From: Cellulomonas sp. 73-145
Lineage (GTDB): Bacteria; Actinomycetota; Actinomycetes; Actinomycetales; Cellulomonadaceae
Reading direction: 5' to 3'
DNA: 64,000 bases
NCBI GenBank assembly: GCA_001898185.1
Contig: MKTI01000010.1
Location: forward strand, 205,737 to 269,736
The translations under genes and the position numbers were made by a program. The notes beneath the pieces are model-generated. The model was not told the origin of the DNA. It saw only the letters and a list, made by a program, of their open reading frames with translations, and ran no database searches. Below, piece by piece: positions 1-64,000 of this stretch (positions are counted from its first letter, which is position 1; the number at the start of each line of letters is the position of its first letter).

Positions 1-1
1 G

Positions 2-490
2 CTGATCGCCACCGCGGTCGACGCCGGCGTCCCGGTGCTGGGTGTGTGCCTGGGCATGCAGCTGCTGGGTCTCGCCCTCGGCGCACCGCTCCGTCGGCGG
101 GCCGGGTCCGAGCTCGGGTTCGGCCCGGTCGAGCTCGTGGCCGACGACCCGGTGCTGGCGGCGCTCGGCGCCGTCGGCACCACGCCCACGGTGCTGCACT
201 GGCACTCCGACGCCGTCGAGCTGCCGGACGGCGCCACCCTGCTCGCCCGGTCCGCGATGACGCCGGTGCAGGCCTTCCGGGCCGGTTCGGCGCTGGGCAT
301 CCAGTTCCACCTCGAGGTCGGGGCCGACCAGCTCGAGCTGTGGCTGGCGACGCCCGAGATGGTCGGCGAGCTCGACGAGGACGAGGTGGATGCCCTGCGC
401 ACGGCGGCGGCGGCCCACCTGCCCGCGCTGACGGTCGCCGGCACGTCCGTGGTCAACGCGTTCGCCGACCAGGTGCGCAGCCGCGGGTGA
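2..490 (+). CDS. Class I glutamine amidotransferase, C-terminal part (cut by window edge)
   Basis: The reading frame is open from the first bases, so the gene begins outside the window. The visible part holds the class I amidotransferase nucleophile elbow (GVCLGMQ, Cys at about codon 16 of the visible part) and, about 85 residues later, the catalytic His-Glu segment (QFHLEV). These two motifs define a GATase domain that hydrolyses glutamine to ammonia. No synthetase domain follows: only about 60 residues remain after the His-Glu motif, so this is a stand-alone GMP-synthase-like amidotransferase rather than GuaA. The partner or substrate cannot be told from what is visible. The stop overlaps the GTG start of the next gene, so the two are probably cotranscribed. 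Confidence 0.85.
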
Positions 491-1149
491 GCACGGACGC
501 CCGCGCCGAGCTGTCGGCGCTCGTCGCGGCGGGCCCGCCGTGGCAGCTCGACGCGTCCCGGTCCGTGGCGGTTCCCGGTTCGCGGGCCGCCGCGGTCCTC
601 GTGCTCTTCGGCGTGCTCGACGCGGTCCCGGCACGTTCGGCCGCCGGCGCACCGGTCTCCACCGACCTCGACGTGCTGCTGCAGCGCCGTGCGGCGACCC
701 TCGGGCACCATCCCGGCCAGATCGCCTTCCCGGGCGGCCGGCTGGAGGCGGGCGAGACGCCGGAGCAGGCCGCGGTCCGCGAGGCGGTCGAGGAGACGGG
801 CCTCGACCCGGCCGGTGTCGAGGTGCTCGGTTCCCTCCCTGCGTTGCCGCTGCCCGTCAGCCGCCACGTGGTCACGCCGGTCCCGGCGTGGTGGGCACGT
901 CCGTCGCGGGTGGCGGCCGTCGACCACGGCGAGACGGTGGACGTGTTCCGCATCCCCGTCGCCGACCTGCTGGACCCGGCGAATCGCGGCACGGTGCGGC
1001 TGCGCCGTGCACCGGCGGTCAGCACGCCGGCCTTCGAGGTCGCCGGTGTTGTCGTCTGGGGCTTCACCGCCCTGGTGCTCTCCGGCATGTTCGACTCGCT
1101 CGGCTGGACCCGGCCCTGGGACGCCTCGCGCCGCATCGAGCTGCCCTGA
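487..1149 (+). CDS. Nudix hydrolase, CoA-pyrophosphatase-like (NudL/YeaB type)
   Basis: 220 aa. A full Nudix box lies at about residues 78-100 (GGRLEAGE, then REAVEETGL). It is directly preceded by [11 protein letters not shown], the signature of the UPF0035/NudL group that hydrolyses coenzyme A and related CoA derivatives to 3'-phospho-ADP and phosphopantetheine. The box glutamates bind the catalytic metal. The start is the GTG overlapping the upstream stop (GTGA), which gives a normal family length; in-frame extension further upstream would only read through the amidotransferase. The CoA substrate is inferred from the family motif and is not proven. Confidence 0.85.
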
Positions 1150-1184
1150 CCTGCGGCACGCCGAGCGTGCACGCGCCCCGACGA

Positions 1185-1233
1185 CGAGGCCGCCCCCACC
1201 TGGCCGGAACCGGACCAGGTCGAGGCGGCCTCG
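1185..1233. terminator. Long hairpin between convergent nudix and acnA genes
   Basis: CGAGGCCGCC (1185-1194) is the exact reverse complement of 1224-1233. Inside it, ACCTGG (1198-1203) pairs with CCAGGT (1215-1220) and a CCGG pair closes the tip. There is no U-run, as is usual in high-GC actinobacteria. It sits between two convergent stops and could serve both strands. Confidence 0.6.
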
Positions 1234-1243
1234 TGCTTCGGCG

Positions 1244-3988
<2,745 letters not shown>

Positions 3989-4048
3989 GAGGTGCTCCTT
4001 CGCTGGACGGGTCGGTGCCGCGCGGCCAGGAGCCGGGCAGGACCGATT

Positions 4049-4066
4049 TATCTCGACGTCGAGATA
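4049..4066. promoter_or_regulatory. Perfect 18-bp palindrome upstream of acnA (candidate operator)
   Basis: TATCTCGACGTCGAGATA is its own reverse complement and is AT-rich at its ends against a very GC-rich background. It lies 61 bases before the acnA start. The position fits a repressor or activator site at the acnA promoter. Streptomyces aconitase is controlled by the MarR-family regulator TamR; whether this site is of that type is not tested here. Confidence 0.6.
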
Positions 4067-4096
4067 CCTTACCCTGCCCGACTCCCGACCGGCACC

Positions 4097-4273
4097 TCAG
4101 CCGGCGGGTGTGTCCCGATGCTCGACCGCCTCGGCGGCCTTCCGCTCGGCCTCGACCAGACGCTCGTAGGTACGGGGGTCGTAGTCCGGCGTGCCCTGCT
4201 TGAACAGCTCCTCCGTCACCGCCCGCTTGGCCTCGGCCAGGCGCTGGGTGGCGACCTCCCTCTCCTCGCTCAC
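4097..4273 (-). CDS. Small conserved-looking protein, 58 aa, function unknown
   Basis: This short gene reads from a GTG at 4273 to a TGA at 4097-4099. The product begins VSEEREVATQRLAEAKRAV and ends with EHRDTPAG. It is strongly charged and predicted mostly helical (many Glu, Arg, Ala and Lys), with no Cys and no membrane segment. A GAGGGAG ribosome site lies just upstream. It has typical codon use for the genome, with G or C in most third positions, which supports it being coded. I do not recognise the family. It is transcribed in the same direction as acnA and lies about 110 bases before it, upstream of the palindrome. Confidence 0.7.
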   Translation of the reverse strand: MSEEREVATQRLAEAKRAVTEELFKQGTPDYDPRTYERLVEAERKAAEAVEHRDTPAG

Positions 4274-4409
4274 TGCCGTGCTCCCTCCTCGGCGAGGTGA
4301 CCGCCGTCACGACCACACTAGGCGCGCGCCGGTCGGCACGCACCGGCCCCGAGCCCCGTCTGCCGCGACGCGCGAGGGCCGATGCGGGTGGCTCCCGGGC
4401 CCCGGCCGG

Positions 4410-5633
4410 TCAGCGCTCGAGGACCGCGACCGCCTCGAGGTGGTGCGTGTGCGGGAAGAGGTCGAACCCCTGCAGCCGCGTCAGCCGGTAGCCCGCCTCG
4501 CCGAGCAGCCCGATGTCGCGGGCGAGTGCGGCCGGGTCGCACGCCACGTAGACGACGCGGTCCGGGCGCAGCGCCGCCACGGCACCGACGACGGCCCGTC
4601 CGGCACCGGTCCGGGGCGGGTCGAGCACGACGACGTCGGCGTGCACCACGTCGTCGGCCCGGCTCAGCACCTGTGCCACGTCGCCGTGGTGCAGCGTGAC
4701 GTTGTCCCGGTCGTGCAGCGTCCGACGGGCGTCGCGCACGGCGCGCTCGTCACCCTCGACGCTCACCACGGACCCGGTCGGCCCGACGGCGTCCGCCAGA
4801 GGCACGGTGAACAGGCCGGCGCCGGAGTACAGATCCGCCACCGTTGCGCCGACGACGTCGCCGACACCGGCCCGGACCGCGTCGACCAGCACCGCCGGAG
4901 CCTCTCGGTGCACCTGCCAGAACCCGGCCGCGGACACGCGGTAGACGTAGTCGCCGACCCGCTCGTGGACGGACGACCGCGCGTTGGGACGGGTGTCGGG
5001 GCGGCCGCGACGCAGGTCGAACGGGACACCGTCGAGCAGCACCAACGGCTCGTCACCACCGGCAGGGGCGACGGCCTCGATACGCGCCCCGGCGGGCCAG
5101 CGGCGCTCGAACAGGCCGAGCCCGGCGATCGTCTCGGTGGCGAGCGGCATGGACTCCAGCGCCTGGACGTCGTGCGACCGGAAGCGCCGCATGCCGGCAC
5201 GGCCGGAGCCGTCGGCCACGAGGTCGATACGGGTGCGGTAGGCCAGCCCGTCACGCTCCTCGTCGCCCGGCGCGGCCAGCACCGGCACGTCCAGCTCGAG
5301 GTGCGCCAGTCGGCGCAGCTGCTCGTCGAGCACGGCTGCCTTCCAGGCGCGCTGCGCAGGCGGCGCCACATGAGCGAGCTCGCCGCCGCCCACACCGCCA
5401 GGCCCCGCCGCCGGCCAGACGGACGGCACCCGGTCCGGCGAGGCCTCCAGCACCTCGACGGCGTCGGCGCGCCAGAACCGGCGTCCCTCGCCCGACTCGG
5501 TCAGCCGAGCGCGCACCCGCTCGCCGGGCAGGCTGTGCCGCACGAACACCACGCGCCCGTGCAGGCGCGCGACGCAGTGGCCCCCGTGCGCGACCGGACC
5601 GACCTCCAGCTCGACCAGGGCGTCACCAGGCAC
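4410..5633 (-). CDS. Class I SAM-dependent RNA methyltransferase, TrmA/RumA family, with N-terminal TRAM domain
   Basis: 407 aa. The N-terminal ~60 residues look like a TRAM RNA-binding domain (VAHGGHCVARLHGRVVFV). The C-terminal half is a Rossmann methyltransferase: DLYSGAGLFTVPLA binds SAM, VVLDPPRTGAG is the DPPR motif, and Cys365 in VACDPAALARD takes the place of the catalytic cysteine of uridine-5 methyltransferases (SCNP in E. coli TrmA/RlmD). It should therefore make m5U in tRNA or rRNA. Several Cys of RlmD-type Fe-S sites are not seen. It overlaps the transporter gene upstream by 11 bases and is probably cotranscribed with it. The exact target base is unknown. Confidence 0.88.
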   Translation of the reverse strand: MPGDALVELEVGPVAHGGHCVARLHGRVVFVRHSLPGERVRARLTESGEGRRFWRADAVEVLEASPDRVPSVWPAAGPGGVGGGELAHVAPPAQRAWKAAVLDEQLRRLAHLELDVPVLAAPGDEERDGLAYRTRIDLVADGSGRAGMRRFRSHDVQALESMPLATETIAGLGLFERRWPAGARIEAVAPAGGDEPLVLLDGVPFDLRRGRPDTRPNARSSVHERVGDYVYRVSAAGFWQVHREAPAVLVDAVRAGVGDVVGATVADLYSGAGLFTVPLADAVGPTGSVVSVEGDERAVRDARRTLHDRDNVTLHHGDVAQVLSRADDVVHADVVVLDPPRTGAGRAVVGAVAALRPDRVVYVACDPAALARDIGLLGEAGYRLTRLQGFDLFPHTHHLEAVAVLER

Positions 5634-7623
5634 GTGGCACTGTCCCCGGGGTGCGCTCCTCGAGGCCGGTCTGGCCTTCGCTCGACGCCAGCTGCCACGG
5701 GACCGACGCGACCACCACGCCCGGTGTGAACAGCAGCCGTCCCTTCAGGCGCAGGGCGCTCTGGTTGTGCAGCAGGGCCTCCCACCAGTGCCCGACCACG
5801 TACTCGGGGATGTACACCACGACGAGGTCGCGCGGGCTCTCACGGTGGATCGACCGGACGTAGGCGACCACCGGCCGGGTGATCTCGCGGAACGGCGAGT
5901 CCAGCACCTTCAGCGGGACGGGCACCTCGAGCCGCTCCCACGCGGTCCGCAGCGCCGCCACCTCCTCCGGCTCCACGCCGACGGTCACCGCCTCGAGCAC
6001 CTGCGGCCGGGACGCCCGGGCGTACGAGAGCGCCCGCATCGTCGGCCGGTGCAGGTGAGAGACGAGCACGATCGCGTGCACGCGGCTCGGCAGCGCCTTC
6101 GCGGAGCCGACGTCCTGCAGCGCCAGCTCGCGGCGCACCCGCGTGTAGTGCTTGTGGATGGCCTGCATGAGGAGGAAGACCGCGGCCATGGCGAGGATGG
6201 CGATGTAGGCACCGCGCACGAACTTGGTGATCAGCACCACCAGCAGCACGGCGGACGTCATGCAGAAGCCGAACGCGTTGATGATCCGCGACCGCTTCAT
6301 CGCGGCACGCTTGGCCGCGTCCTGCTCGGTGCGCAGCTCGCGCGTCCAGTGCCGCGTCATGCCCAGCTGGCTGAGCGTGAAGGACACGAACACGCCCACG
6401 ATGTACAGCTGGATCAGCCGGGTGACCTGAGCGTCGAACGCCCAGATCAGGACGACCGCGCCGGCCGCCAGCGTGACGATGCCGTTGGAGAACGCCAGCC
6501 GGTCGCCTCGCGTGTGCAGCTGACGCGGCAGGTAGCCGTCGCGGGCGAGGATCGAGCCGAGCACGGGGAAGCCGTTGAACGCGGTGTTCGCCGCCAGGGT
6601 CAGGATGAGGCCCGTCACCACGGCAGTGATGGCGAACATCCAGCCGGCGCCGTGGAACACCGACGCGGCGAGCTGGCTGATCACCGGGTGCTGCACGTAC
6701 GAGTCGCCCACCGGCACCCCGTTGCGCAGCAGCTGCTCGGCGGGCCGGTCGGCGAACGTGATTCCGGTGGCGCGCGACAGCAGGAGGATCGACATGATCA
6801 TCGTGATCGAGATGCCGCCGAGCAGGGCCAGGGTGGTGGCGGCGTTCTTCGACTTGGGCTTACGGAAGGCGGGCACACCGTTGGAGATCGCCTCGACACC
6901 CGTCAGCGCCGCCGAGCCGGAGGCGAAGGCCCGCAGCACCAGGAACGCGCCCCCCAGGCCGGTGACCCCCGTCTGGTACCCCGCCTCCGGGTTGAGGGTG
7001 AAGCCGGCACTCTCGGCCATCGGGAGGTGCCCGGTCATGTAGCGGATGGCACCGACCACGGCCAGCAGGCCGATCACGCCCATGAAGCAGTACACCGGGA
7101 TGGCGAACGCCGTCCCCGACTCCTTGACCCCACGCAGGTTGATGAGCATCAGCACGACCACCAGGCCGATGGCGAAGTCTCGCTCGTGACCCTGCAGGGC
7201 GGGGATCGCCGTCGCCGCGTACTGCGCGCCCGACGAGATGGACACGGCCACCGTCAGCACGTAGTCGACCAGCAAGGCGCTCGCGACGGTGACGCCCGCG
7301 TTCGGGCCGAGGTTCACGGTGGCGACCTCGTAGTCACCGCCCCCGGAGGGGTACGCGTGCACGTTCTGCCGGTAGGAGGCGACCACGGTCACCATGACCA
7401 CGACCACCGCGACGCCGATCCACGGCGAGATCGCCAGCGCGGCGACCCCGGCGATCGACAGGGTCAGCAGGATCTCGTCCGGGGCGTACGCCACCGAGGA
7501 GAGTGCGTCGGAGGCGAACACCGGCAGGGCGATGCGCTTGGGCAGCAGCGTGTGACCGAGGCGGTCGCTGCGCATGGGGCGGCCCAGCAGGAGCCGCTTG
7601 GCCGCGTCGGCGATCTCGGACAC
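5623..7623 (-). CDS. APC-superfamily transporter, KimA-like potassium importer
   Basis: 666 aa with about 12 membrane segments and a ~150-residue cytosolic C-terminal domain. Stretches such as SSDALSSVAY-like SDALSSVAYAPDEIL, YPSGGGDYEVA, LLVDYVLTVAVSIS and LTGVEAISNGVPAF match what I know of Bacillus subtilis KimA (YdaO), including the C-terminal LLHNQSALRLKGRLLF. KimA is a high-affinity H+/K+ symporter. Potassium transport is supported by the divergent pair of TrkA/RCK genes at 7800-9136. An amino-acid permease, the usual automatic label, is less likely. The GTG start lies 8 bases after a TACGAT -10 box, so the message is probably leaderless. Confidence 0.85.
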   Translation of the reverse strand: MSEIADAAKRLLLGRPMRSDRLGHTLLPKRIALPVFASDALSSVAYAPDEILLTLSIAGVAALAISPWIGVAVVVVMVTVVASYRQNVHAYPSGGGDYEVATVNLGPNAGVTVASALLVDYVLTVAVSISSGAQYAATAIPALQGHERDFAIGLVVVLMLINLRGVKESGTAFAIPVYCFMGVIGLLAVVGAIRYMTGHLPMAESAGFTLNPEAGYQTGVTGLGGAFLVLRAFASGSAALTGVEAISNGVPAFRKPKSKNAATTLALLGGISITMIMSILLLSRATGITFADRPAEQLLRNGVPVGDSYVQHPVISQLAASVFHGAGWMFAITAVVTGLILTLAANTAFNGFPVLGSILARDGYLPRQLHTRGDRLAFSNGIVTLAAGAVVLIWAFDAQVTRLIQLYIVGVFVSFTLSQLGMTRHWTRELRTEQDAAKRAAMKRSRIINAFGFCMTSAVLLVVLITKFVRGAYIAILAMAAVFLLMQAIHKHYTRVRRELALQDVGSAKALPSRVHAIVLVSHLHRPTMRALSYARASRPQVLEAVTVGVEPEEVAALRTAWERLEVPVPLKVLDSPFREITRPVVAYVRSIHRESPRDLVVVYIPEYVVGHWWEALLHNQSALRLKGRLLFTPGVVVASVPWQLASSEGQTGLEERTPGTVPRAW

Positions 7624-7631
7624 GAGGCCAG

Positions 7632-7637
7632 ATCGTA
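7632..7637 (-). promoter_or_regulatory. -10 box of the KimA-like transporter gene
   Basis: Reads TACGAT on the minus strand, with 8 bases to the GTG start at 7623. No ribosome site fits in between, so a leaderless transcript is likely. Confidence 0.5.
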
Positions 7638-7674
7638 TGCCCCGGGTGCGCCCGCCACAGCCCGGCCCGGCGGT

Positions 7675-7705
7675 CGCCAGGCTGGCCCTGGTGCAGGGCC
7701 TGGCG
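7675..7705. other. Stem-loop in the divergent region between the transporter and ceoB genes
   Basis: GGCCCTG (7684-7690) and CAGGGCC (7694-7700) form a perfect 7-bp stem with a 3-base loop, extended by CGCCA (7675-7679) pairing with TGGCG (7701-7705) across a 4-base bulge. It lies 38 bases from one start and 95 from the other. It may be a protein site or structural; it is too short for a c-di-AMP riboswitch. Confidence 0.4.
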
Positions 7706-7785
7706 GTCCTCGAGCGCGCGTTCGGCGCCGGCCCGCCGCCCGTGGGGCCGCCTCAGGCCGGGCCGCGACCCTCCGAGCGAGGCTG

Positions 7786-7791
7786 TAGCGT
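7786..7791 (+). promoter_or_regulatory. -10 box of ceoB
   Basis: TAGCGT followed by 8 bases and the GTG start codon at 7800, with no ribosome site. Consistent with leaderless transcription. Confidence 0.5.
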
Positions 7792-7799
7792 GACCGCCT

Positions 7800-8465
7800 G
7801 TGCACTTCGTGATCATGGGCTGCGGCCGCGTCGGCGCGACGCTGGCCCTCTCGCTCGAGGGCCGCGGCCACTCCGTCGCGGTGATCGACCAGAACCCCGA
7901 GGCGTTCCGCCGGCTCGACGCGAGCTTCGAGGGCAAGAAGGTCACGGGCCTCGGCTTCGACCGCGACACGTTGACGGGTGCGGGGATCGAGGACGCGTTC
8001 GCGTTCGCCGCCGTCTCCGACGGTGACAACTCGAACATCCTGGCGGCACGCGTGGTCCGCGAGACGTTCGGCGTGCAGAACGTCGTCGCACGCATCTACG
8101 ACCCGCACCGCGCGGAGATCTACCAGCGGTTGGGCATCCCGACGGTCGCGACGGTCCGCTGGACCGCCGACCAGGTGCTGCGCCGCATGCTCCCGATGGG
8201 CGCGCAGGACCAGTACCGCGACGCCTCGGGGCACATCAGCCTCGCCCAGGTGGACGTCCACGCGGGCTGGATCGGCCGACCGCTGCGCGCGATCGAGGCA
8301 GCCACCGGGGCGCGCGTCGCCTACGTCACCCGGTACGGCGACGGCATCCTCCCGGCCGCCGACACGGTGCTGCAGGAGAACGACGTGCTGCACGTGCTGC
8401 AGCGGGTCGAGGACATGGACGCCGTCGAGCGCGTGCTCGGCACCGCACCGGGGGTGACGGAGTGA
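7800..8465 (+). CDS. ceoB: TrkA-family potassium uptake regulator (RCK protein), first of a pair
   Basis: 221 aa, the usual single-RCK length. The N-terminal Rossmann TrkA-N domain shows the nucleotide-binding glycine motif GCGRVG at residues 7-12 with an acidic residue at the end of strand two (VIDQNPEAF). A TrkA-C domain occupies about residues 135-215. Such proteins bind NAD(H) or ATP/ADP and gate potassium channels or transporters from the cytosolic face. It overlaps ceoC by four bases, so the pair is translated together, as in mycobacteria (ceoBC). No TrkH/KtrB pore is visible in the window; the divergent KimA-like transporter is the likely partner by position only. Confidence 0.92.
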   Translation: MHFVIMGCGRVGATLALSLEGRGHSVAVIDQNPEAFRRLDASFEGKKVTGLGFDRDTLTGAGIEDAFAFAAVSDGDNSNILAARVVRETFGVQNVVARIYDPHRAEIYQRLGIPTVATVRWTADQVLRRMLPMGAQDQYRDASGHISLAQVDVHAGWIGRPLRAIEAATGARVAYVTRYGDGILPAADTVLQENDVLHVLQRVEDMDAVERVLGTAPGVTE

Positions 8466-9136
8466 GGGTCGTGATCGCGGGCGCGGGATCCGTGGGCCGG
8501 TCGATCGCGCGCGAGCTGCTCGCGCACGAGCACCAGGTCACGCTGATCGACAGGCAGCCGTCCGCCATGCGGGTCGCCCAGGTGCCGGACGCCGAGTGGC
8601 TGCTGGCGGACGCCTGCGAGCTGCCGACGCTGCGCGAGGTCAAGGCGGACGAGTGCGACGTGATGGTCGCCGCGACCGGTGACGACAAGGCGAACCTGGT
8701 CGTCGCGCTGCTGGCGAAGACCGAGTTCGGCGTGCCCCGCACGGTCGCCCGGGTGAACAACCCGAAGAACGAGTGGATGTTCGACGAGGCGTGGGGTGTC
8801 GACGTCGCCGTCTCGACGCCACGGATCATGACGGCGATGGTCGAGGAGGCCGTCGCCGTCGGCGACCTGGTGAAGATCTTCACCTTCCATCAGTCGCGAG
8901 CGGACATCCTCGAGCTCACGCTGCCGTCGGACTCGCCGCTGGTCGGCGTGCGCGTCGGCGAGATCGTGTGGCCGGCCGACACGGTGCTCGCCGCGATCGT
9001 GCGCGACACCCGACCGCTGGCACCGAGCGCGGACGACACCCTCGAGGGTCGCGACGAGCTGCTGTTCGTCACCGGGCGGGATGCTCAGGAGCAGCAGCTG
9101 GAGGACCTTCTGCTGCACGGACCATCCGCCAGCTGA
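8462..9136 (+). CDS. ceoC: TrkA-family potassium uptake regulator (RCK protein), second of a pair
   Basis: 224 aa. Same architecture as ceoB: Rossmann motif GAGSVGRS at residues 7-14, then LIDRQPSA, and a TrkA-C domain at about 140-220. The GTG start overlaps the ceoB stop (GTGA). The two proteins probably form a hetero-oligomeric RCK ring. The last 68 bases overlap the convergent DUF3159 gene on the other strand. A shared promoter upstream of ceoB is the only one visible. Confidence 0.92.
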   Translation: MRVVIAGAGSVGRSIARELLAHEHQVTLIDRQPSAMRVAQVPDAEWLLADACELPTLREVKADECDVMVAATGDDKANLVVALLAKTEFGVPRTVARVNNPKNEWMFDEAWGVDVAVSTPRIMTAMVEEAVAVGDLVKIFTFHQSRADILELTLPSDSPLVGVRVGEIVWPADTVLAAIVRDTRPLAPSADDTLEGRDELLFVTGRDAQEQQLEDLLLHGPSAS

Positions 9137-9770
9137 CCCAGAGCACCAGCGCCGTCAGCGGCAGGCCCATCGCCAGCTTGGCGGTCCCGAGCCAGGCGAC
9201 GTCCGACTGCAGGTAGAGCGGGACCTGGACGGCCAGCCGGACGGCGAACATGCCGACCCAGGGCCAGGTGGCCAGGGCGTACACGCGGCGCCGCGACCGG
9301 TCGCCGCGCCAGGCGAGCACCGCGGACCACGGGCCGCCCGACAGGGGGCCGTCCTTGGCGAACAGGCCGACGACCAGACCGACCAGCGGGAAGCCGAGGA
9401 CGATCGTCAACGCGGTCCCGACGAGGTAGGCGCCGTTGGTCAGCAGCCCGACCAGGAAGTAGTTGCTCGCGGCGCCGGACCGCCAGGCCCACACGACGCC
9501 GACGGCCACACCGAGCAGCCCCGAGAACGCCTGCGTCACCGGCGTCCGCTGCACCAGCCGCGCCACCACGGCCAGCACCGCCGCGGCCACCGCGGCGATC
9601 AGCGCCGGCCGCAGCCGCTCCCCCGCGACGAGGTACACCACGACGAAGAGCAGGCCCGGCGCCACCGACTCCACCACGCCGCGTACGCCGCCGAGCGCCT
9701 CCGTCGCGGAGAACTCCTCGCCGGTCAGCGCCCTGAGCCCACGCGCGGACGCGCCCTGCTGCTCACTCAC
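9069..9770 (-). CDS. DUF3159 membrane protein
   Basis: 233 aa. Five or six hydrophobic segments (for example LLFVVVYLVAG, ALTIVLGFPLVGLVVG, ATWPWVGMFAVRLAV). It belongs to the actinobacterial DUF3159 family, found next to the OB-fold/DUF3710/dut cluster as here; biochemical role unknown. I start it at the GTG at 9770 (VSEQQGASA), which overlaps the OB-fold gene stop by 8 bases, rather than at an upstream in-frame codon that would read through that gene. Its 3' end overlaps ceoC by 68 bases on the opposite strand. Confidence 0.85.
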   Translation of the reverse strand: MSEQQGASARGLRALTGEEFSATEALGGVRGVVESVAPGLLFVVVYLVAGERLRPALIAAVAAAVLAVVARLVQRTPVTQAFSGLLGVAVGVVWAWRSGAASNYFLVGLLTNGAYLVGTALTIVLGFPLVGLVVGLFAKDGPLSGGPWSAVLAWRGDRSRRRVYALATWPWVGMFAVRLAVQVPLYLQSDVAWLGTAKLAMGLPLTALVLWVSWRMVRAAEGPPAAAPEHPAR

Positions 9771-10131
9771 CGGGTCGGGGCTGGAGCTCGTACCGGGGGT
9801 TGAAGACGGTCCGGCGCCCGTCGACCACGCACACGAGACCTTCGGCACGCAGTCGTCGTCCCGGGCTGATGCCGGCGATCTCTCGTCGGCCCAGCCAGAC
9901 GAGGTCGAGGGTGCCGCTCCCGTCGTACAGCTCCGCCTCGAGGGCGGCCACGTTCTCCCGCGGGCGCAGGGTGACCGAGCGGACGACGCCGGACACCCGC
10001 GCGCGGGTGCGGTCCCCCACCTTCTCGACAGGCGTGCAGCCGCCCATCCGACGCACCTGGTCGCGCTCCTCGTCGGCCTCGAGCTCGGCCTGGGAGGCGA
10101 GCAGGTGGTGCAGCCGTGACTTCAGGCTCAT
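9763..10131 (-). CDS. OB-fold nucleic-acid-binding protein
   Basis: 122 aa from the ATG at 10131 (MSLKSRLHHLL). The central region (RTRARVSGVVRSVTLRP, then LYDGSGTLDLVWLGRREIAGI) has the five-strand OB pattern of RecG/aspartyl-tRNA-synthetase-type anticodon or single-strand binding domains. This small stand-alone OB protein is conserved beside DUF3159 and DUF3710 in actinobacteria. What it binds is not known. It starts 7 bases after the DUF3710 stop. Confidence 0.85.
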   Translation of the reverse strand: MSLKSRLHHLLASQAELEADEERDQVRRMGGCTPVEKVGDRTRARVSGVVRSVTLRPRENVAALEAELYDGSGTLDLVWLGRREIAGISPGRRLRAEGLVCVVDGRRTVFNPRYELQPRPGE

Positions 10132-10138
10132 CGGGTCC

Positions 10139-10858
10139 TCATCTGATCTCGGTGATCTCGGGGCCGCGCCGCAACGGGTCGAAGTCCGGCTCGGCACCGC
10201 CCTCCGGACCGGCAGGTGCCGGTCCGCTCTGGTCCGGGAGACTCAGCGGCAGCAGGTCGCGCGGGGGCCGGGCGTCAGTGCCTCGCACGACGACGATCTG
10301 CGCGAACACCTGCTCGAGCGCCGATGCCGCCTCCGGCTCGACGGCGGCCCTGCCGGTCAGCACGCCGCGCAGGAACCAGCGGGGGCCGTCCGCGCCGATG
10401 AACCGCGCGGGGCGGTGCCCGGTGCGGCCCTCCGGCGTCCGCACGGGCATGCGGGCGAGCAGCTCGCGGCCGAACGGGCCGGGCAGGTCGTCGACGGTGC
10501 CGCCCTGCTGCGTGATCGATGCGGCGATCTCGGTGCGGATCTCGTCCCAGATGCCCTCCGTCCGCGGTGCGGCGAAGGCCTGGACCTGCATGATCGAGCC
10601 GTCGAGGGCGACGGAGACGCCGGACACGGTGCGGCTGGCCTCGTCGATCTCCATCCGGAGCTCCATGCCCTCGATGCCGGGCAGCTGCACGGCACCCAGG
10701 TCGACCCGCGGCACGTCGACGGGGGCGTCCTCGACGTCCCACGGTCCCGTGGTGGGCGCGGACTGCGGGGACGACGTCTCAGGCGTCGTCACGTTCTCGT
10801 CCTGCGGGACGGCGTCGTCGGCGGCAGCACTCTTGCTGCCGCGCCGGAACAGGGCCAC
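10139..10858 (-). CDS. DUF3710 protein
   Basis: 239 aa, soluble. Residues 1-45 are low-complexity and acidic; the DUF3710 core follows (PRVDLGAVQLPG, GIWDEIRTEI, RWFLRGVLTGRAA). The C-terminal ~35 residues are Pro/Gly-rich. Function unknown; the family is actinobacterial and almost always lies next to dut, as here (36 bases downstream of it). The GTG start has a GGAGGAG ribosome site upstream. Confidence 0.88.
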   Translation of the reverse strand: MALFRRGSKSAAADDAVPQDENVTTPETSSPQSAPTTGPWDVEDAPVDVPRVDLGAVQLPGIEGMELRMEIDEASRTVSGVSVALDGSIMQVQAFAAPRTEGIWDEIRTEIAASITQQGGTVDDLPGPFGRELLARMPVRTPEGRTGHRPARFIGADGPRWFLRGVLTGRAAVEPEAASALEQVFAQIVVVRGTDARPPRDLLPLSLPDQSGPAPAGPEGGAEPDFDPLRRGPEITEIR

Positions 10859-10894
10859 TCCATCTCCTCCCCGCCGTGCGCGTGCACGTCGGTC

Positions 10895-11404
10895 TCAGGC
10901 TCCAGTGTCGCTCTTCTGCGACGTGGACGTGCGATCGCCCGGTCCGCCGGCCGACTTCCAGCCCCCGCTCGAGCCGAACCCGCCGTCACCGCGGTGCGAG
11001 CCCGGCAGCCGCTCCGCCTCGACGAACCGTGCCCGCTCGACGCGCTGCACGACGAGCTGGGCGATGCGGTCCCCGCGGTGCAGCACCAGGTCGTGCTCGG
11101 TGTCCGTGTTGAGCAGGGTGACCGAGATCTCGCCGCGGTAGCCGGCATCGACGGTGCCCGGGGCGTTCACGATGGTCAGCCCGTGCCGCGACGCCAGGCC
11201 GGAGCGGGGGTGCACGAAGGCGGCGTAGCCGTCGGGCAGCGCGATCGCCACCCCGGTCGGCACCGTGACCCGGCCCTGGGCGGGCACGGTCACGTCGATC
11301 CGGCTCACCAGGTCCGCACCCGCGTCGCCCGGATGCGCGTAGGACGGCACCGGCAGCTCCGGGTCCAGCCTCAGCAGCAGCACCTCGACGGTCGGCTCGG
11401 TCAC
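10895..11404 (-). CDS. dut: Deoxyuridine 5'-triphosphate nucleotidohydrolase (dUTPase)
   Basis: 169 aa. All five trimeric-dUTPase motifs can be read: [10 protein letters not shown] (1), [12 protein letters not shown] (2), [14 protein letters not shown] (3, with the catalytic Asp), [11 protein letters not shown] (4) and the flexible [10 protein letters not shown]-loop-like motif (5). It converts dUTP to dUMP and diphosphate, keeping uracil out of DNA and supplying dTMP synthesis. The C-terminal tail after motif 5 is about 20 residues longer than in the shortest family members. The GTG start lies 8 bases after a TAGGGT -10 box, so the mRNA is probably leaderless. Confidence 0.96.
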
Positions 11405-11412
11405 GGGTGCCG

Positions 11413-11418
11413 ACCCTA
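11413..11418 (-). promoter_or_regulatory. -10 box of dut
   Basis: Reads TAGGGT on the minus strand, 8 bases before the dut GTG. It shares a 45-base divergent region with the DUF3093 gene. Confidence 0.5.
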
Positions 11419-11437
11419 CAGGCCGCTCGACGGGTGC

Positions 11438-11443
11438 GATGCT
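11438..11443 (+). promoter_or_regulatory. Weak -10-like box of the DUF3093 gene
   Basis: GATGCT followed by 6 bases and the ATG at 11450. It deviates from TANNNT at the first base, so this is less certain than the others. Confidence 0.3.
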
Positions 11444-11449
11444 GTCCGC

Positions 11450-11959
11450 ATGGCCGACAGCAGACCCGCGAACAGGGCGACCGGGTCCCCTGGTGGCACC
11501 TCGTACACCGAACGGCTGTGGCTGGGTCCGCTCGGGTGGCTGCTCGTGGTCCTGTTCGGCATCGTGCTCGGCGTCGCGGTCCTGCCGGTGAACGACACGT
11601 TGGCCCTGGTGGTCGCCGTGCTCGGAGTCGCGGGCGGCGTGCTGGTCGCCGTGCTGACCACCACGCGGGTCGAGGTCGACCGCGGCACCCTGCGCGCCGG
11701 TGCGGCCCGGATCCCGGCCCGTCTGGTCGGTCCGGCGACGGTCCTGGAGGGCGAGGCGCTGCGCACGGAGCTCGGCCCGGCGCTGGATGCCCGGGCGTAC
11801 CTCTGCCTGCGGGGCTGGGTGCACCGGGCCGTGCGGATCGAGCTGCACGACCCGCAGGACCCCACCCCGTACTGGGTGGTCAGCACCCGCCGACCCGACC
11901 GGTTGGTCGCCGCACTCTCGGCGGCAGGTGCTCGTACGTCCGCCCCGACCGGGGCGTGA
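11450..11959 (+). CDS. DUF3093 membrane protein
   Basis: 169 aa. Two adjacent membrane segments near the N-terminus (about residues 29-50 and 52-70) are followed by a cytosolic-looking domain with [18 protein letters not shown] and [16 protein letters not shown], the conserved parts of DUF3093. The family is actinobacterial and of unknown function, commonly divergent from dut as seen here. I chose the ATG at 11450 because an upstream extension would cover the dut promoter. Confidence 0.88.
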
Positions 11960-11974
11960 CCTCGCGGGCACGAC

Positions 11975-12003
11975 GACGGCCGGCCCCGGAGGGACCGGCC
12001 GTC
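11975..12003. terminator. Hairpin between convergent DUF3093 and DUF4193 genes
   Basis: GACGGCCGG (11975-11983) pairs exactly with CCGGCCGTC (11995-12003), with an 11-base loop. No U-run. It lies 16 bases after one stop and 30 from the other, so it can act in both directions. Confidence 0.6.
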
Positions 12004-12032
12004 GGTGGAACGGTCGCGCGGTGCGGGACGGC

Positions 12033-12332
12033 TCAGGCGGCGCACTCCGAGCAGACGGGCTGGCCGTCGCGCTCGTAGGCGAGCTGGCTGCGGTGGTGCA
12101 CCAGGAAGCAGCGGGAGCAGGTGAACTCGTCGGCCTGCCGGGGCAGCACGCGCACCGACAGCTCCTCGCCGGACAGGTCGGCGCCGGGCAGCTCGAAGCC
12201 TTCGGCGGCCTCGGTCTCGTCCTCGTCGACCACGCCCGAGTTCTTGTCCGAGCGCCGGGCCTGGAGCTCCTGCAGCGAGTCCTCGCTGAGGTCCTCCTCC
12301 GTCTTGCGCGGCGCGTCGTAGTCGGTCGCCAT
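12033..12332 (-). CDS. DUF4193 zinc-ribbon-like small protein
   Basis: 99 aa, starting [14 protein letters not shown]. The first 55 residues are acidic. The C-terminal part holds CSRC (residues 72-75) and CSEC near the end, two CxxC pairs that most likely bind zinc. This is the actinobacterial DUF4193 family; Streptomyces and mycobacterial members sit near dut as well. Function unknown. The pattern suggests a small nucleic-acid- or polymerase-binding protein, but that is a guess. Confidence 0.88.
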
Positions 12333-12488
12333 GGGGGCTCACATTCCGTGGACTGGTCTGGGGTACGGGTGCTCAATGCTCAGCGGGCGCGGTTTGTTCC
12401 CCGCGCGGAGGGGATTGTGCACCACATCCCGAGGGGATGCGAACGCGGCGCCGGCCGGTCTCGCCGAGCACCTCGCCGAGCGTCGACG

Positions 12489-13346
12489 TCACTCGTCCGA
12501 GTCGGCGCCCAGCGCCTCGAGGAGAGCCACCACCTCGGCGACGAGGACGGGCGCCCCGGCGACCGTCATCTCGGCGTCCGCGGGGCGACCGCGCAGCCCC
12601 GTCACGACGGCTCCGGCCTCCTGTGCGATCAACGAGCCCGCCGCCATGTCCCACGGCTGCAGACCCCGTTCGTAGTGCAGGTCGAGGGTGCCCGCCGCCA
12701 CCGAGCAGAGGTCGAGCGCCGCTGACCCGATGCGGCGGATGTCCCGCACCCGCGGCAGGAGGTCGGCCACCACGCGGGCCTGTGCACGTCGGCGCTGCGC
12801 GACGTAGCCGAAGCCCGTGCTGAGCAGGGCGTCCGGCAGCGCGGGTGCCGGCGGGAGGTGCAGCGGTCGGCCGTCGAGGGACGCACCGGAACCGCGTCCC
12901 GCGGTGTACGTGATGCCGATGGTCGGGGCGTGGACGCATCCCGCCAGCACCGTCCACGTGTGCGGCGACGGCGCGACGGTGGGGTCGGGGGACGTGACCG
13001 CCGCGACGGAGACGGAGTACGACGGCAGGCCGTACAGGTAGTTCACCGTCCCGTCGATCGGGTCCACGACCCAGGTGATGCCCGTGCTGCCCGGCTCGAA
13101 GCCGCCCTCCTCGCCGAGCACCGCGTCCCCGGGCCGCAGCTCCGCGAGCCTGCGACGCAGCAGCGCCTCGGAGGCGAGGTCCATAGCGGTGACCACGTCC
13201 TGCGGGCTCGACTTCGTCGCGGCGACGGTGACCCGGTCCGGGCGTCCGTCGCCGACCAGGGCGCCGGCCTCCCGGGCCACCGCCTCGGCGACGGAGCGGA
13301 GCTCTGCGACGACGTCGGGGTCCGTCGGGGTGCGGGGCTGGCTCAC
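12489..13346 (-). CDS. Inositol monophosphatase family protein
   Basis: 285 aa. Shows the metal-binding motifs of the IMPase/FBPase/CysQ superfamily: GEEGG, WVVDPIDGTVNY and, near the C-terminus, LQPWDMAAGSLIAQEAGA. Members dephosphorylate inositol 1-phosphate, histidinol phosphate or 3'-phosphoadenylate, and substrate cannot be assigned from sequence alone. I start at the GTG at 13346 (VSQPRTPTD), which gives the normal length; a long upstream extension in the same frame is antisense to sepH and is not real. It is divergent from sepH. Confidence 0.92.
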   Translation of the reverse strand: MSQPRTPTDPDVVAELRSVAEAVAREAGALVGDGRPDRVTVAATKSSPQDVVTAMDLASEALLRRRLAELRPGDAVLGEEGGFEPGSTGITWVVDPIDGTVNYLYGLPSYSVSVAAVTSPDPTVAPSPHTWTVLAGCVHAPTIGITYTAGRGSGASLDGRPLHLPPAPALPDALLSTGFGYVAQRRRAQARVVADLLPRVRDIRRIGSAALDLCSVAAGTLDLHYERGLQPWDMAAGSLIAQEAGAVVTGLRGRPADAEMTVAGAPVLVAEVVALLEALGADSDE

Positions 13347-13445
13347 GCCTCCATCCTGCCGCAGGGCTCGCGGCTCACCGGCCGAGGTGCGCCGCGCTGG
13401 GCCGGATGGGTGGCAACCTGGGCGCCGGAAGGGAGGCGAGAGGCC

Positions 13446-14522
13446 ATGGGTGAGCTCGAGCTGGTGGGACTGCACGAGGACGGGGAGCACCTGGTGCTCT
13501 CCGGCCCCGACGGACAGCGGTTCCGGTTGCGCATCGACGAGCCGCTGCGGGCTGCCGTCCGCCGGGACCGTCCGCAGCTCGAACAGCTGCGGTCGGAGCG
13601 CGCGGGCACTCTCAGCCCCCGGGAGATCCAGGCACGGATCCGTGCGGGTGCCACGGCGCAGGAGGTCGCAGACTCCGCGGGCCTGCCTGTCGAGGCGGTG
13701 CGTCGCTACGACGGTCCGGTGCTCGCCGAGCGCGAGTACATCGCCGAGCAGGCGCGGTCCGCGCACGTCGGGCACGAGAACGGCTCCCCCGCGCTGGGCG
13801 ACCTGGTGACCGACCGCCTGGCCGCGCGCGGGGTCGACGTCAGCACGCTCGGCTGGGACGCGGCCCGTGACGGTGCGTCGCCGTGGACGGTGCTCGCGCA
13901 CTTCGTCGTCGGAGGTGAGCCGCGCGAAGCCAGGTGGAGCTTCGACGCCGCCTCCCACGCTCTCGTGGCGCTCGACGACGAGGCGCGGTGGCTGTCCGAG
14001 ACCGAGCTCGACGAGCCCGTGGGACGGCGCCACCTGGCGGCGGTGCGCGACGTCGTCTTCGACTTCCGCGCAGATCCGGCACCGCTCGGCGGCGAGGACC
14101 ACGAGCCGGTGGCGGACCCGGTCGAACGGACGGCCGCGCTGCTCGACGACCTGCGCAGCCGCCGGGGCGTCCGTCAGGGCCTCGACGTCGAGGACGACGA
14201 GGACGACGGGGACCGGTTCGAGGGCTTCGGACCGCAGCGTGCGTTCGACCTCGGCACGTTCGAGCAGCAGGTGCCCGGCGCGCACCCCGTCGACGCCGAC
14301 CCCGTCGCCGAGGCCCGGGTGCTGTCGGTGACGCACCTGCACACGGCCGGCTCCGGCGAGACGGAGGAGACGGCAGGCGAGACGCCGCCGGTCGCGACGG
14401 TCCCCGCGCCTGCGGCGTCGCCGGACGAGCCGGCGCCCACGGCGGACCGTCCGCGGAGCCGGCGGGGCCGGGCCAAGGTACCCAGCTGGGACGAGATCGT
14501 CTTCGGCGCCAAGCCGGAGTGA
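13446..14522 (+). CDS. sepH: Septation protein SepH (DUF3071)
   Basis: 358 aa. Begins MGELELVGLHEDG, the conserved opening of SepH. Residues ~1-55 form a beta-rich head, followed by a helix-turn-helix at about 57-90 (SPREIQARIRAGATAQEVA...GLPVEAVRRYDGPV) and the conserved W(T/V)VLAHF region. The C-terminal ~100 residues are acidic and Pro-rich, ending in a basic patch and PSWDEIVFGAKPE, a conserved C-terminal motif. In Streptomyces SepH binds FtsZ and promotes filament assembly at the septum. A GGGAGG ribosome site lies 9 bases before the ATG. Confidence 0.95.
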   Translation: MGELELVGLHEDGEHLVLSGPDGQRFRLRIDEPLRAAVRRDRPQLEQLRSERAGTLSPREIQARIRAGATAQEVADSAGLPVEAVRRYDGPVLAEREYIAEQARSAHVGHENGSPALGDLVTDRLAARGVDVSTLGWDAARDGASPWTVLAHFVVGGEPREARWSFDAASHALVALDDEARWLSETELDEPVGRRHLAAVRDVVFDFRADPAPLGGEDHEPVADPVERTAALLDDLRSRRGVRQGLDVEDDEDDGDRFEGFGPQRAFDLGTFEQQVPGAHPVDADPVAEARVLSVTHLHTAGSGETEETAGETPPVATVPAPAASPDEPAPTADRPRSRRGRAKVPSWDEIVFGAKPE

Positions 14523-14532
14523 ACCGGGCGGC

Positions 14533-15198
14533 TCAGACCTCGGCGGGCTGCCCGGTGGTGGCCGTCAGCAGGGTCTGAGCGGTCGGGGCGGCGGCACGTG
14601 CGGTCGCCGCCGTCATCCGGCGCATGTGGTGGCGACGACAGAGCACCTCGTAGGCCACCTCGGCGGTGCCCGCGACGTCGCCGACGACCACCTGCTCCCC
14701 CTCGACCACCATCACCCCGTCCACGGTGCGGGCGTTGTGCGTGGCGCGCTGGCCGCACCAGCACAGGGCGCGCACCTGCAGCACCTCGACGCGGTCGGCG
14801 AGCTCGACGAGACGTGCCGCCCCCGGGAACAGCCGCGCACGGAAGTCGGTGCTGATCCCGAACGCGAACACGTCCACCGCCAGCTCGTCGACGACCCGCG
14901 CCAGCTGGTCCACCTGCGCGGCGGTGTAGAACTGCGCCTCGTCCGCGATCAGGTAGTCGACCGGGCGACCGTGCGTGCGGCGGTGCACCACCTCGGCCCA
15001 GAAGTCCGTGCCGTCGTCCACCTCGTTCGCGCGCCGCGCCAGGCCGAGGCGCGAGGAGATGGTCGCGGTGCCCGCGCGGTCGTGGCGGGTGAACAGCACC
15101 CCGTCGCGCCCGCGTGCGGCGTGGTTGTGGTGCATCTGCAGCGCCAGCGTCGACTTCCCGCAGTCCATGGTGCCGGAGAAGAACACTAGCTCGGCCAT
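14533..15198 (-). CDS. tdk: Thymidine kinase
   Basis: 221 aa. Type II (TK1-like) thymidine kinase: P-loop GTMDCGKST at residues 9-17, the DEAQF catalytic segment at 86-90, and a C-terminal zinc-binding lasso with CWCG and CRRHH. It phosphorylates thymidine to dTMP with ATP for salvage. The gene ends only 10 bases from the convergent sepH stop. An AGGGAG ribosome site supports the ATG at 15198. Confidence 0.95.
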   Translation of the reverse strand: MAELVFFSGTMDCGKSTLALQMHHNHAARGRDGVLFTRHDRAGTATISSRLGLARRANEVDDGTDFWAEVVHRRTHGRPVDYLIADEAQFYTAAQVDQLARVVDELAVDVFAFGISTDFRARLFPGAARLVELADRVEVLQVRALCWCGQRATHNARTVDGVMVVEGEQVVVGDVAGTAEVAYEVLCRRHHMRRMTAATARAAAPTAQTLLTATTGQPAEV

Positions 15199-15220
15199 CC
15201 GCGTCTCCCTCGAAGCTCTC

Positions 15221-16396
15221 TCACACCTGCGTGACGAGGCAGGGCACCAGCATCTCCTGGCGGGTCAGCGACCCGTGCACCCCGACCAGCCCCAGCGACG
15301 CGGGGGTCTGCGTGCGGGAGTCGACCACCGTGACCCGTCCGGTGGTGGCGACCACGACGTCGCCGATCACCGGCCGCACGCGGTGCGCCACGACGCCGAA
15401 CCAGCCCGTCGCGACGGCCTCCTCGCGGGTCCGCACCACGGCCCCGTCTCCCAGCACGTCCTGCCAGCGCCGCACCACGTCGGCTGCCTCGGCGGCCGGG
15501 TCGAGGTGCAGGTGCAGCGCCCGCGGCTCCCCTGCCACGAGCGCGACACCCTCGGCGAGCGCCGGTGTGCCGGCGACGTCCCAGCGGAGCGACGGGTCGA
15601 CGTCCACCATGCCGTGGTCGGCCGTGACCAGGAGCAGCGTGCCCGACGGCAGCAGCCGGGCGAGGCGGGCGAGCTGGGCGTCGAGGGCCTCGAGGGCGTC
15701 GCCCCACTCCCAGGAGTCGCAGCCCGCATGGTGGCCGACCTTGTCCACGTCGCCCCAGTAGAGGTAGGCCACCCCGGGCCGCCGCAGCTCACGGGCGACG
15801 ACGTCGACGCGCTGGTCGAGCGACTCAGCCGGACGGTACGTCGCGCCGGAGAGCGCCGCCCGGGTCAGTCCCGACCCCTCGAAGCGCGCCGGCCCGACGC
15901 TGAGCACCCGCACGCCGGCGTCCGCCAGCCTGCCCAGCACGCTGCGCTCCGGCTGCCACGTCTCCGCCGGGGGCAGGTCCGTCCAGGAGACGAGGTTGCC
16001 CAGCCGGCCCGTCGCAGGGTCGCGGACGGTGTATCCCAGCATCGCGGTGCGGCCCGGCGGGAGCCCGGTGCCGAAGGTGCCCATGGCGGTGGCGGTCGTC
16101 GACGGGAACGTGGTCGTCAGGGGCGCCGAGTCGAGCAGGAGGGACCGCAGGAACGGCGCGTGGCCCGACCGCTGCGAGAGGTTGGTGTGGCCGAGGCCGT
16201 CCACCAGCACGACGCACACCCGCTCGGCCGCCGGCAGGCCCAGGAGCGCGCGGGCGGCGGCGGCTCCGGGCAGGTCGACGCCGAGGGCGCCGGCCACGGC
16301 GGGGAGCACCTGTCCGAGCGACCGGCCGAGTAGCTCCGGCTCGATCAGCTCGTCGTCGGCACCGGGGGTGCGCGCACCACCGAGGAGATGCGTCAC
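15221..16396 (-). CDS. Alkaline phosphatase superfamily protein (nucleotide pyrophosphatase/phosphodiesterase-like)
   Basis: 391 aa. The core has the metal-site motifs of the type I phosphodiesterase / AlkP superfamily: CVVLVDGLGHTNL near the N-terminus, TTTFPSTTATAMGTFGTG with the nucleophilic Thr, YLYWGDVDKVGHHAG and VTADHGMVDVD. No signal peptide is obvious, so it may act in the cytosol. Substrate unknown. The start is the GTG at 16396, which overlaps the DUF5998 stop (GTGA); the two are cotranscribed, and tdk lies 22 bases further downstream. Confidence 0.87.
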   Translation of the reverse strand: MTHLLGGARTPGADDELIEPELLGRSLGQVLPAVAGALGVDLPGAAAARALLGLPAAERVCVVLVDGLGHTNLSQRSGHAPFLRSLLLDSAPLTTTFPSTTATAMGTFGTGLPPGRTAMLGYTVRDPATGRLGNLVSWTDLPPAETWQPERSVLGRLADAGVRVLSVGPARFEGSGLTRAALSGATYRPAESLDQRVDVVARELRRPGVAYLYWGDVDKVGHHAGCDSWEWGDALEALDAQLARLARLLPSGTLLLVTADHGMVDVDPSLRWDVAGTPALAEGVALVAGEPRALHLHLDPAAEAADVVRRWQDVLGDGAVVRTREEAVATGWFGVVAHRVRPVIGDVVVATTGRVTVVDSRTQTPASLGLVGVHGSLTRQEMLVPCLVTQV

Positions 16397-16977
16397 CGGG
16401 TTGCCGCGGTGGCGGCGGACAGCCTGCGGGCGAACGTCTGGGCCGCACGCACGGCCTCCGCACCGTCCGCGACCGAGCTGACCCGGAGCACGACGTCGTC
16501 CGGCGCCAGGGTGCCGGTCAGCCCGTGGTCGGCCTCGCACTCCGGGTCCCCGCAGGTGGCCGGCTCGAGGTCCACGCGCGACACGGCGCCCCAGCCGATG
16601 ACCATCGTGAGCTCCAGCGCGCCGTGGCCCTGGCGGTGCCGCTGCGGGTCGTCGACCACGTGGGTGAGCGCCACCGACCGGAGCTCGCGCAGGGGCACGG
16701 CCTCGGTGGTGGCCGAGGCCGAGGCCGACGGGTGCTCGGCGTCCGGCGCGTGGTCGTCCACGTGGGCGACGACGAGGCGCGTCGGCGTGAGCACCAGGAC
16801 GGTCACGTGACGGCGAACCTCCGCGTCGTCGAACGTGGTCTCCGGGTGCACGAGGTGCGCCTCGACGGACTCACCCGCGAGCGCGACGTCGAGCACGTCG
16901 GCCACCAGCTCGGGGTAGTACCCCGCCCGGTGCAGGTCGCGGTGCAGGTCCTTGTCCAGGGGTGTCACGGCAGGCAC
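16393..16977 (-). CDS. DUF5998 protein
   Basis: 194 aa from the GTG at 16977, chosen because GGGAGG lies 7 bases upstream; another GTG at 16968 is possible. The sequence ([33 protein letters not shown]) matches the actinobacterial DUF5998 family, described mostly as a predicted phosphodiesterase neighbour and of unknown function. Two Cys in [11 protein letters not shown] might bind metal. The stop overlaps the start of the AlkP-family gene, which ties their expression. Confidence 0.82.
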
Positions 16978-17014
16978 CGCACCATCCTCCCACCCCGCCG
17001 GGCGACGCCGCGGG

Positions 17015-19747
17015 TCACGTGCGCGGCAGGCGGCGGGTGGCGTCCGAACGGTCCGCGTGCGCGAGGGTCGCGGCCGCCGCGAGCACCACCGCACCGTGCT
17101 CGGCGACCACCACGGGGTTCAGCTCGAGACGGCGCAGCTCCGGCAGGCCGTCCGCGAGCACCGAGACGCGGGCGACCACGTCCTCCAGCGCCACGACGTC
17201 GAGGGCGGGCAGCCCGCGGTAGCCGAAGAGCCGCGGCGCCGTGCGGGGCGTCCGCACGAGCTGGCCGACGTCGACGTCCGTCAGGGGCGGCACGCCGTAG
17301 GCGGTGTCCCCCAGCAGGTCCGTGGCGTCCCCGGCGAGCCCGAAGCTGATCACGGGGCCGAACAGAGGGTCTTCGGCCGAGCGGATCACGCACGCGGAGC
17401 CGTGCGGCGCCATCGACTGGACCTCCAGGGGGTGGCCCGCGGGCGACGGTCCGAGCGAGGCGGCCAGCTCGAGCACCCCGGCGACGTCGGCCCGGAGCTC
17501 GGCCTCGTCACCCACGTCGAGCCGCACCCCCCCGAGGTCGGCACGGTGCCGCAGGGCCGGGACGGTCGTCTTGACCGCGACGGGCCACCCGAGCTCGTCC
17601 GCCGCGGCCACGGCCGAGTCGGCGTCGTCGACGCCGATCGTCCGCTGCACGCCGATGCCGGCGCAGGCGAGCAGCTGGGCGGTCCGGTCCGGCTCCAGCC
17701 GCACCTCTTGTCCCGCGTCGGCGGGCAGCCACTCGCCGACGAGACGACGCGCGGCCCGCAGGTCGAAGCCCTCGGGATGCAAGGGGGCACCCCGGTCCGC
17801 CGCGCGCCACCGGGCGTAGCGAGCGGCGTGGCCCAGCGCGAGCACCGCGTCGGCCGGCGTCGCGTATGCCGGCACGGTCCGCGGCGCGCCGCCGGGACCT
17901 GGCGCCGTCAGCTCGTCCGTCACACCGTGCAGACCGCCCATCACCGCCACCGTCGGACGTCCCGTGCGGGCTGCTGCCTCGGCGACCGCCCGCGCCACCG
18001 TCGGGTCGAGGTCCCCGACCACGGGGATCCGCACAGCGATCACGGCGTCGAGGTCGGGCTCGTCGTACAGCTCGTGCACCGCCCGGTCGAGCACCTCCGG
18101 CGCCGCGTCCTCCGGGACGAGGGACACGTGCCGCCCGATCCGGAGTCCGTGCGTCGCGGCGAGCTCCGCGACCAGCGTCGCCGCCGACGCGGAGCTGGCC
18201 AGGATGCCGGTGCGGCGTCCCGACGGCAGCGGCTGGTGCGCCACGAGCTGCAGCACGTCGAACATCTGGTGGGTGTTGTCCACCCGGATCACCCCGGACT
18301 GGCGCATCACCTGGCTGAGCACCCGCGCCGGCGCCTGGGTCGCCCGCACGGCGTGCCCGGGCGGCACCACCTGTCCCGAGCGGCCCGCCGTCATCACGAC
18401 CACCGGCTTCACCGCCGCGAGCCGGCGCGCGACCCGGGAGAACTTGCGCGGGTTGCCGACCGACTCCATGTGCAGGCCCACCGCGAGGGTCTGCACGTCC
18501 TCGGCCCAGAACTGCATGAGGTCGTTGCCGGACACGTCCGCGCGGTGGCCCGCGGAGACGAACTGCGACAGGCCGAGGTTGCGGTGCTCGAGCGCTGCCA
18601 GGAGGGCGACCGAGAACGGTGCCGACTGGCAGAACAGCCCGATCCCACCGGGCCCGGGCACGCTGCGCGCCAGGGACACGTCCAGCGTGCCGTCCGGACC
18701 CGTCGCGAGCACCCCGTACGACGCCGGTCCGACCATCCGCATGCCGGCACCGTGCGCGGTCCGCAGCAGCCGACGTTGGCGCTCGAGGCCCGCGGCCCCG
18801 TCCTCGGCGAAGCCCGAGGACAGCAGCACGACCGCGCGCACCGACAACCGGGACAGCGCCCGGACCACCGGTTCGGCCCGCTCCCCCGCCACGGCCACCG
18901 CCGCGAGGTCCACCGGACCGGGTACCGCGTCGAGGTCCGGCCACCACGAGGCTGCCGTGCCGGCGACCGACTCCGGCGGGACACCGGTGGCGTGCACGAC
19001 GACCGCCCCGCTGGTCGCCGCCGCGGCCAGTCCCGCGAGCACCCGCGTGACCATGCCGACGTGCAACGGTCTGGGGTCGTCGGTGCCGGGCCCGACGACG
19101 ACGACGGACCTCGACTCGAGCAGCGCGCGCATCGACCGCGCCTCGGCCCGGTGCTCGCGGTCGGCCATCACCTCCTGCGAGCGGTCGGTCGGGTCGATGC
19201 CGAACGACACGGCGACGACGCCGTCCTCGGTCCGCTGGCGCACCTCGTAGCCGGCCTCCCGGAAGACCGAGATCATCCGGCCGTTCTGCGGCAGCACCTC
19301 GGCGACGAACCGGCGTACACCGCGCTCCCGCGCCGCTGCCGCGAGGTGCTCGAGCAGCACGGACGCCAGGCCGAGGCCCTGCCGCGCATCCGCGATGTTG
19401 AACGCGACCTCGGCGGTGTCCGGGTCGATGCGGTCGTACCGCGCGACGCCGATGATCCGCTCCTCGCCGGCCGACCCCGCCAGCGCGACCAGGGCCACCC
19501 GGTCGCGATGGTCCACGGTGACCAGCCGCTCGAGGTCCCGGTCGGACAGGCGACCGAGCGGTGCGAAGAACCGCAGGTAGGTGGATCGCTCCGACTGCCC
19601 GACGTGGAACGCCTGCAGGGCGTCCGCGTCCTGCGGTCGGATGGGGCGCACCCGCGCCGTGGAGCCGTCGTGCAGCACCACGTCCGCCTCCCAGGCGGCC
19701 GGGTAGCCCGCCGGGCCGTCGGCGGCCGTGGCCTCGGGGTACGACAT
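17015..19747 (-). CDS. GNAT acetyltransferase fused to ADP-forming acyl-CoA synthetase-like domains (Pat-type protein acetyltransferase)
   Basis: 910 aa. Residues ~20-190 are a GNAT domain ([16 protein letters not shown], then [17 protein letters not shown] as the acetyl-CoA loop). Residues ~210-680 are CoA-binding/succinyl-CoA-ligase-like domains ([25 protein letters not shown]), and ~690-900 an ATP-grasp domain ([13 protein letters not shown]). This is the domain set of lysine acetyltransferases related to Pat, which acetylate acyl-CoA synthetases, but with the GNAT domain at the N-terminus instead of the C-terminus. Whether the synthetase part is still catalytic is not clear. The ATG follows a TAGCCT box by 6 bases. 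Confidence 0.9.
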
Positions 19748-19753
19748 GGTCCG

Positions 19754-19759
19754 AGGCTA
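19754..19759 (-). promoter_or_regulatory. -10 box of the GNAT/acyl-CoA synthetase gene
   Basis: Reads TAGCCT on the minus strand, 6 bases before the ATG at 19747. Leaderless pattern. Confidence 0.5.
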
Positions 19760-19867
19760 TCGGGCCGCCCTCACGACGAGCCGGTGCGGGCGTGCCGTGC
19801 GGGTGCGACGCCGGTCGGCGACGACAATGGTCGCGATCCGCCCCCGCCCGACAGGAGTCCCGCCCGC

Positions 19868-22351
19868 ATGGCGCGCCGCCCGGCCACCCCCTCGCTGCCT
19901 CCCGACGACCTCGTCGAGCACATCGTCGACATCGACGTCGCGAACGAGATGGAGGGCTCCTTCCTCGAGTACGCGTACTCGGTGATCTACGCCCGGGCCC
20001 TGCCGGACGCACGGGACGGGCTCAAGCCGGTGCAGCGCCGCATCCTGTTCCAGATGGGCGAGATGGGCCTGCGCCCCGACCGGCCCTACGTGAAGTCCGC
20101 CCGGGTGGTGGGCGACGTGATGGGCAAGCTGCACCCGCACGGCGACTCGGCGATCTACGACGCGATGGTGCGTCTGGCCCAGCCGTTCTCCCTTCGGCTG
20201 CCCCTGGTGGACGGGCACGGCAACTTCGGCTCGCTCGACGCCGGTCCGGCCGCACCCCGGTACACCGAGGCGCGCCTGGCACCGGCCGCGCTGGCGATGA
20301 CCCAGGGTGTCGACGAGGACGAGGTCGACTTCGTCCCGAACTACGACAACAAGCTGATGCAGCCCTCCGTGCTGCCGGCCGCGATCCCGAACCTCCTGGT
20401 CAACGGCGCGACCGGCATCGCCGTCGGCATGGCGACCAACATGGCCCCGCACAACCTCGTCGAGGTGATCGCCGCCGCCCGGCACCTGGTGCTGCACCCG
20501 CAGGCGAGCCTCGAGGACCTCATGCGGTTCGTGCCGGGCCCCGACCTGCCCGGTGGCGGCAAGATCGTCGGCCTGGACGGCGTGCGCGAGGCGTACCGCA
20601 CCGGCCGTGGGGCGTTCCGGACGCGGGCGACCGCCCGGATCGAGAACGTGACGCCCAAGCGCAAGGGCATCGTGTTCACGGAGCTGCCCTTCGGCGTCGG
20701 GCCGGAGAAGGTGATCGAGAAGATCTCCGAGGGCGTCAAGGCCAAGCGCATCTCGGGGATCAACGACGCCGTCGACCTGACGGACGGCACGCACGGCCTC
20801 CGCCTGGTCGTCGAGGTGAAGTCCGGGTTCGATCCCGACGCCGTGCTCGAGCAGCTGTACCGGCTCACGCCGCTCGAGGAGTCGTTCGCGATCAACAACG
20901 TCGCGCTGGTGGACGGTCAGCCGCGCACCCTGGGGCTGCGCGAGCTGCTGCAGGTGTGGGTGGACCACCGCGTGACCGTGGTGCGCCGCCGGTCGGCGTT
21001 CCGGCTGGCGCGACGGCAGGAGCGGCTGCACCTGGTCGAGGGCCTGCTGGTGGCGATCCTCGACATCGACGAGGTGATCCAGGTGATCCGCTCGTCGGAC
21101 GACACGGAGGCGGCCCGTGCCCGCCTGCGGACGGTCTTCGACCTGTCCGAGCCCCAGGCGGAGTACATCCTCGAGCTGCGGCTGCGGCGGCTGACGCGCT
21201 TCTCGCGCATCGAGCTGGAGCGGGAGCAGGCCGAGCTGACGGCCGAGATCGCCCAGCTGCAGGCGCTGCTGGCCGACGACGCCCTGCTGCGCACGCAGGT
21301 GTCCGACGAGATGGCCGCGGTGGCTGCCGCGTACGGCACGCCGCGACGCACGATCCTGCTGGAGTCGGCGGGCGGCCCCTCCGTCAGCGGCGCACCGGCT
21401 GCGCGCACCGCCGCCGCCGGTGCCGCGCCGCTGCAGATCGCGGACTCCCCGTGCTGGGTGCTGCTGTCCGCCACCGGCCTGCTGGCCCGCACGGCGTCCG
21501 ACGAGGTCCCGTCGCGCGGGGCCGACGGTCAGCGCCACCGGCACGACGCCCTCACGTCCGCCGTACCGACGACCGCGCGGTCCGAGGTCGGGGCCGTGAC
21601 CGACCGGGGCCGGGTCGTCCGGGTCCCCGTGGTCGACCTGCCGGGGCTGCCTCCCACCGACGGGGCGCCGTCGCTGTCGGGCGGTGTGCCGGTGGGCGAG
21701 GTGATCGGTCTCGAGCGCGGCGAGCACGTCGTCGGGCTCGCCTCCCTCGCGGCCGACGCACCACCGCTCGCCCTCGCCACGGCGCAGGGCACCGTCAAGC
21801 GGGTGCTGCCGGGTGATGCGCCGGGCAACCGGGACTCGTGGGAGGTGATCGCCCTCAAGGAGGGCGACACGGTGGTCGGTGCAGCCGAAGGCCCCGACGA
21901 CGCCGAGCTGGTGCTGATCTCCTCGGACTCGTCGCTGCTGCGCTTCGGTGCCGCTGCGGTGCGCCCGCAGGGCAGGGCCGCCGGTGGCATGGCCGGCATC
22001 AACCTCGCCGCCGGCCGCCGGGTCGTGGCCTTCGCCGTGGTGCCGGCCGGTACGGCGGACGACGCCGTGGTCGCGACCGTCGCGGGAAGCGCGGACGCCC
22101 TGCCCGGCACGCAGGCGGGCACCGCCAAGGTGACGCCGTTCGCGCTGTACCCGTCAAAGGGCCGCGCGACCGGCGGCGTACGGTCCCAGCGGTTCCTGAA
22201 GGGCGAGGACACGCTGCTGCAGGCCTGGGTCGGCCCGGCACCCGCCCGAGCCACCGGCTCCGGCGGCCAGGCCGTCGCGCTGCCGGCTCTCGACGAGCGC
22301 CGTGACGGCTCGGGCACTCCCCTCGCCGCTCCGGTGCACGCGATCGGCTGA
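19868..22351 (+). CDS. parC: DNA topoisomerase (type IIA) subunit A, gyrase/topoisomerase IV
   Basis: 827 aa. Winged-helix/tower core with catalytic Tyr132 in [10 protein letters not shown]. The quinolone region reads [14 protein letters not shown] (87-100) with Ser94 and Asp98, the residues normally altered in resistance, both in the sensitive form. The C-terminal ~300 residues form a beta-pinwheel-like domain but I do not see the GyrA box (QRRGGKG), which favours topoisomerase IV ParC over GyrA. It decatenates or relaxes DNA with a ParE partner that is not in this window. ATG at 19868 has AGGAG 10 bases upstream; longer in-frame extension would run through the divergent gene. Confidence 0.92.
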
Positions 22352-22353
22352 CC

Positions 22354-23115
22354 GTGCACACCCCGTCCACCCTCGAGCTGCCGCGGTCGGTGGTGCTCGC
22401 GCTGTGGCTGGCGGTCCGCGCGGACGCGACGACCGCCAGCGCCGCGGTGGAGGACGAGGACGAGCCGCACACGGTGCTGGGCGTCGAGCCGCCCGATCTG
22501 CGCGGCCTGCTCGCGGGTACGGCCCGCCCCGTCGCGCAGGCCGCCGCCGTGCTGCCGGTGCCGGGCGACCCCGCATCGGCGCCGCGCGAGGTGACGGAGG
22601 CCGCCACGGTGGCCGGCGAGGCGGTGCTGCTACGGACGGCCGACGGCGGCTGCCGCGCGCTGGTGCCGCACATCCAGCGGTTCGGCTCCGCGATCGACTT
22701 CGGCCACCTGGTCACGTGGACGGTGGTGGAGACGGACGACTGGCGGCCCGGTGTGCTGGCGCACCTCGGATCGCTGGCGGACGCCGAACGGGAGCTGCGC
22801 GAGGGTCTCGCGACCGCCACCGAGGCGCTGGTGGACCTGGACGTGGCCCGGTGGCGGCCGGAGGCGGCGGCGCAGATCGGCGCCGTCCGGGACGCGGTGC
22901 TGCCGGCGTCCCGACTGCCGGTGGGCATCGAGGGCCGTCGCGTCCGGGTGCTCGCCAGCGCCGCGCGGCTGCGCGCGATCGTGCGGCTCGCGACGCAGGA
23001 CGACGGCGGCGCGGTGAACCTGTGGCAGGCCGACCAGCGGTCCACCGCGCTGCGCGAGGTGGACCGGGTGGCTCGTCGAGCGCTCGCCGCGGCGGCGACG
23101 ACGCTGGACACCTGA
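22354..23115 (+). CDS. Conserved protein of unknown function, directly downstream of the topoisomerase gene
   Basis: 253 aa from a GTG two bases after the parC stop, so it is surely cotranscribed. It is soluble, rich in Ala, Arg and Val, with an acidic patch near residues 30-38 (VEDEDEPH). Features are VPHIQRFGSAIDFGHLVTW in the middle and a helical C-terminal half. There are no Cys pairs, P-loop or membrane segments. I do not recognise a catalytic family. Coupling to parC suggests a role related to chromosome topology or simply read-through; the sequence does not decide. Confidence 0.75.
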   Translation: MHTPSTLELPRSVVLALWLAVRADATTASAAVEDEDEPHTVLGVEPPDLRGLLAGTARPVAQAAAVLPVPGDPASAPREVTEAATVAGEAVLLRTADGGCRALVPHIQRFGSAIDFGHLVTWTVVETDDWRPGVLAHLGSLADAERELREGLATATEALVDLDVARWRPEAAAQIGAVRDAVLPASRLPVGIEGRRVRVLASAARLRAIVRLATQDDGGAVNLWQADQRSTALREVDRVARRALAAAATTLDT

Positions 23116-23168
23116 CCCGCCGCGCGACGACCGCGGCTCGGTCCCGCCCACCCGGGCGTCCTGGCGCG

Positions 23169-24377
23169 TCAGGCCAGCACGGAGCGGTACACCTCGAGCG
23201 TCCGCTCACCGATGGCCGACCACGAGAAGTGGTCCTCCACCCGCTGCCGCGCCGCGCGGCCCCACTCGGCGGCCCGCACCGGGTCGGACACCACCTCGGT
23301 GAGCGCGGCGGCGAGGTCCCGCACGAACCGGTCCGGGTCGGTGGGCGTCCCCGTCCCGTCCTGCACCTGGTCGATGGGCACCAGCCGACCGGTGACGCCG
23401 TCGTCGACCACCTCGGGGATGCCGCCCGTCGCCGTGCCGACCACCGGCAGGTCGACGGCCATCGCCTCGAGGTTGACGATGCCGAGCGGCTCGTACACCG
23501 ACGGGCAGGCGAACACCGTCCCGTGCGACAGCACAGCCACGAGCTCGGCGCGCGGCAGCATCCGCTCGATCCACACCACGCCCGTGCGCCGCTCGCGCAA
23601 CCGCTCCACCAGGCCGCTCACCTCGGCGAGGATCTCCGGGGTGTCCGGCGCGCCGGCGCAGAGCACCAGCTGGACGTCCGGCGGCAGCAGCTCGGCGGCA
23701 CGCAGCAGGTAGGGCAGACCCTTCTGCCGGGTGATGCGCCCGACGAACACGACGGACGGCCGGCTCGGGTCGATGCCCAGCTCACGCACCGTCTGCTCGT
23801 CGCGTGCCAGGTCCGCCTCCGAGGTGGGCCGCCGCCAGGAGTCCAGGTCGATGCCGTTGTGCACCACCTGGACCTTCGCGGGGTCGACTGCGGGGTACGA
23901 GCGCAGGATGTCGGCCCGCATGCCGCCGCTGACCGCGATCACCGCCGCGGCCGCCTCGTACGCCGTCTTCTCCGCCCAGCTCGAGAGGGCGTAGCCGCCG
24001 CCGAGCTGCTCGGCCTTCCAGGGTCGCAGCGGTTCCAGGCTGTGCGCCGTCACCACGTGGGGCACGCCGTGCAGGAGCCCCGCCAGGTGGCCGGCGAGGT
24101 TGGCGTACCAGGTGTGCGAGTGCACCAGGTCCGTGCCGGCCGTGATGCCGGCCACCATGGCCAGGTCCACGCCGAACGTCTGGAGGGCGGCGTTGGCGTC
24201 GCTCAGCTCGGCCGGGACGTCGTAGCCGTGCACGCCCGGGTCGTCACGCGGTCCGTCGAAGCAGTGCACCTGCACGTCGATGGCGTCGCGCAGCACCGCG
24301 GTCAGCCCGGCGACGTGCACGCCGGCGCCGCCGTACACGTGCGGGGGGTACTCCCGGGTCAGCAGATCGACGCGCAC
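23169..24377 (-). CDS. glgA: Glycosyltransferase family 4: glycogen synthase GlgA / maltose-1-phosphate synthase GlgM type
   Basis: 402 aa, the length of actinobacterial GT4 enzymes rather than the ~480 aa of GT5 GlgA. It begins [21 protein letters not shown], where the GGAG loop binds ADP-glucose; [10 protein letters not shown] starts the C-terminal domain and [12 protein letters not shown] is the GT4 EX7E motif. In mycobacteria this family member (Rv1212c) makes alpha-maltose-1-phosphate from ADP-glucose for glycogen and glucan synthesis. It is divergent from glgC, whose product is its donor substrate. A GAGGAGG ribosome site precedes the GTG. Which of the two acceptor activities it has is not settled by sequence. 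Confidence 0.92.
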
Positions 24378-24418
24378 GTCAGGCCTCCTCGCCAGGCCCC
24401 CACGGGGCCACGGGCGAC

Positions 24419-24424
24419 ACGCTA
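24419..24424 (-). promoter_or_regulatory. -10 box of glgA
   Basis: Reads TAGCGT on the minus strand, 41 bases before the glgA GTG, which gives a leader of about 33 bases carrying a GAGGAGG ribosome site. Faces away from the glgC promoter. Confidence 0.45.
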
Positions 24425-24468
24425 GCGCGCCTTGCGGGAGCCGCCTCGCTGGGGCTGGCCCGTGGGCC

Positions 24469-24474
24469 TAGGGT
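24469..24474 (+). promoter_or_regulatory. -10 box of glgC
   Basis: TAGGGT, then 7 bases, then the glgC ATG at 24482. Leaderless pattern. Confidence 0.5.
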
Positions 24475-24481
24475 TCGTGCC

Positions 24482-25723
24482 ATGGCAACGCCGCGCGTCC
24501 TCGCTATCGTCCTCGCAGGTGGGGAGGGCAAGCGGCTGATGCCGCTCACCGCCCACCGAGCCAAGCCGGCGGTGCCCTTCGGCGGGATCTATCGCCTCGT
24601 CGACTTCGCCCTGTCGAACGTCATCAACTCCCGGTACCTGCACGTCATCGTGCTGACCCAGTACAAGTCGCACAGCCTGGACCGGCACGTGGCGCAGACG
24701 TGGCGGATGTCCCAGCTGCTGGGCAACTACGTCGCCGCGGTGCCGGCGCAGCAGCGGGTCGGCAAGCACTGGTACCTCGGCAGCGCGGACGCGATCTACC
24801 AGTGCCTGAACATCATCGACGACGAGCGTCCCGACATCGTGGTGGTGGTCGGCGCGGACCACGTCTACCGGATGGACTTCTCCCAGATGGTCGACTCGCA
24901 CATCGACTCGGGAGCGGAGTTGACGGTGGCCGGCATCCGGCAGCCGATCAGCTGGGCGGACCAGTTCGGCGTCATCGAGACGGCGACGGACGACCCGACG
25001 CGCATCGCCGCCTTCCGCGAGAAGCCGAGCGACCCCGTCGGCCTGCCCGACTCCCCGGGCGAGATCCTCGCCTCGATGGGCAACTACGTGGCGAACGCCG
25101 ACGCCCTGGTCCGGGCCGTCACGCTGGACGCCGAGGACGTCAACTCGCGCCACGACATGGGCGGCGACATCGTGCCGTACTTCGTCTCCCAGGGGACCGC
25201 GGGCGTCTACGACTTCATCCGCAACGACGTGCCGGGCTCCACCGACCGCGACCGCGACTACTGGCGGGACGTCGGCACCATCGACGCGTACTTCGACGCG
25301 AACCAGGACCTGATCTCCATCGAGCCGGTGTTCAACCTCTACAACGACGACTGGCCGCTCTACACGGGCTACATCGGGCTGCCCCCGGCGAAGTTCGTGC
25401 ACGCCGGCCCCGGACGTCTGGGCCACGCCGCCGACTCCATCGTGTCCCCGGGCGTGCTCGTCTCCGGTGCGACGGTCGCCGGCTCCGTGCTGTCCCCCGG
25501 CGTGCGGCTGCACTCCTGGGCCCAGGTGACGGACTCGGTGCTGATGGACGGCGTGCACGTGAACCGGTACGCGCAGGTGCACCGGGCGATCCTCGACAAG
25601 AACGTCATCGTCCCCGAGCGCGCCCGGGTGGGCCTGGACCACGAGCACGACCTCGCTCGCGGGTTCACCGTCACGGAGAGCGGCGTGACCGTCGTCCCCA
25701 AGGGCACCGTCATCGCGGACTGA
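24482..25723 (+). CDS. glgC: Glucose-1-phosphate adenylyltransferase (ADP-glucose pyrophosphorylase)
   Basis: 413 aa, typical length. N-terminal nucleotidyltransferase domain with the signature [16 protein letters not shown] and the fructose-1,6-bisphosphate-region arginines of bacterial GlgC; GSADAIYQ and ADHVYRMDF are further conserved blocks. The C-terminal part is a left-handed beta-helix (repeats around [20 protein letters not shown]). It makes ADP-glucose from glucose-1-phosphate and ATP and sets the rate of glycogen synthesis. Divergent from glgA, with a 104-base shared control region. Confidence 0.97.
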
Positions 25724-25754
25724 CACCACAGGACGCTCCCCCGCGCCGGCCCGC

Positions 25755-25760
25755 TAGCCT
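25755..25760 (+). promoter_or_regulatory. -10 box of serB
   Basis: TAGCCT, then 6 bases, then the GTG at 25767. Leaderless pattern. Confidence 0.5.
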
Positions 25761-25766
25761 GCGCGC

Positions 25767-26438
25767 GTGACCACCATGCCCTTCGCGGCCCGCCCGGACC
25801 GGCTGGTGGTGATGGACGTGGACTCCACGCTCATCACCGGTGAGGTGATCGAGATGCTGGCCGCGCACGCGGGCAGCCGGGAGCAGGTCGCGGCGATCAC
25901 CGACCGTGCGATGCGCGGGGAGCTCGACTTCGCCGCGTCCCTGCGGGAGCGCGTCGCCACGCTGGCCGGGCTGCCGCTGCGGGTGCTCAGCGAGGTCCTC
26001 GACGAGGTGGAGCTGACCCCGGGAGCCGAGGAGCTCGTCGCCGGGCTGCGGGAGCGGGGCTGGCCGCTCGGGCTGGTCTCCGGCGGGTTCATCGAGGTGG
26101 TCGGCCCGCTGGCGGAGCGGCTCGGGATCGAGCGGCGCCGGGCGAACCGGCTCGAGGTGGCGGGCGGCTACCTGACCGGACGCGTCGCAGGGGCGGTCGT
26201 CGACCGGGCAGCGAAGGCCGCGGCGCTGCGCGAGTGGGCGACGGAGCTGCGCGTACCGCTGGACCGGACGGTGGCGATCGGCGACGGGGCCAACGACCTG
26301 CAGATGATGGCGACGGCGGGGTTCTCCGTTGCGTTCAACGCCAAGCCGGTGGTGGCGGCGCAGGCCGACGCGGCCGTGACCGGACGGCTCGACGCGATCC
26401 TCGAGCTCCCGCCGCTGCTGGTGCCGCGCACCCGCTAG
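25767..26438 (+). CDS. serB: Phosphoserine phosphatase, HAD family
   Basis: 223 aa. HAD motif I VVMDVDSTLI with Asp17 (nucleophile) and Asp19, a helical cap insert, motif II in LGLVSGGF and motif III/IV KAAALREW then AIGDGANDLQM. This is the core of SerB, which hydrolyses phosphoserine in the last step of serine synthesis; the N-terminal ACT domains present in larger SerB proteins are absent. It ends 9 bases from the convergent sixA-like gene. Confidence 0.93.
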   Translation: MTTMPFAARPDRLVVMDVDSTLITGEVIEMLAAHAGSREQVAAITDRAMRGELDFAASLRERVATLAGLPLRVLSEVLDEVELTPGAEELVAGLRERGWPLGLVSGGFIEVVGPLAERLGIERRRANRLEVAGGYLTGRVAGAVVDRAAKAAALREWATELRVPLDRTVAIGDGANDLQMMATAGFSVAFNAKPVVAAQADAAVTGRLDAILELPPLLVPRTR

Positions 26439-26447
26439 CGCGCCCCC

Positions 26448-26996
26448 TCAGGGTCGGTGCACGGCCACCAGCCGCGCCCGGCCCCGGCCCAGGTCCGGCC
26501 AGCCGTCATACGGCCGCAGCACGCTCCACGCCGCCGTCGGCACACCGGCGCGCACCTGCGCCACCGCGGCCGGGTCCGACCCCAGCGCGGCGAGCACCGC
26601 CGACACCGCGGAGATGGACGGCTCGTGGCCGACCACGGCGACCGTCCGTGCGTCCGTGGGCGTGGTGCGCAACAGCTCCACGAGGTCGGCCGCGCCCGCG
26701 TCGTACACGTCGTCGCTCAGCAGCAGCCGGGCGTCCGCGCCGGAGGACCGGGCGACCAGCTCCCACGTCTGACGGGTCCGCAGCGCCGACGAGCACCAGA
26801 CGACGTCGGGCAGCAGCCCCGCGGCGGCCCACCGGGTGCCGACCTGCGCCGCCTGCCGGCGTCCCTCGAGCGACAGCGGACGTTCGTGGTCCACCACGCC
26901 GTGCGGGCGGTCGGCCTTGGCGTGCCGGAGGAGCAGCAGCGTGCGCCTCGGCGCCGGCGCACCTGGCTGCACCGCGTCGGTCTCGTCGTCGGCCAC
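26448..26996 (-). CDS. SixA-like histidine phosphatase
   Basis: 182 aa. Histidine-phosphatase superfamily: the RHG-type motif LLLLRHAKA (Arg24, His25) and the second catalytic His in VAVVGHEPSIS. LRTRQTWELVA is the conserved branch-2 arginine region. SixA removes phosphate from histidine in phosphotransfer proteins in E. coli; the actinobacterial relatives have no proven substrate. A GGGAGG-like ribosome site precedes the GTG. It follows inhA by 32 bases on the same strand, so it may share the fabG-inhA transcript. Confidence 0.85.
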   Translation of the reverse strand: MADDETDAVQPGAPAPRRTLLLLRHAKADRPHGVVDHERPLSLEGRRQAAQVGTRWAAAGLLPDVVWCSSALRTRQTWELVARSSGADARLLLSDDVYDAGAADLVELLRTTPTDARTVAVVGHEPSISAVSAVLAALGSDPAAVAQVRAGVPTAAWSVLRPYDGWPDLGRGRARLVAVHRP

Positions 26997-27028
26997 CTGG
27001 GTCCCCCTCCCCCACGGCGGCCCGCGGG

Positions 27029-27796
27029 CTACTGGCCCATCGCGTGCACGCCACCGTCGACGTGCACGATCTCACCCGTCGTCGCGGGAAACCAGTCCGA
27101 CAGGAGCGCGGCGACCGCGCGTGCCGTCGGCTCCGGGTCGTGGACGTCCCAGCCGAGCGGCGCCCGGTCCGGCCAGCCACCCTCCATCGCCTCGAACCCC
27201 GGGATCGACTTGGCCGCGGTCGTGCGGATCGGACCGGCGGACACCAGGTTGACCCGCACCCCCGACGGACCCAGGTCGCGGGCGAGGTACCGGGCAGTGG
27301 ACTCGAACGCCGCCTTGGCGACGCCCATCCAGTCGTAGACCGGCCAGGCGTAGCGGGCGTCGAAGGTGAGGCCGACGACCGCCGAGCCGCGCACGAGGAG
27401 GGGCTGGGCCGCCACCGCGAGGGACTTCAGCGAGAACGCGGACACGTGCAGCGCGGTCGCCACGTCGTCCCACTGGCCGGCGAGGAAGTTGCCGCCCATC
27501 ACGGACTGCGGCGCGAACCCGATCGAGTGCACCACGCCGTCCAGGTGGTCGGTGTGCTCGCGCACCCGGTCGGCGAGCGCCGCGAGGTCGTCCTCGCTGG
27601 TCGCGTCGAGCTGGACGACCGGCACCGGCTTGGGGAGCCGCCGGGCGATCACCTCGGTGAGCCGGAACTGCCGCCCGAACGAGGTGAGCACCACGTCGGC
27701 GCCCTCCTGCTGGGCCAGGCGGGCGACGTGGAACGCGATCGAGGTGTCGGTGAGCACCCCGGTGATCAGCAGCGACTTGCCGTCCAGCAGACCCAT
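27029..27796 (-). CDS. fabI: Enoyl-[acyl-carrier-protein] reductase (NADH), InhA type
   Basis: 255 aa. Short-chain dehydrogenase fold starting MGLLDGKSLLITGVLTDTSI, very close in pattern to mycobacterial InhA. The catalytic pair is Tyr154 and Lys161 (YDWMGVAKA), with the Y-x6-K spacing of FabI/InhA. Ser91 (HSIGF) corresponds to the InhA serine whose change gives isoniazid resistance. It carries out the last reduction of the FAS-II cycle. It lies downstream of fabG with a 56-base gap, the mabA-inhA order of mycobacteria. Confidence 0.95.
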   Translation of the reverse strand: MGLLDGKSLLITGVLTDTSIAFHVARLAQQEGADVVLTSFGRQFRLTEVIARRLPKPVPVVQLDATSEDDLAALADRVREHTDHLDGVVHSIGFAPQSVMGGNFLAGQWDDVATALHVSAFSLKSLAVAAQPLLVRGSAVVGLTFDARYAWPVYDWMGVAKAAFESTARYLARDLGPSGVRVNLVSAGPIRTTAAKSIPGFEAMEGGWPDRAPLGWDVHDPEPTARAVAALLSDWFPATTGEIVHVDGGVHAMGQ

Positions 27797-27852
27797 GGCG
27801 GGACCCTTCGTCGATCGGATGCGTCAGGTGTCAGAGGTCGCGAGGTCGGGCG

Positions 27853-28596
27853 TCAGTGGCCCATGCCGAGGCCGCCGTCGACCGGGATGACGGCGCCGCT
27901 GATGTACGAGGCGAGCGGGGAGGCGAGGAACTCCACGACGCCGGCGATGTCGTCCACGTCGCCGAAGCGGCCGGCGGGGATCGCGGCGAGGTACGCCTGC
28001 TGCCGCTCCTGCGGGAGCGCCTGGGTCATCGCGGTGTCGATGAAGCCGGGGGCGACCACGTTGGCGGTGATGCCGCGGCCGCCGAGCTCGCGCGTGACCG
28101 AGCGAGCCATGCCGACCAGGGCCGCCTTCGAGGCGGAGTAGTTCACCTGGCCGGGGCCGCCGTACAGGCCGACGACCGACCCCATCAGGACGATCCGCCC
28201 GCGGCGCATCCGGATCATGCCCTTCGACGCGCGTCGCACCACCCGGAAGGCTCCGGCGAGGTTGACGTCCAGGACGTCGTCGAACTCCTGGTCGGTCATC
28301 CGCAGCAGCAGCTGGTCACGCGTGATGCCCGCGTTGGCGACGAGCACCTCGACGGGTCCGTGGGCCGCCTCGACCTCGCTGAAGGCCGCGTCGACCGACG
28401 CGGTGTCGCGCACGTCCCCCACGACGGCCAGCGCACCCGCCGGCGAGTCGGCGGTCCGGTCCAGGGTGGCGACCTTGTCGCCCAGGGCGAGGAAGCGCTC
28501 GGCGATCGTGCGGCCGATGCCTCGTCCGGCACCGGTCACGAGGACGCTGCGGGGAGCACGGGCCGGCTGGGGCTGGGTCTCGTCGGAGGCAGGCAC
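27853..28596 (-). CDS. fabG: 3-oxoacyl-[acyl-carrier-protein] reductase
   Basis: 247 aa. SDR enzyme: cofactor motif TGAGRGIG at 21-28, NAG at 88-90, and the Ser140 / Tyr153 / Lys157 triad (YSASK). It reduces beta-ketoacyl-ACP with NADPH in fatty-acid elongation. The first 15 residues are a Pro/Gln-rich extension. Order and spacing with the next gene match mabA-inhA. The GTG start follows a TAGCGT box by 8 bases. Confidence 0.95.
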   Translation of the reverse strand: MPASDETQPQPARAPRSVLVTGAGRGIGRTIAERFLALGDKVATLDRTADSPAGALAVVGDVRDTASVDAAFSEVEAAHGPVEVLVANAGITRDQLLLRMTDQEFDDVLDVNLAGAFRVVRRASKGMIRMRRGRIVLMGSVVGLYGGPGQVNYSASKAALVGMARSVTRELGGRGITANVVAPGFIDTAMTQALPQERQQAYLAAIPAGRFGDVDDIAGVVEFLASPLASYISGAVIPVDGGLGMGH

Positions 28597-28604
28597 GGGT
28601 CACG

Positions 28605-28610
28605 ACGCTA
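28605..28610 (-). promoter_or_regulatory. -10 box of the fabG-fabI unit
   Basis: Reads TAGCGT on the minus strand, 8 bases before the fabG GTG. Leaderless pattern. Confidence 0.5.
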
Positions 28611-28695
28611 GCCGACGACGACGGCCGGAGGCCGGAGGGCGCGACTAACGTCGGCCGGTCCGCTGTTGTGGAAGGTCCACAAGGGACCGCCGACC

Positions 28696-28701
28696 TAGGA
28701 T
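28696..28701 (+). promoter_or_regulatory. -10 box of the DUF3099 gene
   Basis: TAGGAT, then 6 bases, then the GTG at 28708. It would drive the DUF3099 / zinc protein / SURF1 unit. Confidence 0.5.
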
Positions 28702-28707
28702 CTGTGG

Positions 28708-29130
28708 GTGAGCACGCCGAGCGGGCTGCCGCCGGAGCAGCCTCCGGTGCACCGCATCACCACCGCACCACCCTCGTTGTCGGCCGACCAGTCCCGCCGG
28801 CAGCGCAGCTACCTGATCCAGATGGGCATCCGGGTGGTGTGCTTCGTCGGGGCGGTGGCCACGTTCCACCGGGTGCCCGTGGTGGTGACGGTGCTGCTGG
28901 TGATCGGCGCCGTGGTGCTGCCGTACACGGCGGTGCTGGTGGCCAACGCCGGTCGTGAGCGGCAGGCGCGCGACGCGTCGTTCCTCGACCCGCGGCTGAT
29001 CGGCGGTTCGTCGCGCACCGACGGCCGCCCGGCCCCGCCAGACCCCGAGGACACCGGCACCACGGGCGACGGCACGGCGTCCGATGCGACGTCCGAGGAA
29101 CGACGACGGCAGGCCGGAGGAGACCGATGA
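28708..29130 (+). CDS. DUF3099 membrane protein
   Basis: 140 aa. HRITTAPPSLSADQSRRQRSY is the conserved DUF3099 entry (given here up to 20 residues), followed by two adjacent membrane helices (about residues 38-55 and 58-80) and a hydrophilic, acidic tail after LIGGSS. Actinobacterial family of unknown function, regularly found next to the fabG-fabI and SURF1 genes. The stop overlaps the next start (ATGA). Confidence 0.87.
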   Translation: MSTPSGLPPEQPPVHRITTAPPSLSADQSRRQRSYLIQMGIRVVCFVGAVATFHRVPVVVTVLLVIGAVVLPYTAVLVANAGRERQARDASFLDPRLIGGSSRTDGRPAPPDPEDTGTTGDGTASDATSEERRRQAGGDR

Positions 29131-29390
29131 GCGAGGCGGGCCGGGGCACGGGCGTGCCGGACGCGGTCGGCGAGCTGGTCTGCAGCGGGCGCGGCTGCCG
29201 TCAGCCGGCGGCGTGGGGGCTGCTGTGGAACAACCCGCGCCTGCACACCCCGGACCGGCGCAAGGTCTGGCTCGCGTGCGACGAGCACCGCGGCTCGCTG
29301 TCGGAGTACCTGCAGGTGCGGGCGTTCCTGCGGGACGTGGTGCCGGTCGGCGAGCTGGTGCAGTCGGACCAGGGCGGTCCCACACCGTGA
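29127..29390 (+). CDS. Small actinobacterial protein with putative zinc site
   Basis: 87 aa. LVCSGRGCRQPAAWGLLWNNP and WLACDEHRGSLSEYL supply C-x4-C and C-x2-H, a likely zinc site. Homologues are often named acetone carboxylase in databases, a label with no basis that I can see. It overlaps DUF3099 at its start (ATGA) and SURF1 at its end (GTGA), so the three are one translation-coupled unit. Confidence 0.82.
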   Translation: MSEAGRGTGVPDAVGELVCSGRGCRQPAAWGLLWNNPRLHTPDRRKVWLACDEHRGSLSEYLQVRAFLRDVVPVGELVQSDQGGPTP

Positions 29391-30412
29391 GGCCGGCCGT
29401 CCGCCGGGCCCTCGGGCTGGTGCTGATCGGTGTCGTCGTGGCGGTGACCTGCACCTTCCTGGGTCGGTGGCAGTGGCACCGGCACGTGGTGAAGGACCGG
29501 CTGATCGCCGTCGTCCAGGCGAACTGGGCGGCAGCGCCGGTGCCGTTGAGCACCCTCGCGCCGCCGGGGACCGGCCTGACGCCGGCGTCGGAGTGGCGCT
29601 CCGTCCGTGCGGAGGGTCACTACGTGCCTTCCGCCACGGTGCTGCTGCGCAACCGGCCGGTGGCCAGCCACTCGGCGTACCACGTGCTCGTGCCGTTCGT
29701 GACGCAGGACGGGTCCGTGCTGGTGGTCGACCGCGGCTGGGTGCCGATCGGCAACAACGGGTCGACGGCGCCGACCCCTGCCCCGCCGCCGGCGGGCACG
29801 ACCACCCTGGTCGGCCGCGTGCGCATGCCGGAGGCCGCGTCGACCCGTGGGGCGCCGGCGGGTCAGGTGCAGTCGATCGACGTCCCGCAGGTGCTCGCGG
29901 CCGCCGGAGCCGCTGCCCCCGCCGGCACCGCGTACCCCTTCTACGTGGCGGTCTCGACCGAGGACCCCGCCCCGGCGCAGGCGCTGGGCACCCTGGACCC
30001 GCCGGACACGGACCCCGGACCCCACCTGTCGTACGCGTTTCAGTGGTGGGTGTTCGCCCTGGGCGGGTTCGCCGCCTGCGTGTGGTCCGCCCGGCGCGAG
30101 CTGCTGGAGGAGCGCCAGGAGCGCGCCGCCGCACCGGCCCGGCGCGCCGGCGACGCGGACGGCATCGCGGCCGCGAGCGCGCCGGTGGCCGACGACGCGG
30201 GACGGGACGGGACGGCCGGCCCGACGACGGCACCGGTGGAGGGCTCCGTTGCGGCCGACGAGGGCCGTGCTGCGGCCGGACCGTCGCACAAGCGGCCACG
30301 GCGCCGGCCCGGGCGTGACGAGCTCGCCGAGGACGCGTTGGTGGACGCGCAGCTCGGCGGCGGGTCACCGGGCCGGGCACCCGGGCGTCCGGAGGACGCC
30401 GAGGCACGCTGA
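29387..30412 (+). CDS. SURF1-family cytochrome oxidase assembly protein
   Basis: 341 aa. An N-terminal membrane helix (GLVLIGVVVAVTCTFLGRWQW, with the conserved GRWQ turn) and a C-terminal helix at about 215-235 (FQWWVFALGGFAACVW) flank an extracytoplasmic domain containing VLLRNRPV and VVDRGWVP, both SURF1 hallmarks. SURF1 helps insert heme a into cytochrome c oxidase; heme A synthase is encoded at 48788-49756. The last ~100 residues are a charged, low-complexity cytosolic tail not found in the bacterial minimum. Start is the GTG overlapping the previous stop. Confidence 0.92.
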   Translation: MRPAVRRALGLVLIGVVVAVTCTFLGRWQWHRHVVKDRLIAVVQANWAAAPVPLSTLAPPGTGLTPASEWRSVRAEGHYVPSATVLLRNRPVASHSAYHVLVPFVTQDGSVLVVDRGWVPIGNNGSTAPTPAPPPAGTTTLVGRVRMPEAASTRGAPAGQVQSIDVPQVLAAAGAAAPAGTAYPFYVAVSTEDPAPAQALGTLDPPDTDPGPHLSYAFQWWVFALGGFAACVWSARRELLEERQERAAAPARRAGDADGIAAASAPVADDAGRDGTAGPTTAPVEGSVAADEGRAAAGPSHKRPRRRPGRDELAEDALVDAQLGGGSPGRAPGRPEDAEAR

Positions 30413-30415
30413 GCG

Positions 30416-30445
30416 GCGGCCGAGGCTCGGTACGGCGTCGGCCGC
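30416..30445. terminator. Hairpin between convergent SURF1 and ABC-F genes
   Basis: GCGGCCGA (30416-30423) pairs exactly with TCGGCCGC (30438-30445), with a 14-base loop, four bases after the SURF1 stop. No U-run. Confidence 0.45.
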
Positions 30446-30470
30446 TCCGGCTGGTCCCGCGCGGGTGGCG

Positions 30471-32069
<1,599 letters not shown>

Positions 32070-32127
32070 TGGTGGGTTCCTCCGACGACGGGCGCTCGGG
32101 CCTTGGGCCGGGGCACAAACGCCCGCC

Positions 32128-32133
32128 AGTCTA
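32128..32133 (-). promoter_or_regulatory. -10 box of the ABC-F gene
   Basis: Reads TAGACT on the minus strand, 58 bases before the GTG at 32069. Gives a leader of about 50 bases ending in a GGAGGAA ribosome site. Confidence 0.4.
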
Positions 32134-32141
32134 CGACCGGC

Positions 32142-32147
32142 TAGCGT
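32142..32147 (+). promoter_or_regulatory. -10 box of the bioY transcription unit
   Basis: TAGCGT, 120 bases before the bioY ATG. Nearly back-to-back with the ABC-F box on the other strand. Confidence 0.4.
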
Positions 32148-32267
32148 GACCGAGGTCCGAGCAGCGTCGCTGCCGGCTACCGGTGCCACCGACAGGACGA
32201 GGCCCGGGCCACGACTGCCAGACGCTCGACGCGTCCGACCACCCGACCCTGACGACCGGAGCAGCCG
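32148..32267 (+). other. Untranslated leader of bioY with small hairpins
   Basis: About 113 transcribed bases are predicted before the ATG, unusual here because many neighbours are leaderless. It contains GCAGCGTCGCTGC (32161-32173), a 5-bp stem with a 3-base loop, and the palindrome GGCCCGGGCC (32201-32210). CGGAGC before the ATG may be the ribosome site. I see no match to a known riboswitch or to a BioQ operator. Confidence 0.35.
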
Positions 32268-32939
32268 ATGTCCAGCGGATTCCCCCACCCGACGCCCGCC
32301 GACGACGCCGGAGGTGCCGGCACCGACCGGCTGGCGGCCCTCGGGGCCGATGCCGTCCTCCCCGCACCCGTCAGCCGACGCTCCCCCGCCGGCGACATCG
32401 CCCTCGTGGGTGTGCTCGCGGCCTTCATCGCCGCCTGCGCGGTGCTGCCGCCGATCCCCACCGGCACGGCCGTACCGATCACGCTGCAGACATTCGCCAT
32501 CACGCTGGCAGGGCTGCTGCTGGGCGCACGGCGAGGCGCGCTGGCGGTCGCGCTCTACCTGGCGGTGGGGCTGGCGGGCGTCCCGGTGCTGGCCGGCGGC
32601 ACCGGCGGCATCGGCGTGCTGGCCGGTCCGACGGTCGGCTACCTGGCGGCGTTCGTGCCCGCCACCGCGTTGACGGGGTGGTTCGCGGGTCTTGCGCGCA
32701 AGGCCCGGCCGGCACGTCGGTTCCTGGTGCTCGCGGCGGCTGGGGTGGCCGCCACCTGGCTGGTCGTCCGGCCGCTCGGCATCGCAGGCCTCGCCTGGCG
32801 CACCGGCATGTCTGTGCAGGCGGCGTTCGTCGTCGACCTGCGCTTCTGGCCCGGCGACCTGATCAAGTGCCTGCTGGCGGCGGCCGTCGCCGCAGCGGCG
32901 CTGCGGGCGTTCCCGGACCTGCTGCGCGACCGTCGGTGA
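32268..32939 (+). CDS. bioY: Biotin ECF transporter substrate-binding protein BioY
   Basis: 223 aa. After a ~45-residue hydrophilic N-terminus come six membrane segments with the BioY signatures VPITLQTFAITLAGLLLGARRGALA and GGTGGIGVLAGPTVGYLAAF (parts quoted below 20 residues each: PITLQTFAITLAGLLLGA; GIGVLAGPTVGYLAAF). It binds biotin as the S component. It is followed by its own ATPase and EcfT genes with overlapping ends, so the unit encodes a complete or nearly complete ECF transporter (bioY-M-N). Confidence 0.95.
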   Translation: MSSGFPHPTPADDAGGAGTDRLAALGADAVLPAPVSRRSPAGDIALVGVLAAFIAACAVLPPIPTGTAVPITLQTFAITLAGLLLGARRGALAVALYLAVGLAGVPVLAGGTGGIGVLAGPTVGYLAAFVPATALTGWFAGLARKARPARRFLVLAAAGVAATWLVVRPLGIAGLAWRTGMSVQAAFVVDLRFWPGDLIKCLLAAAVAAAALRAFPDLLRDRR

Positions 32940-33673
32940 TCGAGCTCGACCGGGCGGAGGTGACCGTCTGGAGCCCCGATCCGGTCAGCGGTCGCGACCG
33001 CACCGTCCGGATCCTGGGCCCCGTGACGCTGTCGCTCACCGAGCGCAGGGTGGCCGTGGTGGGCGCGAACGGTTCCGGGAAGTCCACCCTGGCCCGCCTG
33101 GTCGACGCGCTGGTGCTGCCGTCCGCCGGCACGGTGCGGGTCGACGGTCTCGACACGGTGCGGGACGGGGCGGCGGTGCGCCGCCGGGTCGGCTTCCTGT
33201 TCACCGACCCCGACGCGCAGGTGGTGATGCCGACGCCGGCGGAGGACGTGGCGCTCTCGCTGCGCCGGACCACGGGTAGCGCCGCGGAGCGCCGCTCGGC
33301 GGCCCGCGCCTGGCTCGACCGGTTCGGCCTCGCCGACCACGCGGACCTGCCGGTGCACGCGCTGTCCGCGGGCCAGCGGCAGCTGCTGGCGCTCGCCGCC
33401 GTGCTGGCCACCGAGCCGGCGGTGCTGGTGTGCGACGAACCGACCACGCTGCTCGACCTGCGGTGGCGGCGCGTCGTGGACCAGCTCCTCGACGCCCTGG
33501 AGCAGCAGGTGGTGCTGGTCACCCACGACCTCGAGGCGGCGGCGCGGGCCGACCGGGTGCTGGTGGTCGACCAGGGACAGGTGGTCCACGACGGTCCCCC
33601 CGGTCCCGCCCTGGTGCGGTACCGCGAGCTGATGAGCGAGGCGCCGCGGGCAGCCGGGGTGCGGGCGCCGTGA
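32936..33673 (+). CDS. bioM: ECF transporter ATP-binding protein (BioM/CbiO type)
   Basis: 245 aa. Walker A VVGANGSGKST, Q-loop in DPDAQVVMPTPAEDV as is typical of ECF ATPases, signature ALSAGQRQLLALA (LSAGQ in place of LSGGQ), Walker B VLVCDEPTTLLD and the H-loop LVTHDLEAA. It powers the biotin transporter with BioY and the EcfT protein. Only one ATPase gene is present, so it probably works as a homodimer. GTG overlaps the bioY stop and its stop overlaps the next start. Confidence 0.93.
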   Translation: MIELDRAEVTVWSPDPVSGRDRTVRILGPVTLSLTERRVAVVGANGSGKSTLARLVDALVLPSAGTVRVDGLDTVRDGAAVRRRVGFLFTDPDAQVVMPTPAEDVALSLRRTTGSAAERRSAARAWLDRFGLADHADLPVHALSAGQRQLLALAAVLATEPAVLVCDEPTTLLDLRWRRVVDQLLDALEQQVVLVTHDLEAAARADRVLVVDQGQVVHDGPPGPALVRYRELMSEAPRAAGVRAP

Positions 33674-34305
33674 GTCGCCGTAGGGGCCGCGGAGCCTGGA
33701 CGGGACCGCTCGGTCTCTACGTACCGGGGTCCAGCCCGCTGCACCGGCTGCCGGTGTGGGCGTCCCTCTGCGGCACGGCGGCGTTCACCGCCGCGGTCGT
33801 CCTGGTCCCGGGCCTGCCCGCCGCGGTGGCCGGTGTGCTGGTCGCGTCGGCCGCTGCGGCGGTCGCCCGCCTGCCGTGGCGCCGGGTGGTGCTCGGGCTG
33901 CGGCCGGGTCTGGTCGCCGCGGCGTTCGTCGGCCTCGGCCGCTGGTGGACGAGCGGAGCGGCGGCCGGCGTGGCCGGCGCGCTCGACCTGCTCGCCGTGG
34001 TGCTCGCCGGCGTCGTGCTCGCGGCGACCACCCCGGCGGACGAGCTGGTGAGCGTGGTGACGGGTGCGACCACCGGTCTGCGGCGGTTCGGCGTCCGGCC
34101 GAGCTCGATCGCGCTCGGGGTCGCCGTGATGCTGCGCAGCGTGCCGGTGCTGGTCCAGGTCCTCGGGGAGTCCGCCGACGCGGCACGGGCCCGAGGTTTG
34201 GACCGGTCACCTCGCGCGCTCGTCGTGCCGGCCGGGGTGCGGACCGTCGCGCATGCCCGACGGGTCGGGGAGGCGCTCGCCGCCCGTGGGCTGCCGGACG
34301 ACTGA
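33670..34305 (+). CDS. bioN: ECF transporter transmembrane protein EcfT (BioN/CbiQ)
   Basis: 211 aa. YVPGSSPLHRLPVWASL is the conserved start of EcfT, followed by about five membrane segments. The coupling helices carry the two Ala-Arg-Gly motifs that contact the ATPase: AARARGLD and ALAARGL near the C-terminus. GTG overlaps the ATPase stop. It completes the bioY-ATPase-EcfT unit. Confidence 0.92.
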   Translation: MSRRRGRGAWTGPLGLYVPGSSPLHRLPVWASLCGTAAFTAAVVLVPGLPAAVAGVLVASAAAAVARLPWRRVVLGLRPGLVAAAFVGLGRWWTSGAAAGVAGALDLLAVVLAGVVLAATTPADELVSVVTGATTGLRRFGVRPSSIALGVAVMLRSVPVLVQVLGESADAARARGLDRSPRALVVPAGVRTVAHARRVGEALAARGLPDD

Positions 34306-34367
34306 ACCGCACTCCCCCCGCGCGCCGGCGCACCGGCCATCCGGTGGCCGCTCCTCCGATGCCGGGT

Positions 34368-34373
34368 TAGCGT
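34368..34373 (+). promoter_or_regulatory. -10 box of the zinc metallopeptidase gene
   Basis: TAGCGT, then 6 bases, then the GTG at 34380. Leaderless pattern. Confidence 0.5.
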
Positions 34374-34379
34374 CCCCGC

Positions 34380-35267
34380 GTGACCTTCCACGAGGGCGGC
34401 GACTTCGAGGGCGGCCGGGTGCAGAGCCGCGGACCCGGACGCGGCATCGCGATCGGCGGCGGCGTGACCGGGCTCGTCGTGGTCGTCCTGGTCACGCTGC
34501 TCAACGGTGGCAACCTCGGCGACGTGCTGAACGCCGTCGGCGGTGGGTCGCAGTCCGGTGGCACGTCGCAGGGAACCACCATCCAGCGCTGCTCCGCCGA
34601 GCAGGCGAACACCCAGCGCGACTGCCGGCTGTCGGCGACCGTGCAGGGTCTGGACGCCTACTGGCAGGAGGCGCTGGCCGCCCAGGGCACGCCGTTCAGC
34701 CAGCCGCCGGTGGTCTCGTTCACCTCGCAGACGAGCACCGGCTGCGGCGCCGCGTCGAGCTCCACCGGACCGTTCTACTGCCCGACGGACCGGACGGTGT
34801 ACCTCGACCTGGGCTTCTACGACCAGCTGCAGAGCCAGTTCGGCGCCCAGGACGGACCGCTGGCCGAGATGTACGTCACGGCCCACGAGTACGGGCACCA
34901 CGTGCAGAACCTGCTCGGCACGATGAGCAAGATCGACCACCAGGGCACCGGCGCGACGTCCGACTCTGTCAAGCTCGAGCTGCAGGCCGACTGCTACGCC
35001 GGCATCTGGATCGGCCACGCCGCGACGACCAAGGACCCGCAGACGGGCGTGGTGTTCCTCGACCCCGTGACGCCGCAGCAGCTGTCGAACGCGCTCGCCG
35101 CGGCGCAGGCCGTGGGCGACGACCACATCCAGCAGCAGTCCGGCGGCGGGGTCAACCCGGACACGTGGACGCACGGGTCCAGCGCCCAGCGGGAGAAGTG
35201 GTTCACCACCGGCTACCAGAAGGGCACGCTGGCGGCCTGCGACACGTTCTCGGCACCGAGCCTCTGA
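34380..35267 (+). CDS. Membrane-anchored neutral zinc metallopeptidase (YpfJ/KPN_02809 family)
   Basis: 295 aa. A short cytosolic N-terminus rich in Gly, one membrane helix at about 24-42 and a Gly/Ser linker lead to an external zincin domain with HEYGHH at 169-174 (zinc ligands His169 and His173, catalytic Glu170) and the third-ligand region KLELQADCYAGIW with Glu200. Four Cys (71, 82, 122, 134) may form disulfides outside the cell. Family substrate unknown. It is the last core gene before the islet. Confidence 0.92.
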   Translation: MTFHEGGDFEGGRVQSRGPGRGIAIGGGVTGLVVVVLVTLLNGGNLGDVLNAVGGGSQSGGTSQGTTIQRCSAEQANTQRDCRLSATVQGLDAYWQEALAAQGTPFSQPPVVSFTSQTSTGCGAASSSTGPFYCPTDRTVYLDLGFYDQLQSQFGAQDGPLAEMYVTAHEYGHHVQNLLGTMSKIDHQGTGATSDSVKLELQADCYAGIWIGHAATTKDPQTGVVFLDPVTPQQLSNALAAAQAVGDDHIQQQSGGGVNPDTWTHGSSAQREKWFTTGYQKGTLAACDTFSAPSL

Positions 35268-35435
35268 CCACGACCCGACCGACGCGGACGCCCCTGAGAC
35301 AACCGTCGCAAGGCCGTCCGGAGCGCACCGCGTCGGAATTGATCGGATCTTCTTCAGGCTGACCCGCGCGTGGCGTCGACGATATAGCCGGCACTGCGCG
35401 CGATGCGGGCTAACCCCCGCGGCACGCAGGGACCC

Positions 35436-36413
35436 TCAGACCGGTCGCGGCTCTTCCCCGTCAAGAGCGGCCAGAGCCGCGCCTGGGTGCACGATGAGCT
35501 CGAGCAGGCCGCTTGTTCGCCGCGCCCACCGCGCTGGATCGTCCTCGTCGTCGAAAGCCGCGCCCCACGTGAACTGGTCGCGGAGATTGACCGGCAGGCG
35601 GCCCGCGAGTGTCGTCATCAGTTCCTGGCCGGCCCGGATTCGCGGTGAGGGAGGCGGCAGGGGAAACAAGCTGCGTCGCTTGGTCGCCGGCGCAACGACT
35701 TCTGGCGCATCGCCGAGAGCCGCGACAGCACTCCGGACCCAGTCGTCGTCGCCCGCGTCGGCGAGCGGGACGGCGACTCGTTGAACGCTGATTATCGCGT
35801 CCTGGCCCAGTGCCAGGGAGAGTCCCCCGGGGTCCTCGTGGTAGTTCAGATAGCGAGCGACATCGACGCCAGGTGGGCAGACGGCGTCGAGCGTGACGTC
35901 GCCGACGAAGTTGCTCGGGTCGACAAGCCAACCATCTCGCACCACGACGGACGGCTTGAGGCGCACTCGGTACAGGTAGAACTGGCTGGCGTGATCGGCT
36001 TGGTCGTGGATGCGCCTCAGCATGTTGTGGACCGCAGCTTCGTATGTGCCGACGTGGAGCGCCTTCGCCCGCTGGTACGCCACCCACTCGGCGACAGTCT
36101 CTTCGCCGCCCATCCGGCTGCGGGTCAGCGCAGTCAGCCCGGCCGCCGGGTCGAACTGTCGCGCCGGCCAGTCTGGATGGGTGCTCGTGTGGTACCAGGC
36201 GAGTCGAGCGACCTGATCGTCATCGAGCGCGGGTTCGTCGGGATCGACCGTGACCCGGGGCGAGTCCTCGTGCTCGCACGTCGCGCCACAGCCTGGGCAC
36301 GACTCCTGCCCCTGTTCCCACCGGTCGATCCAGTCCAGGTCGACGACCCACCGCTGGTCGCAGCGTCCGCAGAGCATGTGCCGATCACGAGAGAAGTCAA
36401 TCTGGCGCTCCAT
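35436..36413 (-). CDS. Unknown protein: N-terminal zinc ribbon, middle domain with ADP-ribosyltransferase-like motifs
   Basis: 325 aa. Residues 1-45 carry two CxxC pairs (Cys15/18, Cys39/42), a zinc ribbon. Residues ~70-215 show, in order, WYHTS (His76), LHVGTYEAA (121-128), a strand FYLYRVRL and YLNYHEDPGGLS (Glu194). The order His ... G-T-x-x-A-A ... N-x-x-E-x-x-G-S/LS is what I know from ART-fold proteins that use NAD+. The last ~100 residues are unassigned and end in a Leu-rich helix. No signal peptide. It is divergent from the TIR/HIT pair and convergent with the metallopeptidase. Codon use is less GC-biased than in the flanks. The ART assignment is inference and needs a structure or profile search. 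Confidence 0.75.
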   Translation of the reverse strand: MERQIDFSRDRHMLCGRCDQRWVVDLDWIDRWEQGQESCPGCGATCEHEDSPRVTVDPDEPALDDDQVARLAWYHTSTHPDWPARQFDPAAGLTALTRSRMGGEETVAEWVAYQRAKALHVGTYEAAVHNMLRRIHDQADHASQFYLYRVRLKPSVVVRDGWLVDPSNFVGDVTLDAVCPPGVDVARYLNYHEDPGGLSLALGQDAIISVQRVAVPLADAGDDDWVRSAVAALGDAPEVVAPATKRRSLFPLPPPSPRIRAGQELMTTLAGRLPVNLRDQFTWGAAFDDEDDPARWARRTSGLLELIVHPGAALAALDGEEPRPV

Positions 36414-36510
36414 GGCTCCAGTCTTCCGGTGCGCGGGTGAAACTCACCCCGAACGCGTGTCAGCGGAAAGCTGGGCGTCTTAGGTGCCACTGACATTGAG
36501 CTTCAACCGC

Positions 36511-36540
36511 TGACGCGACGTCGGTGGTCGGCCCTACTGT
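36511..36540 (+). promoter_or_regulatory. Putative promoter of the TIR/HIT operon
   Basis: TGACGC (36511-36516) and TACTGT (36535-36540) are 18 bases apart, 50 bases before the TIR start. Unlike most core genes here, the transcript would have a leader with a GAAGGA ribosome site (36578-36583). Confidence 0.35.
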
Positions 36541-36589
36541 CGCCCTCAGGTCGAGAGCCACTCGGCCAACCCACAGTGAAGGACCATCG

Positions 36590-37078
36590 GTGGCCACAAA
36601 GACGGTGTTCTACTCCTTCCACTACGAGCGCGACGTCAACCGTGTGCAGCTCGTGCGGAACGTCAACGCGCTCGAGGGCCAGCCCCTGCTCAAGGCCCAG
36701 GAGTGGGAGGCAGTGCGGCGGCGCGGCCAGCAGGCCATTGTCGACTGGATCGAGAAGCAGATGAGCTACAAGCGGGCTGTTGTCGTCCTGATCGGCCAGG
36801 AGACCGCCAGCCGCCCGTGGGTGATCTACGAGATCGAGAAGGCGTGGCAGGCGAAGAAGCCGCTCGTCGGAATCCGCATCCACGGCCTCTCGTCGTTCGG
36901 AACCGTCGATCGCGTAGGTGCGAACCCGTTCGATAAGGCCTCGGGGCCATCCGGCATCCCCGTGTTCGATCCGACGAGGAAGGACTGGTGGAACGGAGGG
37001 ATCGACACGAAAGCGACTTACGCGAACCTCGCAGACAACCTTGAGGGCTGGGTCGCCCAGGCGAAGGCCCGCCCGTGA
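36590..37078 (+). CDS. TIR-like domain protein of the MTH538/DUF1863 type (ThsB-like)
   Basis: 162 aa from the GTG at 36590 (VATKTVFYSFHYERDV), chosen for the GAAGGA site just upstream. Strand A reads VFYSFHYERDV and is followed by VQLVRN; ThsB of Bacillus Thoeris opens the same way (VFFSFHY). AVVVLIGQETASRPWVIYEIEKAW gives the central strand and the helix that carries the candidate NADase Glu81 (quoted: WVIYEIEKAW), then PLVGIRIHGL. Such TIR proteins cleave NAD+ and make cyclic or histidine-linked ADP-ribose signals on infection. The stop overlaps the GTG of the HIT-fusion gene (GTGA), so the two products are made together. The defence role is inferred from family and pairing. Confidence 0.88.
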   Translation: MATKTVFYSFHYERDVNRVQLVRNVNALEGQPLLKAQEWEAVRRRGQQAIVDWIEKQMSYKRAVVVLIGQETASRPWVIYEIEKAWQAKKPLVGIRIHGLSSFGTVDRVGANPFDKASGPSGIPVFDPTRKDWWNGGIDTKATYANLADNLEGWVAQAKARP

Positions 37079-37983
37079 CAAGCACCACGTGTGAGTTCTG
37101 CGCGATCGTCGAGCGCGACGATCCCGACGTGCGCGAGGTGTACCGCGACGAAAACGTCGTGGCCTTCTTCCCGACAGAGCCAGCCGTGCTCGGACACGTA
37201 CTCGTCGTGCCGAGGCGACACGTGCCCGACATCTGGGGCCTCAAGCCCGACGAAGCCGCCCAGCTCTCGAGGGCCACGGTGCTACTGGCCGACGCGATCC
37301 GCGAGGCGATTCATCCCGAGGGGCTCAACGTCATCCAGTCCAACGGTGAGGTCGCAACCCAGACCGTCAAGCACGTCCACGTCCATCTCGTTCCTCGCTG
37401 GGGGAACGACGCTATGGGTCCGATCTGGCCAGCAAAGACGGACTACTCGGAGTCATCCAAAGAGCGCGCGATGCTCGGGGTCCGCAGTGCAGTGCGGCAC
37501 CTCCAGGCCTCAGCAGAACCCCCGATTGCGCCGGAAGACCGGCGCAAGCACCTCGACTACATCCAGGCCGTTGTAACGCGGCAGTCTGCCGCTTCGTCGG
37601 CAGCGAAGGGCTGGCTGCTGCCGATCGTCACCGCCACCTTCGGGTTCGCACTCACCCAGCACTCGTGGCCGCTGGCGGCCCTCGGCATGGTCGCCGTCGT
37701 GCTCTTCGCCTACCTCGACGCCAACTACCTGCGCAGTGAGAAGCAATTCCGACGGCTCTACAACACCGTCGCGCGCTCCAGCCGGCAGGTGCCGCTCTTC
37801 ACGCTCGATCCGGTGGACGCCGACGAGCCCGTCCCGGACGACGCGCCAGCCCTGCCCAGGTGGAGGGCGTTTGCCCGCAAGTACCTGCCGGAGCGGTCGA
37901 TCTGGACCTCATGGTCGATCGCACCGTTCTACACCGCCCTACTCATCCTGGGTGCAGGTGTGGTGGTTGTGTCGGCCATCTGA
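37075..37983 (+). CDS. HIT domain fused to a C-terminal membrane module; candidate effector of the TIR pair
   Basis: 302 aa. Residues 1-~145 are a HIT domain: CEFC (6-9) as a zinc pair, GHVLVVPRRHV (40-50) and the catalytic HVHVHLVPR (His100/102/104; His102 the expected nucleophile). HIT proteins bind and hydrolyse nucleotides on the alpha phosphate. Residues ~158-300 contain two close membrane helices (about 181-195 and 199-215), then LDANYLRSEKQFRRLYNTV, and a third helix (about 283-300). The block from LDYIQAVVTRQ to RRLYN resembles a small bacterial membrane-protein family I recall near TIR genes. Fusion of a nucleotide-binding enzyme fold to a membrane module, overlapping a ThsB-like gene, suggests sensing or processing of the TIR product at the membrane. 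No experiment is known to me. Confidence 0.85.
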   Translation: MTSTTCEFCAIVERDDPDVREVYRDENVVAFFPTEPAVLGHVLVVPRRHVPDIWGLKPDEAAQLSRATVLLADAIREAIHPEGLNVIQSNGEVATQTVKHVHVHLVPRWGNDAMGPIWPAKTDYSESSKERAMLGVRSAVRHLQASAEPPIAPEDRRKHLDYIQAVVTRQSAASSAAKGWLLPIVTATFGFALTQHSWPLAALGMVAVVLFAYLDANYLRSEKQFRRLYNTVARSSRQVPLFTLDPVDADEPVPDDAPALPRWRAFARKYLPERSIWTSWSIAPFYTALLILGAGVVVVSAI

Positions 37984-38286
37984 GGTTGGCCGAGACCACC
38001 TTCAGCCACCGAACCGCGGGGCCCGACGGGGCCGGCTACTCAGCAGGAACGTCCTCTTCCGAACCGTCCAGGTCCGAGGATCCGCTCGGCCTTGAGTCAC
38101 GGCCCGCCGTGCCAACTTGTCGGCGGACAACAGCCGCGGGTGACGCGGCATGCCTGCCCTGGGGTAGCGGGCTCACCAGCCAATGACGCTTCCGAGTCAC
38201 CCAAGGCCCAAGGGCCGACCTGCGAATCCGCACGTCGGAAGGTGCTCGCGCCGGTATCCCAACCGACGGAGTGTCCCCTGCAACCC
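37984..38286. other. 303 bp without a convincing gene, right junction of the islet
   Basis: It lies between the HIT-fusion stop and the end of the SUF operon. Frames through it give low-complexity or interrupted peptides with no family I recognise. No tRNA, transposase remnant or clear direct repeat is visible. GGGGCCCGACGGGGCC-type GC-rich inverted sequences near 38018-38035 might terminate the islet operon. Confidence 0.5.
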
Positions 38287-38627
38287 CTAGATGTTGAAGC
38301 CGATGGCCCGCATCTGCTCGCGCCCGTCCTCGGTGATCTTCTCCGGGCCCCACGGCGGCATCCACACCCAGTTGATGCGGAACGCGTCGACGATGCCGTC
38401 GAGCACCTGGGCCGTCTGGTCCTCGATCATGTCGGTCAGCGGGCAGGCCGCCGACGTCAGCGTCATGTCGATGGTGGCGGTGTTGGTCTGGTCCACCAGC
38501 ACGCCGTACACCAGCCCCAGGTCGACGACGTTCACGCCCAGCTCGGGGTCGATGACGTCGCGCATGGCCTCCTCGACGTCGGCTGCGGTGGCCGGCTCCG
38601 TGCGGGCGCCGGGGTTCTGGTCGATGC

Positions 38628-38631
<4 letters not shown>
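38287..38631 (-). CDS. sufT: SUF-associated MIP18/PaaD-like protein (SufT family)
   Basis: 114 aa from the ATG at 38631, which overlaps the sufU stop (ATGA). DPELGVNVVDLGLVY and LTSAACPLTDMI are the two hallmarks of the MIP18/DUF59 fold, the latter with the conserved Cys; WMPPWGPEKITEDGR follows. These proteins help transfer Fe-S clusters to target enzymes. It is the last gene of the SUF operon. Confidence 0.93.
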
Positions 38632-40531
<1,900 letters not shown>

Positions 40532-41296
40532 TCAGACGAGCGGGGCGCCCTGGGTGAAGCGGTCGTAGCCCTCGTCCTCGAGCCGGTCGGCCAGGTCGGA
40601 GCCGCCCTCCTCGGCGATGCGCCCGTCGACGAAGACGTGCACGAAGTCGGGCCGGATGTACCGCAGGATCCGGGTGTAGTGCGTGATCAGCAGCACGCCG
40701 ACGTCCGTCTTGCTCGCCACGCGGTTCACGCCCTCGGACACGATGCGCAGCGCGTCGACGTCCAGACCGGAGTCCGTCTCGTCGAGGATCGCGAACTTCG
40801 GTGCCAGGAGCTCCATCTGCAGGATCTCGTGGCGCTTCTTCTCGCCGCCGGAGAAGCCCTCGTTCACCGACCGCTCGGAGAACGCCGGGTCCATGCGCAG
40901 GTTGTCCATCGCGGCGCGCACGTCCTTGACCCAGGTGCGCAGCGCCGGTGCCTGGCCGGACACGGCCGTCTTGGCGGTCCGCAGGAAGTTCGACACCGAG
41001 ACGCCCGGCACCTCGACCGGGTACTGCATGGCCAGGAACAGGCCGGCACGAGCGCGCTCGTCGACCTTCATCGCGAGGACGTCCTGGCCGTCCAGCGTCA
41101 CGGAGCCGGAGGTGACGTGGTACTTGGGGTGACCGGCCAGCGAGTAGGCCAGGGTGGACTTGCCGGAGCCGTTCGGCCCCATGATCGCGTGCGTCTCGCC
41201 GCTGTTCACGGTGAGGTCGACGCCACGCAGGATGGGCTTGGGTCCTTCCTTCGTCTCGACGCTGACGTGCAGGTCGCTGATCTGCAGGGTGGACAT
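40532..41296 (-). CDS. sufC: Fe-S cluster assembly ATPase SufC
   Basis: 254 aa. ABC-type ATPase: Walker A IMGPNGSGKST, signature GFSGGEKKRHEI, Walker B FAILDETDSGLD, H-loop LITHYTRIL. It forms the SufBC2D scaffold with the products of the two genes upstream. Start at the ATG 41296 gives the family N-terminus MSTLQISDLHV. 17 bases separate it from the Rieske-type gene. Confidence 0.96.
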   Translation of the reverse strand: MSTLQISDLHVSVETKEGPKPILRGVDLTVNSGETHAIMGPNGSGKSTLAYSLAGHPKYHVTSGSVTLDGQDVLAMKVDERARAGLFLAMQYPVEVPGVSVSNFLRTAKTAVSGQAPALRTWVKDVRAAMDNLRMDPAFSERSVNEGFSGGEKKRHEILQMELLAPKFAILDETDSGLDVDALRIVSEGVNRVASKTDVGVLLITHYTRILRYIRPDFVHVFVDGRIAEEGGSDLADRLEDEGYDRFTQGAPLV

Positions 41297-41313
41297 GGTT
41301 CTCCTCGGGGTCT

Positions 41314-41646
41314 TCAGAGCGGGGCGTCGACGTCGACGAGCACCTGCTCGCCCTCGACGGTCAAGGGGTAGACGGGCACGGGCCGGACGGCGGGCGGGGA
41401 CAGCGGCTTGCCGGTGCGCAGGTCGAACCGCGACCCGTGCAGCCAGCACTCGATCGTGGCGCCCTCGACCTCGCCGTCGGACAACGAGACCTGGCCGTGC
41501 GAGCAGATGTCGCTGATCGCGTGCAGCTCGCCGTCCTCGTCGCGGACGACGGCCACCTCGACGGTGCCGTCGGCGCCCTCGAGCTCCACCCGCAGGGTGC
41601 CCGCCACGGGGACCTGCGAGGCGAGGCACGCGCGCTGAGCGCTCAT
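41314..41646 (-). CDS. Rieske [2Fe-2S] protein of the SUF operon (NirD/biphenyl-ferredoxin-like)
   Basis: 110 aa. Rieske ligands CSHG (Cys48, His50) and CWLHG (Cys67, His70), with the standard spacing for bacterial Rieske-type ferredoxins. It probably donates electrons during cluster assembly or repair; this is inferred from its fixed place between sufD and sufC in actinobacteria. ATG overlaps the sufD stop (ATGA). Confidence 0.92.
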   Translation of the reverse strand: MSAQRACLASQVPVAGTLRVELEGADGTVEVAVVRDEDGELHAISDICSHGQVSLSDGEVEGATIECWLHGSRFDLRTGKPLSPPAVRPVPVYPLTVEGEQVLVDVDAPL

Positions 41647-42905
41647 GCCTGCTCGCCCTCGGCGGCCGCCCCGTCCGGGGACTCGGGGACGACGGCACCG
41701 GATGCCGCCAGCTCGCTCTCGATCGACGCGAGCAGCCGCTCCTCGATCTCGGGGACCTCGATCTGGTGCAGCAGCTCGGCGAAGAAGCCGAGCACCACCA
41801 GCCGCCGGGCGTCCTGCTCGTGGATCCCGCGCGAGCGCAGGTAGAACAGCTGCTCGTCGTCGAACCGGCCGGTGGCGCTCGCGTGCCCCGCACCCTCGAT
41901 CAGACCGGTCTCGATCTCGAGGTTGGGCACGGAGTCCGCACGCGCCCCGTCGCTGAGCACCAGGTTGCGGTTCAGCTCGTAGGTGTCGGTGCCCTCGGCC
42001 TGCGCCTGGATCAGCACGTCGCCGACCCACACCGCGTGCGCACCGTCGCCCTGCAGGGCGCCCTTGTACGTGACGCGGGAGCGGCACGACGGCACCGCGT
42101 GGTCGATGAACAGCCGGTGCTCCTGGTGCTGGCCCGCGTCGGCGAAGTACAGGCCGAGCGCCGTGACGTCGCCGCCCTCACCGGTGAACTCGGCGTCGGG
42201 GGTGATGCGCACCACGTCGCCGCCCAGCGTGACGACGATGTGCCGCACGGTGGCGTCCCGGCCGACGCGCAGGCGGTGCGCCGCGTCGTGCACCGAGCCC
42301 GGGGCCCAGTCCTGCAGCGACACCACGGTCAGGTGGGAGCCCTCGTCGGCGACGATCTCGATGGTCTCCGCGAGCGCCGCCTGGCCGATGTGGTCGATCA
42401 CGACGGTGCCCTGGGACATCGCCTCGGCGTGCACCAGCAGGTGCGCGGCGGTCGGGTCGAGGGACGAGCCCTCCAGCACCACGGAGGTGACCTGCGAGGC
42501 GACCGCCTCGCGCGGGAACGTCAGGACGGTCGACCGCGGGAAGGACGCCCACGACGCGGCCGCGATCCGGTCCCCCGGCCGGCCCGCCAGGCCCAGCCGT
42601 GCGTCGTCGCGGTCGACGATCTCGACGCGCACCTCCGGGCTCTCCACCACGGTGGTCAGCACGCCGTGGCCGGTCAGCACGCCGCCGTCGGCCGCCACCA
42701 GCGGCGCCAGACGGTCCATCGGCGAGAACCGCCACTCCTCCTCGCGGCCGGTCGGCACGGGGAAGTCGGCGACGTCGAAGCTGGTCCGCCGGGCGGCCCG
42801 GCTCGTCTCGGGGACGGTCGCCACACCGTGGCTGTGCGCCTGGTCGGCGACCGCCCGCGAGTGGTCGGTCGACAGCCCCGCGGGCTCGTTCGTCGTGGTC
42901 GTCAT
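41643..42905 (-). CDS. sufD: Fe-S cluster assembly protein SufD
   Basis: 420 aa. The C-terminal ~230 residues are the SufBD beta-helix with DHAVPSCRSRVTYKGALQ and NLEIETGLIEGAGHASATGRF (quoted in short: SCRSRVTYKGAL; GHASATGRFDDEQLFYL). The N-terminal part is helical and variable. It pairs with SufB in the scaffold. Its ATG shares one base with the sufB stop (TGATG). Confidence 0.95.
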   Translation of the reverse strand: MTTTTNEPAGLSTDHSRAVADQAHSHGVATVPETSRAARRTSFDVADFPVPTGREEEWRFSPMDRLAPLVAADGGVLTGHGVLTTVVESPEVRVEIVDRDDARLGLAGRPGDRIAAASWASFPRSTVLTFPREAVASQVTSVVLEGSSLDPTAAHLLVHAEAMSQGTVVIDHIGQAALAETIEIVADEGSHLTVVSLQDWAPGSVHDAAHRLRVGRDATVRHIVVTLGGDVVRITPDAEFTGEGGDVTALGLYFADAGQHQEHRLFIDHAVPSCRSRVTYKGALQGDGAHAVWVGDVLIQAQAEGTDTYELNRNLVLSDGARADSVPNLEIETGLIEGAGHASATGRFDDEQLFYLRSRGIHEQDARRLVVLGFFAELLHQIEVPEIEERLLASIESELAASGAVVPESPDGAAAEGEQA

Positions 42906-44353
42906 CAGCCGACGGCACCTTCCATCTGGAGCTCGATGAGGCGGTTGAGCTCGAGCGCGTACTCCATGGGCAGCTCACGGGCGATGGGCTCGACGAACCC
43001 GCGCACGATGGTCGCCACGGCCTCCTGCTCGGGCAGGCCTCGGGACATCAGGTAGAACAGCTGGTCCTCGCTCACCCGCGAGACCGTCGCCTCGTGGCCC
43101 ATCGTCACGTCGTCCTCGCGGACGTCGACGTACGGGTAGGTGTCCGACCGTGAGATCTGGTCCACCAGGAGCGCGTCGCACAGCACGGACGACCGGGACG
43201 CCTCGGCACCCTCGAGGATCTGCACCAGCCCGCGGTACGAGCACCGGCCACCGCCGCGCGCCACCGACTTGCTGATGATGTGGCTGGAGGTGTTCGGCGC
43301 CGCGTGCACCATCTTCGAACCGGTGTCCTGGTGCTGGCCCTCGCCGGCGAACGCGATCGACAGCGTCTCGCCGCTGGCGTGCTCGCCCATCAGGTACACG
43401 GCCGGGTACTTCATGGTGACCTTCGAGCCGATGTTGCCGTCGACCCACTCCATGGAGCCGCCCTCGGCGACCGTCGCGCGCTTGGTGACCAGGTTGTACA
43501 CGTTGGTCGACCAGTTCTGGATGGTCGTGTACCGGACGCGGGCGTTCTTCTTCACGATGATCTCGACCACCGCGGAGTGCAGCGAGTCGCTCTGGTAGAT
43601 CGGCGCGGTGCAGCCCTCGACGTAGTGCACGTACGAGCCCTCGTCCGCGATGATCAGCGTCCGCTCGAACTGGCCCATGTTCTCCGTGTTGATGCGGAAG
43701 TAGGCCTGCAGCGGGATGTCGACGTGGACGCCCGGCGGCACGTAGACGAACGACCCGCCCGACCACACGGACGTGTTCAGCGACGCGAACTTGTTGTCCC
43801 CCGGCGGGATGACCGAGCCGAAGTACTGCTCGAAGATCTCGGGGTACTCCTTGAGACCGGTGTCGGTGTCGAGGAAGACGACGCCCTGCTTCTCCAGCTC
43901 CTCCTGGATCTGGTGGTACACCACCTCGGACTCGTACTGCGCGGCCACGCCGGCGACCAGGCGCTGCTTCTCCGCCTCCGGGATGCCCAGCCGGTCGTAC
44001 GTGTTCTTGATGTCCTCGGGCAGGTCCTCCCAGCTGGCGGCCTGCTTCTCCGTCGACCGGACGAAGTACTTGATGTTGTCGAAGTGGATGCCGGACAGGT
44101 CGGCGCCCCACGCCGGCATCGGCTTCTTGTCGAACAGGCGCAGGGCCTTCAGCCGCGTCTTGAGCATCCACTCCGGCTCGTTCTTCAGCCGGGAGATGTC
44201 GCGGACGACGTCCTCCGACAGGCCGCGGCGCGCGCTCGCGCCGGCCACGTCCTCGTCGTGCCAGCCGTAGCCGTAGGTACCGATCGAGGCGATCGCCTCG
44301 TCCTGGGTCAGCTGGGGCGAAGGCGTGGTGATCGGCTCCGTGGGTGCGCTCAT
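42905..44353 (-). CDS. sufB: Fe-S cluster assembly protein SufB
   Basis: 482 aa from the ATG at 44353. Opening region [17 protein letters not shown] and the core blocks [24 protein letters not shown] (short form: [20 protein letters not shown]), [14 protein letters not shown] and [11 protein letters not shown], the last with the Cys of the SufB cluster or sulfur-transfer path. No intein is present, unlike in mycobacterial SufB. ATG overlaps the sufR stop. Confidence 0.96.
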
Positions 44354-45123
44354 GCTGTCGGTCCTTCCGTCGCGATCACGGGGGTGGTCGGTGCTGCTGG
44401 GACCCGGCGGGTGCCGGTGGGGATGCTGGTGGTGCAGACGTGGCCGCCGGAGGTCAGCGTCGCCAGGCGCTGGACGTGCACGCCGAGCAGGTGGCCGAAC
44501 GCGCGGGTCTCCGCCTCGCACAGCTGCGGGAACTGGGCCGCGACGTCCTGCACGGGGCAGTGACCCTGGCACAGCTGCACGGCGTCGGTGCCCGGGACCG
44601 GACGCGCCGACGCGGCATAGCCATGGTCGTCCAGAGCCCGCGCGAGCGCCTCCGCACGGGCGGTCATGTCGGTCCCCGCTGCGTCGACCGCGGGTGCGAT
44701 CTGCCGCTCGAGGTCGCCGACGCGCTCGGCGGCGAACTTCTCGACCGCCTCCTCGCCGGCGGCGCTGGCGAGGAACGCGAGCGCCTCCGCGGCGATCTCG
44801 GCGTACCGGTGCTCCAGGTCGTGCTGGCCCCGGGTCGCGACGACGAACCGGCGGGCCGGACGCCCACGCCGGGCCGGTGCACCGCCCGTTGCCGTGTGCG
44901 GTGCGATCTGCCCGTTGTGCTCCAGCGCGGACAGGTGGCGCCGCACTCCCGCCGGAGTCAGGTCGAGGGCAGCGGCCAGCTCGACGGCGCTGATCGGCCC
45001 GTCCGCGGCGATCAGCTCGAGCACGCGCTGCCGGGTGCGGGTCTCCAGGTCGTCCATCCGCCCGGAGGACGCTCCGGCGAGCACGCCTCCGGCCGGCACG
45101 ACGACGGGCAGCAGGCTGCTCAT
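44350..45123 (-). CDS. sufR: Fe-S cluster-sensing repressor SufR
   Basis: 257 aa. N-terminal winged helix ([21 protein letters not shown], short form [17 protein letters not shown]) for DNA binding and a C-terminal cluster site LCQGHCP with Cys185/189 and Cys202 (QLCEAE), with Cys230 as a possible fourth ligand. SufR with its [4Fe-4S] cluster represses suf and releases DNA when clusters are lost. The operator at 45209-45226 fits autoregulation. A GGAGGTG ribosome site precedes the ATG. Confidence 0.95.
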
Positions 45124-45208
45124 GCGCACCTCCACAGGAGACGGGTGACCGGTGCGACGAGCACCGCTCGAGATGTCCGGGACCGACGCGGTCGTCGCTC
45201 CCGATATC

Positions 45209-45226
45209 GGCAACATCCTTGTTGCC
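45209..45226. promoter_or_regulatory. SufR operator at the suf promoter
   Basis: GGCAACA (45209-45215) and TGTTGCC (45220-45226) are perfect inverted repeats. The inner part is CAAC-N6-GTTG, the consensus reported for cyanobacterial SufR. On the minus strand a TG-TATTTT extended -10-like element (45228-45235) lies just before it, so bound SufR would cover the transcription start of sufR. Confidence 0.75.
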
Positions 45227-45301
45227 AAAATACATCCCGGCAAGCAAGGCCTACCTTCCTCGTCCGCCATCCGGTCCGGACCGGTCGCCGGCGCCGCGCG
45301 C

Positions 45302-46993
45302 TCAGCCGCCCTTGGCGTCGCCGTAGGACTCGGCCACGCCCACAGACAGCGGGAGCTCCACCGGGAAGTCGCCGAAGAGCAGCCGCCCCGCCGCTGCTGC
45401 GGCAGCGCGCACCTCGTCGACCACGACCGGAGCCAGGGCCGTCGGGGTGTGGACCACCAGCTCGTCGTGCAGGAAGTAGACGAGGTGCGGGCGCTGCGCG
45501 AACGGTTCCGGCGCCAGCCCCGCGGTCCCCGACTCTCCCAGTGCCCACAACCGCCGCCGCGTCTCGGCGATCCAGGCCAGCGCCCACTCCGCGGCTGTGC
45601 CCTGCACGACGAAGTTGCGGGTGAACCGGCCCCAGGACCGTCCTGCAGCGCGCGCCCGGGCCTCCAGACCCGACCCGGCGTCGTCGGCCAGGGCCGCCAG
45701 CTGGGCCTGCTCCCAGTCGGCGCCCGGACGCGGCGAGCCCCGGCCGAGCAGGGTGGACACGACCTCGCCCCGCTCACCCGCGCGGGCGGCCGCCTCGACG
45801 TACGCGAGCGCGTCCGGGTATGCCCGCGCCAGCCGCGGCAGCACGGTCGCGCTGACCCCCGTGGTGCCGCCGTAGAGCGCCCCGAGCATGCCGACCTTCG
45901 CCAGCGTGCGGTCGGCCACGACGCCCGCGGCGACCATGGCCCCGTACAGGTCGTGGCCGCGACCGGCCGCCGCGAGGCGCTCGTCGTGCGCCAGACCAGC
46001 CAGCACCCGGGGTTCCAGCTGCGCGGCGTCGGCCACCACCAGGCTCCAGCCCGCGTCCGCCCGCACCGCCCCCCGCAGCTGACGCGGCAGCTGCAGCGCT
46101 CCCCCGCCGCTGCTGCCCCACCGGCCGGTGACCACCCCGCCGACCACGTACTCGGGCCGGAACCGACCGCCGGCGACCCAGGCGTCGAGCCACGCCCAGC
46201 CGTTCGCGGCATGCAGGCGCGACAGCTTCTTGTACTGCACCAGCGGTTCGACGGCCGGGTGGTCCAGCCGCTCCAGCTCCCACCGGCGGGTGGACGTCAC
46301 GGGCAGCCCCACGCGCCGCAGCGCCCGCAGCACATCCGGTTGCGAGTCCGGGTTCAGCCCCGGCGAGTCGAGCGCGGCGCGGACCGCCGCGGCCAGCTCC
46401 TCGAGCCGCGCCGGTCGCTCACCGCCTCGCGGACGCGGCCCCAGCACCGCCCGCAGCACGCCGTCGTGCACGGCGGGGTCCCACGGGACACCGGCGTGGT
46501 GCATCTCGGCAGCAGCCAGCGCACCGGCGGACTCGGCGGCGAGCAGCAGCCGCAGCCGAGCAGCGAACGGCGCTGCCGCCACCGCCTCGTCCTGTGCCTG
46601 CAGCTCGGCGACGCAGGCGTTCTCGTCCGGCTCGTCGGCGGACCGGTCGACAACGAACAGCGTGTCGTCAGCGGGCCGGGCACCGCTGGTGCCGGGTCCG
46701 TCGAACCAGCTCGGCGGGGCGGTGGCCAGGCGCGACGACGCCGTGCCGGGTGCCAGTCGCAGCACGTGGTGGGCCAGCCGCAGGTCGAGGCACCTCTCGA
46801 CCCGGACGCCGTCCGCGAGCAGCCGCGGGTACCACGCCGACGTGTCCGCCCACGCCCAGCGCGGCGCCGCCTCTCGCCCGACCACGGCGTGCGGCACACG
46901 TGCCCCGACGTCGCTGACCCGCGCACCAGCACCCGTGGCGGCGCCCGCACCCGAGGCCGACACGAGCAGCAGCACGTGCAGAGCCTGCCGCAC
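45302..46993 (-). CDS. DNA polymerase I-like protein (family A), 3'-5' exonuclease remnant plus polymerase
   Basis: 563 aa. The C-terminal ~330 residues have family-A motifs A (VVADAAQLEPRVLAGLAHD), B (TLAKVGMLGALYGGTTG) and C (YFLHDELVVH). The N-terminal ~200 residues look like a degenerate 3'-5' exonuclease domain; there is no 5' nuclease domain. Stand-alone proteins of this kind are common in actinobacteria besides true PolA and probably act in repair. The GTG at 46993 is the only reasonable start before the divergent ABC promoter. Confidence 0.88.
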   Translation of the reverse strand: MRQALHVLLLVSASGAGAATGAGARVSDVGARVPHAVVGREAAPRWAWADTSAWYPRLLADGVRVERCLDLRLAHHVLRLAPGTASSRLATAPPSWFDGPGTSGARPADDTLFVVDRSADEPDENACVAELQAQDEAVAAAPFAARLRLLLAAESAGALAAAEMHHAGVPWDPAVHDGVLRAVLGPRPRGGERPARLEELAAAVRAALDSPGLNPDSQPDVLRALRRVGLPVTSTRRWELERLDHPAVEPLVQYKKLSRLHAANGWAWLDAWVAGGRFRPEYVVGGVVTGRWGSSGGGALQLPRQLRGAVRADAGWSLVVADAAQLEPRVLAGLAHDERLAAAGRGHDLYGAMVAAGVVADRTLAKVGMLGALYGGTTGVSATVLPRLARAYPDALAYVEAAARAGERGEVVSTLLGRGSPRPGADWEQAQLAALADDAGSGLEARARAAGRSWGRFTRNFVVQGTAAEWALAWIAETRRRLWALGESGTAGLAPEPFAQRPHLVYFLHDELVVHTPTALAPVVVDEVRAAAAAAGRLLFGDFPVELPLSVGVAESYGDAKGG

Positions 46994-47069
46994 CGCACGG
47001 ACATCAACGACCGGACCGCTCTACGGCCGGGACCGCAGGCGCCCGGTGGGACCTCACGGGCAGCGGGGA

Positions 47070-47075
47070 TAGAGT
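47070..47075 (+). promoter_or_regulatory. -10 box of the ABC exporter operon
   Basis: TAGAGT, then 7 bases, then the GTG at 47083. Leaderless pattern. Confidence 0.5.
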
Positions 47076-47082
47076 CGCCGCC

Positions 47083-48006
47083 GTGCCGCTCTCCCCCGCC
47101 GTCGAGGTGAACGGGCTGGTCAAGCGCTACGGCGCCAACGTCGCGGTGGACGGCCTGGACCTCGTGGCGGCGGCCGGCCAGGTCACGGCCGTGCTGGGCC
47201 CGAACGGCGCCGGCAAGACGTCCACGGTGGAGATCTGCGAAGGGCTGCGCCACCGCGACGGCGGCCAGGTGCGCGTGCTGGGCCTCGACCCGGTCCGGGA
47301 CGCTGCCGTGCTGCGCCCGCAGGTAGGGGTGATGCTGCAGGACGGCGGGCTGCCGAACACCCAACGGGCCGCCGACGTCCTGCAGCACGTGTCGCGCATG
47401 TACGCGGACCCGGCCGACACGGCCGAGCTCAGCGAACGCCTCGGGCTGCGCTCGTTCGCGCGGACGACGGTGCGACGGCTCTCCGGCGGCGAGCGTCAGC
47501 GCCTGGCCCTGGCCGTCGCACTCGTCGGACGCCCGCGCCTGGTCTTTCTCGACGAGCCGAGCGCGGGCCTCGACCCCCAGGCCCGGCGCGCCGTGTGGGA
47601 CCTGGTCGGCGAGCTGTCGCAGGACGGTGTGTCCGTGGTGCTGACCACGCACTTCATGGCCGAGGCCGAGGCTCTGGCCGACCAGGTGGTGATCGTCGAC
47701 CACGGCCGCGCCATCGCCTCCGGCACCGTGGCCGAGCTGGTGGCCTCGGGGGGTACGACGACCCTGCGCGTCGAGGCGGCCCAACCCGTCGACGCCGCGG
47801 CGCTGGCCGCTGCGCTGGGAGGTCGGTTCACCGTCGATCCCGCCGGCCGGACCGCGTGCACGGTGTCCGGCCCCGTCGACCCCCAGCTCGTGGCCGTGCT
47901 GACGAGGTGGCTGGCGGACGCGGGCGTGCAGCTCATCCGCCTGGAGCTGGGTCGACGCACCCTCGAGGACGTCTTCCTCGACCTCACCGGCAGGAGCCTG
48001 CGATGA
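47083..48006 (+). CDS. ABC transporter ATP-binding protein (DrrA/CcmA-like)
   Basis: 307 aa. Walker A LGPNGAGKTS, signature LSGGERQRLALA, Walker B LVFLDEPSAGLD and the H-loop LTTHFMAEA. The ~80-residue C-terminal extension is of the DrrA type found in drug, lipid or heme-related exporters. The next gene encodes its permease, overlapping by four bases, and heme A synthase follows. The substrate is unknown; the constant neighbourhood with ctaA in actinobacteria hints at a link to respiration, which is inference. Confidence 0.93.
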   Translation: MPLSPAVEVNGLVKRYGANVAVDGLDLVAAAGQVTAVLGPNGAGKTSTVEICEGLRHRDGGQVRVLGLDPVRDAAVLRPQVGVMLQDGGLPNTQRAADVLQHVSRMYADPADTAELSERLGLRSFARTTVRRLSGGERQRLALAVALVGRPRLVFLDEPSAGLDPQARRAVWDLVGELSQDGVSVVLTTHFMAEAEALADQVVIVDHGRAIASGTVAELVASGGTTTLRVEAAQPVDAAALAAALGGRFTVDPAGRTACTVSGPVDPQLVAVLTRWLADAGVQLIRLELGRRTLEDVFLDLTGRSLR

Positions 48007-48746
48007 CCGCCGCCCCCGCCTCGCGTCGTATCGGCGCCCAGGGCGCCTTCGAGCTGCGCGCCGTGCTCCGCAACGGCGAGCAGGTGATGGTGACGGTCCT
48101 GCTGCCGCTGATGCTGCTCGGCGGCCTCGCACGGGCCACGTTCCTGACGTTCGACACGGCGGGCGCCACCCGCATCGACCTCGTGACCCCCGGCGTGCTG
48201 GCGTTCGCCCTGATGAGCTCGGCTTTCACCTCTCCGGCGATCACCACGGCGTTCGACCGCCGCAACGGTGTGCTCCGGCTGATGGCCACGACACCGCTGG
48301 GGCCGACCGGTCTGCTGGCGGGCAAGCTTGTCGGCGTCCTGGCGGTCCAGCTGGCACAGGTCGTGGTCATCGGGGGTGCCGGGCTCGTGCTGGGCTGGAG
48401 GCCGGACGCCGCGGGCGTCGTCGCCGCCGTCGTCGCCTGGATCCTCGGCACGACCGCCTGGGGTGCCGCGGCGCTGCTCGCCGCAGGTCGCGTCCGGGCG
48501 GAGGCAGTGATCGCCCTGGCCAACATCGTCCTGGTGCTGCTGGCCTTCGGCGGGGTGGTGCTCCCCGCGAGCGTGCTGCCCGCCGGGCTCGCCCACCTCG
48601 TCGGCTGGCTGCCGTCCGGTGCCCTCGGCGAGGCGCTGCGCGCGGCGCTGATCCACGGCACGTGGGCCGTCCGGCCGCTGGTCGTGCTCGCGGTGTGGGC
48701 GGCCGGCCTCGGCGCGGCGGCGGCTCGCTGGTTCCGCTGGTCCTAG
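48003..48746 (+). CDS. ABC-2 type transporter permease
   Basis: 247 aa. Six membrane segments in the ABC-2 layout (VMVTVLLPLMLLGGL, LAFALMSSAFTSPAITTAF, ...). TAFDRRNGVLRLMATTPLG is the conserved ABC-2 cytosolic loop. ATG overlaps the ATPase stop (ATGA). It works with the upstream ATPase as an exporter. Confidence 0.92.
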   Translation: MTAAPASRRIGAQGAFELRAVLRNGEQVMVTVLLPLMLLGGLARATFLTFDTAGATRIDLVTPGVLAFALMSSAFTSPAITTAFDRRNGVLRLMATTPLGPTGLLAGKLVGVLAVQLAQVVVIGGAGLVLGWRPDAAGVVAAVVAWILGTTAWGAAALLAAGRVRAEAVIALANIVLVLLAFGGVVLPASVLPAGLAHLVGWLPSGALGEALRAALIHGTWAVRPLVVLAVWAAGLGAAAARWFRWS

Positions 48747-48775
48747 CGGGCGACGGCGCCGCTGCGCCGGCGATC

Positions 48776-48781
48776 TACCCT
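48776..48781 (+). promoter_or_regulatory. -10 box of ctaA
   Basis: TACCCT, then 6 bases, then the GTG at 48788. This places the ctaA start at 48788 rather than further upstream. Confidence 0.45.
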
Positions 48782-48787
48782 GGCACC

Positions 48788-49756
48788 GTGACACGCCCCT
48801 CGGTCCCCGCGCCCCTCGCCGCCGACCGGCTCGCCGTCTGGCGCCGCCGCGCCGTGCTGGCCAACCTCGTCGCCCAGGTGCTGATCATCGTCACCGGCGG
48901 GCTCGTGCGGCTGACCGCCTCGGGCCTGGGCTGCTCGTCGTGGCCCAGCTGCGAGCCGGGTCACTTCACGCCGACGCTGCACGACGCGACCAGCTACCAC
49001 CCGTTCATCGAGTTCGGGAACCGCACCATCACGGGCGTCCTCGTCGTCCTCGCGCTCGCCGTCGCGCTGCTCGCGGGCCTCGACCGACAGCGGTCGGCGT
49101 CGTACCGCGCGATGGCGTGGGTGCCCCTGGTCGGGGTCGTCGTCCAGGCCGTCGTCGGTGGCATGGCGGTCATCTACAGCCTGCCGCCGGCCGTGGTCAG
49201 CGGCCACATGCTCATCTCCATGGCCCTGGTGGCGGTCTCCACCTGGCTGGTGATCCGCTCCAAGGAGAGCGACGAGGTGTCGGTGCCCACGGTCGACGTC
49301 ACCACGCGCAGGCTCATGGCCCTGCTCGGGGTCGCCGCGCTGGTGGTTGTGGCGCTCGGCGTCGTCGTCACCGGCGCGGGCCCGCACTCGGGCGACGACC
49401 GGGTGGGCTACCGGTTCGCCGTCGACCCGTTCGCCATGGCGCGGGTGCACTCGCTGGCGGTGTGGGTCTTCGTCGCCGTGCTCGTCGCACTCCTCCTCCG
49501 GGTGCGCCGGAGCGGACCTGCCGCCGCGCGACGTGCTGCGTGGGTGCTCCTCGTCGTGACCGCTGCGCAGGCGCTGATCGGCTACGTGCAGCTGTTCACG
49601 GGGCTGCCGATCGCCCTGGTGGACCTGCACATGCTCGGCGCCGCGGGCCTGGTGATCGCCACCGTGCTGCTCGCCGGCACGCTGCGCGTGCGCGGCTCGC
49701 TGGCGACCGCCCCTGTCCCCGGGCCGGCCCCTGCCGCCGCGGCGCGCGCCGCCTGA
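48788..49756 (+). CDS. ctaA: Heme A synthase
   Basis: 322 aa, eight membrane segments. GGLVRLTASGLGCSSWPSC is the CtaA signature with the paired Cys49 and Cys55 in the first external loop and SGLGCxxWP. EFGNRTITG gives the conserved Glu-His-type heme region in helix two, and GHMLISMALV and DLHMLGAAGL supply heme-ligand His. CtaA oxidises heme O to heme A for cytochrome c oxidase, whose assembly factor SURF1 lies at 29387-30412. The GTG at 48788 fits the -10 box; a longer frame upstream overlaps the permease gene. Confidence 0.94.
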   Translation: MTRPSVPAPLAADRLAVWRRRAVLANLVAQVLIIVTGGLVRLTASGLGCSSWPSCEPGHFTPTLHDATSYHPFIEFGNRTITGVLVVLALAVALLAGLDRQRSASYRAMAWVPLVGVVVQAVVGGMAVIYSLPPAVVSGHMLISMALVAVSTWLVIRSKESDEVSVPTVDVTTRRLMALLGVAALVVVALGVVVTGAGPHSGDDRVGYRFAVDPFAMARVHSLAVWVFVAVLVALLLRVRRSGPAAARRAAWVLLVVTAAQALIGYVQLFTGLPIALVDLHMLGAAGLVIATVLLAGTLRVRGSLATAPVPGPAPAAAARAA

Positions 49757-49763
49757 ACGCCGG

Positions 49764-50377
49764 CTAGTCCCCGACGCGCTCCAGCGTCGACCACCCGGCG
49801 GTCCGGGCAGCAGCGGCGGCGAGGATGCCGACGACGGCCGTCGGGTTGTGCAGCCGGCCGCCCAGCACGGCGGCGACGGCCTCGTCGATCGGCAGCCAGG
49901 CGGCCACCATGGCGGCCTCCTCGTCCACGCGTTCGCACCGTTCGCCGTCCGGCACCGGTGAGAGGTCCCGGGCCAGGTACACGGCGATCGACTCGTCCGA
50001 GCTGCCCGGCGAGGTGAAGAACTCGACCAGCCGCCACCACGAGCCGGCCCGCAGGTCCGCCTCCTCGGCGAGCTCGCGGGCCGCGGCGGCGACGGGGTCC
50101 TCGCCCGCGACGTCGAGCAACCCGGCCGGCGGCTCCCACAGCTCCCGACGGACCGGGTGCCGGTACTGGGACAGCAGCAGCACCCGGTCGTCGTCGTCCA
50201 GCGCGATCACACCGACCGCACCGGGGTGCGCCGTGTACTCGCGCAGCACCGGCTCGCCACCCAGGTCGACGTGGTCGGCGACCACGTCGAACACCTTCCC
50301 GTCGTGCAGCACGCGGTGCTGCACGACGGGACGGCTCGCGACCGTGTCGGTCGGCTCCGGGGTGGCGGGCCGGGTCG

Positions 50378-50381
<4 letters not shown>
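49764..50381 (-). CDS. Nudix hydrolase, ADP-ribose pyrophosphatase-like
   Basis: 205 aa from the GTG at 50381, which overlaps the pyrG stop. Residues ~85-110 hold the Nudix box ([20 protein letters not shown]), preceded by [10 protein letters not shown] as in NudF/ADP-ribose pyrophosphatases. Mycobacterium tuberculosis has the same order (pyrG Rv1699, Nudix Rv1700), where the Nudix protein cleaves ADP-ribose. The usual Gly before the last hydrophobic residue of the box is Ala-Asp here. Confidence 0.92.
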
Positions 50382-52042
<1,661 letters not shown>

Positions 52043-52050
52043 GGGCTTCC

Positions 52051-52056
52051 ACCCTA
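52051..52056 (-). promoter_or_regulatory. -10 box of pyrG
   Basis: Reads TAGGGT on the minus strand, 8 bases before the GTG at 52042. It shows that pyrG can be transcribed apart from murJ. Confidence 0.5.
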
Positions 52057-52124
52057 CCGGACCGTTCGACCCGCCCGACGCCGCGGCACGCCCCGCGGCG
52101 TCGTCGGGCGGTCCCGAGCGCCGC

Positions 52125-53759
52125 TCAGCTCCGGGCCGGTTCGTGCTCCGCTCGCAGCATCCCGTGCACGGTCTCGCGGTCCAGGCCCAGGACCGCCCCG
52201 ACCACCACGAGCAGCGCGACGAGCCCGGCTCCGGCCGCAGCCCCGAGCGCGGTCCAGGCGCCGGTGCCGGCGACGTGCGACACCGCATCCGCCACCCACC
52301 GACCCGCGACGGCCGCCACCGCACCGGCACCGCCCAGGACGAGCAGCGTGCGGGTCAGTCCGTCGAGCGCCGCCGGACCCGCCGCCCTCCGCAGCGCCAC
52401 GAGCGTCGCGCCGCCCCCGGCGGTCATCCCGGCCGTCGTGGCGAGGCCGAGCGCGGTCAGCACGGCGGCACGGTCGGGTCCGTGCGACGTCAGCGCGACG
52501 ACGGCCACCACCGCGACGACCGCCACCGTGCCCCAGCCCACGGCGGCGCTCACGACGGCCGAACGCGCCCGCTCGAGGGCGTACAGCGTCCGGGACACGT
52601 GGAACATCGCCGCGAAGCCGACCACCCCTGGGAGCATCCACGTGAGCAGGGCGGTCATGTCGGGCTGCACGGACGGGCTGTGCGACAGCGCCGCGAACAC
52701 CCGGGCCACCGCCGGTGCGGCCGCCAGCAGGGCCGCGGCTCCGGCGGCCGCGGCGGCCAGCACGGCGCGGGTGGTGAGCGCGGACAGCCGTGCGAACCCG
52801 TCCTGGTCCGCTGCGGCGACCCGCGCGGCGACCCGCGGGAAGGTCGACGTGGCCAAGGGCACGACGAGGATCGCGTAGGGCAGCAGGTACACCTGCTGCC
52901 CGTACACGAACGTCGTGTACGAACCGCTCGTGCCGCGGGTGACGGCGAGCTGCAGCACCACCAGCACCGAGAGCTGCTGGGCGGCGACGGCCCCGACACC
53001 CGCGAACGCCAGCGACCTGAACCGGCGTGCCACCCCCGGGGGGAACCGCAGCGTCGGACGGACGGCGACCCCGAGCCGACGTACCGGGACGAGCATCGGG
53101 AAGCACATGGACGCCACGCCCGCGGTGGTCCCCCAGGCCAGCACCTGCAGGGCGGCGCCGGGGACAGCGGCCGGGTCGTCCCGCTGGCCGTGCGCCAGCA
53201 GCCCGTACCCGAGGAAGGTCGCGACGACCACCAGCGACGACATCACGGGCGCGAAGGCCGGCCAGAAGAACCGCCGGTGCGCCTGCAGCACCGCATAGAG
53301 CAGCACCGTCAACCCGTACATCGGCACCTGCACCGCGAACACGACGACGAAGAAGCGCAGGACCTCGACCGCCCCCGCACCGCGGTCGCCGGCGACGAGC
53401 CGAGCCACCGGACCGGACACGGCCGCCAGCAGCAGCCCGAGCGGGGCGAGGACCAGCAGGGTCCAGCCGAGCGCGGCACCGACGATCCGGTCCACCTCCG
53501 CCACGTCGCGGCGCAGCACCGGTCCCGCCAGCAACGGCACGAGCGCGCCGGCGAGGGCTCCACCGGCTGCCACCTCGAACAGCACGTTGGGCAGCACGTT
53601 GGCGGAGTTGTAGGCGTCGGCCACCCCACCCATCCCGACGGTGCCCGCGCCGACCAGGTAGCGGACGAAGCCCAGCACGCGGGACAGCGCGGTGACCACG
53701 GCGATCATCGCCGCGGCGCCGGCGAGCCCGCCGAGCAGCCGGCGGCGCGCGGGACTCAC
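52125..53759 (-). CDS. murJ: Lipid II flippase MurJ (MviN family)
   Basis: 544 aa, about 14 membrane segments with the MviN/MATE-like fold. [21 protein letters not shown] is the conserved first-helix region (short form: [15 protein letters not shown]) and [23 protein letters not shown] the second ([17 protein letters not shown]). It moves lipid II across the membrane. The GTG at 53759 overlaps the stop of the MraY-like gene. It lacks the cytosolic pseudokinase tail of mycobacterial MviN. Confidence 0.92.
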
Positions 53760-54613
53760 CCCCGGCCTGGCCGGCGACGCCGGCCCCAGGCGTCGACGGC
53801 CGCCAGCGCCGGCGTCCGCTCGATCACGGCAGTGAAGCTGACCCGTTCGCTCGCCACAGTCAGGGCACCGACGGTCACCAGCCACGCGATGCGGACGGCG
53901 CGCGGAGCGCTCTGTGCGATGGCCGTGCCGAGGGCCGCCCCGAGCGCGTTGGCGCCGCAGTCCCCGAGCATGTCGGTCTCGGCCAGATCGGGCTCAGAAG
54001 CCGCCACCGCGGCGCCGAGCACCGCGCTCGCCGGCACCGCACCGGGTCCGCCCGCCAGCGCTACGGGTCCGGCGACGGCGGCGGCGGCCTTCAGCGCGCG
54101 ACCTGGGCGCAGGTCGAGCAGGTTCACCAGGTTCGCCGTCCCGGCGATGATCGTGGCGTCCACCAGCACGTCGGCGGTCCGCCGTCCGCGGGGGCCCACG
54201 CGTGGGAGCAGCGCTGCCGCCACCACCGCCGATGCGCCGATCCCCAGCACCTTCAGCCCCCCGGTGGTCAGCCGCCCCCGCGCCAGCGCACCCAGGTGCC
54301 CGCGCAGCCCCTTGGCCGGCTCCGTACCGGCTTCACCCAGGTCGTCCAGCAGCCCGAAGCCGCCGGCGCCCAGCACGGCCACCGCCGCGGCAAGCCGTCC
54401 CCGAGCCGTCGTCGCCCCGCTCAGCGCTCCCGTCAGCACACCGACGGTCACGGCCGGTCCCTCGAGCAGGCTGACCGGCTCGCCGGCGTGGTTCCGGCGC
54501 GTCCACCGGGCGGGCCCGCCAGGGGGCTGCCAGTCCAGCGCACCGCGGACCACCGAGGTGGTCGCGGCCGCCGCGAAACCGGTGAGGGCGCGGCGCAGCA
54601 GCCCGACGCTCAC
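53756..54613 (-). CDS. MraY/WecA-like membrane protein (polyprenyl-phosphate phosphosugar transferase superfamily), role unknown
   Basis: 285 aa, ~8 membrane segments, shorter than MraY (~360). Superfamily motifs are kept in order: N-terminal RRNHAGEPVSLLEGP, Asp90-Asp91 in FGLLDDLGEAG, KGLRGHLGALARGRLTTG, the NLVNLLDLRPGRALK block (Asn161, Asn164, Asp167) and DMLGDCGANALG (Asp218). These residues bind Mg and the nucleotide sugar in MraY/WecA. A separate mraY would be expected in the dcw cluster, so this is a paralogue. It sits in an overlapping run between steB and murJ, which suggests a role in envelope lipid carriers. Confidence 0.78.
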   Translation of the reverse strand: MSVGLLRRALTGFAAAATTSVVRGALDWQPPGGPARWTRRNHAGEPVSLLEGPAVTVGVLTGALSGATTARGRLAAAVAVLGAGGFGLLDDLGEAGTEPAKGLRGHLGALARGRLTTGGLKVLGIGASAVVAAALLPRVGPRGRRTADVLVDATIIAGTANLVNLLDLRPGRALKAAAAVAGPVALAGGPGAVPASAVLGAAVAASEPDLAETDMLGDCGANALGAALGTAIAQSAPRAVRIAWLVTVGALTVASERVSFTAVIERTPALAAVDAWGRRRRPGRG

Positions 54614-55602
54614 CCGGCGGTCCGGGCGCCGGCAGTCGTCGGCACCGCCGTGCGCGCCGGCATCGGGGACAGACCGCTGCCGAAGCCGTAGTGACCGTTG
54701 GTCCCCGCGATGCGCGCCGCGAGGGCGAGCGGCACGGTGACCTGACCGGTGATCGTGTCCGCGCCGGAGACCGTGGTCACCGCACCGTTGAGCGACTTGT
54801 CGGCCAGCACGGCCGACACCAGCGAACCCGCCGCGACCGACCCGTCCACCAGCACAGCGCCGTGCGAGAACGACTGTGCCGCGCCGACCACCGCGAGCGC
54901 TGAGCTCGTCGCGTCCTGCGCCGGGGTCGGTGCCGGGGTCGCCGCGCTCGTCGTCGCGACCGGGACGGCCAGCACCACGACGGCGTCGGCCGGCGCCGTG
55001 ACGGGGTTGGCGAGCGTGATCAGCGGTGTCTGACCCGAGGACAGCAGCTGCAGCAGCACGGTGGAGTCCTGCGTCAGGGTGTCGGGCTTGCCGGACTCGG
55101 CGCGAACCAGCCCCTGCACCAGCGCCTGCGCCAGCTGGGCCTGCACGCCAGCCCCCTGATCGGGCGCCGGGTTCAGGTAGCCGAGGAGATAGCCGACCAG
55201 GCCCTGCCGGAAGCTGCGCTGGTCCGTCGACGACCACGCGTCCGTCAAGGTCACGTGGGCGCTGACCGTGGCGCCGGCCTGCGTGAGCCGGGCGTCGACG
55301 GCGGTGCGCTCGTCCTGCGGGACGGCGCCGAGCGCGACGACCGCGACGCGCCGGTCCTTCAGGGTCCCCTGCACCAGCTGCCCGCTCGCCGCGTCGAGGT
55401 AGGCATCGCTGTTCTTCAGCTGACCCGCCGTGTCGTCGAGCTGGCTGCGCAGCTGCGCCTTCTCGGTGCGGAGCTGCTGCACCTGGCCCGTGAGGGTGTC
55501 GCCCAGCGTCTGCTTCAGCGGGCCGGCGCCGAGCGCGATGCCCACGGCGAGCGCGAGGAAGACGGAGATCAGGGAGACGAGGTGGTACCGGAAGTCGATC
55601 AC
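54610..55602 (-). CDS. SteB / MctB family membrane protein
   Basis: 330 aa. One N-terminal membrane helix (VSLISVFLALAVGIALGAG) is followed by a coiled coil (TGQVQQLRTEKAQLRSQLD) and an external domain, with an Ala/Pro-rich stretch near the C-terminus. Homologues are annotated as copper transporter MctB (Rv1698); the Corynebacterium homologue is SteB, which works with SteA in cell separation. It follows steA by 49 bases, favouring the SteB role. No copper-binding Cys or His cluster is visible. Start at GTG 55602 (VIDFRYHLVSL). Confidence 0.85.
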   Translation of the reverse strand: MIDFRYHLVSLISVFLALAVGIALGAGPLKQTLGDTLTGQVQQLRTEKAQLRSQLDDTAGQLKNSDAYLDAASGQLVQGTLKDRRVAVVALGAVPQDERTAVDARLTQAGATVSAHVTLTDAWSSTDQRSFRQGLVGYLLGYLNPAPDQGAGVQAQLAQALVQGLVRAESGKPDTLTQDSTVLLQLLSSGQTPLITLANPVTAPADAVVVLAVPVATTSAATPAPTPAQDATSSALAVVGAAQSFSHGAVLVDGSVAAGSLVSAVLADKSLNGAVTTVSGADTITGQVTVPLALAARIAGTNGHYGFGSGLSPMPARTAVPTTAGARTAG

Positions 55603-55651
55603 TGGACGCGCTCTCGGTCGAGGTCGGGACGGGCAGCAGGCTGGTCGGACG

Positions 55652-56839
55652 TCACGGCAGGCCCCCGAACAGCCCGCGTACCCACGAGACGACGTCGTCG
55701 AACCGCGCACCGAGCAGCCCGTACAGCGCCTGGCCGCCGACGGTCGACGCGAGCGCGACGCCCAGCGCGAACAGTCCTGCGGCGATCAGCAACACCAGCT
55801 GGAGGTTGGAGATGCCGTGCCGGTACAGCTGCGACACCCCCTTGGCGTCCACCAGCTTGCCGCCCACCCGGAGGCGGGTCAGGAACGTGCTGGCCATGCC
55901 GGAACGGCCCTTGTCGAGGAACTCCACCAGCGTGGCGTGCGTGCCGAGCGCCACGATCAGCTCGGCGCCCTTGTCGTCCGCGAGCAGCATCGCCACGTCC
56001 TCGCTGGTCCCCGTCGCCGGGAACACCACGTACGGGATGCCGAGCGCCTCGACGCGCGCCAGGCCGGGCGCCCGCCCGTCGCGATAGGCGTGCACCACCA
56101 CTTCGGCACCGCACCGCAGGGCCCGGTCGGAGACGGAGTCCATGTCGCCGACGATCAGGTCGGGCCGCGCACCGGCCTCGAGGATCGCGTCCGCACCGCC
56201 GTCCACCCCGATCAGCACGGGGTGGAACTCCCGGATGTACGGGCGCAGCGCGACGAGGTCCTCCTTGTAGTGGTAGCCCCGCACGACGACGAGCACCTGA
56301 CGGCCCTCGATGGGCGTGCGGACGTCCGGCACGCCGACGCCGTCGAGCAGCAGCTCCCGTTCCCGCCGCAGGTAGTCCATCGTGTTGGCGGCGAACGACT
56401 CGAGCTGTACCGACAGGCCCGCACGCGCCGCCTCCATCGAGGCCGCGACGGACTCCACCGTCTGCAGGTCCCCCTCGGCGATCAGGCGGTCCTGGTCGAA
56501 AACGGCGCCGTCCGCGACCCGGATCACCCGTCCGTCGGACACCGACATGACATCAGGGCCGAGGTCGTCGATGAGCGGGACCCCTGCCGCCACCAGGATC
56601 TCGGGACCCAGGTTCGGGTACCGGCCTGAGGTCGAGCGCGCGGCGTTCAGGACCGCCGCGGGACGGCAGGCGACCAGGGCCTCCGCCGCCACGCGGTCGA
56701 GGTCGAGGTGGTCGATGACCGCGACGTCACCAGGTCGTAGACGCTTGGTCAGGGCCTTCGTGCGGCGGTCGACCCGTGCCGGGCCCACGACCTCGTCGGC
56801 GCCGGCCGTATGACCGTGCCTGCGCAGGGAGAGTTTCAT
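55652..56839 (-). CDS. steA: SteA, cell-separation factor with thiamin-pyrophosphokinase-like domain
   Basis: 395 aa. N-terminal ~180 residues are specific to the family (ALTKRLRPGDVAVIDHLDLD); residues ~180-330 resemble thiamin pyrophosphokinase (GVDGGADAILEAG, RPDLIVGDMDSVSD), and a single membrane helix lies near the C-terminus (LVLLIAAGLFALGVALAS). In Corynebacterium SteA binds SteB and acts with the RipC-FtsEX hydrolase pathway. Kinase activity is not expected, since the rest of the active site is altered. Seven bases after recN. Confidence 0.9.
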   Translation of the reverse strand: MKLSLRRHGHTAGADEVVGPARVDRRTKALTKRLRPGDVAVIDHLDLDRVAAEALVACRPAAVLNAARSTSGRYPNLGPEILVAAGVPLIDDLGPDVMSVSDGRVIRVADGAVFDQDRLIAEGDLQTVESVAASMEAARAGLSVQLESFAANTMDYLRRERELLLDGVGVPDVRTPIEGRQVLVVVRGYHYKEDLVALRPYIREFHPVLIGVDGGADAILEAGARPDLIVGDMDSVSDRALRCGAEVVVHAYRDGRAPGLARVEALGIPYVVFPATGTSEDVAMLLADDKGAELIVALGTHATLVEFLDKGRSGMASTFLTRLRVGGKLVDAKGVSQLYRHGISNLQLVLLIAAGLFALGVALASTVGGQALYGLLGARFDDVVSWVRGLFGGLP

Positions 56840-56845
56840 CGCGGT

Positions 56846-58582
56846 TCATCGTCCCACGCCCGACTGCGCCAGGAGCTCCGCCGCGTGCGCGCGAGCCGCC
56901 TCGGAATCCTCCTGACCAGCCAGCATGCGTGCCAGCTCACGGACCCGGTCCTCGCCCACGACCGATCGGACGTCCGACTCGGTGACCAGGTCGTGCCCGC
57001 CCGCCGTGGACTTCGTCACCACGAGATGCGTGTCCGCGAACGCGGCGACCTGCGCCAGGTGGGTGACGACGAGCACCTGCGCCGACCGGGCGAGCTGCGC
57101 CAGGCGCCGTCCGACCTCGACTGCCGCCTTGCCGCCCACGCCGGCGTCCACCTCGTCGAACACGAAGGTGCCCGGGGTCTGCGCCCGAGCGCCGCCCGAC
57201 GTCGCCAACGACACCTCGATCGCCAGCATCACGCGGGACAACTCGCCGCCGGACGCCCCCTTGCCGAGCGGTCGCGCCGGGGCGCCGGCGTGCGGCACCA
57301 GCAGCAGCTCCACCCGGTCCGCGCCGTGCACCGAGGGCTCGTCCGCGTCCTCGACCACCACCTCGAGGCGCGCGCCCGCCATGGCGAGACCGGCGAGCTC
57401 GGCCGTGACGCTCTCTGCCAGCCTGGTCGCGGCCGCGCGCCGGGCCGCGCCGATCTCGGTGGCCAGAGCCTGGACCTCGGCGTCGAGCTCGGTGCGGCGC
57501 GTCCGCAGCGCCTCGATCCGGCCGCCGTCGTCCTCGAGCTCCAGCAGCCGCAGACCCGCCTGCCGGGCCCAAGCCAGCACACCCGCGACATCGCCGCCGT
57601 GGCTCCGTGTCAGGGTGGCCAGCTCGGCACGCCGAGACTGCACGGCCTCGAGCCGCGCCGGGTCCGCCTGCAGGTCCTGCAGATACCCGGCGAGGTCCGT
57701 CGCGACATCCGCGAGCAGGTACCCCGCCTCGGCCACCCGTGTCGCCAGGGCCGCCAGCGTCGGGTCGTGCGCGCCCGCCTGGTCCAGCAGGCGCCGCGCG
57801 GCGTCCACGAGGAGCGTCGCTGCCGGGGCCTCGCCGGCCTCGTCCTCACCGGCGAGCGCGCCGTGCGCCGCGCTCGCGGCGGACCGCAGATCCTCGGCGT
57901 GGGTCAGGCGCTCCGCCTCGTCGGCCAGCGCGACGTCCTCCTCGGGCTGCGGGTCGATCCGCTCCACCTCGGCGAGTCCGAGGCGCAGGAGCTCCGCCTC
58001 GCGCGAGCGGTCCTGCGCCCGCTCGACGAGCTCGGTCAGCTCGGCGTCCACCTGGGCGCGGGTCGTCCATGCGACCCGGTAGGCCGCCAGACGATCCCGG
58101 TGCTCCGGCCCGACGAACTCGTCGAGCGCCTCCCGCTGGGCCGCCGGCGTCCGCAGGCGCAGCTGGTCCGCCTGTCCGTGCACCGTCACCAGCGCGTCCG
58201 CGATCTCCGCCAGAACCCCCTGAGGCACGGACCGACCGCCCAGGTGGGCGCGGGACCGGCCCACGCTGTCCGGCCCGGCGGCCGTCACGGTCCGCAGCAG
58301 CACCAGCGAGCCGTCGTCGTCCAGCTCCGCGCCCGCGTCGGTCACACGCGCGATCGCGTCCGGGTGGCCGTCGAGGTGCACCCGTCCCTCGACGGCGGCC
58401 GCCGGCGCGCCGACGCGCACGGTCGCGGGGTCCGCCTTGCCTCCCAGCAGCAGCGAGAGTGCGGTCAGCACCATCGTCTTGCCGGCGCCGGTCTCGCCGG
58501 TCAGCACCGTCAGGCCCGGCCCCAGGGCCATCTGGGCCTGCCCGATGACACCGAGGTCGCTGATCCGGATCTCCTCGATCAC
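56846..58582 (-). CDS. recN: DNA repair protein RecN
   Basis: 578 aa. SMC-like ATPase: Walker A LTGETGAGKTM near residue 30, long central coiled coils, signature KGASGGELSRVMLAIE and Walker B TFVFDEVDAGVGG, H-loop VVTHLAQVAAFAD. It acts at DNA double-strand breaks. The GTG at 58582 overlaps the nadK stop. Confidence 0.96.
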   Translation of the reverse strand: MIEEIRISDLGVIGQAQMALGPGLTVLTGETGAGKTMVLTALSLLLGGKADPATVRVGAPAAAVEGRVHLDGHPDAIARVTDAGAELDDDGSLVLLRTVTAAGPDSVGRSRAHLGGRSVPQGVLAEIADALVTVHGQADQLRLRTPAAQREALDEFVGPEHRDRLAAYRVAWTTRAQVDAELTELVERAQDRSREAELLRLGLAEVERIDPQPEEDVALADEAERLTHAEDLRSAASAAHGALAGEDEAGEAPAATLLVDAARRLLDQAGAHDPTLAALATRVAEAGYLLADVATDLAGYLQDLQADPARLEAVQSRRAELATLTRSHGGDVAGVLAWARQAGLRLLELEDDGGRIEALRTRRTELDAEVQALATEIGAARRAAATRLAESVTAELAGLAMAGARLEVVVEDADEPSVHGADRVELLLVPHAGAPARPLGKGASGGELSRVMLAIEVSLATSGGARAQTPGTFVFDEVDAGVGGKAAVEVGRRLAQLARSAQVLVVTHLAQVAAFADTHLVVTKSTAGGHDLVTESDVRSVVGEDRVRELARMLAGQEDSEAARAHAAELLAQSGVGR

Positions 58583-59532
58583 GGCACGTCCTCCGCGGGC
58601 GTCTCCGTCTGCTGCTCCGGGCCGGCCGGCCGGGCACCCGCCTCGCCGGGCGCGACGGGTCGCCCCCTGCGCGGCCGCACCACGGCGGAGTGGCCACGCC
58701 AGCCCTGGACCGACAGGCCGAACTTGTTCACGAGCCGGGTGGTGAACGGCGCCGGCGTCAGGCGGGCCATCCGCACCGGCACGTCGCTCAGCCACACCTC
58801 CAGCCGGGACCCGGGGGGTGCGTCGAGCCTTCGTCGTCCGTCGTTCGTCAGCACCGCCCCCGAGGGTGAGCGTTCGAGGATCTCCACCGCGACGACGCTG
58901 TGCGGACCGATCACCAAGGGCCGAGCGAAGAGGGCGTGCGCCGCCAACGGGACGACGATCAGGCCCTCGACGTCCGGCCACACCACCGGCCCGCCTCCGG
59001 AGAAGGCGTGCGCGGTCGACCCGGTGGCGGTCGCGACGACGATGCCGTCCGTGCCGAACGAGGCGAGCGGCCGGTCGTCGACCTCCGTGATCACCTCGAT
59101 CATCTTGGCCGCCTCGGTCTTCTGCAGCGCGGCGTCGTTCAGCGCCCACCCGGTGCGCTCCTCGCCGTTCGGGCTGATGACCCGCACCTCGAGCGTGCTG
59201 CGCTCCTCGACGACGAAGTCGCCGCTCGTCAGCCTCCGGACGGCCGCGGTGACGTTGTCCGGCTCGATCTCCGCCAGGAAGCCGACATGGCCGAGGTTGA
59301 CGCCGAGCATCGGCACACCGGTCCCGCGGGTGAGCTCCGCGGCCCGCAGGATCGTGCCGTCGCCCCCGAGCACCACGGCGAGGTCGAAGGTGGGCAGATC
59401 CGCTGCCGTCGCGTCCTCCTCGGCCGTGACCGGCTCCACGCCGGCGCGCTCGAGCTCCCGCACCACGACCAGCGTCGCGGCCACGGCCTCCGGCCGGCCG
59501 CGGTGGGTGACGACCAGTGCACGACGTGTCAT
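58579..59532 (-). CDS. nadK: NAD kinase
   Basis: 317 aa. GGDGT at residues 56-60 is the kinase motif; LGVNLGHVGFLAEI, NDAALQ and TATGSTAHAFSGGGP are the other conserved blocks. It phosphorylates NAD+ to NADP+, using ATP or polyphosphate. The last ~30 residues are a Pro/Glu-rich extension. ATG overlaps the tlyA stop (ATGA), giving the tlyA-nadK-recN order common in actinobacteria. Confidence 0.96.
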   Translation of the reverse strand: MTRRALVVTHRGRPEAVAATLVVVRELERAGVEPVTAEEDATAADLPTFDLAVVLGGDGTILRAAELTRGTGVPMLGVNLGHVGFLAEIEPDNVTAAVRRLTSGDFVVEERSTLEVRVISPNGEERTGWALNDAALQKTEAAKMIEVITEVDDRPLASFGTDGIVVATATGSTAHAFSGGGPVVWPDVEGLIVVPLAAHALFARPLVIGPHSVVAVEILERSPSGAVLTNDGRRRLDAPPGSRLEVWLSDVPVRMARLTPAPFTTRLVNKFGLSVQGWRGHSAVVRPRRGRPVAPGEAGARPAGPEQQTETPAEDVP

Positions 59533-60341
59533 GCGTCCTCCTCCAGCACGACCGAGTCGACGCGGTCGACCGGCATCGGCTCGACCCGTCGAGCGGCTCC
59601 CGGTGCGACGAGCCGCATCAGGTACTCGACGTTGCCGCTCGGCCCCGGCAGCACGCTCCGGAGCAGGTCTACAGGCGTCAGGTCCGCCGCCTCGGCCGCC
59701 TCGAGCACACCGAGCACCGCGTCCCTGCGGAGCGCCGGGCTGCGCACCACACCGCCGGAGCCGAGCCGCTCGCGCCCCACCTCGAACTGCGGCTTGACGA
59801 GCAGCACGAGGTCAGCACCCGGTGCCGCGACGGCCGAGAGCGGCGCGACGACCAGGCGCAGCGAGATGAACGAGAGGTCCGCGACGACCAGCTCCGGCGG
59901 CGGCTGGACGTCCCCGGCAACCAGGTCACGGACGTTGACGCCCTCGCGCACGTCGACGCGCGGGTCGGAACGCAGCTCCGGACGCAGCTGCCCGTGCCCG
60001 ACGTCGACGGCGACGACCGAGGCGGCGCCCCGTCGCAGCAGCACGTCCGTGAAACCGCCCGTGCTCGCACCGGCGTCCAGGCAGCGGCGTCCCGCGACCG
60101 CGAGACCCTGCGACTGCCACACGTCGAGCGCACCGGCGAGCTTGTGGCCCGCACGGGACGCGTACCCCGGGTCCTGGGCGTCGGGCTCCACGACGAGCAC
60201 GCGCTCGGGCTCGACCGCCGCGGAGGCACGCTCCACGCGAGACCCGTCCAACCGCACCCGGCCGGCCGCGATGAGCTGCCCGGCATCGCCGCGCGACCGG
60301 GCGAGCCCGCGACGCACCAGCTCGACGTCGACCCGTGCCAC
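59529..60341 (-). CDS. tlyA: TlyA family rRNA (cytidine-2'-O)-methyltransferase
   Basis: 270 aa. N-terminal S4 RNA-binding domain (ARVDVELVRRGLARSRGDAG) and an FtsJ-like methyltransferase with the SAM motif LDAGASTGGFTD and VDVGHGQL, VADLSFISL. TlyA methylates C1409 of 16S and C1920 of 23S rRNA in mycobacteria, which makes ribosomes sensitive to capreomycin. GTG start, 8 bases after the 53-aa gene. Confidence 0.94.
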   Translation of the reverse strand: MARVDVELVRRGLARSRGDAGQLIAAGRVRLDGSRVERASAAVEPERVLVVEPDAQDPGYASRAGHKLAGALDVWQSQGLAVAGRRCLDAGASTGGFTDVLLRRGAASVVAVDVGHGQLRPELRSDPRVDVREGVNVRDLVAGDVQPPPELVVADLSFISLRLVVAPLSAVAAPGADLVLLVKPQFEVGRERLGSGGVVRSPALRRDAVLGVLEAAEAADLTPVDLLRSVLPGPSGNVEYLMRLVAPGAARRVEPMPVDRVDSVVLEEDA

Positions 60342-60349
60342 GACGGTGC

Positions 60350-60511
60350 TCAGCGGTCCGACTCGGCGAGCCGGTCCTGGAGCGCGGCGTGCACGGCCTC
60401 GAAGGCGGAGACGTGGGCCCGCAACGGGGCGTCCGCGAGCTCAGCCAGTGCGCCCAACGCGTCGTCGACGCCGTCGTCGCCCGTGCCCTCGCCCTGCAGG
60501 GACTCGGTCAC
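60350..60511 (-). CDS. Small acidic protein, 53 aa, between HAD and tlyA genes
   Basis: It starts at the GTG at 60511 with GGGAGG 7-9 bases upstream and stops at 60350-60352. The product begins VTESLQGEGTGDDGVDDALG and ends HAALQDRLAESDR. It is acidic and helical, with no Cys. A short gene in this position is found in many actinobacteria. Function unknown. It lies within the minus-strand operon, 8 bases before tlyA. Confidence 0.75.
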   Translation of the reverse strand: MTESLQGEGTGDDGVDDALGALAELADAPLRAHVSAFEAVHAALQDRLAESDR

Positions 60512-60615
60512 CCGCCATCCTCCCGATCGCGCCTGCCGTCGCTGCGGCCCTCGTCCACGCTACCGGCTGCAGCGGCACCCCACCCTCCACCACGCACAGG
60601 GTCGGACGGCACGCC

Positions 60616-61626
60616 TCAGACCGACGGCAGATCGGGGACGCTCGACGGCTCGACGGGCAGGCCGGCGTCCGCTGCCGCCCACGCCGCGGCGCATGCCGCT
60701 CGCACCAGGTCGACCGCGTCTCCGCCCGGTCGCAGCTCCAGCCGGCCACCGGCCACCCGTGCCGCAGCCTCGCCGCACACCCACCACTCGTCGTTCGGCA
60801 CCGGCACGGGGTGCGGCTGCAGCAGAGCACGCAGATCCGCGCCGATGTAGTGCGGCCGCTGACCCGGCACGGCGAGAACGTCGTCGCGGGCCGTGCTCAC
60901 GCCCGTGAGCACGTGGAGCCCCGGGAGGTCACCCGCACGCGCACCTGCGAGATCCGTGTCCAGCCGGTCACCCACGACCAGCGTCCGCACCCCGCCTGCA
61001 CGCGCGATCGCCAGCTGGTACATCGTGGGCTCCGGCTTGCCCGCACTGTCCGGCGTCACGCCGGTCGCGGACGTCACGGCAAGCACGAGAGAGCCGTTCC
61101 CGGGAGCGAACCCCCGTGCGGTCGGCAGACTGAGGTCGCGGTTCGAGGCGACGTACCAGGCGCCGTCCGCGACGGCGTAGGCAGCCTCCGCCAGCTGCGG
61201 CCAGGCGATGTCCGGACTGAAGCCCTGCGCGACGGCGTCGGGGTGCTCGTCGGCCGACGACACCACCTCGAACCCTTGGGCCCGCACGGCGTCCCGGAGT
61301 GCGTCGGCACCGACCACCAGCACCTTCGCCCCGCCGGCGAGGCGGGTGGCGAGCAGCTGCGCGGCCGCCTGTGCCGCGGTCATCACATCCGGAGCCGACG
61401 TCGGGATGCCGAGCTCCGTCAGCTGCTCCGCGACCACGTCCGGCGACCGTGAGGCGTTGTTCGTGACGAAGAGCGTCCGCATTCCACGCGCCCGCGCCTC
61501 GACGAGGCTCTCGGACGCCCACGGAACGCGCTCGTGCCCGCGGTACGCGACCCCGTCGAGGTCGACCAGGGCCAGGTCGAAGAGCTCCGCCAGCGGGCGG
61601 TCGGCCGCGAGCAGGCCTGCGCTCAC
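60616..61626 (-). CDS. HAD-IIA family hydrolase (NagD/PNPase-like phosphatase)
   Basis: 336 aa. Motif I LALVDLDGVAYRG (Asp22, Asp24), TLFVTNNASRSP as motif II, GKPEPTMYQLA and VVGDRLDTDLAGARAG as motifs III-IV. The large C2-type cap between motifs II and III is that of NagD-like phosphatases acting on sugar or glycerol phosphates; the mycobacterial neighbour of tlyA (Rv1692) is a glycerol-3-phosphate phosphatase. GTG start overlaps the stop of the TPR-like gene. Confidence 0.93.
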   Translation of the reverse strand: MSAGLLAADRPLAELFDLALVDLDGVAYRGHERVPWASESLVEARARGMRTLFVTNNASRSPDVVAEQLTELGIPTSAPDVMTAAQAAAQLLATRLAGGAKVLVVGADALRDAVRAQGFEVVSSADEHPDAVAQGFSPDIAWPQLAEAAYAVADGAWYVASNRDLSLPTARGFAPGNGSLVLAVTSATGVTPDSAGKPEPTMYQLAIARAGGVRTLVVGDRLDTDLAGARAGDLPGLHVLTGVSTARDDVLAVPGQRPHYIGADLRALLQPHPVPVPNDEWWVCGEAAARVAGGRLELRPGGDAVDLVRAACAAAWAAADAGLPVEPSSVPDLPSV

Positions 61627-63611
61627 GCCTCGTGCCCCGGACCGTCGACGTCGGCCGCTGGCGGCGGGCCCTCTCCCTCCGGGGCGTCGACCTGCTCTCC
61701 TTCGACGGTGTCGTCGAGCAGGTCGTAGACCACGACGTCGTCCTCCTCGTCGACGTCCCCGGCCGCCTCGGCCAGCTCCTCGGCCGAGTAGGGGGCGAGC
61801 TCGCGCTCCGCCTCGTCGTGCCTGCCGCACGCGTCGAGGGCCGTCGCCCGCGCCTGTGCCGCACGTGCCGCGAGCACGCCCGTCGCGGCACGCACCTGCG
61901 GAGTGCCGAGGGCCGCCAGCGCCGCCTCCGGCTCGTCCAGGTCGAGCCGCGCACCACTGACCACCATCGCCAGCTCGACCATCGCCTCGGCGGAGAGCTC
62001 CGCGACCTCCGGATCCTGCGCCACGACCAGCGCGCGCTCGGGGCGGCCGAGCCCACGCTCGCAGTCCGCCATCACGGGGAGGTGCTCCGGTGACCCGTTC
62101 AGGCGGCGCACGGTGCGGAGCTCACGGAGCGCCTCGCCGTACCGGCCGGTGCGGTACGCCGCCAGACCCGCCGCCTCGCGCACCACGTCGACCCGCCCGC
62201 CCCGCCGCACGGCGGCCTGCGCGTGCTCGTACGCCAGCTCGGGATCGGACTGGAGCAGCCTGCCCACCATCACCAGGTGGCGGCCCACCCGTTCGGCGCT
62301 GTCCTTGCTCAGGGTGCGAAGCCGCCCTCGAACGTCCCTGTCGAGCATGCTGAAGGTGACGTCCTCGGCGACCTCCGGGTCGTGGGCGCGCGGCGGAGCG
62401 TCCGTGCCAGGACCGGCCTCCCTGACCGTCGCGGGGCGTCGCGCGTCATCACGCCGGGGACGGTCCTGCGCCTGGTCAGCTCGCGGTGCACCACGTCGCG
62501 GACCCGTAGACGACCCCGTGGAGGGTCGATCGGTTCGACGCTCACGCCGGGGACCGGTCGAGGTACGTGCCGCACGAGCATCGTCACGGGAGTCGCCGAC
62601 CCTCCGGTCCTCGGCGGACCACGGACGCGCCGACGAGCCGGCTCGCGGTCCGGACGTGACGCCTCTGCCGGCTCCCCGCGGAGACTCCTCACGCGGGCGA
62701 CCCGCAGCCTGGCTTGCGGCGAACCGATCGCCCGGTCCGTCGACGCTCCTCCGCGTGAAGGGCCGTTCGCCCGCGCGCCGCCCCTCGCCGCCGTCACGGC
62801 CGCCCGACCGATACCCGGATGAGCGATCGGCCGAGCCCGCGCTCGACGGCGCTCCGTCGACCGGACGACCCTCACGGCCACCGGGTCGCTGCGGCCCGCG
62901 GGCAGCCCCAGCACTCCGGCCGCCAGCCTCGCCACGGGACCGGCCGGCGGTGCCGAACGGCGCCCCCGACCCAGCTCGGGCGGGACGAGCGCCCCTCAGC
63001 TCGCCACCGGAGGATGCTCCACTCTCGTCCTGGAGCGAACGCGCCTCGGAACCGCCCGGCCCCCAGGTACGCCGCTGCTCAGGACGACGAGGACCGTCGA
63101 AGGCCGGACGGGAGGCTCCAGCCCGCGTCCCGCCCGACTGCCGAGCCCCACCGGCAGCGCGCGGCGACGCACCGCGATAGCCCCGCTCGTCCGCACCCGG
63201 CGCACGACCGCCGGCTCCGCCGCCGGCACCCCTCTCGCGGGCGCCCTCCGCGGCTCGGGCCGCCGGTGCACCACCAGCGCTGGAACGACCGGAGCTGCTG
63301 CCCCATCCCGTCGACCGACCACCGGAACGCATCGCTCCGCCAGCCGCCCCTGCCGGCCGGCCCGCGCGACCCTCGGCAGAATCGCGAAGGCCCTCGGCGC
63401 TCCCGGCACCACCGCGGAATGACCGCTCGGTGTCACCGGTGCGCGGAGCTCGCGAGCTGCCCCACGACGATCGTGGAGAACCACCGCCGAAACCGGCCGA
63501 CGACCCACCTGCCCGGCCGCCCGACGAACCACCGGACGCCCCGTCTCGGCCCCGCCCACCGCGGGACGCACCACGGTCCCGCTCGTTGCCGCTACGGCTG
63601 TCGCTGTTCAT
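61623..63611 (-). CDS. TPR-like protein with a long arginine/glycine/serine-rich disordered N-terminus
   Basis: 662 aa. Residues 1-410 are low complexity, made of Gly, Ser, Arg, Ala and Pro with repeated RGG-, SGG- and RPG-like units and almost no hydrophobic residues; intrinsic disorder is certain in practice. Residues 411-610 fold into helical repeats resembling TPR (AYEHAQAAVRRGGRVDVVRE, YRTGRYGEALRELRTVRR). The tail is acidic. The C-terminal domain is conserved in actinobacteria upstream of the HAD/tlyA genes; the disordered part varies. RG-rich regions often bind RNA. ATG at 63611 has GGAGG upstream. First gene of the long minus-strand run. Confidence 0.85.
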   Translation of the reverse strand: MNSDSRSGNERDRGASRGGRGRDGASGGSSGGRAGGSSAGFGGGSPRSSWGSSRAPRTGDTERSFRGGAGSAEGLRDSAEGRAGRPAGAAGGAMRSGGRSTGWGSSSGRSSAGGAPAARAAEGARERGAGGGAGGRAPGADERGYRGASPRAAGGARQSGGTRAGASRPAFDGPRRPEQRRTWGPGGSEARSLQDESGASSGGELRGARPARAGSGAPFGTAGRSRGEAGGRSAGAARGPQRPGGREGRPVDGAPSSAGSADRSSGYRSGGRDGGEGRRAGERPFTRRSVDGPGDRFAASQAAGRPREESPRGAGRGVTSGPRAGSSARPWSAEDRRVGDSRDDARAARTSTGPRRERRTDRPSTGSSTGPRRGAPRADQAQDRPRRDDARRPATVREAGPGTDAPPRAHDPEVAEDVTFSMLDRDVRGRLRTLSKDSAERVGRHLVMVGRLLQSDPELAYEHAQAAVRRGGRVDVVREAAGLAAYRTGRYGEALRELRTVRRLNGSPEHLPVMADCERGLGRPERALVVAQDPEVAELSAEAMVELAMVVSGARLDLDEPEAALAALGTPQVRAATGVLAARAAQARATALDACGRHDEAERELAPYSAEELAEAAGDVDEEDDVVVYDLLDDTVEGEQVDAPEGEGPPPAADVDGPGHEA

Positions 63612-63870
63612 CAGGTCCTACCTCCACGATTCAAAGGGACATCATCCCATCCCGTTCAGCTGCAGACACGCGCCCGGTAGGCCGCAGCCCAGACGCTGAG
63701 CAGCGCACATCTCGAACCGTGTCGTGCCCACCGCAGTACGCCGGCCGACCACAACGGTCGCGGAAGCCATGCCCCCGAAGACCTGCACAGCAGCGCGCCG
63801 GCGGTCGAATGGGTGTGGCTTGGCCGGGGGTTTGGTGCACCGTGGCGAAGCGAAGGGCGTGGGTGAACGC
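63612..63870. other. Spacer between the TPR-like gene and the rRNA terminator
   Basis: 259 bases with no gene I can support. Frames on both strands are short or low complexity. It must hold the promoter of the long minus-strand run, but I cannot pick a convincing -35/-10 pair. No tRNA is seen. Confidence 0.5.
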
Positions 63871-63904
63871 AGAAAGGCCCACCCGGTGAGGGGTGGGCCT
63901 TTCT
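63871..63904 (-). terminator. Intrinsic terminator after the 5S rRNA gene
   Basis: AGAAAGGCCCACCC (63871-63884) and its exact reverse complement (63891-63904) form a perfect 14-bp stem with a 6-base loop. It lies 7 bases past the 5S 3' end. The stem ends in TTTCT on the transcribed side. The strongest terminator in the window. Confidence 0.85.
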
Positions 63905-63911
63905 GGAATGG

Positions 63912-64000
63912 TGTTCGGCGGCGTCCTAATCTCCCACATCCTGGCGGGTGCAGTACCATCGGCGCTGAAGGGCTTAGCTTCCGGGTTCGGAATGGGACCG
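63912..64000 (-). rRNA. rrf: 5S ribosomal RNA, 3' part (cut by window edge)
   Basis: On the minus strand the end of the window reads as CGGTCCCATTCCGAACCCGG, AAGCTAAGCCC and CCGATGGTACTGC, all universally conserved 5S blocks, and ends in GCCGCCGAACA. About 89 of ~117-120 bases are present. The gene is transcribed leftwards, so 23S and 16S should lie to the right of the window. Confidence 0.95.

Follow-up and report, generated by a model that had tools for sequence, protein, structure and literature searches.

A ThsB-type TIR gene paired with a HIT–membrane fusion gene in Cellulomonas sp. 73-145, a candidate Thoeris-like unit with a distinctive HIT domain

The 64,000-nucleotide stretch of Cellulomonas sp. 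73-145 DNA analysed here (the window) contains a gene pair that a first-pass annotation had described as a 162-residue ThsB-type TIR protein overlapping by four bases a 302-residue HIT–membrane protein, and the open reading frames, the sequence itself and Pfam searches bear this description out (Table 1). The TIR protein matches the Pfam family ThsB_TIR (4.6e-24), the PADLOC profiles ThsB (2.1e-48) and PDC-M50B (2.9e-42) and the solved structures 8wcf (3.3e-30), 9b7d (9.8e-12) and 6lhy (1e-11). Residues 22–108 of the fusion protein match Pfam HIT (9.9e-21; best PDB HIT protein 2.6e-25), and the CEFC and HVHVHLVPR motifs reported for it are both present, the histidine triad being H100/H102/H104. 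Close relatives of both proteins begin at about the same residues. The overlap between the two genes had been taken to imply a fixed stoichiometry, which does not follow; it suggests translational coupling instead. Because a TIR gene with a fused HIT–membrane gene recurs on plasmids and on chromosomes, the pairing is not a matter of chance.

The C-terminal half of the fusion protein has no Pfam match and no solved relative at E-values up to 1, and its membrane domain is recognised by the PADLOC profile PDC-M50A (8.7e-21). Three hydrophobic helices had been claimed for this region: in 19-residue windows two segments, 198–216 and 284–302, exceed a hydropathy of 1.6, but the third, at about 176–194, does not reach that value; the relatives L004 and L041, from other lineages, have three segments above 1.5.

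Table 1. Positions of the insertion, the genes and the residues discussed, counted from the first nucleotide of the window
Feature	Position	Strand	Basis or remark
3,020-bp insertion between ypfJ-like gene and SUF-operon genes	35269..38288	.	absent from the same-genus genomes G422, G429 and G447
Passenger ORF P0003, 325 aa, function unassigned	35436..36413	-	inside the 3,020-bp insertion
ThsB-type TIR gene, 162 aa, GTG start	36590..37078	+	ORF and translation, Pfam, PADLOC, solved structures
Glu81, predicted catalytic glutamate of TIR	36830..36832	+	conservation, alignment to 6LHY
GTGA overlap of TIR stop and HIT start	37075..37078	+	sequence
HIT–membrane fusion gene, 302 aa, GTG start	37075..37983	+	ORF, Pfam, PADLOC
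HIT domain core, residues 6–119	37090..37431	+	Pfam, PDB HIT proteins, conserved columns C6 to P119
Pro33, at the site equivalent to HINT1 Asp43 (ribose-binding Asp in ordinary HITs)	37171..37173	+	71 of 71 system HITs
Histidine triad H100-x-H102-x-H104	37372..37386	+	71 of 71 system HITs
PDC-M50A-type membrane domain, residues 150–302	37522..37980	+	PADLOC PDC-M50A, hydropathy

The genes that flank the insertion are directly adjacent in the three genomes of the genus that lack it, with 113 bp (G422), 112 bp (G429) and 86 bp (G447) in its place; flank identities to the window are 97 and 92% for G422 and 91 and 95% for G429, and G447 is more distant. The third-position GC content (GC3) of the genes in the insertion is 0.79–0.88, compared with 0.91–0.96 in four neighbouring genes. 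On this comparison of sequences the clean insertion indicates that the TIR and HIT–membrane cassette was acquired horizontally as a unit. For the passenger ORF P0003 we found no family above the cut-off and no solved relative, and at the compared loci of the TIR–HIT–membrane family its only relatives were the window's own copies. We rejected it as a possible third component, since no relative occurs at any other compared locus, and it probably lies outside the system.

The predicted catalytic glutamate of the TIR protein, Glu81, is found in every one of 64 aligned TIRs and in 91 of 92 in another alignment, where the exception is a fragment. Its counterpart in the alignment with B. cereus ThsB (6LHY) is E85, described as catalytic and as needed for the production of cADPR isomers by auto-active ThsB (PMC10022894, in part). 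Together with the ThsB_TIR match this gives the pair the TIR of Thoeris in the broad sense, a ThsB-type one with a predicted catalytic Glu; an ADPR-derived messenger that activates the effector, and phage protection, would complete that definition. A profile of the TIR family matched 8wcf best among solved structures, with strong matches to 6LHY (4.2e-39) and 9b7d; EcThsB2 (8V6T; tyrosine-type, Tyr8), which the available part of PMC11204291 ties to TM–macro effectors, was not among the matches.

Is the HIT domain an ordinary one? All 71 aligned HIT domains from such systems keep C6, C9, H49, H100, H102 and H104, and all 71 have proline at position 33, where the 20 controls have Asp (16), Asn (3) or Thr (1) and the five PDB HIT relatives compared all have Asp. 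The equivalent residue of human HINT1, Asp43, binds the ribose 2',3'-OH bidentately, and His112 is catalytic there (PMC11349198, in part). Ser89 is likewise present in 71 of 71, and also in one HIT from outside these systems, L200; W118 was dropped as a signature of the system HITs, being common in other HITs. By its HxHxH motif and family profile the domain thus belongs to the catalytic HIT superfamily, and by its proline it falls outside the HINT-like AMP-binding HITs, in which an Asp holds the ribose 2',3'-OH. A tree of 91 HIT domains sets the 71 system HITs apart from 20 ordinary actinobacterial HITs by a single branch; its SH-aLRT value of 92 is below the 95 that the program stars, and the program warns of long branches there. 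The fused and separate states require three changes on this tree; on a membrane-domain tree of 113 rows fusion requires two changes and HIT presence also two. Changes are thus few, with gain and loss indistinguishable. Both trees are quick ones from about 145 columns, with long-branch warnings.

The proline was also followed from the HIT side, by a HIT-only search of 394 Actinomycetes genomes. Among its best 30 loci, five have Pro33, and they are exactly the five with a membrane gene within 1.5 kb (the chance of so exact a match among 30 loci is 7e-6); four of the five also have a TIR. The other 25 (23 Asp, 1 Ala, 1 Thr) include none with a membrane or TIR gene. The five comprise the window, the previously found G171 and three new loci; as the search alignment was built from Pro33 HITs, the ranking is biased, but the split is not. 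On these alignments we conclude that the system HITs are a dedicated subfamily, in which the catalytic and zinc residues have been kept and the ribose-gripping Asp has been replaced by Pro. Alternatively, the proline may be explained by another base or sugar, and not by a blocked 2'- or 3'-OH.

The wider family was sampled with a scan of GTDB genomes that gave 174 pattern matches and 104 relatives, 80 of which were kept and sorted with profiles built from loci found earlier. Actinobacteria extend the TIR and membrane pair with a HIT gene in several ways. The HIT is fused to the membrane domain in 20 of the 80, separate on the same strand in 27, separate on the other strand in 10 and absent from 23, proportions that are not a prevalence, since the query consisted of membrane domains of HIT-bearing systems. 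A TIR-type profile match lies within 3 kb at 19/20, 22/27, 6/10 and 20/23 of these classes, respectively, and with L109, which has a different kind of TIR, a TIR adjoins 48 of the 57 HIT-bearing loci (47 by profile). Twenty of the 80 thus pair a membrane gene with a TIR-type match and have no HIT; one of these matches, at L118, is weak, and the neighbour there is a SLOG-cluster protein. At L134 the neighbour is nucleoside deoxyribosyltransferase-like. HIT-less membrane homologues occur in many hosts, which shows that the wider family can do without the HIT. Other TIRs, too, are found with HIT–membrane units, namely a large TIR protein in Streptomyces, a TIR–TPR–AIRS protein in Nocardia and TIR_2 in Glycomyces. 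Among the loci classified no ORF matched both TIR and HIT, whereas HIT–membrane fusions are common there.

At the remaining nine of the 57 HIT-bearing loci no TIR was found within 3 kb; L065 is cut by a contig end, and at L117 the distance between the membrane gene and a TIR is about 4.5 kb. A genome-wide search for a ThsB-like TIR was negative in eight of nine genomes tested that have a HIT–membrane locus with no TIR by profile (L109 included); it matched three of three positive controls and neither of two Nocardia genomes, whose TIR is different. Two of those eight, L109 and L117, have another kind of TIR nearby. A PADLOC scan of 60 of the 207 candidate ORFs (110 to 600 aa) near L070, L072, L087, L109, L117, L121 and L132, in which unusual or longer TIRs could be missed, gave one PDC-S66 match and nothing else.

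Plasmids and viruses carry the same parts. The closest plasmid relatives, 71–74% identical in the membrane part, come from Gordonia, Mycolicibacterium (two plasmids) and Mycobacteroides, each a HIT–membrane fusion with a TIR gene immediately before it. A Dietzia plasmid has the same three modules as three separate overlapping genes, TIR, HIT and membrane; the membrane gene and a TIR–HIT pair point towards each other in another Dietzia and also in an Arthrobacter and a Rhodococcus. Other defence genes are close by, as had been asked of the family: restriction-modification or DISARM genes occur in six of the ten plasmid stretches viewed, and a Rhodococcus plasmid copy adjoins DISARM drmD. Among 19 viral contigs two have the fusion, one has an opposite-strand HIT and 16 have no HIT. 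Fifteen have a TIR match; of those with no TIR-profile match, L041 (2.2e-5) and, weakly, L045 (0.0032) have TIR-like Pfam neighbours, and the neighbours of L039 have no Pfam match. In a phage collection the whole fusion found, among the best 15 of 20 records, matches to the HIT part only, bar one weak longer match; the membrane part found three Vibrio records, and a Vibrio virus record holds a TIR and membrane pair annotated as ThsB. The membrane profile is present in nine of 396 genomes of the phylum, the source genome included. Over all collections a TIR lies within 3 kb of 26 of 27 fused loci (19/20 GTDB, 2/2 viral and 5/5 plasmid, the window and L009 not counted). Fusion homologues that mostly lacked a TIR and lay in metabolic contexts would have refuted the first-pass proposal, and this is not the pattern seen.

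To which partner does the HIT belong? The distance from the TIR stop to the start of the HIT profile match is between −10 and +21 bp in all 51 same-strand pairs (four further pairs are on different strands), and TIR and HIT are therefore probably co-translated. Evolutionary distances over 47 loci correlate at 0.56 between HIT and membrane domain and at 0.36 between HIT and TIR (bootstrap 95% interval of the difference, 0.03–0.31). Within the 26 separate-gene loci (0.71 versus 0.58) and the 21 fused loci (0.82 versus 0.52) the difference is in the same direction and is not significant. The strongest of the three correlations is that between membrane domain and TIR (0.63), and because it exceeds the HIT–membrane value the TIR and the effector may couple directly; since TIR and membrane systems exist that have no HIT, the membrane effector can be coupled without one. 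We read the HIT as a middle part that leans to the effector side.

How does the unit relate to systems already named? It falls within PDC-M50, a PADLOC candidate made of a membrane protein (PDC-M50A) and a TIR (PDC-M50B), as both profiles match adjacent genes here; however, the four matching PDC-M50A models are 130–159 positions long and cover the membrane part only, and the window protein has a HIT fused in front. A published description of PDC-M50 was not found in a literature search that covered few subscription papers. PADLOC's 2021 "Thoeris type II" with ThsC (PMC8565338, in part) has HIT genes beside Thoeris (167 systems, 2.4% of Thoeris) and resembles the present unit in having a HIT gene near a TIR, but it adds the HIT to a Thoeris system with ThsA, and neither product of the window pair matches ThsA. 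ThsC was rejected as a specific identity for the HIT, as its profile scores ordinary HITs nearly equally (six of them at 19–56 bits, five system HITs at 45–64).

Thoeris type I (ThsB plus a SIR2–SLOG ThsA, with 3'cADPR) has a TIR of the same family, and a 45%-identical TIR adjoins a SIR2 gene on a Cereibacter plasmid, but the window proteins have no SIR2 or SLOG Pfam match; the Pfam family STALD (SIR2-type ThsA) matched in none of 394 Actinomycetes genomes, with the controls equally silent. The type II of Shi et al. and Sabonis et al. (TM–macro ThsA, His-ADPR) likewise combines a TIR with a membrane effector that carries a nucleotide-binding domain, a likeness of architecture; it has a macro domain where the window protein has a HIT and no macro match, and its TIR, EcThsB2, is not matched by our TIR family profile. 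Type IV (TIR plus a caspase-like protease, N7-cADPR; PMC12847820, in part) shares a TIR with an operon-linked effector, but neither window product has a protease match. "Type III Thoeris" could overlap with the TIR and membrane pair. HINT/HIT hydrolases share the family, the CxxC and His residues and the histidine triad, and differ in the ribose-gripping Asp, which is Pro in every system HIT, where Ser89 is also fixed. The view that no system of this composition had been described seems to hold for the full trio and not for its parts: PDC-M50 already joins TIR and membrane, and ThsC already sets a HIT beside Thoeris. Neither TIR–HIT–membrane systems nor a Pro33 HIT turned up in the literature, as judged from titles and passages and again with few subscription papers covered. 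What seems new is the three parts joined and the Pro33 HIT, the parts themselves being known only separately.

The proposal of a Thoeris-like defence system likewise stands in its TIR partnership and its defence-like mobile setting, with a composition that was partly known, and we consider that the TIR–HIT–membrane unit is very probably a TIR-type anti-phage system. The sensing, NADase activity, messenger, cleavage and killing that we infer for it would be as follows: the cassette would be a horizontally acquired TIR-signalling abortive-infection unit in which the TIR detects infection and converts NAD+ to an ADP-ribose-type messenger, and the membrane domain would be the killing effector. The HIT, here tethered to the effector, would bind and then cleave the TIR product, so that the effector would fire only while the messenger supply is high and then reset. 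It is reasonably likely that the HIT acts on a TIR-derived nucleotide; that it is a self-limiting sensor rather than something else, by analogy with the Csm6/Can2-type effectors that degrade their own activator, we propose only tentatively, at somewhat short of an even chance. The HIT no longer has the Asp that holds the adenosine ribose by its 2',3'-OH, and the messenger would therefore most likely carry a substituent on the 2' or 3' ribose position, as 2'- or 3'-cADPR does. These isomers have 1''-2' and 1''-3' O-glycosidic links, respectively (PMC11204291, in part), and the second sugar would therefore sit where the lost Asp would bind, which is why we propose such a messenger. A bolder form of the proposal, which we regard as rather doubtful, makes the Pro33 HIT a ring-opening hydrolase and receptor for 2'-/3'-cADPR, a host counterpart of the CRISPR ring nucleases, with the membrane fusion as a self-timing Thoeris-like effector; the HIT would then read a messenger shared by several TIR types, since HIT–membrane units occur with several of them.

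Other roles for the HIT have to be weighed against the self-limiting sensor. It might be an off-switch and nothing else, analogous to ring nucleases, which destroys leaked messenger, with either the messenger or the TIR itself switching on the membrane domain. The existence of HIT-less TIR and membrane systems, the invariant catalytic residues, the abutting TIR and HIT genes of all the same-strand pairs and the top rank of the membrane–TIR correlation all agree with this, and the PADLOC authors proposed that ThsC forms or degrades the messenger, perhaps as an off-switch (PMC8565338, in part). Yet over all 47 loci the HIT distances agree better with those of the effector than with those of the TIR, the HIT is fused to the effector and never to the TIR among the loci classified, HIT and membrane pairs occur in genomes where no ThsB-type TIR was found, and the membrane-domain tree needs only two changes in HIT presence, where a dispensable switch might be lost often; a mere scavenger is disfavoured because the HIT is bonded to the effector. 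We think an off-switch role unlikely, though it keeps an appreciable share of the probability. The main reading of the first-pass annotation, that the HIT replaces the sensor domain, makes it a pure sensor: the membrane domain would open or cluster once messenger is bound, and catalysis would play no part. The 20 of 80 GTDB loci in which HIT and effector are fused fit this, as do the co-variation of HIT and membrane domain and, by analogy, type II ThsA, whose macro domain oligomerises on nucleotide binding and is thought thereby to cluster the membrane domain (PMC11204291, in part). Because the triad is invariant, with all three His kept in 71 of 71, a pure sensor is disfavoured, and HIT-less versions exist; we judge it improbable. 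What survives of that reading is a sensor-like role, which keeps some plausibility because the HIT co-varies more closely with the membrane domain than with the TIR.

HIT proteins work through a nucleotidyl-histidine intermediate, and with the invariant triad and the position of the HIT between TIR and membrane genes in collinear loci this would suit an enzyme that turns the initial product of the TIR into the true activator, or that moves AMP from this product to the effector; the HIT-less TIR and membrane systems would then need a different route, and such a converter seems slightly less probable again than a pure sensor. An antitoxin-like HIT, restraining a toxic membrane protein until the TIR product releases it, would agree with the HIT–membrane co-variation and with HIT neighbours that are both convergent and collinear. 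It leaves the invariant catalytic residues unexplained, the fusion places HIT and membrane domain in one chain and HIT-less homologues occur in many hosts, so that its likelihood is low, a shade below that of the converter. That the unit is no defence system at all, and instead a nucleotide-metabolism or stress module, draws on the HIT and membrane pairs for which no TIR was found; the sporadic distribution of the membrane profile, the clean insertion in the window, the restriction or DISARM genes on plasmids and the Vibrio virus record all speak against it, and we consider it very improbable.

To our knowledge, little is known of how bacteria switch TIR signalling off. If the self-limiting sensor reading is true, it would add a membrane-acting branch to TIR immunity and provide what would be, as far as we know, the first host enzyme that is fused to a Thoeris-like effector and would degrade the TIR messenger. 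The Pro-for-Asp signature would act as a marker by which the HIT sequence alone reveals such systems, and it would make the chemistry of the messenger directly testable.

The insertion that holds the TIR gene and the HIT-membrane fusion also carries a 325-aa ORF with two CxxC pairs near its N-terminus. Nothing in Pfam, PADLOC or NCBIfam matches it above the cut-off, PDB sequences give no match either, and the genome has one copy of it.

Coordinates of the passenger ORF (in the window) and of related loci (within each locus)
Feature	Coordinates	Strand
325-aa ORF	35436-36413	-
L013, same genus	402-1782	
L089, Nocardia	7271-10537	
L090, Nocardia	7266-10532	
L177, enterobacterial plasmid	2962-6140	
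L178, enterobacterial plasmid	2462-5640	
L184, Vibrio virus	1347-2635	
L134, cyanobacterium	5983-6877	
L118	2032-3157	

In the same-genus locus the membrane gene faces the TIR and HIT genes, and the HIT match is spread over two frames. Millisia brevis has two copies (loci L085 and L087), one a full TIR-HIT-membrane set and the other a fused HIT-membrane gene with no TIR nearby. In the two Nocardia genomes the HIT-membrane fusion is followed, ~0.9 kb downstream, by the gene of a 1088-aa protein; Pfam finds TIR, TPR and AIR-synthase-like domains in the L089 copy, and the L090 copy is recognised by the TIR profile.

Both enterobacterial plasmids carry two neighbouring TIR genes, the second ~42% identical in product to the window TIR, and behind the pair lies the gene of a patatin-like (CBASS-type) phospholipase. 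The Vibrio virus record is 14 kb long and assigned to Vinavirales; it has a ThsB-annotated (Thoeris) gene with this family's membrane gene directly after it.

Membrane domains of the window's type also adjoin a nucleoside deoxyribosyltransferase-like protein (L134) and a SLOG-cluster-3 protein (L118); going by these neighbours, it is as if one membrane domain type served several makers of nucleotide signals.
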